Assembly (NCBI GenBank): GCA_021307315.1
Contig: JAJSPD010000018.1
Location: 124,001-188,000, forward strand
Reading direction: 5' to 3'
DNA length: 64,000 bases
Origin: Bisporella sp. PMI_857
Taxonomy: Eukaryota > Ascomycota > Leotiomycetes > Helotiales > Helotiaceae
In this document: piece after piece, positions 1-64,000 of the stretch
Layout of the letters: every line of letters begins with the position of its first letter
Numbering within the stretch: position 1 is the stretch's first letter
Translations under genes and position numbers: made by a program
The notes under the pieces: model-generated
Told to the model about the DNA's origin: nothing
The model's input: only the letters and a program-made list of their open reading frames with translations
Databases searched by the model: none

Positions 1-1764
1 AACGGCTATACCCCAACTTGGTTGCTCAAGTCAATCTGGGACTATTTAACTACATCGACACACCGATGCCCGCAGAAGGAGTCACCAACAAGAGGCAAGT
101 CACAGGACGCATGATTCACAACTATCTTCAGAGGTATGCCGAGGAACACGACCTCCTGCGTCGTATTCGATTCAATACCCATGTAAATAAAGTTGAGCGT
201 GGGCCGCGAGGATGGCGTCTCCACTACAAAGACAGTGCCGACATCCTGGATACTGAGAAGCTTATGGTGGCAACTGGAGTAACATCTATCCCAAATATGC
301 CAGAATACATGGCCAAGGATGTTCAGGTTCCAGTTGTCCACTCTCGAGACTTGGGCGAGTCTTACAACGACCTTCAACAAAGTAAATATCAGCATGTAAT
401 GGTAGTTGGCGCAGCCAAATCCGCCTATGACGCTGTATATCTACTTTTAACTATGGGGAAAAAGGTAACGTGGGTTATCCGGCCCGAAGGAGGCGGGCCA
501 CTTGCCATATTGCCATCGGAGTTGTTGGGTTACTTTACGAGTATTGGCGTTGCGTCCACCAGGTTAATGACCGGTCTTAGTCCTTCAATATTTAACACTG
601 AAGGACTGGTATACTCCCTCTTCCAGGCGAATCCAATTGGGCGCTGGCTGGCAGGTGCATTCTGGGATGTTGTGGCTTACCTGAGTGATCTCCATGCTGG
701 TTATGATAAAGGAGGCCACGTTGCCGGCCTGAGGCCAGAAATAGATGGCAAAAGGTTTGGACTCCTTTAGTTTAGATGGTACTAAAGTTAACGTATGACA
801 GTATCTTCTGGGCTAATTCAGGCCTCGGCGTTGTTACTCTTCCGGACTTTTGGAGCACAATTCACAAGGGCGATGTGACAATCATTCGGGATGACCTGGG
901 GACCCTCAATAATGATACCATGACCTTTAAGTCTGGGAAATCAGTTAAATCTGACTTCATTGTCATGTGTACTGGATGGGGAGATCACTTCGCCATGTTC
1001 GATAATGATCACAAAACCGAAATCGGCCTGCCAGTGAAAGCCCAAAATTTTGATAAGTATCCAGCCGACCGAGACTGGAAAGGCATAGATCGTGAAGCGG
1101 AAGCGTCTGTTGACCGGAAACTACCATTTTTAGCCAAAGGACCCGTGTTGGCCAATGCCCATTCGCAGTTGCTAAAATCTCCTCCACGAAACTGGAGGCT
1201 CTACCGGAGAGTAGTACCGCTTGCTCTTGCTAAGAAGAACGACCGTTCACTCGCCATTTTGGGCCAAATTCATACTGTCCAGACACCCTTAGTTGCATCA
1301 GTGCAAACCTTCTGGGCCATTCTCTATCTCCTCGGAGAGCAGGACCTGCCCCACGAGAACATAATGGTCAAGGAGATTGCCGAATGGAATGCCTGGACAC
1401 GGAAGCGCTACATCAGTCAAGGTCGAAAGTTCCCGTACTCCCTATATGACTTCCTCCCCGTAAGTTTCTAATCAAACATTTATGAATATACTTGCTGATT
1501 CAGAGATTGCAGTACGTCGAAACTCTCTGCAAGGACCTTGGTGTCAATTCTCGCAGAAAATCCAATTTCATATCTGAATATTTCTCATCATACAAGCCTG
1601 AGGACTTCAATGACATTATCGACGAGTACTATGCGCAAAAGATGATTGGTCCCAAGGGTAAAGGGAAAGCTACAGGTTCCCAATATTCAAGATTGCTTGC
1701 GCTAATTTTAGCCGGAGTCGGTACCCTTATTGCCTTAGCCAGATGGATTCTGAGTATGATGTAA
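1..1764 (+). CDS. Flavin-containing monooxygenase-like protein, 5' end outside window, frame broken near 770
   Basis: The sequence enters in frame from before base 1 (reading frame begins at base 3) and encodes the C-terminal part of an FAD/NAD(P)H monooxygenase of the fungal FMO/Baeyer-Villiger type. Visible are an NADPH-binding Rossmann segment (VMVVGAAKSAYDAVYLL, about 125-140 codons in), an MCTGWG segment matching the second conserved ATG-like strand of FMOs, and a hydrophobic C-terminal anchor (LLALILAGVGTLIALARWIL), which suggests membrane association. Exons: <1..~770, ~776..1459, 1504..1764. The 44-bp intron at 1460-1503 joins DFLP to RLQYVE cleanly. Between 761 and 785 the frame moves from +3 through a short +1 stretch (SLDGTK) to +2, with stops on both sides, so at least two lesions are needed. 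This is either a pseudogene or an assembly error. The neighbouring SDR and MFS exporter suggest a catabolic or secondary-metabolite role. The substrate is unknown. Confidence 0.75.
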
Positions 1765-2551
1765 AGGGGAAAATATCATAACACTGCCTCTATATACTCA
1801 CTGTCCTATGATGTTGTTGGTTTATCTCGTGGAACCCTGCAAAGTAAACATCAACACCGTCTTCAACTTACTGATTAGCTTGCTCCCTTTGGCACAAAAT
1901 GAGGAAATCGAAGCATTTCCTTAGGTATTTTGTATCTAGCATTAGATTGTAGGCTAGGTTTTAGCAAGTTTCCGTACTAGGAACAATTCTGACCTTAAAA
2001 TATTCTTGAAGACAAGTTAACAACTTAATGGCTCTTTCATATCGTACCTGGCTAAACTAAATTGATAATATAGCATGGTATGGTGAGTGAGAACTATCAA
2101 ACTATTCTGAGTTAGCATTATATACCGCCTCAAGATCAAGTAGCCTTATTGCAAAATGCTTGTATTATTGAGCCTTCCCTTCACTTGGACTAGCAAGGTG
2201 TGCCTCTCCAGTTGCTTCCCAAAAACCCCTCTATTTCAATGCTTTCTCAAACAAACCTCCTTTTACGAAATCCAGTATGTGTAGTTTCTATGTAGATCAG
2301 AATTAGTGCTACGAGCTATCAAACATCATTATCTCTACTTTGTCGGTTTTAATATTATTTTTTTCTTTAAACTTGAGTATATTCGGCTGCACTTGGAAAA
2401 TACCAGTTTTTTGTCCATCAGAAGAACTTTACAGCCCCTTCTCACTCTGGATGAATATTCTAGTAGTTTTTGCGCTTAGCCGAGTCAACCTATACTTTGG
2501 CATTTACTAAAGATGTTACTCTCCTTCCTGCCGCTGCATGGGCTTCTCCTT
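1765..2551. other. Intergenic, convergent 3' ends
   Basis: AT-rich stretch between two convergent genes (FMO-like and SDR). No coding segment, RNA gene or repeat could be supported in it. Confidence 0.6.
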
Positions 2552-3608
2552 TTACATTGCCACATAGCCACCATCCGCGGGAAGCGCAATGCCCGTCACC
2601 ACTGCAGCATCATCACTAGCGAGAAAAACAGCGCTGCCAGCCACCTCCTCCGCACTAAGCCAATCACCCCATGGCGTAGATTTGAGGAAGGCTTGAGCTG
2701 CGGCCTCATCTAAGTCGCGTGTCATAGCTGTCTTGATCAAGCCGGGACAGAGCGCGTTTGCGATAATGCGATCATGCGCATAGTCAAGGGCAATCTGTTT
2801 AGTTAAGTTGAGGGACGCTGCCTTAGAAGCGTTGTAAGCGCCTGGGAAGCGCTATTGTCAGAAGAGAACAGGCTTGGAATAGGGAGGAAGTAGGATGAGA
2901 TTACTTACCAGCGCCACCTGCCGAGGCTACCAACCCCATCACACTAGACACATTGATGATACGGCCACGAATGCTCTTGGCATCAAGTTCCTGCTTTACC
3001 ATCTGTGCGAGCGCGTGCTTGCTGCCGTTATACACACCAGTGGCGTTGATTCGACTAGAAAAATTGATTGAGTAATAGGACAGAATAAAGGGCAAAAATG
3101 CTAACTTACATCATCCTATCCCATTCATAATCGGGGAGCTCATGGAGTCGAATGGTTGAATTAGTGTGTCCAACTCCCGCGTTGTTTACCATCCTATGCC
3201 ACCACACAATCTGTTAGCATCTATTATACAAGATAGAACGCCAAAGTCATGCTTTTGAACTAAGGGAACTCACACATCCAACCGTCCCCCCTCCGCCACT
3301 GCCGCTCGCACGGCTTCTTTGACCTCACTCGCCTTTCCTACGTCAACCTTGACGAACTTGGCCTTCCCCTCACCATACAGCTTTTGGATCACATCATGGG
3401 TGGCACCAACCTCGCCATCACTGCCCTTACGCGGTTCTGCCTGTAGGTCTGTGCAGACGACGAGTTTAGTGCCATGAGAAGCAAAGGCAAGTGCAATGGC
3501 TCGGCCCAAGCCGGATGATGCTCCCGTGACCACAGCGACTTTATTGTGTAGGCGGGGGATGAATGTGGTCATGATCAAAGTAAGGGGCGAAGCGGATGAT
3601 AGTGTCAT
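2552..3608 (-). CDS. Short-chain dehydrogenase/reductase (SDR)
   Basis: A classical NAD(P)-dependent SDR of about 260-272 residues. The glycine-rich cofactor motif TGASSGLG follows VAVV near the N-terminus, NNAG is present in the middle, and the catalytic Ser (NVSS) and YNASK (Tyr-x3-Lys) follow. The C-terminal GLIKT and GIALPADGGYV segments also match the family. Exons on the minus strand: 3274-3608, 3110-3193, 2909-3054 and 2552-2841. Introns are 80, 55 and 67 bp with GTGAGT/GTAAGT donors, and all phases join. The first in-frame ATG is at 3608; a second at 3572 (MTTFIP) gives a more typical SDR N-terminus and may be the true start. It lies between the FMO-like gene and the MFS exporter, which fits an oxidoreductase of the same small pathway. 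Substrate cannot be read from the sequence. Confidence 0.88.
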
Positions 3609-4766
3609 TCAAGTAGGGTTCTAAATTGCTCAAGCGGAAGCAACACGTTTTAAGATGGGGACATCCAATTCAGAGCGGGTTAGATAGAGATTGCCAGTAC
3701 AGAGGCTCGATCAAGTGAAGTTCTAGAGCCTTGAAATCTTTACTTATAAGAATCTCGGCATCTAGCACGAAAGTTACGAGGATCAGGTAAGCCCCGATAT
3801 AGAAGTGGGACTAACTTTGCGGCATCAGTCCTGCCAAGGAAAGTGGCGCAAGCTATAAATGAAATACTAGCTTTATTTTTCCCCAAAGAAAGCATTAAAC
3901 AAATTAGAAATGTAGTACTCTTGCCCATGCCTATTAAAACCTCTCTTTTTACCACAAAAACCTTCCTCCATAGAGAGCTGTATTTTGGGAACTTCAAAGA
4001 AAACTCTTTGCCAACTGGTTCTTTGCCAATTCTTGCGGAAGGATTCCAACCTCGGTGGCTCTCCCGACTAGCCTTTCTAACCCTGTGGGGATGCTCGGCA
4101 AAGCCTCCGAAGTACGACCCAATCCCCGTGCTTTGTGGTACTAGCTAATTGGACAATACTGAAAATTCAATTGTGATTAGGCAATTCGAATGCGCTTCAG
4201 TGATTCTGGAATCATCATTGTTATGAATGGACGTTTCCGTTGAATCGTTTAATCAATGAAGCGTTTACGGCTAGTCAAACTCTAACTTCTGACGATGCGG
4301 CGGTCTGGTAGCAGTCGGTCAATGGGTCGGTTCTGAGGTTGATTCTCTAACAGTAATGTTGGTTTGAGAGGAATTAGGGCGAGATTTACTTCAAGAGAAA
4401 CGATTGTTAATATTATTCTGTTTATATCTCGAGAACTATATTCAACTTTTAAATGCAAACAAGTAAGAATGTCTGAGCTTAATGATTGAACATAAGAATA
4501 TAAAAGACACCCAGAACTGATGTCGAACCAGTTCACTCTTAAGTGTTGACTCGAACCCCCATAATCAGTTTTATGACACGGAGTGTCACAAGAACCCGTT
4601 CCCACACCGTTAGTTTCTGAATCTATCCACTCTATGAAGCAATCGTCTAAATAACTCTGGTAGTACTAGCAGAGGTCGTATCGTCATGCAAATAGGTCTC
4701 AATCCACACCTCCTTTGAAATCCAAATACTCTCTGAGTACTTCTACACGGATAGTCGTAGCTATGC
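3609..4766. other. Intergenic region, AT-rich, no supported gene
   Basis: Separates the SDR and MFS genes. Weak ORFs on both strands (3740-4148) overlap each other, have no recognisable domain and no splice-consistent extension. It may include degraded repeat DNA, but no terminal repeats or coding relic are visible. Confidence 0.5.
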
Positions 4767-6688
4767 TCAAGCTCCGCCTGCTATGGCTGGGGGTGGTGCT
4801 CCTGAGAAAAGTCTCTCCTTCTTCATCACTGCCGCACAGATCACTGTGAACGCGCCTGCTGCAATGCTGATGATGTAAACTCTGCTCATGGCAGCCGTAA
4901 TACCTGCGGTTGCTTGATCCTTTATCTCGGGACTTAGCTTCTCAAAAAGCGTGCTCTGTGCCCCTGCAATAGCCCTCCTAATATCCGCTTGCGAGAATCC
5001 TTGACCACGCAGCACGTGAGTGAGGTTCTTCATCGCAACACTTTGGAAGATCTGGCCACCAATAAGCAGGGAACCCATCTGGAAACCAAGTTGAGAAAGG
5101 TTGAGCATGGAGATGACACGCTGGACGTCAAGCCCAGAGCCAGTTCGCATAATGGTTTTCACACCGCCGACAGTGTAACCAGCCTGGAAGATCAAACCGG
5201 TGCCAGCTCCAAGTATGATGCTGTATCCGTAGACTTTTCCCATAGAAGTAGAGGGTACAACAGTATACATGGTTGCACCGCCGACTGCCATGAGGACTCC
5301 ACCCACGAGGAACAACGCCCAACTAAAGCAGTCAGCTCACCAAGCAAAAATTAAGACACAAATTAGTACTTACTAATAGCTAATCCTTGGGAGAAGGGCA
5401 CCAGATAACATGTTCATCGATGCGAGGAAAGAAATATAAGGGAGGAGGCGAACGGCTGCCATCAGTGCGGTGTCTCCATGCACGAAGACAAAATAGACCG
5501 GAATGTAATAAAGTGGAACGTAGATATTGGTAGCGCCTGCGGCAGTGACAACATTGAGCAATAGTAGGGTGTAGTCGTTAAGGATATGTTTCGGCGGGAA
5601 CATGCGCATTTCACAGGTTGTTAAGAAGACAAAGTACTGCTGGAGAATGGTCAAAATGAGCAGGACCCCGGAAACGACGAATGTTGCGATTGTACGGCCA
5701 TCACCCCAACGCCAAATAGAACCTGCGAAGGTCAATGCCATGGTGAATGATACCATTGCTCCAGTGCTAAGAGTAAATCCAGCCCAGTCTAGGGATTTGG
5801 TCCTTGCAAGTGCGGAAGTATCTGGAGCTCCTGGTGGCCGAACTGGCTGGAGGAGGAAGAGGTATGCTGGTGCACATACGGCCGCAATGACACTAGGCAT
5901 ATTAGCAACAGCAGAGTGGTATTTTTTATTCATCAAAGCGCTTACAGATTGATGTAGAATGCCCATCGCCATGTTGCTGAAGAGTCAGAGAAAGCCCCTC
6001 CTACTACGGGCCCAAGAACAGCACCTGTTCCCCAAACAACACCAATTCCTGAAATATAGCGGCCACGTTCCTGTTCAGACGTGGTGAGGGAGAAATAATT
6101 AAGACATCTTTCAAATTATATTAGCAAATTGTGGGCCGTGTGTTTGATGAACCAACCCAAGAAAGATCCCAGACCCTCCAACACCAGCAATTGCTCTACC
6201 GACAATAAGGGCGTTCATAGTAGGCGCTGCAGCGCATATAACAGAGCCAATTTCAAAGAGAATAACACTTGCGATGAACAGTTTCTTTAGATCAAAGTTA
6301 GAATATGCGGCAGCCCTTTACGCAGTAGTTAGCTCATGGTCACTCAAAAGAGAAATGCAGCGCCTTACGTTGGTAACACAGCACACACAGAGCCGAGAGG
6401 GAAAGCAGTTCCGACCCAGGTGAGGCGCTCGACATTGTCAAATCGCTCAACGATTGCGGCTTGAATGTCTGCAGCAATAGTGGTATCAAGGCCGTAGATG
6501 AGTGCACTAGTGTAGATGGATATACAAACCAGGACCCATTTAAAACCATGTACGGTTCTCGGGCCGGATACCTCGTCTTTCTGTTCTAGAGACTCATCAG
6601 GCGTGGCGTTCCCAGATTCTTTGCTGCCTTCAATCGAGTCTCGTGAATCCGAAAGGACTCCCCCCTCGACCTTCTCTGTGGAAGTCAT
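4767..6688 (-). CDS. MFS multidrug/metabolite exporter, DHA2 (14-TM) type
   Basis: Polytopic membrane exporter of 571 residues. It has a charged cytosolic N-terminal tail (about 45 residues, rich in D/E/S), then hydrophobic segments throughout. DHA signature pieces are visible: LDTTIAADIQ in the first helix, GRAIAGVGGSG (motif B region) and GTGAVLGPVVGGAF (antiporter motif C). The length and a central insertion of helices fit the 14-TM drug:H+ antiporter family. Exons on the minus strand: 6369-6688, 6157-6315, 5946-6107, 5374-5892 and 4767-5322. Introns are 49-53 bp; the 6108-6156 intron has a weak GTTGGT donor. All phases close. It is transcribed divergently from a Zn2Cys6 regulator, an arrangement common in exporter/regulator pairs of fungal toxin-resistance or secondary-metabolite loci. 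The exported compound is unknown. Confidence 0.88.
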
Positions 6689-7239
6689 CGCGCGTCAGAG
6701 GTGTCACTCAGAAAGGAGGGGAATGTTATAGACAATTGTATGAAGAATAAGTCGGTTGTCCTTGAGACGTGCGTATAGGGAGTGTATAAGTATGCCATAG
6801 TATTAATATTCGAATACTACCCCTTGAATTACTAAGGTTGGCATACGTGAAATTGTTAGTAAGAACATCCTCGGCCAGTTTGGCCGGCGGCCATATACCT
6901 GAATGTTACATTAAGGCTAACAATATACTAAGCTTAGTGCTGGCCCTTAGCCCTAGCTGCGGTTTGAATCCCCAGTATTTGGCGATCTTATGCTTTATTA
7001 TGGAGATTCAACAAGGAACGGTGCCGTGATGCAGGGGTATCTCACGTGACCCTAAATAATCATCAGCGGCCAAATTCGCCGGCATTAAACCACGACCACA
7101 TTGTTCCGCTCCGCGCCTCTCTCTTCGCCTCCCGAACAATCTGCAGAAAGAAGAAAGTTCCCATCTTACATCGAACACAAGAGAACAGAGGTTTCACTTC
7201 TTGCGTAAGGCTTGCGTAAGGGTATTCCCCACGTGACCC
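6689..7239. promoter_or_regulatory. Shared divergent promoter of MFS exporter and Zn2Cys6 regulator
   Basis: The 551-bp interval lies between two start codons facing away from each other. It contains two CACGTGAC E-box-like sites (7043-7050 and 7230-7237), the second only two bases before the regulator ATG. A short tandem repeat of TTGCGTAAGG lies at about 7201-7221. Binding factors are not known; CACGTG cores are recognised by bHLH proteins in fungi generally. Confidence 0.45.
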
Positions 7240-9146
7240 ATGGATTCTGCATCGTCCTCGCTCGAGTCGTCTAATGAATCTTCATCACCAGGGCCGATGA
7301 GGCTCTGTGGATATTGCCATAAACCATTCCTCAAAGGCTGGTCTTCTTTACATATTTCTTACCATGATACATAACTGACGATTGCATGATAGAAACATCG
7401 TACAATCGACACATTTTATATTGTCGCCGCGCCCACAACCGCCCTCGAACTCGTGTCAGGTCATGTCGGGCTTGTAGTGTCGCCAAGGCAAAGTGCAGCT
7501 TCCAACCTCGATGTTTGCGATGTACAAACAAAGGGCTTGACTGTGTTTATGAAAATACGACTACTACACGTACGGAACAGGTCGCTCTTGGAGAACAAAC
7601 GCCGCAAGGCAATCCACCAGTATTCTCCCCGACTCCCTCCCCCTCAACGGGCAACAACTTTACCTGGAACGATTTGCCTGCATCCGCCGAGACAATAGGC
7701 CCGTCAGACGAAGCGCAAGTCACCATGGATTGGGATTCACTTGGTTACGCTATCGCGAACAGTATCCCGCAGAGCCCTAGAAATACTATGCTCAATTTCC
7801 ATGAGCCAACCACGAAGGGTATGCCCAACGGGACGCTCCTTCTTGATCGCCCTGATGGTAGACATGTTATAGATGGCCTGCACGCCAATTTTGATCCCGG
7901 AAATCTCTCGCTCGCAAAACAAAACCAACCCTGGCCTTCTTGGCCCATTCGAGATGAATATTTTTCTGCCCTTTCCGGGCTTACATGTCTATCCGAACGA
8001 TCGGATTCAGATTTTCTGGCGCGAGTACCGATATCAGACCCCGTCTCACAGTTCACCGCAACTATGGTTATGCAGATGCTTCGTGCTTTCCCACAGATGA
8101 TGCTTCGTCGAGAGACTCTCCCTTGTTTCATACACGGGCACTGGTATCGTCCCACAAATAATACCGATCCCACTCTACCTGAACCTCTGGTGAATTGCAT
8201 GGGCATCGCGCAAGTCTTTGCTTCACAGAATCCAGATAGCATGCCATTTTTGTGGCGCACAGTTAAGATGGAGCAACGATCCTTCCTTGAAAAGGTTTGT
8301 TTCATAGTTTCTTTACTATGGAGCGCTCAAAGCTCGAGCAAAGTGCAAAGTGCAAAGATTCTTCCATAGACCTCGGAATCCACATCCGTTAGTCTATCTC
8401 TGACTGATAAATGCAGTTCCAAAGATATTCCCATCTCCGAATGAAGGTGTGGCTAATTTGTTGGCAGCAAAAGCAGAATCAATTCACAAAAAACGAACTC
8501 CTTGCAGCGGTTCAAGCCCAGATTATGTATATTATCATGCGAGTTATTGGTAACTCAAAATTAGAGAAGGACTTGAACCTGGAACTGCTCGTAACTCACC
8601 AGGTGAAACATCTTCTGGTGCCCAAAATTTGTCTAATTGAGTGAGGTAGATACTTTGTGACAGTTTCCGGAAGCTATGTAACGAGCCATTTTGCCAAGAC
8701 GAGAGGCTCTATCCAAGCTCCAGCTGGGAAGCTTGGATATTTGCCGAGTCCCGAAGAAGGTAATGCCTTTCCAGGCTCTCTCTCCGGTCAATTTTCTGTT
8801 CCTGTTGGCCATTGCTAACACTACACACAGGACTGTATTAGTATGGTTTCTGATCGCTCAAATGGTTCGTGTCAAAACCGGCGTACCTTGTGATATAATT
8901 AATGGCTTTCGCGCTCTTCCCCTCTGTTCTCCCAAGTCGTGCTGGGAGGCCAAAACACGTTCTGTATGGCAGTCAGAATATGATGTGTACAAGTCCATGC
9001 CGCGGATGGATCTTGATGTTTTTGGAGATCTTATTGATGCTTGCAAGCAGAGCGATGTCAGCCATAACATTATGAAATTGGATACCTGGAATGCGAAAGC
9101 TGATAATCTTGGTATGATGCTTAGTTTGAGCGCAGCAATGGTCTAG
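7240..9146 (+). CDS. Zn2Cys6 transcription factor with N-terminal C2HC finger
   Basis: Predicted fungal regulator of 536 residues. The N-terminus has a short serine-rich leader and a C-x2-C-x12-H-x3-C finger (CGYCHKPF ... HILYC). It is followed by a Zn2Cys6 binuclear cluster (CRACSVAKAKC ... CLRCTNKGLDC, spacing 2-6-5-2-6). The middle carries the typical ELLAAVQAQIMYIIMRV helix, and the C-terminal half has WEAWIFAESRRRTVLVWFLIA, common in this regulator class. Exons: 7240-7336, 7393-8294, 8417-8602, 8650-8759 and 8831-9146. The first intron (7337-7392) has to start with GC rather than GT to keep frame and finger spacing. The other introns are 122, 47 and 71 bp, and all phases close. It is divergent from the MFS exporter and probably controls it. 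The exon 1 junction is the least certain part. Confidence 0.75.
7337..7392 (+). other. Candidate GC-AG intron
   Basis: The exon before ends CTCAAAG and the candidate intron begins GCTGGT and ends ATAG. The only GT nearby (7341) leaves the following exon out of frame. With the GC donor the finger reads HKPFLKETSYNRH with the expected 12-residue spacing. A weak donor, so a mutated splice site is equally possible. Confidence 0.5.
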
Positions 9147-10065
9147 GATGAAGGGAGCTTGATTTATGAGCTTCCTCGTCGTTAATACTCAATAAATGGT
9201 TTGGAGTTTAGGATGGGGGCCAAACTCATGTTAAATATTTAGATTATTTAGGTCTTGGTTTCAAGTACTCTCTACAAGACTCTCATTATCTATAGATAGC
9301 ATCAACTGTGATCTTTGATCAACGATGGTAGTTTAAAGGGTAGATAACATAATGACAGGTGCCTCCCAAGTTCAGATATGCATTACTCTGCAAACATACT
9401 AGAACAGGACCAGCCACGCTTGGTTCAATCTATTTCTTTAATTCATTTCAATACACATAAGCAAACATTTTGCATCTTCTGATACATGTTCAACCAGCAT
9501 GAGAGCACACCTTCAATATTTGCTTGAAACGATTAAGTTTGCTTGAGTGAACTGTTTACAGTCAACTCTCCATATAAAGGCAGGCTGGGTTTCATATTAG
9601 CATTCCGATATATATGGGCTTCTGATGTACTAATTTGTAAAAATGTATAAACTACAATATACATAGTCACGTGTTTGCATAATTTGAATAATTTATATGT
9701 TTAGTCAGCAAGAGTGCTGCTTCTTGGGCAAACCCTTTGAATTTTATATATCGGAATATAGGTGAATTTCTAAAGATTCATTCCGAGTATGATAGAACAA
9801 AGATTGCAAAGTGTCGCCAGTTGATTGTAAATGCTCAAGTCGCTTAAGAAAGTTAGTTAGGTAAGCTAAGATGGCCCAAGACGAACTAGCGCTTAAGCAA
9901 GAGCAGCAAGCTTACTAAATGCACGCGATATTACAAGAAAGAGAAAATCAATTCATAATATTCTAGAAATTTGACCGCGGTTGTCATACCAAATAGATAC
10001 TATCATCCCCAGCATTGTGAGCATCAAACATTGCGGTAAGGACCTGTGAACTACTTCAGACAAGG
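9147..10065. other. Intergenic between two co-oriented regulators
   Basis: About 0.9 kb of AT-rich sequence upstream of the second regulator. No coding segment, RNA or repeat is supported. Confidence 0.6.
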
Positions 10066-11198
10066 ATGAATATACATCTGAGCTCGAAACGGCGCAAAGC
10101 ATGCAATGCTTGTGTACGCGCAAAGAGAAGATGCGACCTTCGACTACCTCAATGCAGTAGATGTGCTAGCCGAGGTTCAATTTGTGGATATGTACGCTTA
10201 GCCTAGGAAAATTTCTCCCCTTGATCTAACTGACGGCGCAGGCAACGGCATCCGAGATTGACTCTCGGAGCCTCCAGCAAGCCGGAAATGGCTGGCATCG
10301 AGTATCTCCACTTGAAGGGGGTCCAATAGTTCAGGGATTCATCTCAATACCTCTATCCACAGGTACAGACTTCAACCCCGGTGCCTTAATGGCCCGGGAC
10401 TTGTCCCCACTCACATCCTTCTGCTTCCAAGAACGTACAACCCTCACACCAGAGCAAACCGATTTTTGCATCAGCCAATTCCAGTTCTGGATCCTACAGC
10501 TAGCCCAGCAAAACCAATCACCGTTCATCCATTCTAGTTCATATCAACAAAAGCCACCAGAAGCCTACCAGGGTCTCCTTGGCGTTTGTGCTATGTATTC
10601 TCAAAAGACGCCTCAAAACCAAAGTATCATCTTCTCAATGCTAGATAGCCAAGTTTTCCGATTGATTTACAAAGCTAAATCAGAGTATTGGGGAGCGGAA
10701 GAATACTTGCTTGGGGTGCAAGCGATGATCATGTATCAAATCATTCGGCTTTTCGATGGTGATATCCGCCAGCGCGCAAATGCGGAAAGACATTTCGCCA
10801 TGCTTGAAACCTGGACAAGGAAGCTACATTCCGCGAAAAACGCTTCCAGTAACGACTGCGGCACCGGATCCCACTATCGTCGCTGGATTTTTATCGAAAG
10901 CATCAGACGAACGGTCATTATGGCCATCATGGTCCAGGCTATATATACCGTCGTCAAGGATGGTTTCTGCACCAGCGTTCCGCTTCTAGCAACATTGCCG
11001 GTCTCGGCGGATGGGGGATTGTGGAATTTATCGGAGGATATCTGGCGGCAAAGTAAACCCGGCTTTCAGAACGATATGTTTTCGTACCAAGACTTTATTG
11101 AAAAATGGAATGGAGGAGAGGCGCTACACCTTGATAGCTATGAAACGATCCTGCTGGCCGCTTGCAAGCATCACATTAGACCGCCATTACTTGCATAG
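10066..11198 (+). CDS. Zn2Cys6 transcription factor, short form
   Basis: Predicted 360-residue regulator. Exon 1 (10066-10191) encodes a basic leader and a complete Zn2Cys6 cluster (CNACVRAKRRC ... CSRCASRGSIC, spacing 2-6-6-2-6). A 50-bp intron (10192-10241, GTACGC...GCAG) ends exactly after the cluster. Exon 2 (10242-11198) has the helical middle domain with AEEYLLGVQAMIMYQIIRLF and then RRWIFIESIRRTVIMAI. These segments align with the corresponding LLAAVQAQIMYIIMRV and WIFAESRRRTVLVWF segments of the regulator at 7240-9146, so both belong to the same regulator class and may be old duplicates. The protein lacks the N-terminal C2HC finger of its neighbour. It sits downstream of the exporter/regulator pair in the same accessory block. 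Confidence 0.8.
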
Positions 11199-13325
11199 CT
11201 TGCCAGATCAGAGAGGTCAGAATTCCTCGGATCTGGCGGAATTCCGGTTGTATGATGTAAGCCTGCTTCATACGATTCTTAGAAATACGATGTGCGTCAA
11301 ACCAACGGAACATGACAAAGCCAGACAGCGATGGCATAAAGATTGCCTTCCTTCCGAGCATCACTCGCAGTTTCAAAAGCATGGATTTCTTGAGTCCGGT
11401 CATAATAATCTGAAAGAGAATGGCATTGCCTTCCGTAACGGCACTTTCCTACCAGTTCATGATCCTTCACACTCGAACCTATCTTCCAAACTCCTCGGTA
11501 ACCTCTCAATAAACCCGATACCTATCCTAGCTCCAGGATCCCATGAAGTTCCAACCCGCATTCGCGCCCGAAGCCCACAGTTCACAAGGGAAACAGGTTT
11601 GGTCGATAAACATCCCGCGCGTATCTTCCACTCTGATGGCGTCCTTAATGCGTTACTTACAATCTCAGCACCGCATCTTTTTGCACTCTGGCGTGGCCCT
11701 CAACTTAGCGACGCCCTCTACATCGCCGACTCAACCCTATCCAACCACCACACCACCAGGTCTCGTTCGTTGCAGCGACGGCTCCTCAGAGATAACCAGT
11801 GGCGAGCGAGACAGTAAATGGGATGACATGTTGGTACCGTTGTGGCTATAGTCCCAAATCAAGATTGGGTTGATTTCGATTTGAAGGCGAACGGTTGTGA
11901 GGCAGGGATACGAGGGGGGCGCGGTGAGCTTTGGTGTGATTCAAGTGAGCATCTTCAACAGAGGCATTGAATTCCAGACCACGCTGATAAGGCGATGGAA
12001 GTACGCAGTTTGCTCTTGCCACCCCGCGCCACTTGCCGGCGTCTTCGAACGGATAAGAAGCGTTGATGTCGAGAGACGGTTGGGTTCTGCGAAGATACGG
12101 AGGCTATAAGACAACGCCGGATTGGGTCAAGGGGGTGCCTTGACTGACAGGCGGCAGAGGCGGAGGGTCGGAGACACTAGCGCAATCGGTTAAAACTACG
12201 AGGCAAGGCAGGGCAGGACTACTTTGCTTGTAGTATTCTAGTTTCATATGTCAGGTGACTTACGCATGCCAAGAAACTCCCATCTCATGATATCGAAGCT
12301 ACCGTAGTACGCTCAGATCTTGAGTGAGCTTTGGTCTAGGTCTCTTGGATGAATCACAGCACTTTGATCCAGAGATCCTTATGCTTTCAGCCATTCACTT
12401 AATCTGTCCCCTGTTCCAGTGAAACATGTGATGAATACTCCACGCTTTTATATTGCTTACACAAGGACGATTGGCCGGCAGGTAAGTTCGGGTACAAGCA
12501 TGAAGGGTGGATAATTAAAGAGGTCAATTAAGGTATAAAAATGTGCCGGGATCGATCCGAGGTCAATAAGCCTTGCATTCTATCTAGATGGGAATGCTTG
12601 GGGCACAGATTGATACCCCTGGTCAAGGGGCCGCAAAGCTGAAGAACGGAAGGCTTTGGCCACCGTATGGCTTCTGCACGCCATATCGGTAGCACTTGCT
12701 GCATCTCGAGAATATAGTCCAAGGAAAAGGACAAGGGAACGGAGTCACATACGTAACGAGCAGAGATGGTTCCATAGTCACTGCATTCCAATTAACGCAT
12801 CGCTGATTCTTACATTAAGCATCTTACTAGTACAACCCATCACCAATCTTGATAGTCATCATTTTGTTCATAGTAGAAACCTTTGAAAGGAGATCTAATA
12901 TACCATCATCCATCCATATAAAGTTCGTCGCTTCGTGATAGTCGTGAGCTGTATCCCATCGCGTGCTGAAGAAGGAAGACCTTGGAAATAAACAAGTCAA
13001 AAGAGGAAAAAAAACTTCTCCTGAAAATCTTGGAGGACTCGAGAAAGAAATCCTTGGTAGAAAATCCAACGCCTTGTATACGCCAACACGCCTGGTATCA
13101 TTTCTCCCAGTTCCATGCCATCATAATCGTTGGTCGTGAAGCATAGAAAGCAAAGTATGTGCAAGAACAGACGGTCGTGTGCAAGACGCGTTAGCTCGAG
13201 GCAAGAATATGCAAGTGCAAAAGCTCAGCCGAGGTAAAGCAAGCTAGGAGGGCAAGGTGCAAGTAAGACTCAGGCGAAAAGCCATAGCAAAGCCAGAGAA
13301 AGAAGCTGAGCAAGGAGCAAGCCTC
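11199..13325. other. Intergenic, one unexplained long open frame
   Basis: No gene supported. One plus-strand frame stays open to 11817, beginning inside the preceding regulator in another frame. About 200 residues lie beyond that gene, without a recognisable domain. From 11820 to 13325 nothing coding is seen. Confidence 0.45.
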
Positions 13326-15206
13326 TCAGTCCTCATCCTCGCCATCAGCATCCTCATCCTCACCGTCACCGCCCGTAGCAATTTCATCCTCGGCGTTTGG
13401 TAAACGCCAACCACCGCTAGCCTTGCGAACAATCAAGCCCTCCGCCTCCGCCCACTTGATAAACAGCGCGTCGTTCTCATTTCTCACCACATCGTCTTTG
13501 CCCGCCTGAACAGGGTCGAGGTGTTTGCCAACATGCTCCATGCGCTCCTCCCACGCCTTACGGCAGGCCTCCTTCGCGCCCTCGGCATCAACAAAACCCG
13601 CGCCTTGAGCAGCAAAGATAGAACCACATCCTTGAACTGGGCAGCCCATACGACTTGGTAATTGCTTTTTGTCATGCATACACGATTCTTGTAGTTGTTT
13701 AAGCTGGGCCTCCCACTCCACATTACGCTTGTTGGATTTGGCGCTTGCGCGCTTGAGCTCGGATGGTGCGTGCATGCGGCGGAGATGTTGGGTGAAGAGG
13801 TCCTTCCGGTTGAATTCGTTGGGCTCGGCGGCATTGCCACAAGATCCTTGGTTGCAAATCCAGACTGTTAGGACGACGTGTTGGCTGGCGATATGGCGCT
13901 TCCATTCGTTCTTGTTGGGGAAGGTGGCTTTGCAACCAGCGAAGTTGAGAATGCAGGCGAAGGGACGGGCATCAGCTTCAATGGGCTTGCGGGGCTTCTT
14001 GCCGCTTTTGGGGAGGACCATCTTGGAAGGTGTGGATGATACAGAAGCAGTCTTAGACACGCGAGCTCGCTTTGCGGAGGTGGAAGTCTTGGAAGCCGAG
14101 ATAGTGCGCTTGCGAGATCGAGAGCTCCGTGGGCTGGGATCAAATTCGGAAACATCAGAGTCCTCAGATTCTTCTTGATATTCTGGCTCCAGGTCCGGTT
14201 CTCGCTTCATACGGTACACTCTTGGTCGGTCGTCGTTGTCGACGGATACATGATCGCTATATTCTGATGGGGTGTGATGGTGGGTTGAGCGAGGGTCTTT
14301 TACGGATGATCCAATGCCTTCATCATTGGAATAACTACTAAGAGTATGTTAGCAACTCCTGTTCTCAAATGGTTAGTTGAATTATAAGATCTCTTACTGT
14401 GGGCTTGGGGCTTGCACAAATATAGACCCTGTAGGAACACGGTTGGCATGAGAATCTGATCCTTTGTACTCTTGGTAAAGATCCCCATCAAACATGTCAT
14501 AGATAGCGTCTTGGTTCACGAAGTCCTCGGAGTCTTGTGGATCAGGATTTGTTTGGACCTGCTCAAGAGATATGCCGCCTTGAATGCTCAAAGGTTGTTG
14601 AGCCCATATTTCGGCTGGTGCGAAGCCTGGTTGGTAGCTGAGCGAGTAATTATCTCGTGGAGGGGCTTGAAGACCACTGCTGAATTGGCCACCACCATTT
14701 CCCTGGCACATAGGCCCATCTAAGGCGATAGATTGAGGCGAGTAGCCGTAAGCTCCTGGGGAGTTGTAAGCTGACCAGTCTTGATCAGCGGCAGGACTTT
14801 GTGCGCTCGAACACTGAGAGTTGAGGTTGTCTTGGGAGGGTGCTGGAGAGATCATGCGATTGTGGGTAACTTGAGGCAATGATGAGATACCTTCAGCATT
14901 CATTGATCGACCATAATGAGCCACTGGAGCAAAGTTGGAAAACACCCTCGGACCTTCTTCGTTCATGTAGCGCTCAATTGGCTGAGGGTGCCAGATTGAT
15001 AGAGCTTGTCGATGGACTGGATGACTAGCGTAATGCTGAGTTTCCTGGGTGATAGGGAAAATGCTCTTTGGACGCGCTGTATCTTGAGGGAGGGGAAACT
15101 GCTCGTAGTAGCTACTTTCCATCGTGTCGCGAGCTTGCAGCCAAATTCTGGTGCTATCCATGTTTGGTGGTTGTTGGTTGGACATGTTGTTGATCGTTCG
15201 CCCCAT
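13326..15206 (-). CDS. C2H2 zinc-finger protein (tandem pair member 1)
   Basis: Predicted 606-residue nuclear regulator. Residues 1 to about 270 are low-complexity, Q/P/S-rich and probably disordered. A basic S/R/K-rich stretch follows (SRSRKRTISASK, KRARVSK) that could be a nuclear localisation signal. Then come fingers of an unusual layout: FACILNFAGCKATFPNKNEWKRHIASQH, then VWICN...C with HLRRMH, then CPVQGCGSIF with EERMEHVGKH. The C-terminus is strongly acidic (GEDEDADGEDED). Exons on the minus strand: 14398-15206 and 13326-14337, joined across a 60-bp intron with GTAAGA/TTAG, phase closed. The gene at 17597-20307 has the same finger order and is probably an ancient duplicate. The regulated process is unknown. 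Confidence 0.82.
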
Positions 15207-17596
15207 GGTGTTTTAAAGGGTCCACGCGTGAAAGCTCAAAAGGCGGTCGCGACTGCTACCCTACGGCACACAATGGAATATCTCGGCTAGAAGGTGAATG
15301 TTTGCCGTAGATAATAATCAAAGGTGAAAGAGCCTGCTTTATATCAGCAAGTGTGGGGTGCACTTTTGAAAGGGACGAGAGCAGCAAGCGAGAATTAAGG
15401 TACAGCATGAAATTACACCACAGGCAAACTTACCTGGACATATATCAGAATCTTAACATACACTAAGGGGACTTCTACACATGAGGTCACTAGCGTGAAT
15501 CAGGTGAGTTGGTTGAGGCGCTGTCAATAATGGGGATTGTTCTGGATGGCGCAGTTTTTATCTACTTTTCCCCCAGGACGGACTGTGGAGGAGCGAGCAT
15601 TTTGATATATGAGGTGCAACAGAGACCAAGCCTCCATCGATGCCCACTACAAGCCACGTCCCTGGTCTGGAAGACAGCAGAGCCGCACTAGAGTACTAGA
15701 GTTCCAATTAAACATCTCACTTGCCGACTCATACTTGCTGCAGGAGTCTTGCCGGCGGAGGGAAGTTTGGTATGCATGTGTATGGGTGTATGCGAGCCCC
15801 TGTGGTGTCAAGACATGTCAAGGGAAGCGGGAGTGGTGCAGTATACGGAATGGTCAGGAGTGGCTTAAACACCGCCTCTTTCAATGGCAAACAGGTACAA
15901 GAAGCAGCAGTTCGAAATTCGGCTTACGGTCAACATATCACAGGTGCATCTCCAATAAAAAGGAGGGATATGGATAGTCCTCTCGCAAGGCGAACAAGGC
16001 AACCAGCAGGCAGACAGCTCTTCTGCTCCCTTCGCAACACCGCTTGACGAAAAAATCTGCAGATTGTAGGGAAAAGAAGGACCAAAGGAAGCAAAAAAAA
16101 AAAAGGAAAAAAAGACCTCACCACTTTCGGCTGATCGCCTTGGGTACGAAGATCGTGTCATCGCAAACGCATGCCAGCGATCATCATCACCATCAAGGGC
16201 AGGGCAAGGCAGGTTAGTTCAGGTCGAGTCCTGAAATCCACCCTCCTCCTCCCTCATGGGTTTGCTTTTTTCTTGGTCGCTCATCCTCCGCGCTTCCGCG
16301 TCCTTGGTGCAACGCAACCACATTCGACTTTATTGTAAGCTTAAAACCACAGAATGTAGCGATCGTCTGCCACAGATTACGCCCCCAAGGAAATATTAAT
16401 ACTTATCCGCATAGCTGATTGTACAGATACACGAACTAGCGAATGATTCTGGTTGCAAGCCCGTGTTTGAGAGTTGCGGCTCGTTCAGGAAATGCGGATT
16501 GGCGTTGAATCTATTTGATATCGGCGCTTATATCGCCGTGAATGACCATTATGGCGGCGGCATCAGGACTCTCTTCAACAGTGGGTGGCTTCTGGCGTTC
16601 TCCATGTCTCTAGGGCCAGTCAGCAGGTCGAGTGACACCGGCCAACGTATTTCCCACATCTTTTGTACATGGATAAGGATACCCGTGTCTCTTCTCATTT
16701 TTTGTCGCAAAATAAATGCGATTTGCTTTGCTGTGCTGTGCTGCGCTGTGCTGTGCTGTGCTGCTGCGATATTACTTTTCTCTCCTTCAAGTCGGGCGTC
16801 AAGGCAGCCCTGCTATATGCCGAGAAGGGATGCCCCATCCTCAAAGCGCTCACCGAATACAGATGAGCGTGGTTGGGGGGTGGTTGGAGAAGGTTGTAGA
16901 TGGGTCGCAAGCTAGTGCCTCTTGCATATATGAGGCGTAATGGGACCCAGCCAATGATATATTAAGCAAATGTTGCTTTCCCCACACACACTCTGCTGGA
17001 GATTTGTTCATATTCGGTCAGCTTTTAGCGAACTTGGGGTCCGTGTACACAAAAAGATTTTTTTACTGTAGCAGAGCATCAGCTGCGGCTGAGACCCCGG
17101 ATAATTACTGGCGGCATACTGTGAGGAAATCACCATGGAAAAATGTCACCGTATCGACTAGAGAAGAGGGTGTGTGAGGACGAGGAGGATTGCTCTTGAG
17201 GATCCTTGCTTTATTGGGATGAAGAAGCTCGAACGAGTTTGCTGAATCGATCGCGAGTCACCTGGATCTCATTTGCTAACAGGATATCATAAAATACATG
17301 GCTTTATAGTGCAATGAAAATGGTAATAAGAATGAAGCCCTTGATATCAAAACCGCCTCCAACTCCTACCCCGCCATCATGTTCTACTTTTAGTATAGTT
17401 ACACATGTTTATCGTTTCGTTAGTCGTTACCCAAAGAAAGAAACAAGTACTGGTACTGTCATGCATTACGTTCCTTGGACTTGGGGTAGCGTGTAGTTGT
17501 GCATTCGCCGCAAAAGATGTGCGCATTATCGCAACGCGAACAGCTACTTTCAAGCTTCGCATTATGGGCGCCTCCACACTGGCACTATTGGTTTGA
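15207..17596. other. Long intergenic region between two C2H2 genes
   Basis: About 2.4 kb upstream of the 13326-15206 gene and downstream of the other. It contains an A-rich run near 16096-16107 and a CTGTG pentanucleotide repeat at 16731-16760. No coding segment is supported. Long upstream regions are common for fungal regulators. Confidence 0.6.
16731..16760. repeat. CTGTG pentanucleotide microsatellite
   Basis: Six consecutive 5-bp units, five CTGTG and one CTGCG, followed by CTGCTGC. It lies outside genes. Confidence 0.9.
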
Positions 17597-20307
17597 TCAG
17601 CCATCAGTTACTTCCGCGAACCTGGGCCTCTGCAAACTTACACAAACAATGAGCATCTCGTCACGGTGTTCCAATTCCATCTTGGCCTGTTTTGTCTTGC
17701 GATCGTCGTCACTGCTTCCTGAATGTTTCCGTTTTGGGATCCTTGCGCGGCCGGGCGGATGACTTGCATGTGTTGATGATTCCGCTACTGCGCCCGAAAA
17801 TTCTGGGTCGCTCCTAGAAAACGAGCTGCTCGCGGAGGACGAATCATCATCATCTTTGGTGGGTAATGCATCCACGACGGAGAGTTCAAGATCTCCCTTA
17901 GGTTTATCGCTATCAACTGGAACCCAGTCACGTATACTCTGTTTCTCGAGAGCCCCCCGTCCCATGAAATGATCGTCAATATGATCGAAGCGCTCTGTCC
18001 ACGCATCAATGCCTTTTTTGGTGAGATCAACAAGGTTTGTGCAGAAGCCACACCAGAACCGTGCTTGGCAATTTCGACCAATGCGGCAAGCTTCAACCTT
18101 CTGTTTGACGGCATTATCAGTTGTGATGGAATGGTCTTTTTTTAAATGCTCCTGAAAGGTCTGTCGGCGATAGCATACCTTGGCGCATAAACCACCCTCA
18201 GGTTTCTCTTCAATACAGCGCCATGTCTCAAGATGGAAGTGTTGCGAATTCTCATGGCGTTTCCAGTCATTCTTGCTACCAAAAGTTTTGGTACAAGTGG
18301 CAAATGTGCAGCCATACGGTCGCGAGTGACGCTTCATATGTTTCCTAGATCCAATTAGTAATGTAGTCCTAGGAGCAAATATACACTTACTTCAATTCAC
18401 AAGGACGGCCCCTGAATTTGGAACATACGTCACAAAGCACCAAGTTCTCGCTCTTACTGCTTGCTGCAGATCCTGGGTTCAACTGCTTCGATGGACGGCT
18501 GGATTCCTGAATAATATAGCCAGAGTTTCGAAGAGTCTTCAAGACTTCGATGGCTTTTGCTTCCAGGTCTTTATCGTTATCTGGCAAAGGTGGGGAGTCT
18601 GCTTGATTAATATGCGCTTCTGATGTGCAGAGCAGCACTGGCTTTTGTTCCGTGGACCATGATTCCTCCGGCAAGGACTTTCCTGAAGACGAACTATTGC
18701 ATTCCAGGATGTGATGCAGGTGATGCTCATCACTTTCTGGTGTGCTCTTTGAGCCAACCAATGCCGTCTTGATTACTTCTGTAAGTTTGGCATCCGAGGC
18801 TGAGACATTCTGCCTTGTGGCCTTACCTTGGATTTTTGACTTCGATATCTGCGGAGATGGCTGAGGAGTCGGGCAAGTATTTTTAACTGCTGACTCAGGC
18901 ACACTGAGGCTCACTGGAGCCAGAATGTCATCCAATGTGGACCTATGATTTAAGATCTTTCCCCGGGCAGAGAAAACCTCGAGTGGTTGGACAGTCCTAG
19001 GAGATGCACCGGAAGAGGAATCCTTTTGCTCTGGTAGAACATCCTTGGTGTGACTCTCCATGGATGGTGAGAGTTTAGGGTCCAAAGCATCCATGGAAAT
19101 AATGTCTGGATAAACTGGTCTCCAATTCGAGGGGCCACCTTGAAGTCTGGGCGGACCATAGGTATCTTTATCCATCGGCTGGCAAGGCTGCGAAGGAGAT
19201 ATCGTCTGAGGATATGATACTCTACCTAGATCGCTGGAATCCACCTCTCCTCTGGTGCGGACAGGTTAGCTATCAAATCAAGAGGAACTAAGATATTAAT
19301 TATACCTACTGCTGGATCATCCTGTCAAAATCCTCTTCTTTCTCCAAGTGGTGCACACGCTTCAGATGACTTTTGAAGTTGTCCAACCGTGGCCAGGATT
19401 TGTCCTTGGATTTACATCCCAGATAGCGACATCGAAATCTTTTGGAAAGTTCCGACCCCTGGACAGCAGACGGGTGTTTGCTTTTGACATGTCTATCCAA
19501 GTCATTTGTGGTACTAAATCCTTCTGTTCTCGTGCATCCTTGGTGGTCGCAACGAAAGGGCTTTGTATGTCTAAGGTCGTGTTTTCTAGCTGCAGTCAGC
19601 TTTGATCGTAGAGATTTTGAGGAAACTTACTTCAATTCAGATCTTGTTTTGACATTTTTGTGACAAGTTGGACAAACCAGGCTAGAGGTTGAGTTTGGCA
19701 CGGAATTGCTAAACATGTTCCAAGTCTCACTCCGAGGTGTTTCCCGCATACTCATTACTTGGCTCATTGCTGGATAAGCATGGAATTCTGGAGCCTGGCC
19801 AGCAAGACTATGAGAGTCTTGATCCCTCTCGGCCACATCTGCGCTGTAAATGGAGGCATTTCCGTCACTACGTCTGGCCACATGGCTGCCATAACCGGAA
19901 TCCGAATGTGGAGCTCCAAATGTCCCAAGATCGGATGGGTGCGGCTGTTCAGAGTACTGCTGCATAGAGACATAACGATTACTTATCTTTGTTCTTGAGT
20001 TTCGCTCTTCAGGGATCACTCCCTTTGGGAGCCAAGGGCCATCATTTTCGGCATACCATTGCAACAAGGGTTGGGCTGAGCCACGGTTGTGACCCTCCAT
20101 ATGGAGTTGCCTTGAATTGTTTGGTGGTGCATAAGATGTGGACATCTCACCAAAGGTATGCTGTGGTAGTTCCCAGTGTACGGCTGCTGATGCAGAGGGA
20201 CTTGGAAGCGTCCTTGAAGGATTCAGTTCAATCTCCACGGGCTGTGGCGGGTAATCCTGATGTGGTCCCATTCCTCTGGTGGACTGGAAAAGACTTCCTG
20301 ACTCCAT
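17597..20307 (-). CDS. C2H2 zinc-finger protein (tandem pair member 2)
   Basis: Predicted 853-residue regulator. The N-terminal 200 residues are low complexity. Then come several fingers: CPTCHKNVKTRSELKKHDLRH, FRCDHQGCTR...DLDRHVKSKH and FRCRYLGC...FKSHLKRVHH. A disordered S/P-rich middle follows. A second group comprises a CDVCSKF knuckle with ELKKHMKRH, YGCTFATCTKTFGSKNDWKRHENSQH, WRC...FQEHLKKDH and WCGFC with HIDDH. Exons on the minus strand: 19631-20307, 19310-19585, 18391-19251 and 17597-18344. Introns are 45, 58 and 46 bp; three consecutive junctions all fall in phase 2, and two follow an identical ELK codon string. The last finger group matches the neighbour at 13326-15206 in order and spacing (KN-D/E-WKRH..SQH, W-C, HL...H, W.ER..H). 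Target genes are unknown. Confidence 0.83.
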
Positions 20308-21098
20308 GGAAGGAGCACGATTATAATACTAAGAGATTGTCATCAGAATGAAGTCACATGAGTTTTGGGCAGTGGAGAATTTGGCGTACTGAACGCGAGT
20401 TGCTGGTATTGCGAGAGAAACTCGATAGTCCTGACATGTTGACTATAAGGAAGTTAGTGACATCGTCCCTCAGGCATGGCCCATGGTTGGGGAGTGTTCG
20501 AACCCAGTAAATGAGGAGACAAATGGTGGTGGTAGTAGTGGTTCCCAGGCAGACGGACCAAAACCAAAGGGTCGGAAACAGAACCGGCTAAGTAGATATG
20601 GCCACGACTCGCATGAGTAAAAAGCTTAAACAATATAGACACGGACGGGGCAAAAAAAGACGCTTCAGATGGGTTGAATCAAATCGGTCGCAAATGGGGA
20701 ATGGCGATAAAACCGTGGGGACAGGTTTGCGTGAGCAGAGGGGTAGAGGGGATGAGATGGGGAGTAAGGCAGACTGTTAGGTAGGGGGGACGTTTTTATT
20801 GCGAAGGGTCGCTTATTTGGGCGGTGATGTTCGGTGAGTTGAAGCGGATTAGGCTGCTTGCCTAAGGTTAACCAGTACCAGTTCCAGTTCCAGTACTACC
20901 ACGACGACGATGATACTGTTGCTATTGGATGGGGATGTCGATTGTCATGGCATCGAAGAGCAAAAAAGAATTGAAGGATCGCTCAAATCATGATAATGGT
21001 GAGAGAATAATAATAATAATGTGTTTTGGGGCGGGGGAATCATGAGGCCACTCCTCAACAATAATAATAAATGCTGAGTGAAGGAAACGGAGAGACAA

Positions 21099-21123
21099 AC
21101 ACACACACACACACACACACACA
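21099..21123. repeat. (AC)n dinucleotide microsatellite
   Basis: Uninterrupted AC repeat of about 12 units in the upstream region of a C2H2 gene. Confidence 0.95.
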
Positions 21124-21601
21124 AACCACCAAGAGGCAGACCCAAAGGCAGAAATGCATCTGCGTTTCTTTGTTGTTCGCCTTGCGAGAGAGAGAAAAAA
21201 AAAAGCAGGGCGAACTAGCGAGGAGGCGCCTGACCTTGCCTCGCTTTCCAAAACATCACCTTGCCCCCGACATCATTACACGAATGATGGCTTTGTATTC
21301 CCATGAATCCATCTTTGCCGCCCGGCTTCAATAGAGAAGATACCGGTCCAAAGAGGAGGGAGGGCAAGATGATTGAAGGCGGGAGCGGGTGAGGCACAGT
21401 TAACCTTATGGTTGCTTTGTTACGCCCCCAGCGTCTATCTTGTCATGTCACAGACTCTTTCCACGGCCCTCCCATGGCCCCATAGCTGTAAAGGAAAGAA
21501 AAGACATCCGCCCATTGCCTTAATTTTTAGCATGGACAACTTCAGCATGCATAATTATATTATCCTCTAATTATATAATAATACCAATGTCAGAACTAAC
21601 A

Positions 21602-21626
21602 TCATGTGATTTATCACGTGATGATA
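21602..21626. repeat. 25-bp near-palindromic motif, copy 1
   Basis: Begins TCATGTGATTTATCACGTGA. It matches 23 of 25 bases at 44909-44933; both differences are transitions. The core ATCACGTGAT is a perfect palindrome. Confidence 0.6.
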
Positions 21627-24480
21627 ATGGTTTCTTTTCCCTGCTCGCTAAGATTCTCTCCTTATTCTAACTGGCAAACAAAAAAGAGTTAATTATTGTC
21701 ACAGCTTCTTATAATTACCCCAGCAGACTAAAGATTCATCCAGCGAAACAAGTATCTTTCTCCTTTACATGACATCCATGCAAAGGTATACTTCCATCTG
21801 ACCAACCACAACAGAGGTGGCATTGTGACTAGGTGTTCCAGCACAATGACCAGCGTCTGCCATACTGTTCTATATCATGGTCAACCTCCGTGGCTTTCAC
21901 ATGAAGTTTTTGAAAAGGGCCTCCCACAAACTAGTTTTTGTCATGTTAGCCTGAAAAAAGAAAATAACACTGGGAATCCGCTTAAAGATCGTAATTAGGG
22001 CTCACGACTTCCACTTCTTACAATGCTGGTAGAGCATGGTTCTCTTCTCTCCAAATTGTCGGTTTTATCCTTCTTGTGCTCATTTCTTCGACAGAGAGTT
22101 GTCCCGAATGGAATTCACCCGATCGTGCTCCTGTGTTTTGATTCGGTCCTCCCACCCTGCTCCTTGGAACCTTCTTTCTACCCCATAGTTCTCTTTCTTT
22201 GCTCACATTTCAGAAAACTGATGGCCTCTTATCAATGCAGAATTTAATGAAATGAGTTTCAATTTCTGCACGGCTCTCCTCTCCTGTACTCCTGCAGGCT
22301 TCTGCATGTACAGCAAATACTCCATCGCCATCTGCACGGCTTGCTTCCCATTCGACCAGCATACTCTACTTCCTCCTTTGTGGATTCAAGGAGAGGCTTA
22401 CAGAAGCCACATTTTATCAAATTATGATATATTGGCACTTAGCTCAAGGTCTTTCATCGAGGCGACGAATGACAGGCAGCACGCTGGCGTGCTTCAGATT
22501 GTATAGTGATAGGTCTGTTACATACGTATGTAAAATTCTTTCACAAAAAATGGCAAGTTGTGTACGTCTTCTCCACTCGTTGATGCAGTCAGCCCTAATC
22601 TTCAGCTGCGTTATGCATCTACACTCAATAAATTGCTTCTTCTCTGATGAGAAATTTCTGGATACATGTTCCACGGACCAGGATTACCCGATCAACCTAT
22701 GGACAAACTCGAAGGAATATTGAATAATTATACAAGATGTTTGAGCCTCGAAATACAACTTCGGTGTTGCTCACAGAACCTACGAAAGTCGATTCTGATA
22801 TCCCGGGCCCTTCTCGTTTCTAATATACTAATAAACGCAGGCACGCTATGCAAACTTGAGCCTGTCTACCAGCCATCTGTGCCAAATAACTTTCTCAACT
22901 TTCCTCGTTGATTTTAATCAGCTTTTCTTCTATAGAAATGCGGGATTGGTAGGCCACCCTAGCGCGAGCATTCAAACCCGGTACTCGGGATTTGTGCAAC
23001 CACGCTAGCCATCCAGAGGTTTCCGTACAGAGATACAAGCAGCGAATGAGGTCAGAATACGAGATTAAATGCCATGATTCCTATTAGCTAGGCTCCTATG
23101 AGCCCTCGGCCGTCCCACTACATGGCCTTCAATGTAGAACTATACCTCCTCTTGCTTGGTATGCTCCACAATTACTGTCATAATTTCACTTTCACACAAT
23201 TAATACTTTTGTCTCGCCTGAAGGCTAGATCTCCGCCAAACCATACTGTATTTATATCCGTACTACCTCCCAACTCGCTGAGATCATCTTCGTGCCTCTG
23301 ATCAGAGCCCTTGTCGCCAAACTCTTGTACTCCCACGTCCTGCAAATTTAACCCACATCTAGTATCCTCAGTGGTCCAAAAGAATCTTGAGAAATCCACC
23401 GTCCACTCATATATTTCAAGTATATGCCTTTTTTTTTCCGAATGAGGCATGAACCTTGTTGCATTCGTGGTATTTCATGGTCCATGGCAACGATGGTGTT
23501 TAATGCATTCCTTGACAATTTGGGTCACAGTATCTGCAACAGAGATGGTGGCTTCTTATCCGGATGTACATGCTCTGCTTTAAAATGGTCATTCAGATTG
23601 GTGCTTCAACCTATGTTGAAAGTGAGACCTGATGCCGCGAGAGTGGAAGAGCGAGGTCTAGATTAATACCTTGCAATGGAAGGCGGAGCTTGAGGCGTAG
23701 AGGCTAAGAGTAGAGGTGAAAGAAAGTATAAAATCCACGAGAATTCCTGTCATCCTTCGTTTTCTTTATTTCATTCAAAGCATCAAACATCACTCTTCAA
23801 CAACTTGTTTACCCTCTCATACCACACATACATCCCATGAAGGATATTAATCTTAAAAAGACCTAAAGCAGTTCTGACTTCAAGACGCGCACACTTCTTG
23901 GTATGCCTGAGCTAATGATTTCCTACTTAGATGAAGCTAACATATCTTTAAGCTTCTTTTCCAATTTGGAGCTGCACGATACTTAGAAACATTTACAATC
24001 AGGTGTGTGTATATATCTTTCGTACTACTCTTTCAACTTTCTTTTCCACTCCGGCGAAATCGTAATTCTTTACACAACAGCCATTAAGCTGACAGTAGCG
24101 TATCTGTCATTCACAATCCTGGCACCCAATTAACAACCAGGTGTTATACAACCTCGCCACGGCGCTTTCGCACTACCGTAAAACACTATATTATATAAGA
24201 AATAGAGAATCTATCAATTTTGGCTCACAAAGAGATTTTTTGGACTCGATTTCGTGCCAGAATTCGGACAACCAAGGAAAGACAGCAGATTGACGATACT
24301 GTGCTCACAGGAAGCATCCAATCATCCGCGACTATCGCACTTCACAATCTCACAGGTCTGATCAGGACTCCGCAGATCAAAGTTGCATCACACCACCAAG
24401 GAATAGACCAGCGATCGCCGGACTTTTAGGTCTGCATTCAAGATTTCAAGAGCTACAGAACTCGCCACCAGACGGTCATC

Positions 24481-25449
24481 TCAAGCCCTGTTCACGAGTT
24501 CCAAGGGGAGCGCAGCCGCGATTCTAGCCTCATACATTTCCGTCACATTTGCAGGATGTGCGACTTCGAGGAGTTTCATTACACTTGTAATCATGTTGTC
24601 CATCAGCTCTTGAGCTATTGCCACTTTGCGCGCTGCGATCCATATCACCAGTGCTTCGGCGTAAAGGCCATCAAGAAGCGCTGGCGCCAACAGTTTCCCT
24701 GCCAAGACTGCCAGAAGGCGAAAAAGTGATCTTAGGGAATCCCGCTCAATGATATCTTGCGTGCTGGGAACGGGAGGCGGGCCGTGAAGGACGGTTCTCG
24801 CTTGGCTGAGATATCACAAGTATGTAGATGTGTACAAATTGGATAGAAATCAGGGTTATCGAGCGCTTGGATGTAGCACGGGGGCAGATCTTCAAGATGG
24901 GTGTGGTTCTGGAGCGAAAGTGTGTCTCAAATTCTCCTGCTTTGGGCAAATAGCGTTCGTCAATCAGGTTGCTTCAATAATCCGGTAATGTCAGTGTGCA
25001 GCTAGTCAATCACAACCAATATCGCTATCTTACGTTCCACCTCCCATTATTGCATCAAACGTCTTTTCCTTGTGATTTGGTGATTTATTGATGCCGGTCA
25101 GCGCTTCCGCCACGCCTGATGACGTCTCAGATAAAGTCAAAGAGCCTTTCATCGTGACACAAAATGCTCTCAAACTCACCAGATGTGACACAGCATAAGC
25201 CTGCCCGCTCTGCCTCACCTATCATAAGAGTGGATCAAATGATGAAATCCGGGAAGCTGGAACCATCGAAGATGCAATGTGTCTGTAGCCCTCCCCGCAA
25301 ACTCGCGATGATAAGCAGACCGGGTCATTTTTGCAAGGAGTATGCGGTGCTATTGAAAACCCTCCGCTAGGCACGCGTGAGATCCAGTCGATTTCGTGCA
25401 TGTCCGTCGTAGGAATGAGGTCGAGATGCGGGTTCGGTGCATAGGACAT
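24481..25449 (-). CDS. Unrecognised multi-exon protein, 5' structure unresolved
   Basis: The 3' part reads as convincing protein. One exon (about 24836-24925) encodes LEDLPPCYIQALDNPDFYPI. It joins in phase 1 across a 35-bp gap (24801-24835) to a final exon 24481-24800 encoding RTVLHGPPPVPSTQDIIERD, a helical middle (LLAPALLDGLYAEALVIWIA) and a C-terminus ending PLELVNRA. The 35-bp intron is shorter than usual. Upstream, protein-like pieces occur in shifting frames: SAYHREFAGRATDTLHLRWF near 25250-25330 and GEFESILCHDERLFDFI near 25130-25180. I could not join them with good splice sites. Either there are several tiny introns or the gene is decaying. The start at 25449 is only the first ATG of a plausible frame. 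No domain is recognised. Confidence 0.4.
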
Positions 25450-25812
25450 GCATGGGAGCTGAAAGTTCTGGGTGCGATGATGTGAGCTTTGGTTGCACTG
25501 GCTAGAAATTTAATGTAAATTCATGAGGGTGGGTTGGGATGGGAGGGGTGCTTTAAGATGTTTTAGTTTCGTGCACTTTTGGCAGATGGAAATTTTCCCA
25601 GATGTATTGGGTGAGAATGGTTACTTGGGTGTCGAGGCTTGGTATTGAATGTAAGCTCCGTTGTGGTTTGTATAATTTCTATGAATAGAATAATCTGATG
25701 GCCACTACAAGGAAAATCACTTGTAGCCTAGACATATTAATCGACCTTGCGTCAGGATCAAAATCAAAAAGAAACCCTTGCAGTGCATAATATATTTTCT
25801 TTATGCCGTATC
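25450..25812. other. Intergenic
   Basis: Short region between the dynamin-like gene's 3' end and the unresolved gene. Nothing recognisable. Confidence 0.6.
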
Positions 25813-28185
25813 TCACATGATACGCTTGAATATCTCCTGGCCTTCCTTCAGCTTCTTGGTGCGGTCCTCGAGGAAGGCACGGGTGCGCTTGGTGGCAGCT
25901 GGCTCCGAAGCCATGTTCTCAACAGCGGCATCAGAGAGGTCGCTAACGATGACGGGGGAGAAGATCTCCTCGAGCTCTCCCACGATGTGACGTTCGATTA
26001 CCTGCGTAGTTACGTTGGCAATGAATGTCTTCTGATGAACCTGAAAAGCACGTTAGTCACCGTGAAGCGGGAGCATATGAAAGAAGGAAGTTACCTTGTA
26101 AATCGCAAGCAGACAGTCCAAAGCCTCTTGGCAGCTGTGATCATCCATATTTGATTCGTGAGACTGAGAGAATTGCATCACGGCCTTGGAGACATCAACG
26201 GATGTGGAAGTTGCGCCTTCTTCATTATAAGTCGTGACTGACGCATCCTCAACGCATTTTGCCAATGCTGCCATCTGCCTCTCCACGCGGCTCTTCGAAA
26301 CTGTTTGGGTATAGTACTTGTTGTAGTTGATAGGGTGAAGCCTCAATTCCTTCACGAGCAGAGCCAGCTCCTTCAACGCCCCATCCATGCGTGCTCGCAG
26401 CTTGTCCTCAATTAGCAGGCCCCAGACTCGGTTCGCGACATCCTTTGGACATTGGTCCTGAATCAGGTTCTTGAGGAACGCGCTACAGATTCCGGAAACC
26501 TTCTCCACATGCGCTCCAGCAAGATCAGCCCATCTCTCGGATTGCTCCCAGAAAAGTTCGCCAATCAATAGAGGATTGAAATTTCCCACAAGTTCCTTCC
26601 CGCGAGTTCGGACGAGCACCTTGCGGACCCATTCAAGGCCCTCATTCTTAGTCAAGCAAATGGGCTGTAGAGGGTCTCCAGGATGTACGACGGCGATCTT
26701 GACGGAATCTTGTTGACTGAACTGATACTTATGGCCACGCTCGCGGATTATTTCGGTGAACTCTGTATTGAGAAACTGAACAACCGCACGGGTTCTCGCT
26801 ACTGTAGTTGGCGATGTGAGTGACCACTTTTGATCGGTGTTCTTTTGAAAATAAGTATCTTCGTAATGACCACCAATCGCAGCCAAACATATTCTATGAT
26901 AGTTCATACTAAGTCTAGACAAATATGCGGTGCATTCAACAGCTGTAGATCGGCGACTACCTAACAACCCTAGTGAGCGTTGGGCATCTTCCAAAGCAGT
27001 CTCCAGATCCTTGCGTAGCTTGGGAAGCTCATTTTTAATATGCTCAAAGAGGAGTTGCGCCAGGCGAGCCTTTAGGGCGTCGATGCCGACGCTTTCTTGT
27101 GGCAAAGTCTTGAAGTTCGATTTATTGAAGAACGTTGCCTCGGAAAGGTTTCTCTCCTCTAGAGAACAACCTGACTCCTCGAATTTCCGATTCTTAAGGA
27201 CATGCCAGCCGAGCTTGAAAAAGATGTCCTCATTTCGGGCCAGTTCGATGTATGCAGCCTCAGAAGCAGACCCAGAAGCTAATCCATCCGGCTTGGTGAT
27301 GACTCCTAGTGTGCGTTCACCTTCGGGGTCAACATCTCGAACCTTTTCAAGGATTCTCTGATTAGAGTAGTCGTTAGTGGCAGAAACGACTGCCAAGCAG
27401 ATTGTTCGAGGTTGATTGATATAGTGATCGGTGATAGCGGCGACAAGCTCAACATCTGCCTTGGTGACACCTTTTGTAGACGTAGCGATCAGACCTGGAA
27501 TATCTACCACTGTAAGTTGAGGTGATCCTGGGCTACCAAACTCGATGCTAAGGACATCTCTTGCAAATGCAGGGGATTTCTTTTCTGGGTCAGGTTTCTT
27601 CTCAATTCCCATCACAGCCTTTGCCAATGTCATGATACGAGGCAGGTCAGCAAAGTCAGTGAAAGACTCCTCAAAGTTCTTGATTGTAGCCTGTTCGGCA
27701 GCAGGGCGTGATGGATCTGGAATAACTCGGACCTGCATGGTATAATCATTAGTACCAAACCAGCGATTGTCGAAAGGATCATGTTACAACGAATTGACAG
27801 GCCATACCGTGACATAAACATTCTTGGAGTCTCGAAGATGAATCTCTGTTGCGAAACGAGTACAGAGGTTGTCGCTCTGCTCGAAAGGGATTCCAGTAAT
27901 AGCTTCAAGAGTGGAGCTCTTTCCAGAGGATTGATCACCACATGCGACCTGTGAAATGTCAAAATTAGCATATAGAAATAGAATTGAAACAAATTTCAGA
28001 CATTTGAGGAATCATCTTACAATTTGAGGCAGAGAGATGACACTCTCGAGGCCACACTTTCGAAGTTGTGCAACAATATCCAACACTCTGCGATGCTCAT
28101 CGCTCTGGAGCTCGCCGAGAGAAGTATCATCAATCATGCCGGCTGATGGCTTCTCAACGATGGTTGAAGCGGTTTGTTGTGTCAT
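25813..28185 (-). CDS. Dynamin-family GTPase (Mx-like)
   Basis: Large GTPase of 723 residues. G1 is GDQSSGKSS (about residue 58), switch/G3 is DIPG preceded by LTVV, and G4 is TKPD. The PRTICLAVVSA strand and the long helical stalk follow, and the C-terminal helical segment resembles a GTPase effector domain. There is no PH or proline-rich domain, so it is of the fungal Mx/vacuolar dynamin-like class rather than classical endocytic dynamin. It self-assembles on membranes in related proteins; the cellular membrane is unknown here. Exons on the minus strand: 28021-28185, 27808-27948, 26095-27732 and 25813-26040. All junctions are phase 0 with introns of 72, 75 and 54 bp. The small 47-codon second exon carries the P-loop. 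Confidence 0.92.
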
Positions 28186-29174
28186 TTTATCTGGGCAAAA
28201 TGACTGTCTCGTTATTGATCGAGATTATGGTTTTGTAGAGGTTCAGTGAATTCGAGAGAATAATATCTGCGCTAAGCAAGAATAGGTCTCAAAGGTGAAG
28301 GTGAGAACAATCTATTTATGTCAAAACACAGAGGTATTCCTAAGGTTCATTTCAGTTTAGAGCATTTGTACCTTAAACAAAAGCTGTAATGTATAGAAGG
28401 GTACTCACAGATGATTCGGAACCTCTAAGTTAGGACTTGAAAATGAGTCTGTAATATTGCTTAATTGAACTGGTTGTCATGTTTGGAACCTAATTCTTTG
28501 CGTTCAAGAGATTTTTGGATTTTAATTGATGTCTGTACCTAGGGTCGAGACCTCTTTAGGTGTCCCTTGCATTGATTCTGCCTCGCTCATCGAAGGCAGC
28601 AGTTTCAGGAGAAAGCCGCTATGACGACCAACAAACGAATCTCACTCATTTTATCCATTTTTTTAATACATATCAACTCACCGACTGCAAGGCTTAAATG
28701 TTGGTGTTTTAACTTTAACCAGGGGTGCAGCGCCACAGCGCATAAATGCTAAGCCCACCTGTTTCGAGGATGTTTGTTGGATATCAGCTCGAGCATTCGC
28801 CAATGGTGATCAAATTAATTTCCATGTTTCTATCTCCCTTATAAAGTGATAGAAAGAGAGCCTAGGCTTTAGGCTTTATGGGCAAGTCCCGGTTCCATTG
28901 CTTTCAGTTGTGATGCCAAGCCGGCTCGGGTATAGAGTGCGGCAACCGGCACGGTTTTTCTTCACGCAAATGATTGAGTCGTAAAGTTCCAGGTTCGACA
29001 TTAAATAGTACTATAACAGTTAATGCAAATAGACACTGCTGATTTTGCAAAAATTATGGTACGGCGGGAAAGAATCACTGCAAAGGCAGTGCCCAGTCTT
29101 CGGTTCGGTATTTTATTTGAATGTTAGACTTTCATATATACAAGATATGCAAATATACTTGGGTCCTGCCACCT
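28186..29174. other. Intergenic, upstream of dynamin-like gene
   Basis: About 1 kb, AT-rich. No coding segment, RNA gene or repeat could be supported. Confidence 0.6.
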
Positions 29175-30097
29175 TCAGACCTTTGACCATCTATTAATCT
29201 TCCACCCTTCCATCTCCACACCAACCGGTTCCCTTGCTGGTAACTCTGCCTTCTTGTCTTCCCCGATCGGCCTCGGAGAGTCCAGCTCGTGCACAACAAA
29301 ACTATCTCCATGCAGCTGCGCTTGATATTTATACTCCTCATATGGCTCAGTATATGATTCATGTGGCAATGCCGAAATTGGCGGTTGTTCTTCCACAATA
29401 TTTTCCTGCTGCCTTTTCCTTTGCCGCCGCTTGTAAAAGAAGAATGCTCCGATAAGAATAAGTAAGATAATAGGACCGAGGACTGCGCCTGCGATCCAGG
29501 TTTTGCTTGTTGATGAGAACGTTTCTGCAGAACGAAGAGATGCTGCCGAAGTATCTGCCTTGGAGTCAGCGCCGCAATTTATATTACAGGAAACTTTAAA
29601 AATCGCTGACCTGAAGGGGGGCTAAGAGGGGAAGTAGTCGCTAATCCTTGAACTGGTGTTTGCGCCACAATCGATGTCTGCGTCACAAACACTGTTGAAT
29701 TCTGACTCGCCACGACTTGGGCTGTGGCAGTCTGTAAACTTTTCGCGTAGCTTGATATTTTTGCTGCTTGTGAAAGTTGTGAAGAAGCCACTGCTAATTG
29801 TGAAGATATCGTCGCTGAGGGTCTTCCAGATGTGCTACTTTGTGCTAAGGACGCGCAGTAGTTGAGATATGGTATTAACATGCCAGGTATAAAGCTTTGA
29901 TACGGCATGGGAGCCGTGGCCGTGTTTGTAACAACACAATCACCGCATGACTGATAGTTTTTGGAGAATGTGGAATCTGGGAGGCATATCGTAGGGACCA
30001 TGCCGAGCGCCATTTCTTCTTGAAAGATGGGATCTACAATTTTGAGTAAGCTGTCTTCTACCCCGCCAAAAGAAGCATACAGCATAGAGAAGTGCAT
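29175..30097 (-). CDS. Single-pass membrane protein with Cys-containing ectodomain and Ser/Thr stalk
   Basis: Predicted 288 residues as annotated. The ectodomain contains TICLPDST...SCGDC and LNYC, a Cys pattern common in fungal wall-sensor-like secreted proteins. A serine/threonine/alanine-rich stalk follows (SSQLAVASSQLSQAAKISS). Then come one strong transmembrane helix (WIAGAVLGPIILLILIGAFFF), a basic stop-transfer KRRQRKRQQ, and a charged cytosolic tail of about 85 residues. Exons on the minus strand: 29611-30097 and 29175-29554, with a 56-bp intron whose phase is closed. No clear signal peptide follows the ATG at 30097, so the true 5' exon may lie upstream. A hydrophobic stretch is present around 30210-30260 but was not joined. 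A plasma-membrane sensor role is inference. Confidence 0.6.
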
Positions 30098-30991
30098 GGT
30101 CCTCCACCAAAAGGGGGACGTGAAGACGACATTGCTAGTTATTCACGGCTATCGTACAGCTATTAATCAAAGTAGAAGGGAACCTGTCCTTGAACGAGAA
30201 TTCAATTGCTCGGCAAAGAACCCAAAAAAAAGTGAAGCTCCCAAGATCAAAATATTTTCACAAAAGAATTTTGAGCGGCGCAGCTGATGTTTATCGGCTC
30301 TTATACACCTCTTCCACGTGGTATTCTCCAGACTATCATGCACGTGTGTGCTGCAGGTACTCTTACTGCATTCGCCAAACTTCAAAAGGTTACTTTTAGC
30401 CAATCAGCAGAATGAGATACCGTCATTCAAGACCTTCCTTACGGAACAGTTCTTGAGCGCTCTCAAGCATATCTCAGAAAGGAATGGTCGATTGCGGGTG
30501 TTACCCTATTTCAGGGTAAAGCAATCGTGAAAGTAATGCGCTTGGCATGAAGATCCCCCCACCTCGCGACGAAAGCCCGTTTTGGTAACTCGGCTAAAGA
30601 CAACATGAAGAACTGCGCACCAATAGAAAACAGTCTCCTCTGTAGTATACGGGCAGTGCCATCCATTTTCCCACGAGATTTGAACACTTGGTCGTGCCGG
30701 GATAAGGCACAGCTTGATCCTAACTCAACTGCCATGCTTCGATGCAATAGTGAGACAGATAATAGATAAGAACTAGTCTCGGCCCACCAAGCATAAGCAA
30801 ACGCAGTACAGCAGTAAGATCGGAACGTTACCTTGCAGGCTAGGTCCAGGAAAGTTTATCGTGGTTTTGGAGATAAACACGCTTGAGTATATACTGTTGA
30901 AATCTTGACACTACAAGCCTGAAACAACGAAAAGCGAATCCCAGAACTACAGGGAACATTGGATCTTCTAAGATTCTACTAATATTCTAAT
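30098..30991. other. Intergenic, may hold an unplaced 5' exon
   Basis: Lies between GET3 and the membrane protein. A minus-strand frame at 30167-30403 has a hydrophobic segment that could be a leader of the downstream gene, but no splice join was found. Otherwise nothing. Confidence 0.45.
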
Positions 30992-32061
30992 CTATAATCC
31001 ACCAGCAGGTGGAACATATGGTGTAATTAGCATCTCGCTGAACTTCTTTAGCCTCTCCACACCTCTGACTTCCTCGACAAGCAATGGCATCTTTACCACA
31101 TTGAATTCGTCATACAACTCCTCGATCTGCTCCAAATACTTCTTCTGCATCTTCCTTCTAGCATTGCACTGGTCGCAATCGCTATCCTTCTTTGGGAACA
31201 ACAGCTGGTTGACCACGATACAATGTGTATCGATATGGAAGCCCGCTAATTCTTGGATCATACGTTCTGTTTCGTAGAGAGACAGAAATTCGGGGATGCA
31301 AACACAGACAAAGGTAGTGAGATTTTCGTCTTTGAATTGCGAGTTGACTTCTGTAATAGTTTCCCGGAGTCCCTCAAGCTTTTCCATCATTTCGGAGAGA
31401 TTAGCACCGTTTGGCAGACCGCCGTTAGCACCGAGGAGACCGTTGAGCATGGGGCCAAATTGGTTGGAGAGTTGAGAAACTTTGGCTAGTGCCTTCTCAA
31501 GAACGGATGGGAATTGGAGGAAGCGGAGTGTATGACCGGTTGGAGCAGTGTCGAAGATGATTGTTTCGTATGATAGGGATTTAACTTGTTTTAATACTTC
31601 TGCAAAGGACATTGCTTCATCAATACCAGGAATCTGCTATAGTTAGCCTAGTTCTGTGATTTATTAGCGACCCAACATACAGCAAATGCCAAATCCTGCA
31701 TCATGCCTCCCATGCCCGCAGCTGGATTATCTCCCTCATCTGCGCCCCCTATTAATTCTTGGATGCTGCCATTAGGATCAATTTCCATGGCGCTTAAGTT
31801 CGTGAAGCCATTGACCAGTCTTGCCTCCTTGCCAAATTTTTGTGAGAATGCGTCTGAAAGATTATGTGCCGGATCGGTAGATATAAGCAGAACTGATCTG
31901 CGGACTTTCGCAAGCTGAATTGCTAAGGAGCAGGATGTCGTTGTTTTCCCTACACCTCCCTTCCCGCCGACGAATATCCAACGTAGTGTCTTTTGATCGA
32001 GAATAGATTGCAGAGTGGGCTCGAGTTGGTCGTCATCTGTGTTGATCACTGCAGAGGACAT
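30992..32061 (-). CDS. GET3: GET3 ATPase, tail-anchored protein targeting
   Basis: Cytosolic homodimeric ATPase of 340 residues that delivers tail-anchored proteins to the ER through the GET pathway. The P-loop is [30 protein letters not shown] and [14 protein letters not shown] are the standard switch regions. The zinc-binding CxxC ([12 protein letters not shown]) that holds the dimer is intact, and the C-terminus ends PYVPPAGGL. Exons on the minus strand: 31681-32061 (127 codons) and 30992-31633, joined in phase 0 across a 47-bp intron (GTATGT...GCAG). Length matches fungal Get3. It is transcribed divergently from the hydroxyisourate hydrolase gene. No sign of damage. Confidence 0.97.
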
Positions 32062-32598
32062 GGTTACGGTGATCTCCTGGTGTGTGAAAAAGGTATCGTA
32101 AATAGTAGTATGCCCCTTTGAAGGTGATGTGTCCTTCTATTGGGTTGTGATCTTTTATCTTCCTCCGCCTTCTCTGACGTCGGCCAGTAGTGGGACTGAT
32201 CTGATTGGCTTGCCCCGCTGTGTCTCGAAATTAGATGCTGGCCTTGTTTAGATTCTAACGCTTCGAAAACACATGCTGGGGATTTTTTATTTATACAGAT
32301 CCATAGAAATTAAGGACTGCTATAGCCCAAAGAGCCTACAAATTATGGCTGAGGCTAGAAAGGTTGTGTGAGAGTTGGAGGTCAACACCAAGACAAGGCT
32401 GAAGTGCCAGCGGCCGTCTCCGACCTCCAGAGAAATCAGCCCTCCAAGGTTTTCTCAACTTTCAAATCATTGATAAATTCAAGAATATTCAGATCCCAGA
32501 TGCATTGATAACCTCAAGCTCCAAAAGGCTTTTCAAACAAATCCGTAGGTAGGGTACCATGATTTCACCGTCAATTGCTCACTGCTAACAGGCTCAAG
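32062..32598. promoter_or_regulatory. Divergent promoter region of GET3 and hydroxyisourate hydrolase
   Basis: The 537-bp interval lies between opposite start codons. No specific site is identified. Confidence 0.4.
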
Positions 32599-33063
32599 AT
32601 GCCAAACAACCCCACCTCATCCCCAAGCTCCAGACTACAAGCTCTCTCCTCGCACCTTAACTCTCCAACAATGGCGACTAAAGACCCCATAACCTGCCAT
32701 ATCCTAGACACCACCACCGGGCGTCCCGCTCCCCATCTTATAGTCACCCTCACATGCCAATCCGCGCCCGCAAGCGCCAGCGTCGCGTTCACGGCTGTCT
32801 CCAACTCTGATGGACGTATCACAAATTGGGATGCCGAGCAAAAGAAAGACAGAGCTGGGAAGCCAATTACGATGCAGACAATGATTGAAGATCATAGGGG
32901 CTCAAGCATCTGGCAGCTAAGGTTTAATACTGGGGAGTATTATGGAGCGGAGAAGACGTTTTGGCCGTGGGTGGAGTTGACATTTTATGTGAAAGAGGGA
33001 GAACATTTCCATGTGCCGCTGCTCCTGGGTCCATATAGCTATACGACATATAGGGGAAGTTAG
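32599..33063 (+). CDS. 5-hydroxyisourate hydrolase with N-terminal PTS2
   Basis: Transthyretin-related enzyme of 154 residues, which hydrolyses 5-hydroxyisourate in urate breakdown after urate oxidase. The family N-terminal motif is CHILDTTTGRPAPHL and the C-terminal signature YRGS ends the protein exactly. WELTFYV-like and HFHVPLLLGPYSYTTYRGS segments match the family. A single exon with no intron. Before the catalytic domain there is a 30-residue extension containing RLQALSSHL, which fits the peroxisomal PTS2 consensus (R-L-x5-H-L), so import into peroxisomes beside urate oxidase is likely. The start chosen is ATG 32599. A second ATG just before the domain (MATKDP, about 32671) could give a cytosolic form. 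Confidence 0.95.
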   Translation: MPNNPTSSPSSRLQALSSHLNSPTMATKDPITCHILDTTTGRPAPHLIVTLTCQSAPASASVAFTAVSNSDGRITNWDAEQKKDRAGKPITMQTMIEDHRGSSIWQLRFNTGEYYGAEKTFWPWVELTFYVKEGEHFHVPLLLGPYSYTTYRGS

Positions 33064-33314
33064 AACGGGCGTAGGAGCAGAACAAAGTTCATAAATTCAT
33101 GATCAGACTTCAAAAATGAGGTATTGTATTATGCTCTTAATGGCATTCGTTCATTCATTCCGATTTCCGTGCCACCATGAGGGCAGGATTGTACATCATA
33201 TCCGACGCCGATTTCCATTACAAACTCCACGCTAGAGAACCAAGTATTCCTCCATCACGGTATTGCTTGTCATTGTGTTACATTTTCTCACCACTAACAC
33301 CCAATTTTCCAAGT

Positions 33315-33975
33315 TTAGATGACTTTGTGCAGCTGCAATTTGCGCAAGATACCTTTCGTACGGTCGCCTTCTTTATAACCTTGCGCATCCCTTTCATCAA
33401 TGCTCTGCGTTTGACCCAACGACACTGCACTATCAGACTTGACGCCCCCTTTTGGTGGATCTCCAATATCATCTCTTTTCTCTATATCCGTTTGGATCAC
33501 AGCTGGACTGTTCTTCTCCTTTGTTCCGTCTGCATATGTAATATTGTCATATCTGTTAACTGTATAAGCGCTCTTCCATTTAAGAATTAAGTATCAAGTC
33601 CATGGTTTGGATGATTGAAAACTTTGATACCATGAAGATTGGGCCGTATCAAGTATCGCACCTACCGCATAGTCTCCTCCAATGTAAGCTTTCCGCTCAT
33701 ACTTGAATGATGTCTGTGAATGCGCAAGCTTCGGCGCGAATTTCTTCTCTCCAACGCAATATCAGGTGCCTCTATCGTTGCATTCTCACTTGTGTCTGCA
33801 TCTGGGTGTGGCAGTGTTGTATTGCGGTCTCAGGCAGGGTTAGCAAAGCGTCCTTCCTCCCCCATTGCACTCTGACCGACTCACCAGGACTCAGAGGCTC
33901 AGGAAAACCGGTTTCCCTGTCTCCCATAGCCGTTTTCGTAAGATGCTCTTGGACTATGTTCTTTGTGTTGACCAT
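33315..33975 (-). CDS. Hypothetical hydrophilic protein, three exons
   Basis: Not recognised. Exon joining gives a 171-residue hydrophilic protein: exons on the minus strand 33790-33975, 33662-33746 and 33315-33559. Introns are 43 and 102 bp with GTGAGA and GTGCGA donors and AG acceptors, and all phases close. The join in the middle reads KYERKAYIGGDYAVVNRYDN, which looks like continuous protein. The C-terminal part is charged (KGGVKSDSAVSLGQTQSIDE, then GYKEGDRTKG). There is no signal peptide, membrane helix or known domain. The acceptor of the second exon could be three bases later (33743). The opposite strand also has a 137-codon open frame here, so the call is moderate. Confidence 0.45.
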
Positions 33976-35954
33976 GATGGGTGTCGGGGGGGTTGTCTGT
34001 TATGTATTATGTTTTCTGTCTGAATTGCTTGCAGGTATTGCTTTCGTGGAGCTGTGAGGGAGGTCAGCGCCTCACGCAGAAAATTAAGCAGCATTATGCG
34101 AAGTATTTAAGCCAAAAGCAGGCAACAAGCGCAAATTTCAATTCATGAGTTCACGATTTGCTACTCATAGTGATAAATGGCTTGATGGTTGTGACTAGAA
34201 GAAGAGATGTTGAGGCATTCCGGCTATTCACGTCTGTCGGGAGGATCTGACCGTATATCTGCAGGTGAGAAGCACCAACAATGGCGCTACACGACATGCG
34301 TCTATGCACATGCAGCCAATTGGGAAAGTCACACTTCGAAGGACATTTGATAACTTACAGATCTGTAGGTAGATAAGCTGCGATTGTAAGAGTGTAATAT
34401 GGAGAAGTTACCATCAGCGCAAGGCAGACCTTATATAACCAAGTTTCGGGTGTCGGCAGCACCAGTATATTTACTCTCCACAGCCTTGCCTGGACCCTAT
34501 GACGCAAATGGCTTGGTGTCTTTCCTGGAGGTGGCTAAACTCGGGTCGGCACAGAGTCCTCCACTTGGAAGCGGGGCCGGCTGTGGCGTAGCCGCGTAAG
34601 CGAGGGGATGAAAGTGGCTCAAAATCGGATAGATAGCCGATGGGCCATTGAGAGATTGGCTTTCGGGTGATTCGGCACCTTTAAGTATGGGAAGCACAGT
34701 CTAGAAGCCTCTAAATTTTTGCCAAGTTAAGGTTAAGCAATTTTCACCTGACGGCAGATTATAAGCCGAAAGCTAAAGTATAGAAATTACTAAAGCTTGT
34801 CCTAGTAATGAAACTTAATGCTACGTGGCCAAGAAAATATCGATATTCTGAACGTGAGGCTATCCGGTACGCATTTCGACTCTGCTCTTCCCTCCGACTT
34901 AGGGGTATGCGAAGTAATTTCAGGGTACTCCGAAACCCTTTCCTCCAAGCAATAACATTTCTTGCTATGCTAAGAGCTTCAGTATCTCGTACGCAAAAGA
35001 AGTACCCTATAATAGACAAACCCCTCTACAAAAACCCCAGCTCGTTTTCCTTGTTATTATAGCAGAGATTACTAACAGGCCATATCTCTTCTCCGATGAC
35101 TCCATCGAGCTTCCTTGGCAGCTGCTGTACATCATCGGTTTGCTACTGCCCAGTTTTGCACCCAGAAACTTAAACATTCTTCTTGAGTTTAATATGATCT
35201 AGTTTTCAAACCAGGCCCAAGATGTTCCTTCTTGAGGAATACCCAGAATCGAAGGATATATGACCGCTGTCATGGAGGGGGAAGCGCTATCTTTGGTCCT
35301 ATCGTAGTGTATCATCGTAACCGTAAGCTTCTTAAGCTTTGACTATCTCCCTGGTATAAACGCGAATGATAGGATAAAATTTATTTAGAGACTTGGCCAT
35401 TAGAGAGCCTTTCAATTCCCTTGAAAAATTTCCATCACTGCTATATTCTATATCTGCAATCAAAAAGTGCTGGATGCTTTTGAAACTTGTTTATGATCAG
35501 ACTGAGGGTGGCTCGAAGTAAATGCAATTACAGGATCAAGAATCGCCATTTATGCTTATTTAATTGGGCCTATCTTGACAGATAAGAAAATTCTTCCAAA
35601 AGCAGGGTTTGGTATAGAGTAAACGGTAAGCAATTCGTCACGAAGAGAGCCAGCTGCGTAGAATTTTGTTGAAAGTTGTATGGAGGTTAATAAAAGTTGG
35701 ATAAACCTAATTAAAACAAAATGCGACAAGGCATCCAAATCAATGTGTGGCAAGGTGGCTAGACGATCCTTTCGACCTCGCTGAGCATTTTCATTCATAC
35801 CACTTGGAAGCCAAGTCAACTTCAAATTGATGTGACGAGGTTCTTGTTAAAAGTAGGTTCCCAATATGCGTCGGCCCGATTGATTTTATTGTTAGAAATA
35901 TCAAAATATTGGCAAACAGCTCAAAGTTAGTGAATCGTAATTATCTTCACCGCC
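33976..35954. other. Intergenic, about 2 kb, no supported gene
   Basis: AT-rich, with short overlapping open frames on both strands (for example 34759-35062) and no domain. It may contain old repeat sequence but no inverted or direct termini could be seen. It marks the border between the housekeeping block and the carbohydrate island. Confidence 0.5.
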
Positions 35955-37487
35955 TTAACTTGCATTTATATTTCCCATGCCATTAGGTCCAAGTTTTCCT
36001 CCTCCCCAGATAGTCCTGTCATTGTTATTCACAAAACTGCCACGATAAGGATATGACCAAATTAGAGCTCCCCAGCTGGGGTGATCGCTCAGACCGGAAC
36101 CTGTCGCTAACAAGTTATTAGTATCTTACACTTGGTGAGAGACCATCCATAACTCACGCCGTTGTTCTCCTCCGGCTGCATCATAGGTTTGCTTTGCTTT
36201 GGTAGTCCAAGGTGCCTTCAACCCTCTTTTGACAACGTATTGATAGTAAATAATCTGTATAATCAGTCTCGTTTTTGTTTACGTAGGCTAAGGGAAACTC
36301 ACATCCCACACTGCCTGCGTTTTGGAAGTGCTGCTTAATTGGCCAAGACCTCGACTGATGTTTGAAGGCGCGGCCCATGGCCCGTTGATAAGAATTGCTT
36401 CGCACCGGTAGAACTTGGGATCGTACGTAACCTCCTCTCCCAGATTGTACTTTGCAGTGTACTCTGCAGCTTTGAGTAGCAAATTATCTCCCAGTGAGTA
36501 TACGTCAGTCCCTTGTGACTGAACGACCCTCGCAGCTTCTGCAGCCCATCCAATCGCGGAAGAGGCATGGCTTTGGTCTCTTCCAGTTTCCGCGCCTTGA
36601 CCTGTTCTTGGATCAAAATTTCCATAAATGCCAGCGCAAAGATCGTTCTGATAAGCGTTCAGGGCATAGTTGTACTGTTGATCTGTCAGATACACCGAGA
36701 TCTTCAAGGAGAATCCTAATTTCGTACCATGGATACATCATCGAGAAATACAGAAAATGACAACAACGCTTTTATACTAGCCATGCCATAGTTTGCTTGC
36801 CCTATGATGATGGATTGGCGTGCAAATAGCCAGTAAATTTGGTTAGAAAATCCAGTTCCGCCACCTGGTTTTGCGCCTTTCTCAATCCAACCACCTTCCC
36901 ATCTCATAATCTCGGCCGCGTTGACAAACATATCGCCTTCTAGCCCTACAAGGAGAGAGGTGTCAACCCCAATGACATCAGTCAAATTCGTCCCCCAGGA
37001 ATCCAGAATATTTGTAGACAAGTCCCAGTGTGCTTGATCTTTGGTGATGTACCACATTAGAGCGTTCTGGTAGGCTGCTCGAGCATCATTTGTGAATGTG
37101 GTATAATTACTGCAGCCTCCCCGACATATCACTCTCTTAGGTCCTTGCATGGCATACTTTGTAGTTCTTAGTCTCTTCTTCCTATCTTGTGATTAACATA
37201 TAACTTACAGATGACTGAGAGAAGCTATCTGTGCTGAAATTTGCAAATGCCGACTTCCATGGATCTTGGCCATTCAATACTCCCTGTCGTATGCGTTCTA
37301 AGTCATCGTGCGTATGCCAGAGACCTGGATGGATAAAGTCTCCAACTCTCCTTTTCATGCCATACAGATTGCCCACCACTGGATTGACAGGTCCATTAAG
37401 AACTGGGAGACCATTGAGACCTCCAGTTGCTAACGCAGACGAGAGAAGGGTTACAAACCCGATCAAGAAATAAAGAATCTTTGTCAT
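35955..37487 (-). CDS. Secreted alginate-lyase-domain protein, paralogue 1
   Basis: Predicted 440-residue secreted protein with the (alpha/alpha) alginate-lyase fold seen in fungal polysaccharide lyase-like proteins. A signal peptide (ILYFLIGFVTLLSSALA) precedes DFIHPGLWHTHDDLERIR, the start of the domain. Other conserved pieces are ANYGMASIKALLSFSVFLDD and GQGAETGRDQSHA, the latter a predicted active-site loop, and a C-terminal WGALIWSYPYRGSF. Exons on the minus strand: 37209-37487, 36728-37156, 36303-36674, 36158-36254 and 35955-36100. Introns are 48-57 bp and phases close throughout. It is homologous to the gene at 43180-44400 (HPG.LHT, GRDQ.HA), but the intron positions differ completely. 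Likely cleaves uronic-acid-containing polysaccharide by beta-elimination. The exact substrate is unknown, and some fungal members may lack lyase activity. Confidence 0.85.
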
Positions 37488-38147
37488 GTCAACCCGAATT
37501 CACCAAGTTCTATACTGCAACTGTATAGTGATTTCATTTGGGAACCTCTTACCTTCATTACAGGATCTTTCCGATATGCACAAGCTGAATATGCCAAGGT
37601 TCCTTTGGTTGAACGAGGTCGAGAAACTTAGGTTCTTCAGTCACAGGCGTCCATATAATCCTTACCGTCAGAGCGAAAGTGGGCTCCTTTAAACAAGGGG
37701 TACGGCGGGCATTGCCATCATCTCCCCATGTAAGATCAAAATTTGGTGGGGTTTGCGGGGTAGTGGGGAGAACATCACTAAAAGCGGAGGACGGAAAATG
37801 TCTCGGGAAGAAGCTTCAACAGCACACTTCTCCGGGCACAAAGGAACGAAACACTCGGAAATTTGCGCAACAACAAATGGGGCAGTTTTTAAGCCACCAT
37901 ATTTTCTAATGAACAAGTGAGGAAGTAATAGTCGGAAGAGGAGAACATACAGGGCAGCCCTTCGGTCCGTCCCCATTCTGCTTAAGGTTAAGCGAGCCCC
38001 TTTTTTTCTTGCCTTTTTGCTTCAGGCGATTAGGGTAATTCACTCCTACTGAAGCTCCAGTGCATCACGCTTACGTTGAAGTGATATAGTAATTCAGATT
38101 GTAAATATCCATATTGCATTGATTCTATTTACATTGAACTAATGTGC
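37488..38147. other. Intergenic between two minus-strand CAZyme genes
   Basis: About 0.66 kb, upstream of the alginate-lyase-like gene. Nothing recognisable beyond promoter-length sequence. Confidence 0.55.
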
Positions 38148-39606
38148 CTACGCGGAGAACACCAACACCTTGGTCTGGTGTGCCCCAACATTTTGAAGAG
38201 AAATATTAGTTCCATTTGTTGTTAGACTCTTTTTGGCCCAGACATCTCGAATCTTGTATCGCGACTTCCCACCTTTTTCAAGATCGGGGATTAATGACCA
38301 CGGAATCTCAATGTCTGTAGAATTTGTACCTTCATTGAGTGCAAGGATCACGAACTCGGAGTTGCCTGAACTCAATGGCCCCGCCCAAACTTGGAAGATG
38401 TTTTCTTTGGAGAGCTCTGGCCTGTATGAAACTGCGATTCCGGCGTCATCCTGAGAAATTGCAATAATCTCTTTATTGAGGAGAACTTCGAGTGACCTCT
38501 GACGGATGGTGGTAACATCTGCTCCGATAATCAATGGTGACTTGAGAGCAGCCCAAAACGAAAAATGCGTTTGCTCTTCAAATTCTGTCATATTTCCTGT
38601 ACCAACCTCAAGCATATCCATATCAGCTGAGAGGAGGTTAGTTATTATAGAAGAAAAAAGCAACCTTGTTGAAACTTACCCCAAGCTCCAGGTCCTTGAA
38701 ACGTGGAGATCTCGCGCATCTTACGAATAATGGTCAGGACACTGAGTCCCGCATATCCAGTGTTCAAACAATAAGCGGTTTTGCAGACTCCACTCTTATC
38801 TACACTAAATGAAGAGTAAATATCACCGCTCATACGATAAGAGTCACTAAACTGATCTGCCCAGAACCAAGGGAATTGATTCCCCCATTGACAGAGAGAA
38901 TAGAAAATATCTCGGCCAGTGTTCTTGAGTGCGTTGCCCATTATTATGAATCTTTCTTGTGGCGAGTAAGTTCCTGCATGGAATCCACCACAATTATCGT
39001 ATTTGAGGTAGTCCACCTCCCAAGAAGCATAAGTCTGTGCGTCAAGCTCTTCATAGCCCCAGCTTCCGGGAAAGAAGCCGCAGTCGTAAATACCAGCATC
39101 ACTTCTTGGATTAGCGAAATGTATAGGTAGAATGTGAATTTTTCTGTTCTACCTGTATATCCCGATTTTGAGCCCGAGTTTGTGGACATACTTTGACAAC
39201 GCAAGGATACCAGCAGGGAATGTAGTCGAGTTCGCTTGTTGGCGACTTTTGGCATCTCTGCTGTAGGCTTGCCAGCCATCGTCCATAACAACATAATTAT
39301 ATCCAACTTTTGCCAGTCCATTTTCTACGATAGCTGAAGCTGTTTTCTCAATGAGTGTCTGGTTAATCTTCAGCCTGAAGGTATTCCAACTATTCCATCC
39401 TATGTCCCAGAAGTCAGCCAAATATTGCCCCGCAAGCACCTCTCCAAAGCCTTTAGAAATTAAAGCACGTCGAATTGGCTTGAACAATTGAACTACTCAT
39501 CTTGGAGCTAATACTCACCCATTTGTGGTTTATTGGGATGGACTTTGCTCGCAACAAGTGTGCAAAAGCCTAAGAAAAGGAGTGAAGTAGAGTGACCAAT
39601 CAACAT
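38148..39606 (-). CDS. Secreted alpha-galactosidase, GH27
   Basis: Predicted 411-residue GH27 enzyme hydrolysing terminal alpha-galactose from plant galactomannan or oligosaccharides. A short signal peptide (TSLLFLGFCTLVAS) is followed by QMGWNSWNTF at the barrel start, VMDDGWQA, YSDAGIYDCG, the nucleophile motif YLKYDNC, and the acid/base region YRMSGDI. A C-terminal beta-sandwich follows. Exons on the minus strand: 39519-39606, 39153-39399, 38680-39101 and 38148-38626. Introns are 119, 51 and 53 bp and all phases close. The first junction rebuilds the Gly of MGWNSW. Part of the carbohydrate island, where it would remove galactose side groups that block other enzymes. Confidence 0.95.
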
Positions 39607-40047
39607 GACTCTATTTGGGGACTTGTCACGTGGTATATTTTACTGACAGCTTGATTAGAATGGCGCTCCATCCGAAAGCTTTCCAAGTTATAAATGTCTA
39701 ATGCCTCCTTTGCACCACGGAACCTGTGCTAAAGACTTTAACAGTATGCGGAGTAACTGCCGGAGAAACAATGACAAGCTGCATGTATCTAGCTGAAGGT
39801 GAAGGCGTGTGGAGACTTGCGGGGTTCAGCGGGGTTTAGTGGAATTTTTTCTCCGGGTGATATAGACTCAGAATGTGGAGTAGACTGTCGTAAGTCCTTA
39901 TACAGGAATCGCTGGATAGAGGGAAGGAAGTCCTCGGCTCTGAAGATTGCCAATTAATATACCACCTGCAAGCACCATTCTAGATTTTCCTTATCAGAAG
40001 CAACTTCAACTTGAATCTTTGTACACTCAGAAGTCTTCAGAAACAAA
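39607..40047. promoter_or_regulatory. Divergent promoter of GH27 and fasciclin genes
   Basis: The 441-bp interval between start codons facing away from each other. Includes TCACGTGG at about 39627-39634. No specific regulator site is assigned. Confidence 0.35.
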
Positions 40048-40796
40048 ATGAGGCTCTATAGCTCTCTCTCTATTCTTGCGCTCATTTCAACGACTATTTG
40101 CGACCGAAGCGATCGTGAACCGCTTTCTTATGCCTCAACCCCAAAGGATACTTACGTTCTGCCGAAATCTACCTCTACATTATTAGATTTTGTGAAGTCT
40201 CGCAGCGATCTCTCTACTCTAGCTGATTTGCTACCAAAACTTGGTGGTAAGAATATCAAAACGGTCCTCAATCCAGGTTAGCCTGGGAAAGGAACTAAAA
40301 TTTGTATCAGGATTCGCCGAAGCTTTCGATACGCCAACGACTTGGTCTTACACATTTTTTGCCCCTTCAAATACAGCATTCAATAATACGGGAGCATACT
40401 TTTCCACATTTGCAAAAACACCAAAGGGAAAATGGTGGCTTGGAAATCTGATCCAACACCATTACATTCCAAATTCTCAGCTGAAAACTTCTGCATTCAA
40501 CAACTCCTTAACTCGCATCCAAACCGGTAGTTATCTTTATGTTGGGACTCAAATAGTTGGGACGAAGTTGATCTTGAACGGAGTTGCAACTGTCACAGAT
40601 GCAAATCTTCCAGTGCCAAGTGTGAGTATTTTCTCCTTTTAAAAGAAGCGAGAAAGCTGATAGCTAGCAGGGGATTGTTCATGTGATTGATCACATTTTA
40701 GACCCTTCAGCTCAGATTTTCGAGTCAGATATTGAGAAGACGCGTCAAGGATTTATCGCTGGAAGTTGTTCTAATCCATTACTTCCCTACTGCTAG
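40048..40796 (+). CDS. Secreted fasciclin (FAS1) domain protein
   Basis: Predicted 211-residue secreted protein. A signal peptide (SSLSILALISTTIC) is followed by a single FAS1 domain. The H1 box is represented by SYTFFAPSNTAFNN, with LLPKLGGFAEAFD before it and GIVHVIDHILDP (H2 box, with the conserved His pair) near the end. Exons: 40048-40246, 40311-40621 and 40671-40796; introns are 64 and 49 bp with phases closed. FAS1 domains mediate adhesion, and fungal secreted members are often found near extracellular enzymes. It has no GPI signal; the C-terminus ends in a Cys-containing short tail (GSCSNPLLPYC). Whether it takes part in polysaccharide use is unknown. Confidence 0.85.
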
Positions 40797-41257
40797 TTTT
40801 CGACATCGTCAGGCTCACGGACTTTAAATAGATAGATATATTTGGAAGCATTCTGGAATTCAATTTCGTCTGTACTCCATCTGCCTATTTTTGCATGTTA
40901 CAGTTCTGTATATCCTAATAGCTGGATATGCCGAGTATATCAGGTGCCACCTGCACCAGTGGTTGACTCTAAATACGAAAGTTTTTTTGTTTGAAATTAT
41001 TTCGTGTTTCCATTGTGCTTTGCATATTTCCTGGGTGGTAGATTAAATATGAGGCACGTGATACCAAGGAACAGTCACAGGACTTCCCAGATAGGCACGG
41101 GCGTTTTCCCGGTACTTGTTCCTGTCATGCATGTGATATTATGCAATGAATAGAAAGTCACCTTGTACTCAGACTTACTGACCATATTATTTTATATCTC
41201 TTCAGCAAGACACTTCGTCAACCTTTTCATAGAGCTAAAGGTGCAACAGTTGTGAAA
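40797..41257. other. Intergenic
   Basis: Upstream of the aldo/keto reductase. No coding segment seen. Confidence 0.55.
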
Positions 41258-42412
41258 ATGGAATATGCCAGGTAAGTATTTATAGTCTGAATATAATTGC
41301 ATGGCTCTAATATATGTACCCTAGACTTGGAAATTCCGGCTTGTATGTATCAAAAATAATTCTCGGCGGCGCAATCTTTGGGGATACAAAGTTTCAGCCA
41401 TGGCTTCTCGAAGAGGATCAGTCGCTGCCCCTCTTAGAATATGCATGGAAAAATGGAATCACTACTTGGGATACGGTATGTTTAAAGGAAACTATTATTA
41501 TTGAGATTAAGATCGCCTATCTTAGAGTTTAAAAGCAGGCTAATAGTGGTCAAAAAAGGCAGATGTATATTCGAATGGTCGAAGCGAAGAGATAATCGGT
41601 GCAGCGATTAAAAAGTTCCAGATCCCCCGAGACAGCCTCGTCATAATGACAAAGATATTTTATGCTTTAGATCCAGTGAATCAGCCCCCATTAGTGCTCT
41701 CAGCGATAAGACTGCCTCTCATCTTGTCAATCGTGTCGGATTATCGCGCAAGCACATCATGGACGCTGTAGATAGCTCAATAGCCAGACTTGGGACATAT
41801 ATCGACGTTCTCCAGGTCCACCGCTTGGACAGGGACTGCTCATTTGAAGAGACTATGCGGGCTCTCAACGATGTTGTGGTATCCGGGAGAGCTCGTTATC
41901 TGGGTGCAAGCAGTATGCAAGCATGGGAATTTCAAATGCTTCAAAACATTGCCGAGAAAAACGGCTGGCACAAATTTATCAGCATGCAGAACTATTGGAA
42001 CTTACTGCACAGGGAAGAGGAGCGAGAGATGGTGCCATATTGCAAATATTCAGATGTTGGACTAATGCCCTGGAGCGTTCTGGCAAGAGGAGCGTTGGCG
42101 AGGCCATTTGCGTCCCGTGGTGGAATACGAGATTCAAACGACAAACTTTTGGAGAGTCTAGTCAGAGGACAAGATTCTGAGGAGGCAGATAAGATTATAA
42201 TTGGCAGAGTAGAAGAGATAGCCAGAGAAAGAGATGTTAGCATGGCCGTCGTAGCGTTGGCTTGGTCTTTGAAGAGAGGTGGGTATCCAATTACTGGAAT
42301 GAACAGCATGAAAAGAATAGACGAGGCTGTTGAAGCAGTCAAGTTTATACTTTCGGATAAGGAGGCTCTGTATTTGGAAGAACCATACAGACCAAAGCAG
42401 ATAGGTTATTAA
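41258..42412 (+). CDS. Aldo/keto reductase, frameshifted
   Basis: NADPH-dependent AKR of the (beta/alpha)8 type, yeast/versiconal-reductase-like. Exons: 41258-41271, 41325-41475 and 41559-42412; introns are 53 and 83 bp. The N-terminus [17 protein letters not shown] is typical. The catalytic tetrad is visible: Asp and Tyr in TADVYSNG, Lys in VIMTK and His in LQVHRLD. The substrate helix [14 protein letters not shown] and the C-terminal [14 protein letters not shown] are intact. At 41685-41689 the frame slips: before the C5 run the protein reads DPVNQP, and after it [15 protein letters not shown] continues in another frame. One extra C restores continuity. So this is either a recent pseudogene or a homopolymer sequencing error. 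Lies within the carbohydrate island and may reduce released sugar aldehydes; that role is inference. Confidence 0.85.
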
Positions 42413-43179
42413 AGCAATGCTTCTACTTTTTATATTTGGAATTTTCTTTACGGCTCGTGTTATTGTGTAAAGCCCTGGGTTAGAGTGTTTTTTGGATATT
42501 CTTTTCAAAGGACAATTGACCTCAACAAACTGTAGCTCCCAGTTGTGAGCATACTACACCGCGTGAAGGTTTATCGAGAACACTACTATTTCCTAAACCA
42601 ACTCTAATCACTGTCTGCTCTCTCATATACTTATTCCTTCCTGGCTAGCCTACGGCGCAGGAATATCAAAGAAAAACGAATGTATAATCGTCCTGAAAAC
42701 ATTTACGCGGCCTTAGTTTATGTATGGCAGGGTTCAAAGAAATGTGATGTAGATCCGGGGAATAGATCTGGGGAATAGATCTGGGGAATAAATCCGGGGA
42801 AAGCGCCGCCGGCAGCTACCCCGTACTTGGAGTTCGATACGATCAGCACCGGGTAGTAATTTGCGATCTTCAGATAGATTTTCCTAGGTAGATAGTCATA
42901 GGTGGAATCCTCCTTGCTCTCGAAGCGCATATGTCTTATTACATGACTACTCCCCAGGTCATATGGCTTTCAGAGACTTCTCGGGTAAGCTACTGATGTA
43001 TTCATGGTGCACATGACTCTATAGTTTCGACACCGTTTGAAATTCTGTAAATCTTAACATAAATAATTCATGCCTCGTTACGTTTCTTGTTTTCTCTCCA
43101 CTAGTTTTAGATGCTGATAACCAAAATAATCAGTATCATGGGCTTTGAGATAATATCCATCAATTTCAAATCAATCACC
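42413..43179. other. Intergenic with a 13-bp tandem repeat
   Basis: Upstream of the second alginate-lyase-like gene. Contains the tandem repeat at 42750-42799. No supported gene. Confidence 0.6.
42750..42799. repeat. 13-bp tandem repeat, about four copies
   Basis: The unit is AATAGATCTGGGG. Two copies are exact (42761-42773, 42774-42786) and are flanked by a partial TAGATCCGGGG (42750-42760) and AATAAATCCGGGG (42787-42799). Located about 380 bp before the alginate-lyase-like gene start. Confidence 0.9.
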
Positions 43180-44400
43180 ATGGTACTCATTTCACAGATT
43201 GCATTCTTTGTCTTTGCATTAAATACAGTTTCCGCATTTGTCCACCCCGGCATGCTTCATACTGAGGCCGATTTCACCCGAATGAAAGCCAAAGTATCCG
43301 CAAATGCAGCCCCTTGGATCACTGGATGGAACAAGCTGATAAGCAACTCCCATTCCGCAAGCACATATGTCGCCAGGCCACAAGCAATTGTCTATCGTGG
43401 AGGTGATCAATCTCAGAATTACAATATACTCTTTAATGATGCTGCTGCCGCGTATGCGCTTAGCCTTCGCTGGAAAATAACGGGAAACACATCCTTCGCA
43501 AATACCGCAGTGGGGGTATTAGATGGATGGTCATCTACTCTCACCTCAATTCAAGGTTCGTCAGATAAATATCTTGCAGCCGGACTTTACGGATATCAAC
43601 TCGCAAATGCTGCCGAAATCCTGCGTGGCTACGCCGGATGGACAAATGCGGGTCAAGCCAACTTTAGCACGATGCTTCAGAATGTTTTCTACTCAATGAA
43701 TCATGACTTCCTAGTCCGCCATAACGACGCTGCAAACGACCACTACTGGGCCAATTGGGACTTGTGCAACTTGGCTTCAGTCATCTCGATTGGAATTTTC
43801 ACCAGCAACCAGACGATGTACAATGAAGCAATCACATATTTCAAGGGTGGTGTTGGCAACGGCAATATAGACCGCATGATTTGGAAGCTGTACACAGTTG
43901 ATGGCCAAGTTATCGGTCAGGGACAAGAGGCTGGTCGAGATCAAGGTCATGGTGAGTGCACGGTTAAGACCCATTGTCTTTTAGAGACTCTGACCTTCAC
44001 AGCTACCCTTGACTTCGCACTTCTCGGTACGATAGCCCAGATGGCCTACAACCAAGGCGATGATCTTTTTGCCTACGAAAACAACAAGATCCTAGCTGGT
44101 AGCGAGTACTGCTCCAAGTATAATGTGGGAGAAGACGTTCCGTATACGTCGTACACAAACAGCGATGTTACGCAGTCCGTCATCTCTAACAGCTCCAGAG
44201 GAAATATTCGGCCTATGAACGAACTCCTCTATGCTCATTACCATGAGTTAAAGGGGTTGAATGCGCAATGGACAGGCAACTATCGGGACATCGTTAATAA
44301 TGCCAGTGGTGGCGCTGAGGGTGGTGGTGGGAATTACGGTCCTAACTCAGGCGGTTATGACCAGCTGGGTTACGGAACTTTAACCTTCAGATTGTCATGA
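43180..44400 (+). CDS. Secreted alginate-lyase-domain protein, paralogue 2
   Basis: Predicted 389-residue secreted protein. The start chosen is ATG 43180 in a good context (ACCATGG), giving the signal peptide VLISQIAFFVFALNTVSA directly before FVHPGMLHTEADFTRMK. An upstream in-frame ATG at 43111 would bury the signal. Conserved pieces are YLAAGLYGYQLANAAEILRG, NDHYWANWDLCNLASVI and GQGQEAGRDQGHA (predicted active-site loop), with a glycine-rich C-terminus. Exons: 43180-43951 and 44003-44400. The only intron is a 51-bp element nearly identical to one in the next gene. It is free of stops and a multiple of three, so the open frame runs through it. Skipping it restores GH-ATLDFALL, matching the SHASS of paralogue 1. 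Presumed polysaccharide lyase, substrate unknown. Confidence 0.87.
   Translation: MVLISQIAFFVFALNTVSAFVHPGMLHTEADFTRMKAKVSANAAPWITGWNKLISNSHSASTYVARPQAIVYRGGDQSQNYNILFNDAAAAYALSLRWKITGNTSFANTAVGVLDGWSSTLTSIQGSSDKYLAAGLYGYQLANAAEILRGYAGWTNAGQANFSTMLQNVFYSMNHDFLVRHNDAANDHYWANWDLCNLASVISIGIFTSNQTMYNEAITYFKGGVGNGNIDRMIWKLYTVDGQVIGQGQEAGRDQGHGECTVKTHCLLETLTFTATLDFALLGTIAQMAYNQGDDLFAYENNKILAGSEYCSKYNVGEDVPYTSYTNSDVTQSVISNSSRGNIRPMNELLYAHYHELKGLNAQWTGNYRDIVNNASGGAEGGGGNYGPNSGGYDQLGYGTLTFRLS
43952..44002 (+). repeat. Introner-like 51-bp intron, copy A
   Basis: Starts GTGAGTGCACGGTTAAGACC, has a CTGAC branch-site candidate and ends TTCACAG. It is phase 1 in the second alginate-lyase-like gene. It matches 45501-45551 at 48 of 51 positions with no gaps. 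The homologous site in paralogue 1 (35955-37487) is uninterrupted. Intron identity rests on the protein join and on good splice signals. Confidence 0.85.
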
Positions 44401-45246
44401 GACTTCGGGGTCTTTAGCATTATATATCCTTTGAGTATGACAAAACCAGGGCTTGAGAGTTGAACTTTTATTGTAATGTTCCAAAATCTCAGATAACTTT
44501 CAATTGGCTATTTCGTACATCAATTCCCATCGTTCGCTGCTGGTCGGGGAGTGGCCGGGCGAAGCTCCGACACTTCCTCCGCCCCCGAGCAAGCATCCAC
44601 AACGAGTATCATGCGGAGATACAAAACATACCCATTAATTGTGATGCGTAATTAGATCAGCATATATGAATCGCAAGATACAATCATTACCTTCAGTATC
44701 CAACATCAAATCTTTCGGTGATTAGGGTTGAATAACGAACATAGTTCGTGCCTGTTGGATACATGGATAATTCACCTCACCCAAGTAACTTTGTGGCACT
44801 AATGGCACAGCAAAGCGAACTAGTATACAACCAAAATTAAACCAGGATTTCCGTACCAAGCCATGAAACCTCCAAAACCATTCTAGAATGCCCTACTTGG
44901 AATGGTTGTCATGTGACTTATCACATGATGATATATCTTTCGCGGATTTACTATGTGCTTCAATTTCGCTATGTATTTTACCTTGATAGATAATAAGTAC
45001 AGTAAAGTATCATACGACAAGACTCCACACAGGAGGACCGTTCTATTAGCTTTATCCACCACTCGTACCGTACCCCGCAATTTCTCCAGATCCAGTCTTT
45101 CCCCATTGCCCCCACACACATGCTTGCTAGTCTGCTTGTATTCATGCATGCTATTTGCATCAACAGAACAGCTCCTCCCTGAAACCCTTCGAGCCCTTGA
45201 GATAAAATTATGAATCCATAAGTCTCGCCTTTCGAATGTTGCAGCA
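44401..45246. other. Intergenic between lyase-like gene and Zn2Cys6 regulator
   Basis: About 0.85 kb. Contains the second copy of the 25-bp near-palindromic motif at 44909-44933. No supported gene. Confidence 0.55.
44909..44933. repeat. 25-bp near-palindromic motif, copy 2
   Basis: Begins TCATGTGACTTATCACATGA. It differs from 21602-21626 at two positions (C for T and A for G). Lies about 310 bp before the regulator start. Confidence 0.6.
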
Positions 45247-48026
45247 ATGACCTCCAATGCGGAAACCACTCACCAGGCAGATGAAGAATACTTCGACAAC
45301 ACTAGCAAACGTAATGCAAACAAATCAAGCAGCAAAGGAGGCAAGGTAGGGGCGGATGAGGAAGGCCCAGCGTAAGTCGAATACTGTACAGCTATATGAG
45401 TAACCTCAGACTGACACCATGATGCTAAGATGCCATTCATGTCGAAAGAAGAAAGCAAAATGCTCAAGGCGATCACCTTGCTCTCAATGTGTGAGGTTCA
45501 GTGAGTGCACGGTTAAGACCCATTGCCTTTTAGAGACACTGACATTCACAGATATAGAATGTGTTTATGATGACCGAAGAGGAAAGCCTGGACTACGTAC
45601 CGGTGCCGTGGAGAACCTGAATCAAAGAGTTGGTGAGTGAGGCCTTCAGTGTCACGTGGAGCATCAAATTTCTCGCATGATATTGATCTTAGCAAATGGA
45701 CTTCGCTAAGGCCTACTACTTTAGTGGCATTGGAAAACATGTTTCTGGGACAAGGTATATTGTGGCAACAAGTCTGGCGTTGCCTCAATGCTATTCAAGG
45801 ACCAGTGCAGACATCAAACGTCGCAGAAGCCCATCAAGTAATTGGGGACAATGACCTGGTGGAATCTATCAGCCGTTTGAAGTCTACATTATCAAGCCTT
45901 CCATTGGACTTGGATCTTGAGGCACCAGATACCGAATCAAATCGGCCAATAAAGCGACGGCGTCGAAACAGCAACACAGAAGAAGAGTTTCTACAGGACA
46001 TACCTCCCATCCGGAGTGAGATGGAAAATGACTTGCCTCCCGATGATTTGATTGACTCCCTGGTTGAAATATATTTCGCAAACATCCATCCATGGATACC
46101 CATTCTCCATGTTAGACAGTTTCGCGAAAAGAAAGCTAATCCGGCCTTACGCCCCAAACTAACTACTATATTCCATGCTATAGTTTCCCTGTGTGTCCGA
46201 TTCTCATATGACCCAAGACTAGAAAATTCAGAAGTAAGAACAAGATTTTCCAAGAAAAGCAGAGAAAAGGTTATTTTACAGAGCATGGAATCTTTCTCTG
46301 TCGAAAACCTTCAAGCTCTCATAATCTGTGCATTTGATACGGTAGAGCTTCCTTCCCTCTTGGCCTTTAGAGAAACTCGCTAAATTCAATAGATTGGTAG
46401 TGGAAGAGGACCATCAGCTTGGTCTATGGTTGGAAGCATGACTAGAACAGTTGAACAGTTGCAGCTCAGCATTGAGGATGAGGACCAACGCCAACCGGCG
46501 GAGATTCTCATCAAGCGAATGGCTTTCCTCCCTCCGGCTAAAAGCTGGACTGAAAGAGAAGAGCGTCGGCGCGTATTCTGGAACATCTTCTTGATGGACC
46601 GGTTTTGCAGTATTGCTACAGGATGGAACTTCTCGCTGACTAGTGCTGACGTTAAACGACGACTGCCTTGCGAAGGTGCATTGTGGGAAGAAGGAAAACC
46701 GCTTGAAGTTCCTACTCCGTACTTCGGTGTTGGAGACAAATCAACCGAAGGCGTCTTGCCAACCAACCGGCCCGAGTCACAAGATCAAGCCTCAATTGGA
46801 GGGTTTGCATATTGTATCGAGGCATCTGAGAGCTTGAGCTTAGTTACAACTTTCTTTCTTAGGCACGCTGTCAATGTTTCCAACATGCAAGATGTTCAGA
46901 TGTGGTTAATGAGGTTCAAAGAACTTGATTTAAGGCTTGTGCAGTAAGAAAACTTCTCAAGATCAAGCATCTCATTTGACTGATTTTGTTTTATAGATGG
47001 AAAATATTTCTTCCTGAAAAATGGCGAGAAGCCTGCGCGCTGAACGCCGACGGAAGGCTCGATCCAAACCTAACCCTAGCCCACATAACTCACAATACTG
47101 CAGTAGGGCTTCTGCACCAAGGGATTGCGTATCCGTCAGCAGAGTGGCAAGCAAGTCGTATTCGTCTCCCATCCCTATCCAGCGCCGAGACTTGTTTAGC
47201 AGCGGCAACGGAAGTAGCGGTCATTGCCGAAAAGTACCTTGAAGGCTCTACATCACTAACAAATCCGCAATTTGCATTCTGTCTCTTCATAAGCGGACGG
47301 ATGCTCCTAGCGCATGCATCTCATTATAATGTTGCATTGCCACAGGAGTTTGACTCCTTAATACGAAGCCTTGAAGAAATTTCAAGACGATGGAATGGTC
47401 CACACGTGCAGGATAATTCGGAGAGCAGAACAGAAAACCTTGCTTCCAAGTTCGCTGGGAGATTAGTACAAGCACGAGAGCAAGGCCCACACTCGTTGGA
47501 TATTCGGGAAGCTGCCTACTCCGACGAACAGGCAAGCGCTTCTAGACATGATGGCCTTAATCCGGCTCAGGGCAGGACGCCACAGTTTCACACCCAACAT
47601 TTTGGCTCCAGTCCTGTGAACAATTTGCGTTCCAGCCCTGAGCTCAGAAACAACAAAGCGCCAGAAGCTTTCCCACAAAATCCAGGACAGGCAGGCTCTG
47701 ATCAATTCGTCGTGGCGGAACAAGAAGGATCGCCTGACAGCATTACGCTTGCGTTTCCCCCACTGCCTCTAGCATTTCAGCCTCACTGTGCAAGCGCAAC
47801 TCATACAACAATGCCTTCTCCTTCAGTTATGAACATGCAGCAACAAAACTTATATTATGGGCAACCAGCAGAAACGGGCTTTCCAGCAAGCAATTTTCCA
47901 GATAACTACGGCGTCTCTGGTGGTGGGTTGGATGACCTGAATCAATTAAACTCTTTCTTCGAATATTCGTTTCTACCTACTCAGCGAATTAGCATGTTTT
48001 CTGGGCAGCAGGATAGAGAAGTCTAA
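45247..48026 (+). CDS. Zn2Cys6 transcription factor of the carbohydrate island
   Basis: Predicted 824-residue regulator. Exon 1 codes a polar leader. The Zn2Cys6 cluster is assembled over three exons: CHSCRKKKAKCSRRSPCSQC then VRFNIEC (spacing 2-6-5-2-6), followed by a short leucine-heptad linker (VENLNQRVVALENMFLG). The middle homology region is clear: LVEIYFANIHPWIPILH, then ICAFDTIGSGRGPSAWSMVG, and EERRRVFWNIFLMDRFCSI. The C-terminal 250 residues are S/Q/P-rich. Exons: 45247-45371, 45430-45500, 45552-45632, 45725-46341, 46393-46943 and 46997-48026; all phases close. The second intron (45501-45551) is copy B of the introner-like element and lies inside the DNA-binding domain. Retention would disrupt cluster spacing without breaking the frame. 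Position between a lyase and GH88/MFS suggests a pathway-specific activator. Confidence 0.9.
45501..45551 (+). repeat. Introner-like 51-bp intron, copy B
   Basis: Same length and orientation as 43952-44002, differing at positions 26, 38 and 44 of the element. It is phase 1 here as well. Removing it restores the sixth cysteine spacing of the Zn2Cys6 cluster, which shows it is normally spliced. Confidence 0.88.
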
Positions 48027-48313
48027 CAAGTCAAAGGTCATTTGATTTTGCCATTTTGTCGATGGAAACTGCTTTTATTTACGCACAGAGTTTTGCATCT
48101 CCGTGGGACCTCTAATCTTTGGTTAATGCTATACACCACGGCACAGGTTTATATCGTTGCCCGAAAAAAATTTACAAATACTTGTACTTCTCCCAAACAA
48201 TTCTAATCCAAGCTCGTATGTCCTTGAATAGTGGGGAACGCAGAAGATCTATTCAATTTTCTATAAAGTTCTACCCAAGAAAAGGCAGCTCAGGCCGGCG
48301 GACCAGATGCTCT

Positions 48314-50119
48314 CTAACTACCTTCAAGAACAATGGTCGGTCCAAATCCCATGTCCAATAATTTATTACCCACAAGCAAGAAGTAATAATCTGCATAAAC
48401 CAACCCGTGATTAGCCCATCTTCGTGGGGCAAACTCATAATTGTTGATCGTAGCACCAACCAAGATTGTCTCGGCACCTCCACTCATGTCCACCTCCAAT
48501 TCGCCAGCTTCAGAAGAAACCCCGTGCTCAACCGAGGGGATCTCTATTGGTGTGCTCTGGAACTTCGCAGGAGGACTCATGTTCGTGGAACATACCGCAC
48601 CAAGCAAGTGCAAAGCCTTTTGTAAATACTGAGACTGCTCGCCACCAGCTACCAGCGCCTCATGTAAGAGCAGTAATCCATAACATGCTATAACAGCAGC
48701 ACTCGTATCAGTTGGCGTATCCGCAGAGAACGGGGCAGAAAAATCCCATGGTGGAATTCCGCTCGATGGCAGATGCTCGAGGAAGTAATTTGCACAGCTG
48801 CGAGCAGTACCCAAGAAAGATACATCATTCGTCCATGTATATGTCTGAACAAATCCAAGAATTGCCCATGCTTGACCCCTCGACCAGCAGGAGTCATCTG
48901 AGTAGCCCTGGTTGGTCATCTTTGCTTTGACAGCGCCGCTGCTTTGGTCGAAATTTACAACGTGGAAGGTCGATGAATCGGATCTTATGTGGTGCTGTTG
49001 GGTAGTTTTTGCGTGAGCAATGGCAATGTCGCGGAGTCGAGGATCACGAAGCTCTGCTGCTGCCCAGAAGAGAAGATCAAGATTGAGCATATTATCCTAA
49101 TCGAGAGTTATCAGTAAATCGCCATTCAAAGAACACTTTCGCCGACACTGCTTGGTAAAGTCTCTCCATAAAGAGGTTGGCTTGATAAACTAACTCACTA
49201 TAATAACCAAAAAGTCTAAGTTAGGATCCAGAAATGAATATCTCTTCGTGACGCAGGTATCCCACGACCTCAGACATTGTGTTACGGGATTATAGCGTGT
49301 GGCGAGAGTCCTGGCTGCAGCGATTAGAGTTTCGTAGGACTTTTGATCATGGTCAAGATCCCAGGCTTTTCGAGCCCATGGTGAGATCATGAAGCTCAGA
49401 TCGTGTGTAGTAGTAAGTAAGGAGTTTCGATGCAAGTTCAATGTCCACCAACGGCAGGCGTATCTGAAGAGAGTTAGAGAGTCAGCCTTCAAATTCCTTT
49501 GAACATATAGAGGGTTTCGGAGAAACTCACTCAAGTTGAAAAGGATGTGGAGCAGGAGGCAGACCAGAGTTTGGCAAAGGTGGAACAAACTGAGGATACC
49601 TCCTCTGACGCTCCAAGAGCAGGTAGAGAGAGCCCGGGAAGAACCCAGAAGTCCAGAAATCTGACTCCCGATACACATATGACGTTCCACCTGGTTTTGT
49701 ATATTCTGGATATAAAGTTGGAGGAGCTGACTATATATCTCCACTTAGTGTCCTTTTGTATCCCAAAAAAAAAAAAAACAATCACAAACCCACCTTGCTG
49801 AGCGCTCTTTGTGCTATACCCCATACCTTAGATATTGTTGATTCAGAATATAGTGGTTTCAAGTGCTTCAATGTTAGAGATAACCCTGAGGTATCCGACG
49901 TAGGTGGTGGAACAATTCCATTTGTTTTAGGAGCTGGAGAGTCCGGTATAGATTTAAAAGATTTCTTTGACTTGTCAGTTCTATTTGTGCGAAATTTAGT
50001 CTATGACCGTTTTCACAACTCACCAATGATCCATTATCTGGGGTAGATTTGAGCAAAGTCCTTCGTTGGCTCTCAAGTGGTGAGATCGCTCTCTTCTGGG
50101 GAATCATTTGGGTTGCCAT
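48314..50119 (-). CDS. Unsaturated glucuronyl hydrolase, GH88
   Basis: Predicted 506-residue (alpha/alpha)6-barrel enzyme that removes unsaturated uronic acid from the non-reducing end of oligosaccharides made by polysaccharide lyases. Visible family pieces are YRESDFWTSGFFPGSLYLLL, ARKAWDLDHD, VIIDNMLNLDLLFWAA (catalytic Asp of the DNMLNL motif), GYSDDSCWSRGQAWAI (second catalytic Asp region) and PWDFSAP. Exons on the minus strand: 50024-50119, 49794-49970, 49531-49730, 49199-49463 and 48314-49096; phases close at each junction. The intron 49731-49793 includes a run of 15 T on the coding strand. There is no clear signal peptide, so it may act inside the cell on imported oligomers. Faces away from the MFS transporter. 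Downstream partner of the lyase-like genes. Confidence 0.92.
49764..49778. repeat. Homopolymer A15 inside GH88 intron
   Basis: Fifteen A on the plus strand. On the coding strand it is a T tract in the intron of the GH88 gene, between the donor and the acceptor. Confidence 0.9.
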
Positions 50120-50767
50120 CTTTGTTCTTTTCTTCTCTATTGCCAGTATGAAGAACACACCCAGGTAATTAATGGACAGCGCAGTATCATCAAGGATTTC
50201 AAATCATCGATTGAGTACAGATCGGCCAAGGTCTTCTCTTTTGGAACTTGGTGCTAGCTCGCCTTCAAGTAACCGGCTAACCTTTAAGCAAGGCTGCCAA
50301 TTTTTGTCAGTAGCGCCTCATCTCTATCCATTATACCGGGTGTTTAAAGTATCTGGATATTCCATATCTGTATTATCATTAATCGTTTGTTACCAAAGAG
50401 GAAAGAGTGTAACTGTGACCGGGAGGCGGGAGAAGTATCGGAAATGGTCCCGAAGGAGAGAAAACTGGGCCCCCACCCCGCGTCTTAGACCACTTCCGCC
50501 AACCTCTAAATCCCAAAGGCTCGAGAAGTCGGGTCTTGAACACGGGAAAACTATGTTCAATATCCCCGGTGGAGCATCATGTTCACATGGTTCGACTAGT
50601 TCACGCGGGCCGATATTCAAGTCTCCCTTTTCCCCCAAACATCTGGCAGCAAATGTACAGGCCACTGCTCGGATCGACTATATATTCTACGGCTTAAGAC
50701 TACGAAATTCTAACTAAGGCCGGTTAAATTTCAGGATAGGAAGATCGACCTTGAAACTTTTGACAAG
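50120..50767. promoter_or_regulatory. Divergent promoter of GH88 and MFS transporter
   Basis: The 648-bp interval between opposite starts. A CGG pair (CCGGGAGGCGG near 50418-50428) could be a Zn2Cys6 target, but this is not proven. A 181-codon plus-strand frame here has no domain and is not called. Confidence 0.4.
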
Positions 50768-52759
50768 ATGACTAACCTGGAAACCCCCTCCAAAGTGGAA
50801 GTTCGTCACGACGATGACATTGCACCTTACGCTACTCCGATTCCACAGAACCGTGGGGATAGGGATGCGGAGGTTTGTTTCAGAGATCTCGCAACTGTGT
50901 AATAGAAGGCTAATATCTTTCAGACAGCAGCATATGTCGGAGAGTCAGCAGTATTCGTCGACGATGAGACAAGCAAGAAGCTATTCTGGACAGTCAACAA
51001 ACGTATTCTAGCATGTATGCTGGGAACTTACTTTTGCCAGTCCCTAGACAAGGGGACTCTTGGATTTGCTTCAATTATGGGCATCAGAACGGATGCACAC
51101 CTTCATGGACAACAGTACAGGTATTAAACCTTTGGAGAGAAAACCCTAACAGTTCACCGCTTTAACATCTGCGGCAGTTGGCTTGGCACAATCTTATATA
51201 TGGGAGTGCTTGTCGGGGAATATCCAACAAATCTCCTCCTTCAAAAGTTCCCCGTCGCCAAATACCTCGCCACCAATGTCTTCCTCTGGGGCATTGTCAT
51301 TGCGTGCTCAGCAGCCGCTAAAAATTTCAGGGCCCTCATGGTCGTTCGATTCTTGCTTGGTTTATTTGAATCATGCGTTCAGCCTGCTTTCATTATCATG
51401 TAAGGATTTCACACCCGTACATTTGGACTTATCTGACAGATCCCAGGACCTCTATGTGGGTAAGTTTGCGAGGAGCTCGTCACTCTGATATCAAGCCTAA
51501 TGCTAAGCTTAACGATGTAGTACACTAAGCGAGAACAAGCTGTTTTGACTTCCCTTTGGTTTTGCATGACAGGAGTCCAGCTTATGGTATAGTGCCCCTC
51601 CTATTGATATTTGACGAATCCGGTCTAATATATGTGTGACATTAGGTTGGTGGTATCATTGCCTGGGGAGCAAGCCATTACGTTGGACATACTATCTATT
51701 CCTGGCAGCTCCTCTTTTTGGTCCTTGGCATTTTGACCTGCGTATGGGGGCTCTTCATCGGCTGGTGGTTGCCCGATTCCCCTATGAAAGCGAAATGCTT
51801 CAGCGAAGACCAGAAACGACTCATGATCGAACGAGTCCGCGCCAACGAGACAGGTATTCAGAACAAGACCTACAAACGTTATCAAATGGTAGAAGCTGTC
51901 AAAGATCCTGTCATCTGGTGCTACGTCATGTTGCAGATCACTTCTACGCTGGTTATTGGTGGTCTAGGAGTATTTTCGAATATTATAATCTCTTCCTTTG
52001 GGTTTAGTCTGTTACAGACTCAGTTGCTTAACATCGCTCAGGGTGGTGTTACAATCTTGGTTATGGTCGGTGGTGCAACACTTGCTCAAACAACAGGGCA
52101 GACAGTCTGGGTCATGCATGTGAGACTTCCTCTTCTTGATTACGAAATACTAGCTGACACATAATATAGACATGGACAATGTGAGCTTCTTCCTGATTTG
52201 ATACTAAGGCTATCTCTAACTTCCATTCCAGTCCTCCAATAATTGGAACAGCAATAATTTACTCTATTCGTCCGACACACAGTACTCGCGTTGGCCTTCT
52301 CGTCGCATTCTACTGCACCCAATTTTTTCTCGCCCAAGGAAACTTGGTCTTCTCTCTGATATCTCGCAATGTCGCTGGCCAAACCAAGAAATCTACCACA
52401 CTTGCTATGACATTCATTGGCTGGGCTGCAGGAAACATGACGGCACCTCAGGTATGCACTACTCGTCTCGCCTTGTCTTGGCCAATTATTTCTAATCCAC
52501 TTTCCAGATCTTCCAGCAGGGTGATGCGCCACGCTATCGGAAAGGCTTCACTGCCCATTTCTGCCTCTATGTTCTTTTTAACATCTTCCTCGTCATTCTT
52601 AGAGTACTTTTGACCAGGCGGAATACAGCAAAGCGGGTTGCGGTAGCGAATGCTCTAGCCATAGAGGTGGCACAACAGAGTGATGAGAAGATTACTCATT
52701 CACACGCATTCGAAGACTTGACGGACAAGGAAAATCCGGATTTCAGATACGTAGTGTAG
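50768..52759 (+). CDS. MFS transporter, anion:cation symporter (allantoate permease/Dal5-type)
   Basis: Predicted 519-residue, 12-TM transporter. Visible are LACMLGTYFCQSLDKGTLGF (first helix), WLGTILYMGVLVGEYPTNLLLQKFPVAKYL and VVRFLLGLFESCVQPAF, all typical of the ACS family of fungal organic anion, vitamin and sugar-acid carriers. Long cytosolic loop between helices 6 and 7 (LPDSPMKAKCFSEDQKRLMI). Exons: 50768-50872, 50924-51120, 51178-51399, 51447-51459, 51521-51586, 51646-52119, 52170-52180, 52232-52451 and 52508-52759. Two are microexons of 13 and 11 bp; both are needed to keep frame and restore conserved residues (MTSMWYTKREQA; MHTWTIPPIIG). Divergent from GH88, it is a good candidate importer of uronic-acid-containing products. 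Confidence 0.92.
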
Positions 52760-54215
52760 TGGATCATGTTACTCCAGACCCAAAGCAAATTCATCTGGAG
52801 CTGACCCATTATGCTATTCGAACTTTGTCTCTAATTGAAAAGTCTGTCGGCGCGAACGGGGACTTCCTGAAGTCATATGTTTCCATATATCAAGCATAGC
52901 TTGTTCAGTTTAATAGAAATGATCTGACTTTTGGAATTTATGGTGTCCCCCGAAGAAATATATCTCAGGTCCCTTGTGGAATGTTCAGCAAATGAAGCAG
53001 CGGCGAGCTTGAATTCGGCTCTCCAATAGTCCAGATTCGCTTGAGATGTTACCCCTACCAGGTTTATCTAATGTGAAAGCGATTGTAGGAAGTTGGTCTT
53101 TTGCAGAGTTCCTGGATGAAAGACGATCAAAACCACCCCGTAGCAGTTGATGAACTTGAATCGGCTTTGGCATTTTGTTTATGTAGATCCAGGCTTGTCG
53201 GTAGAAAGGAAGAGCAGGATCTTAATATTGGTGAATGTGCGAAAGACAATGGTGTCTGTAGTTTAAAGGCTTCACATCCAGGGAGTATCGGATATATGGG
53301 AAGGCTATCGATAGACGCTTTGCACCTCATCGGAGAGTTCTGTAGAGCCTTGTGAATTACAGGGATTTCCATGAGGAAAGAGCCCTTACACAGGTAGGTG
53401 CAGCTTAGGGTGTGGATGACAGGCAGTTTCATTGAAGCTTCGAAGATTATCTTTCTAAGCGACAAAGTGGTAAACTACTGGTATGTTGAAGTATAGTGCA
53501 TTATACTTTCCGCGAGCCAAAATGGTTTGAATTGCTAGTCCTTAATTCACGCATTTATAATGCACGTTTTAGGAACGAGTTGTGCAGGTGAGATACGTGA
53601 ATGATGGAAAGTGAGATCTTGCAAAATTTGAATAAGCATCGCATCCTACGAGTTGGACTCTTTCTATCACGCAAAGGTCGCGCCATTCTGGAATGATTCC
53701 ATGATCTGATCTTCACGCCTCAGGTAGTCGTTGCACCTCAAACTTTGCGATATTTACTAGTCATCGCATGAACTTCCAAGAACGCGTTTAGCAAGCTGCA
53801 TTAGATCCTCAGCTGAGAAGTTATTCCCAATCGCCGTGACCTGTTTATCATGGTAAACCCTACAGCGATATCCCTAAATTGAATGTTCGTGAGCTTAGTT
53901 TTCACTAACTGCTGCTGTCCATGCTGCTAAGCGATCAGATGCACTTGGAAATTAGTTGCCCTGGTTCTTGTAGCAGTGCTTCCGTCTGACTATACTTCTT
54001 CGATTACGACACGCAATTTCCCTTGCATCTTTTCATTCCATCGAACTGCTTGATCTATCGTTGCTAGTTCTCACGTGTACTTAGGGTCTAGGAATAACAG
54101 AGAATGCAGACGTGACGACGGCAAACATTGCGCCTTACGGCCATACGACAACTACTTGAAACAATCTTATAGAGTAAGATATTCTTATTAAGTGGAATTT
54201 GCTTACGATGCTTGA
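52760..54215. other. Intergenic with weak coding-like fragments
   Basis: About 1.45 kb. Open frames on both strands around 52985-53465 look mildly protein-like, but overlap and cannot be joined or recognised. The rest shows nothing. Confidence 0.45.
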
Positions 54216-54938
54216 TCAATATCTAAATCTCATCTGCACCTCTCCTTTTCTCGGATTCAGCCCGAAGTTCTCTACCAGCTGGGTGTGGTCCTTATAGCAG
54301 AGCACTCCGTCGACCCACATCTCCCCACCCACCTTATTATGCATATCCTGGAGTATATCGTCGACTCTGCCAGCATCCAGCAGCATCACCTGTAGCCAGT
54401 TGTGCTTTCCCCAATGACAAAAGCGTGGCCAGCCAGTCATAATCCGCAGGGTATCACTCGGGCGCATATCCGGATTGTACAATCGCCCATCGTAGATGCG
54501 CCCACGCCGCAGGTCAAGTTCCTGGTGAAACTCTGCGACGTTACGAGGTCTTTCCCAGTTAGCTGTGAATGTGATGGTCCGTAAGTCTGGCCAGCTCGCG
54601 AACGCTTTCACGCCACCATCTGCCCACTCCAACTCATCCCGGTCTAATAACTCTAATGACATCCTGATATGCTCGATTCCTTGAAGTCTTGGAGCAGATA
54701 TGCTTTGGAGAGCCTGGAATAGTTGTGTTACTGGCCGGACTGTGAGCCTGTTATGCTGCCATATAATCGCTTTGCACTCCTTCTGCATCTGCCTGCAAAC
54801 CCGAAGTACCGACAATGAGCGAGCTACATCGACCGTCCATGGCGAGAGAGATACCTTGCCTGAAGACCCCGCCAATACGAATGTGTATATCTGGTCTCGG
54901 ATCTCTCGTGGGAAAACTTCTAAGAATGAGAGGGCCAT
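54216..54938 (-). CDS. 2EXR-domain (F-box-like) hypothetical protein
   Basis: Predicted 240-residue single-exon protein of a large, poorly understood fungal family. The N-terminal FLEVFPREIRDQIYTFVLAG is the 2EXR/F-box-like start motif, followed by LSVLRVCRQMQKECKAIIWQ, where related proteins have a conserved hydrophobic-Cys-Arg-Q pattern. Then come WPDLRTITFTANW strands and a charged C-terminus. The start chosen is ATG 54938 (MALSFLEVFP), which puts the domain at the N-terminus. An upstream in-frame ATG at 55010 would add 24 residues. No membrane helix or signal. The molecular role of the family is not established. Confidence 0.75.
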   Translation of the reverse strand: MALSFLEVFPREIRDQIYTFVLAGSSGKVSLSPWTVDVARSLSVLRVCRQMQKECKAIIWQHNRLTVRPVTQLFQALQSISAPRLQGIEHIRMSLELLDRDELEWADGGVKAFASWPDLRTITFTANWERPRNVAEFHQELDLRRGRIYDGRLYNPDMRPSDTLRIMTGWPRFCHWGKHNWLQVMLLDAGRVDDILQDMHNKVGGEMWVDGVLCYKDHTQLVENFGLNPRKGEVQMRFRY

Positions 54939-55312
54939 GGATATTCTTAGATGAGGAATGTGGTGCGATATGTAGGCGGCATTCGACGAGTTGCCGGGAC
55001 AGTTCCCCACAGGCCACCCTCCCCTCCGTATTACTGAGCTGCTTCAAAACCTGCGGCAAGATTGTTCAGTGAAAGAGAGGCGACTTTTGAAGGCAGCATG
55101 CATTGATGAAATAGGGTTGAGAATAATTACATAATCAGGAAATTGGTGGGGCAGTCAGATATTCACTTTACGCGAAAAAGCGCGTCTCGAAACCAATTTC
55201 CCAGCCTCGCGGGTTTGAGGTCAAAGCTATATTGACGAGAATTGCCCTCCCACTTCCATCATCCAAATTTCAAATTTCGACACTGGCTCCTACCTAACAA
55301 AATACTTCAATC
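54939..55312. promoter_or_regulatory. Divergent promoter of 2EXR gene and Cdt1-like gene
   Basis: 374 bp between opposite starts. A GCGCGTC near 55180-55190 resembles an MCB-type cell-cycle element, which would suit a replication gene; this is only a suggestion. Confidence 0.3.
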
Positions 55313-56716
55313 ATGCCAGGAGCTATTAAGAAACGAAAAGTGTCAGCCACGATCGCAAAGAACGCAACTACGGCAGGCACCAGAAACCTCGACGCATACA
55401 CTCGTGTTTCCAAGGCAAGCGTATACGACAAGGCCGTGATTGAGAAGAATAATTATGTGGATACGGTAGCAATTGCCTCAAATATTACAACAGGAGGCAA
55501 GAGAAAGCTAGTTGAGGTTAAGGAGGAAGTCGCGCAGGCTGTGTCAACAATCACTACTGCCGCCAGAGATATCAAGCCGCTTCCCCGGCGACACACTGGT
55601 CTCAGTCCGCAGACCCCAGAAAAGCAAACAAACGTATCACCAGTACTTGAGACACCCACCAAAGGAGCTCGATCCCTCCTCAATCGTCTATTCGTCTCAA
55701 CAAAAGAGACAGACAAACCAACAAGGGAAGCTAGCCCTCTACCCGCCCAACTCCCCACCGAACTACTAGATCTCATAAACCTGCACGCGTCATTTCTCAC
55801 CGCATTATCACTGCACTATGCACACAATGGCACGCACTCTCCTGCTGATTTACGAATGCTCTGCCCAGACGTGGCGCGAGCATGGGGAAAGAGACGTGTA
55901 GTGCTTGATGATATCCGCAGAACGCTTGGTATCATGAACGAAGGCTTTTCAGAAGAGATTCACAACCAGAAACTTTCGAAACTAAGTCTCTCCGATTATG
56001 GGCATGGGAAGATATGCATTGAGATTACAACAGGGGGCGGAAAGAAAGGAAGGGTGGCTAGACCTGTGGATGAGAATTCGCTGAACGATATGTTTGTGCA
56101 GGAGCTGTGGAAGATATGGGAAGGAAACGATAGTGATGCGACGATAAATGAGTTTATTGACGGATTACCTTTGGAACCTATAACCACATGTGCGTCACTT
56201 TCGAAAATGTCGCCGCTCCTTGCTAAGGGACAGCGGAGGCTGGAGGATCTGAAGGCTGGAATTGTCATCAAGAAAGACATTGCGAAGGGAAAGGATGTTC
56301 TTGCTGCTGAAATCGTCACCGGAACAAAACCTACACTGCTCGAGCGATTACGAGCGAAACAACTTCACCAATCTACACTACCAGCACCACCCTCAAAAGA
56401 GCAGCTGAGCCGCAAAGCTGCATTACAGAGGATTGGTGAGGTGGCAGGAGTCTTGACGATGCTGAGTACTTCAAGCTCTATTGGGCAGCAGAGGATATCC
56501 TTTACGATGCCTACTGTCCTGGCAAAATTACGAGACTCGCTCAAAACTCCCATGTCCAAGGAAGAGGGAGATGTATGTTTACGGCTTCTGGTTACCGAGA
56601 TAGCTCCAAACTGGGTGAAGCTAGTGAAGATGGGAAAGATGGAAGCTTTGGTGGTAGATAGAGATCACAGACCTTCGGAGTCTGATATCAAGGATCGAAT
56701 TAAACATGCCGTTTAA
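55313..56716 (+). CDS. DNA replication licensing factor Cdt1-like
   Basis: Single-exon protein of 467 residues. The N-terminal 140 residues are basic and disordered, with IKKRKVSATI (possible NLS) and several S/T-P sites (LSPQTPEK, LETPTKGA). The central winged-helix-like domain begins at LPTELLDLINLHASFLTALS, with LCPDVARAWGKRRVVLDDIR, matching the fungal Cdt1 core. The C-terminal winged helix (TMPTVLAKLRDSLKTPMSKE ... VTEIAPNWVKLVKMG) is the MCM-binding part in homologues. Together with ORC and Cdc6 it loads the MCM helicase in G1. The S/T-P cluster suggests CDK control. No frame damage is seen. Confidence 0.82.
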   Translation: MPGAIKKRKVSATIAKNATTAGTRNLDAYTRVSKASVYDKAVIEKNNYVDTVAIASNITTGGKRKLVEVKEEVAQAVSTITTAARDIKPLPRRHTGLSPQTPEKQTNVSPVLETPTKGARSLLNRLFVSTKETDKPTREASPLPAQLPTELLDLINLHASFLTALSLHYAHNGTHSPADLRMLCPDVARAWGKRRVVLDDIRRTLGIMNEGFSEEIHNQKLSKLSLSDYGHGKICIEITTGGGKKGRVARPVDENSLNDMFVQELWKIWEGNDSDATINEFIDGLPLEPITTCASLSKMSPLLAKGQRRLEDLKAGIVIKKDIAKGKDVLAAEIVTGTKPTLLERLRAKQLHQSTLPAPPSKEQLSRKAALQRIGEVAGVLTMLSTSSSIGQQRISFTMPTVLAKLRDSLKTPMSKEEGDVCLRLLVTEIAPNWVKLVKMGKMEALVVDRDHRPSESDIKDRIKHAV

Positions 56717-56984
56717 GCATTATTGACTAGTCATCTGGCTAGAGCATAATCGTTGAGAAGATACCCCTAGGAATAAGAATATGCATAAAATCAAATGAAG
56801 TGTACACAGAACTAATTTTGTCTAATCTCGATTCAGTGAACTCTATGATCGTAACACATTTTGGGACCGCTAGTCCAAACCATAACTTTCATAAGAATGC
56901 GCAAAAGTATCGATGCTCTCCAGAGGCGCCATTCGTAACTCAAAGCATCCCCAGAACTCCTTCCTAAACCTGCCTAACAATCCA

Positions 56985-57556
56985 CTACTTCTTTTTTGGT
57001 CCTCCAAGCGGCGTTCCAATATCATCCAGCGCACCACGCAGCTTGACGCCTAGAGCACGCTCAATCTTGCCTAGCAGAGCGTTATCCGGAGTTGAGGCAC
57101 TACCGTTCTCGTACTCGGCGATAATCTTAGGAGTGCTGTTGCACTTAGTCGCCAGGTCCTTCTGCGTCATCTTCGGCTCCTTCTTGTTGCGTGCGGCAGC
57201 GATGGCATTTGCAACCTCCTTGCGGATCTTGGTTGGCTTGACGATGTCGTCGCTGCGGTCGACCTTGGTGAGGCGTTGGCCTTCAACGCCGGGTTTGCTG
57301 GTCTAGAAGATGTTAGAAGGCTGTGGAATAGGGCGGGAAAGAAGGGCAAAAAAATTGTTGCAGAGGGAGGATTGGTAGGAGGGAGCGGGCTTACAGCATT
57401 GCCAGCAGCAAACTTCTTCTCTGTGCCGATGACTGCTCCGGAGCGTTGAGCTGCGTTTAGTGCGCTCTTGCCTCGAACAACGGTTTCCCGATTTCCACCG
57501 CCTGCGCCTCCACGAGTCTTGCTTCCAATTTTGGTAACGCTGTCCCAGTCATCCAT
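56985..57556 (-). CDS. MBF1: Multiprotein-bridging factor 1 (MBF1)
   Basis: Conserved coactivator of 159 residues linking bZIP-type activators to TBP, and also active in translational frame maintenance in yeast. The N-terminus [10 protein letters not shown] and the MBF1-specific basic region ([14 protein letters not shown]) are followed by a helix-turn-helix of the XRE/Cro type ([20 protein letters not shown]) and the C-terminal LGVKLRG ... GGPKKK. Exons on the minus strand: 57395-57556 and 56985-57302, joined in phase 0 across a 92-bp intron (GTAAGC...CTAG). Length fits the family. Confidence 0.96.
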
Positions 57557-57987
57557 GATTGCGGTAATGAAGAGTAAGAGATTGAAGTTATGTAGTTTTA
57601 TCGAGTAGTTAGGGGCTTCTTGATTGAAGAGGTGATTGCGTGGTCGTATGCTTGTGGTGATGGTTTGTAGATAGTGTTGATGTGCTGGAGGGGGTGAAGA
57701 TAAATAGTCCCTTGGTTGGTAAGGGTGTGGCGCAGGGTCAGCCACAAATGAATCATACCGGAGACGCTAGTTAATAACCGAAAGCATCCCTGTACATATT
57801 CTAGACTTCAGAGTGTGTTGATGAATGTCACTTATGAAACACTTCTGTCACTTGGATTTTGAGTGTGAAGGATATATAATAAAGTCCACAAGTCTTGTCC
57901 TAAGTATAATTCTTTAGGGCCTTTTATCATTCTTAAATCATGCAGTCACAGAGTAGAAAATCACTTCCTTAGTTTGGCCCTTTCAAT
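57557..57987. promoter_or_regulatory. Divergent promoter of MBF1 and DUF1365 genes
   Basis: The 431-bp interval between opposite starts. Nothing specific is identified. Confidence 0.35.
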
Positions 57988-60140
57988 ATGTCAACTCTGA
58001 GTTCTCAACATGGAGGTATTTTGAGTCCCGTAGTTCTTATGGAACTGATATCATGGCTGGTAATAGACCAGACTAATCTTCTACTCTTCTTCTTAATTTC
58101 CTTCACAAGAAATAAGGAAAGTCTTCAGGAAGTGGCTGCTACATATGTCAACAAGGAACTTTTATCAGCACTCCTCACAACTGGGGCTGTGGTGTTTACC
58201 CTTTCCCAAATCCTGAGATACGTTAAGGCTCTAAAAGAGCCAACCACCAGTCTGGACGGTTTTTCAACTGAGCCCATGCTGTTCCCATGCCGGACAAGTC
58301 ACAGGAGATTTTTCCCAACCAAGCACAGTTTCGAATACTCGTACCTCCTGGCTGGGGTTCCGGTAGGATGGAAAGGTTCGGTGGGTGGGATGCTTTCCGC
58401 TGATGACCCAGTCATGATCCTGCCATGGCATAGGAGGTTATTCTCTTTGAAACAGGGCGCTGCATGGCATGTTGTGAGTGGCGATGATTACTTAGCTCGA
58501 GGCCATCATGCAAACGGTTTGAAAGGGAAGCTTCAGGATTTCCTGCAAACTCAGGTATGTCTTCCCTCAGAGTTGACAATGCTCCTTCTAAATAGCGTAT
58601 TAGGGAGTTGACCATAAAGAGTATCCGTATGCGTACTTGGTCACAGCTCCAAGATTTCTAGGTAGGTAGTCATGAAGCCTTATGTCCCGACTGTGATACC
58701 TCATATATTGCATCGTATAAATTTTCAATACGTTTTTACTGATATACGATTCTCAGGCTACTACTCCAACCCGGTATCACTATGGTATCTCTACTCAGCC
58801 ACCAAAGAGCTTTCCGCACTGATCTTGGAAGTCAATAACACGTTCGGCGAACGCCACAGCTACTTTTTAAAGCCATCTCGCTCTTCATCAAAATCCACAG
58901 GTAGACAACCTTTATATAATCCACATAGCCTTTGCATCACTGACACCAAATTCTCCCAGATGAAACAAAGAGCCCACGCTTCACCGACCAGTGGCCGAAA
59001 GACTTCTACGTCTCGGTCTTTAACTCCCGAGCAGGTTCCTATTCCCTATCCGCAAACGACCCTTTCTATCCCTCCAGTAAGCTTCCGCCTATTCCCTCTT
59101 TCAACGTTTGCTTCCTTTTGCCTTCCAGTGCGCTAGCCTCCCTCCTCACCCATAACTGACATACCCCAGTGACGGGGCCAGGCCTGATAGACGCAACGAT
59201 AACCCTCTCCTCTTCCACCAGCTCCCCAAAACTAATAGCCCGCCTCTTCTCCACCTCCCCGGGCATCCCCCCCTCCACCATGACCCTCCTCCAAAAGACC
59301 CATTTCCTAGCAGCAAACTGGTGGATCGGCCTGGCGACCTTCCCGCGAACCGTCGCGCAAGCCCTCACGATCCTCACGGCCAAAAAGCTGCCCTGGGTCT
59401 TCCGGCCCGAACCGCGGAAAGATACCATCGCGCGCGACGGCACCGCCTCAGAGCTCCTCATCGAGCGTTTATTCCGGAGATACCTCCGCCACGCGGTCGA
59501 AAACGTAGGGGAGGGTACGATGGTGACGTACACGCCGGCAGGGCTCGTCGATCTACGAAGCGAAACGATGCGCTCGCCTTCCCCGCAGCTATCGGCGCCA
59601 GCAGCGCCGCAAGCCCTCGAGATCCGGGTGCTGACGCCGCTATTCTATTCGAGATTCGCGCGTTACCCATCCGTCGCCGAGGCGCTGAGGTCCGAAAGCG
59701 GCAGCGCAACGGTTACGCTCTCTGGCTCCGCGCCGCTGGATCTGCTTCCCGCCGCCGCCGCCGCCGCCTCTCCTGTCCCAACCGCAAAGGCAGCCCGGCC
59801 GCCCCCGTGGAAGTACGCGCTCATTTCGTATCTCCGCAGGCGTCCCGAGCAGATAATGTGCGCTTATGAGAAACCTCTCGTTCCCGCTCCTATGCCTTCT
59901 CCGCCAGCTGCAACAGACGCGGGAACGTGTAGCGGCTTGACGGGCTTTGAGAATTTCATCCTCAACCACGCGACGGCAGCAGAGGAAGCAGAATATGCAA
60001 ATCACGTTCTCAAAATATTGAGCAGCGAATATGTCGCCTTCGGATGGCTTGAAATCCTGGGATTGGAATTTTTTCTTTTGAGGGCCGTCGTGCTTTGGTG
60101 GCTTGTTGGCCGGTTTCTGATTTGGGGTAGAGGGGGATAG
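57988..60140 (+). CDS. DUF1365 family membrane protein
   Basis: Predicted 618-residue protein. Hydrophobic N-terminal segments (LLLFFLISF, ALLTTGAVVFTLSQIL) are followed by the DUF1365 domain: HSFEYSYLLAG, VTAPRFLGYYSNPVSLWYLY, LEVNNTFGERHSYFL and DQWPKDFYVSVFNSRAGSYS. Further conserved strands follow, with a hydrophobic helix near the C-terminus. Exons: 57988-58554, 58604-58661, 58757-58900, 58960-59076 and 59170-60140; introns are 49, 95, 59 and 93 bp and phases close. The last exon (59170 to about 59950) is clearly GC-rich, with a GCC repeat at 59751-59767 giving an alanine run, unlike the AT-rich surroundings. Bacterial DUF1365 genes often sit near cyclopropane-fatty-acid synthases. The fungal function is unknown; membrane lipid modification is only a guess. 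Confidence 0.85.
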
Positions 60141-60687
60141 CAGAGGAGGTAATGAAGAGGAGAAGAAGTAGAAGTAACGAAGAGATGGAAGCGTCGGGCA
60201 ACACAGAAGGATAGAAAGGGGTGCTACATTTAGAGCAAAAGAAATAATCACGTACCGAGATCGAGCAGCGACGAAAGCGAAGCCATACGTTGTTATAACC
60301 ACACGTTCAGAAAAACGAATAGACGGAACTTGATTAGAAACATATCTTCCCTATTCCTATAAACAAGAACATTAAAAACACACACAAAAAAGACACAAAA
60401 ACTCCCCGTGGCTCTTGTTAGCTGGAGGGTATCGCAAATATGAATGTATAAAATAAATGAAAGACCCGCAGAATGCATCATTACACTAGCCGTATCTAAT
60501 ACAATCCCTTCCCAGCCCCCATATCCCCTTAACTCCTCCAAGCTCTTCAAATAAAGAGGGAAATTCCGGTAAATGCATGCATGTTGTATTTTTTGGTGGC
60601 GGTTGAAAACGGTGCTTTGTACACATTAATACTCCTCAGTGCTCATTGGTGAATGAGATACAATATTCGTGATGCAGAGATGATGGT
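60141..60687. other. Intergenic between convergent genes
   Basis: 547 bp between the DUF1365 and GH76 3' ends. No coding segment is supported. Confidence 0.6.
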
Positions 60688-62329
60688 TTATATGCTCATC
60701 CAGCCAAACATGCCTGTGACACCGACAAGAACAACCGTTGTTACTATTCCAGCACCAGCTCTATCTGCTGTCGTTGCTGGTCTGTATCGTGTTAGCATAT
60801 CTGGAAAACTTGTCAAGATTGCAGGAAATACGTACGTGATCGCTGTGGGATTCGTATTTGTATGTGATCCAGCATTAGGATTACCAGCACTTGTTCCACC
60901 GGTAGCATTCGTGACTGGCGGCGATATATACTCCAATGGCTGCAAGTTGACGAACATTGCTGACATGGCAGCCATCTCCTGTCCAACACCTGTACGTCCG
61001 TCATAAGCAGTTCCCAACGACCAACTTAATCCACAAGTCCGCTGATTAGCACCTCCGTTGCACTGTTTTGCGGCGGCAGCAGCCGAAGTCTTAAAAACTG
61101 GATAGATACGGCTTGCAGTGTATGGTGCTACGAGAGCAGTTGCGGCCATCCATCTCAGCAGGTAGGTCTTGAAACTGAACATGTCGGTTGTGCAGGTGAG
61201 CTTGGGCTCGCAGGCCACTTCATAGGCGATTCCATTCGGGAAGAATACAGTAAGGATTGAGGTGAGAAGACCGTCGACATGGGTCTTCCATTCTTCGGCG
61301 CCGTTGGTCTGATTACATTAGACTGGGCCAGATACTTGAGGTGCAACGACTTACGTAATTGTACATATTTGCGGCTCCAAGCAAGAAAACAGCAGCATTG
61401 TATGAGAATTGTACCTTGTTGATATCGGTACAGTTTGTCCCAATATGAGCCCCATCGTAAACCCTGTAATCTGAGTCCATTAAGCCAACAGCGCGAACCC
61501 AGTTGAAAGATCTCACGGCAAGCTGGGCATATGTATCGTTGTTAGTGTATCGAGCAAGGCGAGCACCAATGTTGAAGTAGCATCCGTTAGCAATAGAGTT
61601 CTTATAGTCATAGCCCGTAAGGTATGGATAAACCTGCCATCGAAGTCTTGGAAAAATTAGTAGACGGCTCCAACTGTCCTGAGACCAGAGGAAACTCACC
61701 CTCCTCCGCACTCATTATCGTGGCCTTTGTTGTCGGTTTGTGTGACGAATACGGCTTGAGCCAGAGCCAACCATCCTGGCTGGTCTGCCGGCGGATCTGG
61801 AAATTTATGCTCTGCCATCAACATTGCCGTCATACCCCAAAATCCTTGATCATCATTACCCATGGACGATGACCAATTTGAAGGCATCATGTCTTGCTCC
61901 TCGCCCTGTTGATGCAGGACACCTGCCTGCAGCACATCATTATACGTAGAATCTCCCGTATAATGCCAATAATCAACCAACGATCCCCACATCGCACCAG
62001 ACTCCCACCAGTAGTCTACAGGATATCAGTATATCGTCTCACGAGGAAGATATCCACAAAACTTACATCCCTCTGGAGGGTCAGGTGGAGGGCCAGGCAG
62101 AACGCCGACAATGCCTCCAGATTGATTGCCTTTGTAGTATGTCATTAGATCGTATGCTAATGTCGAGGCGGCACTCCGTATCGATGCTTGACAGCGGTCA
62201 GTCACAAGGGAATCGCAAAGTCTGGAAGCGCCGCTTACCTGGATCATCTAGATCTACATCAATCACAGCAGCCACAAGCGTAGTCGTGGCCAACAGCGCT
62301 GTCGCGCAAGAAATGAAGGGATATCTCAT
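60688..62329 (-). CDS. GPI-anchored mannan endo-1,6-alpha-mannosidase, GH76 (DFG5/DCW1 type)
   Basis: Predicted 479-residue wall enzyme, thought to cross-link GPI-protein glycans into the cell wall by transglycosylation. A signal peptide ([18 protein letters not shown]) starts at ATG 62329. The GH76 domain has [53 protein letters not shown] (catalytic Asp pair), [20 protein letters not shown] and TCGLSWS. The C-terminus has a polar region and a hydrophobic tail ([20 protein letters not shown]) that fits GPI attachment. Exons on the minus strand: 62239-62329, 62067-62186, 61700-62015, 61355-61646 and 60688-61308; introns are 46-53 bp with phases closed. An upstream in-frame ATG (62437) is unlikely because it would bury the signal peptide. 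Confidence 0.93.
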
Positions 62330-63740
62330 CTTTCCACCCCGCGTAAGCGGTCTCAATTGAATGTGATTCTGAATTCGTTCGAATAGGGGATGTGTTATAC
62401 AGGAACGACCGGACGCCAATACCTCACAGATGCTCAAGACATGCGAGAGGTAAAAGCCAGGATGCGACGTCAGAGCTGAGCAGTGGGATGCAAAACGGGG
62501 TATCTGGTATCGTGGGTGATGCTATCTGTCTGATGTCTTGTCGTGATGCTTGTTTCTGCTTGGTATGATGGTTGATGGATGATCAAATTTCCTGGGCGCG
62601 GCTGGGTGAAAGGAAAGCCTTGGCTCGACCCCTGGAGTAACGTTTATGGAGTAGTGCGCAGTGGAAGGCAGTGCCAGGGGGGTTTGATTGTCGCTAATTT
62701 CAGATACGAGCGGACGAACGAAAGTGACTACTGTAAGAGTGGCAAAGAACAAATCGGCCTATTCCCTTATATTTTTTATTTATTTATTTATTTTTCCAAT
62801 GTGCGTTTTCGTGGGTTGATGAATCGCTGGGTTTGATTTGAAGTGTTTGATGACTGTACAGTAGTAGTGTTCGTCTTTTTCATCCACCAAACCAACCCCC
62901 TCCCGGTTCCCCCTCCTCACCAAAGCCTACAGTAGATTGGCCAGGTGACTCCCTGTTTGGCTCATCTCCCCTACCAACCTGAAAAGCTGGAGCAGCAACG
63001 ACCAGTTTTGGTGGACAGATTTACTCCTACTGTAATTATGCATTCACCAGCCACTATTCCCTTCACAAAGTCCTTCCGATCCAACCAGTCACTTCATCCA
63101 AACAACCTGATCCGAAACAGTCAAGGAGAGTTCGTCTACGTCATAGACGTAGTACCAGATTTTGCATGAAAAAATATCCTCATAACGAACAGGATGCAAT
63201 ATCAGTCCCGTGGTCCATATCAATAGGGAATTTTCCGTGCCTCTGTGGTCGTGATATATTAAGATATGAGGTTTTCAGACTCATAGAATGGTAGATACCG
63301 ATTTTTTCTTCACGTCCAGCACTCCATCGATTGAAGTGGCAAACTTATTCATGTCAACTCATGTGGTTAGGCAGTGTTTCATCGCTAACTACAATCAACC
63401 TCGCTCGCTTTCACATCAGCGGCTATATCGTAAGAAGAAGGCTAGAGAAGTGAAGACAGCAAATTTTTCTGATTATACTTATGAGCCACATAGATTCAAT
63501 AAACTAGTTCTAATGCTGTAGTTATGTCGTTCTGCTAACTAGAGGAATTAACCTTAAGCAATCCTGCAGGATCACATTGTGAAAAACATTTATCAAAATC
63601 AAATATGTAAAAGACCGTGATTAATTGGCAGCTACTCTCGAGATGCCCATTCATTATTATTACATTAACCTGTTGGCCCAAAATTCCATGCGATAAGTTT
63701 TCCCATCCTATGCATATCCACTCCCATATCGTTATATCAA
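62330..63740. other. Intergenic with an ATTT microsatellite
   Basis: About 1.4 kb. Contains (ATTT)n at 62776-62795. No supported coding segment; open frames are short and overlapping. Confidence 0.55.
62776..62795. repeat. (ATTT)n microsatellite
   Basis: Four to five tandem TTTA units in intergenic DNA upstream of the GH76 gene. Confidence 0.9.
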
Positions 63741-64000
63741 TTACAAGGCAACGATTGCAGCCAACAAAAGGGCGAAAGCAGCCATGGGTGAGCCTGAGAG
63801 AGCAACAGCGGCGCCTGCAGGGACCTCGGTTGGGCTGGTAGAGACTGGGCTCGTAGGGGTAGAGACAGAGGTGCTATTTCCTCCTAATCCAGAGCCGGAA
63901 CCAGAACCTGAACCTGTTCCAGTGGGAATTGCTGATGGATTGATGACAGATGGAACAGTGACCACAGGTCCGAGACCACCTCCGGAAGAAGCAATCGCGC
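63741..64000 (-). CDS. 3' end of a GPI-anchored, Ser/Gly-rich surface protein (partial)
   Basis: The gene runs off the right edge; only about 86 C-terminal codons are visible. They encode a low-complexity region rich in Ser, Gly and Thr (GTGSGSGSGSGLGG and SVSTPTSPVSTSPTE), then a small-residue cleavage zone and a hydrophobic tail (MAAFALLLAAIVAL), which is a standard GPI attachment signal. The domain identity lies outside the window. Many fungal wall proteins and secreted enzymes end this way, so no function is assigned. Confidence 0.75.
   Translation of the reverse strand, partial: AIASSGGGLGPVVTVPSVINPSAIPTGTGSGSGSGSGLGGNSTSVSTPTSPVSTSPTEVPAGAAVALSGSPMAAFALLLAAIVAL

Follow-up and report, generated by a model that had tools for sequence, protein, structure and literature searches.

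Gene content and predicted splicing

The window analysed here, a 64,000-nt stretch of the Bisporella sp. PMI_857 (Helotiales) genome, carries two neighbouring genes on the plus strand: an alginate-lyase-like gene with one intron (43138..44400; PF05426, Pfam 2.1e-11) and a Zn2Cys6 regulator gene (45247..48026; PF00172 and PF04082 by Pfam), represented by a six-exon model. The lyase intron (43952..44002, plus strand) and the second intron of the regulator (45501..45551, plus strand), which separates Cys5 from Cys6 in the zinc cluster, are both 51 nt long and in phase 1. In what follows the lyase gene is treated as the likely recipient of a derived intron copy, and the regulator gene, whose intron position appears to be old, as its putative source.

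The lyase protein is identical to a public Bisporella sp. PMI_857 entry (P0001), and the public models of the two genes (P0001 and P0121) splice out both segments exactly at these sites, although such models may themselves be predictions and so are not direct proof of splicing. The original prediction had held that removal of the segments restores a lyase loop and the zinc-cluster spacing, and this is what we found: the spliced lyase reads GRDQGH|ATLDF, and the spliced regulator has the canonical arrangement C-x2-C-x6-C-x5-C-x2-C-x6-C. The lyase site is free of any insert in all 120 proteins compared (the best 120 of 2957, own protein included). The splice signals, the homology and the public models agree in predicting that both segments are spliced in vivo.

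The start ATG of P0121 sits within intron 1 (45372-45429) of the present regulator model (region 45247-45429). Since several regulator homologues have an upstream exon, ending in GPA, ahead of the zinc cluster, the first exon is probably missing from the public model. Elsewhere, in Cadophora sp. M221, homologues of the lyase (P0022) and of the regulator (P0133) have locus tags three apart and lie on contigs that are both given as 73,158 bases long, so the lyase–regulator pairing may be older than Bisporella.

A near-identical intron in two unrelated genes

Aligned with MAFFT, segments 43952-44002 and 45501-45551 are identical at 48 of 51 bases and align gaplessly, in two neighbouring genes that are unrelated by Pfam. 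The copies lie 1549 bp apart on the same strand. Position, length, identity, absence of gaps, shared orientation and phase were thus all as originally claimed, as were the splice signals of each copy (GTGAGT at the start, a CTGAC branch candidate and CACAG at the end). Among the direct repeats listed for the window none is longer than this pair, and a scan of the window with a consensus pattern allowing up to 3 mismatches returned exactly two matches, against 0 in 100 dinucleotide shuffles.

The similarity is confined to the introns and stops at both splice sites, in non-paralogous hosts, as in introner-like elements. Identity of the flanks is about what chance would give (8 of 30 bases on the left, 7 of 30 on the right), and the bases adjoining the intron differ between the two copies on both sides. 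Given this absence of flank homology, we rejected duplication or gene conversion of a segment that included the flanks, and an assembly duplication is unlikely given the different host genes, the different flanks and the three differing sites. No target-site duplication had been seen at first reading, and the junctions bear this out: in-register repeats there amount to 0-1 base. The longest out-of-register direct repeats near the junctions, 3 bases in the lyase and 4 in the regulator, we take as chance.

Age of the regulator intron position

Of the regulator paralogues in the same genome whose zinc cluster was recognised, the two closest (L013 and L015) are both split by a phase-1 intron at this very codon, between Cys5 and Cys6; these introns are 50 and 57 nt long and unrelated in sequence to the present one. 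Over 18 paralogue loci, the zinc-cluster pattern was interrupted in three (representing two genes, as L015 and L026 are the same gene), unbroken in 13 and absent from two (L016 and L028). The next closest paralogue with a cluster, L018, reads through the position and has no intron there. The intron position is therefore common to the nearest paralogues and is not universal across the superfamily.

A second line of evidence comes from the public regulator homologues (119 besides our own, from the best 120 of 741), many of which are closely related to one another and so not independent. The zinc cluster is intact in 72 and not intact in 47 of them. In 12 of these 47 models the alignment begins precisely on the split codon (residue 66); starts fall within residues 63-73 in 21 of the 47 and elsewhere in 26. 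A pile-up at residue 66 is what would be expected if gene models break at an intron there. A Clonostachys protein (P0217), considered as a case of an unspliced intron at this position, was dropped because the splice phases did not fit. Because L013 and L015 share codon and phase while their intron sequences are unrelated, we infer that the regulator position is old and that this member of the pair is an ordinary old intron.

An apparent intron gain in the lyase gene

The lyase site gives a different picture. Two lyase paralogues from the same genome (L008 and L011) both read through it, and the nearer of them has an unrelated 47-nt intron elsewhere in the gene; these paralogues are distant, the nearer one showing 45-51% identity in pieces. 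All 80 of the bacterial loci kept for comparison (of 250) likewise run through the site without an intron. A formerly intron-less recipient site, as in described cases of intron transposition, is thus indicated by L008, L011 and the 80 bacterial loci, and these comparisons make the lyase intron appear to have been gained, at a new position.

The window holds a second, diverged alginate-lyase-like gene at 36400-37200 on the minus strand, about 6 kb away and 37-40% identical in pieces; Pfam gave no match on a fragment of this other lyase. The fungal lyase (43138-44400) is also 47-59% identical to enzymes of many bacteria (L034-L113). In a tree that included 45 of the 80 bacterial loci, together with 38 of the 120 proteins compared above, fungal and bacterial lyases fall on opposite sides of one branch (L008, among the 39 fungal rows, is misframed there and is to be disregarded). 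Transfer of the lyase between kingdoms, in either direction, is possible. As the tree is unrooted and gives no direction, a bacterial origin of the lyase was not used as a reason for the intron-free state of the site.

With an old position in the regulator and an apparently gained one in the lyase, the simplest reading is that copying ran from regulator to lyase. The opposite course appears quite improbable to us: here the old regulator intron would have had its sequence overwritten by that of a lyase intron from some unknown source. In its favour, the suspected reverse-splicing events in one study were mostly at positions that already bore an intron (PMC3443670); on this view, however, two events are needed and the lyase intron must have an origin of its own, for which the genome searches described next gave no candidate.

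Copy number in the genome

A third copy was not found in the 55.64-Mb assembly when the 5' and 3' 25-nt parts of the element were searched with up to 3 mismatches each, patterns that can miss copies diverged by more than about 12%. BLAST with 71 bases against the same assembly returned the same two places only, the second at an E value of 2e-15; the genome search scores the best candidates only and skips very common words. A 19-nt core gave one extra match with 3 mismatches, on contig C156, which we take as noise since such matches numbered 3 and 2 in the reversed control. As a control we used 43 other predicted introns of the window, namely 18 (14 predicted and four from the regulator model) plus 25 of 46 candidates, some of which are mechanical predictions and possibly not introns. 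All 43 recovered themselves and none (0/43) a further copy; sharing of introns is thus not general here.

The original prediction had named the pair introner-like elements and proposed a search of the whole genome with the 51-bp element. At the sensitivity used, the searches yield two copies and no family, and with two copies only and an old position in the regulator the label is unsupported. Introner-like elements are described as occurring in hundreds of near-identical copies and as being recently gained introns (PMC4457414), a description from which the regulator copy departs, while the lyase copy does look gained. It is the copy number above all that keeps us from filing the pair with them. 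The marks of DNA-transposon-like introners were likewise not seen, the in-register repeats being 0-1 base long and the fold unmarked. In terms of fold energy (not symmetry) the two copies gave z-scores of -0.81 and -1.02, with 37 and 34 of 200 shuffles folding as well, and the idea of a structured element was rejected because the folds are no better than those of shuffled sequences.

It could still be supposed that an introner-like element once spread, and that its family is small or has decayed so far that only this pair can be recognised. The exact intron boundaries, the sense orientation and the absent target-site duplication would suit such a history, and neither target-site duplications nor terminal repeats are reported for fungal introners (PMC9860276). 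We nevertheless regard a decayed family as improbable: neither the 25-nt halves nor BLAST produced a third copy, the match to the 19-nt core on C156 is no better than the reversed control, the folds are unremarkable (z about -0.8 and -1.0) and the regulator member sits at an old position.

Reading frame of the shared segment

The element is free of stops in phase 1 alone, with stops in phases 0 and 2, and both of its sites are phase 1. Left unspliced, it keeps the reading frame of either gene open and adds one and the same peptide, ECTVKTHCLLETLTFT. The three differences between the copies (one transition and two transversions) are all synonymous in phase 1, with a chance of about 0.009-0.012 in a test conceived after the data were seen. 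A modest reading of these observations is that a phase-1 insertion is better tolerated.

A bolder reading is that the segments are not introns at all, or not only introns, but a coding insert or a retained-intron cassette shared in frame by the two proteins. In the cassette form, a retained intron would add the same 17 residues to an enzyme and its presumed regulator, and selection would keep the peptide. Retention would alter both the zinc cluster and the lyase loop, the spliced forms would both be active, and the neighbours would have one splicing switch in common. The length of 51 nt, the shared stop-free phase, the identical peptide and the synonymy of three differences out of three (p about 0.01) are all in keeping with this idea. 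On the other side stand the canonical splice and branch signals, the removal of the segment in both P0001 and P0121, the lack of an insert at the site in any of the best 120 of 2957 lyase proteins, the change that the insert would make to the spacing of the zinc cluster and the post hoc nature of the synonymy test; we consider a coding insert very improbable, and the cassette, with its selection on the peptide, equally so.

Proposed mechanism of copying

We think it probable that the old regulator intron was copied once, and cleanly, into the neighbouring lyase gene, most likely by reverse splicing. On this view the lyase gene, 1.5 kb upstream, would have received the second regulator intron whole, bounded precisely by its splice sites and with its orientation unchanged, and would since have spliced it out as a new intron. 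We are less sure of the route, which may have been RNA-based: the excised intron would have been reverse-spliced into RNA of the lyase or DNA being transcribed nearby, and the product then reverse-transcribed. The phase-1 site was perhaps tolerated because an unspliced transcript would add 17 residues without ending the protein. The source intron can be identified elsewhere in the genome, as in described intron transpositions. The ends of the copy coincide with the splice sites, and the junctions show neither microhomology nor an in-register duplication beyond one base, a pattern that fits reverse splicing.

A local route would account for the choice of a neighbour as target. By simple arithmetic, a random target in 55.64 Mb would land this near with a chance of about 6 in 100,000, a figure that overstates the case for a local route because the pair was noticed only since both copies lie in one window. 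Local spread, which the original prediction had offered as a possibility, may indeed apply to the pair.

The main rival to reverse splicing is local copying at the level of DNA, in which break repair or template switching moved the 51 bp and selection kept a copy that was splice-competent and in frame. A distance of 1549 bp on the same strand suits local template switching, and end-joining repair has been proposed for seamless intron insertion in Hypoxylon (PMC8469720). Moreover, the concurrent intron loss that would mark an RNA step could not show in a gene with a single intron. Template switching explains the closeness of the two copies but not their exact ends, however, and a random repair patch would not favour ends that coincide with splice sites and lack junction microhomology. 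For these reasons we hold copying at the DNA level to be possible but unlikely.

Reverse splicing is itself disputed as a source of introns (PMC3443670). The discoverers of fungal introner-like elements reportedly favoured it, whereas the authors of PMC8469720 found it unsatisfactory for their own introns and proposed double-strand-break repair; a mixed form, in which break repair takes up intron RNA, has also been proposed for other fungal introns (same paper).

Relation to known systems and significance

Single copying from regulator to lyase, the reading we prefer, has partial parallels among known systems. The pair resembles introner-like elements and introners (PMC4457414 and PMC9860276) in having near-identical introns in unrelated genes, similarity limited to the intron boundaries and no target-site duplication. 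It differs from them in its two copies, which fall below the four-intron cut-off of the survey in PMC9860276, in its unmarked fold and in the old position of one member. As in intron transposition (PMC3443670), an entire intron, splice signals included, turns up seamlessly at a previously intron-less site of another gene; here, in contrast, an old intron of the neighbouring gene likely served as source, the event would be a single one and the RNA step is our inference. The sister stwintrons of the Hypoxylaceae (PMC8469720 and PMC12403724) are likewise a case, from filamentous ascomycetes, in which entire introns are copied at low frequency with no tandem site duplications, but they have terminal inverted repeats, occur in tens of copies and are either nested introns or derivatives of these, whereas the present intron is short, simple and present in two copies.

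A 2012 review recognised 14 unambiguous intron-transposition events and, in the portion available, no in vivo demonstration (PMC3443670); a later paper (PMC6726248) cites such a demonstration in Saccharomyces cerevisiae. In our literature search neither the copying of introns between adjacent genes nor the introns of Bisporella turned up as a subject, a weak negative given its thin coverage of subscription papers. The broad survey of introners kept families of at least four (PMC9860276); single pairs thus lie outside it by design, and copying from neighbour to neighbour may have been overlooked.

The origin of new spliceosomal introns is debated, and there are few cases in which both source and recipient can be identified. 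In Bisporella, a likely old source, an apparently new recipient, exact ends and three differences would make both the direction and the mechanism of the copying testable in sister strains.
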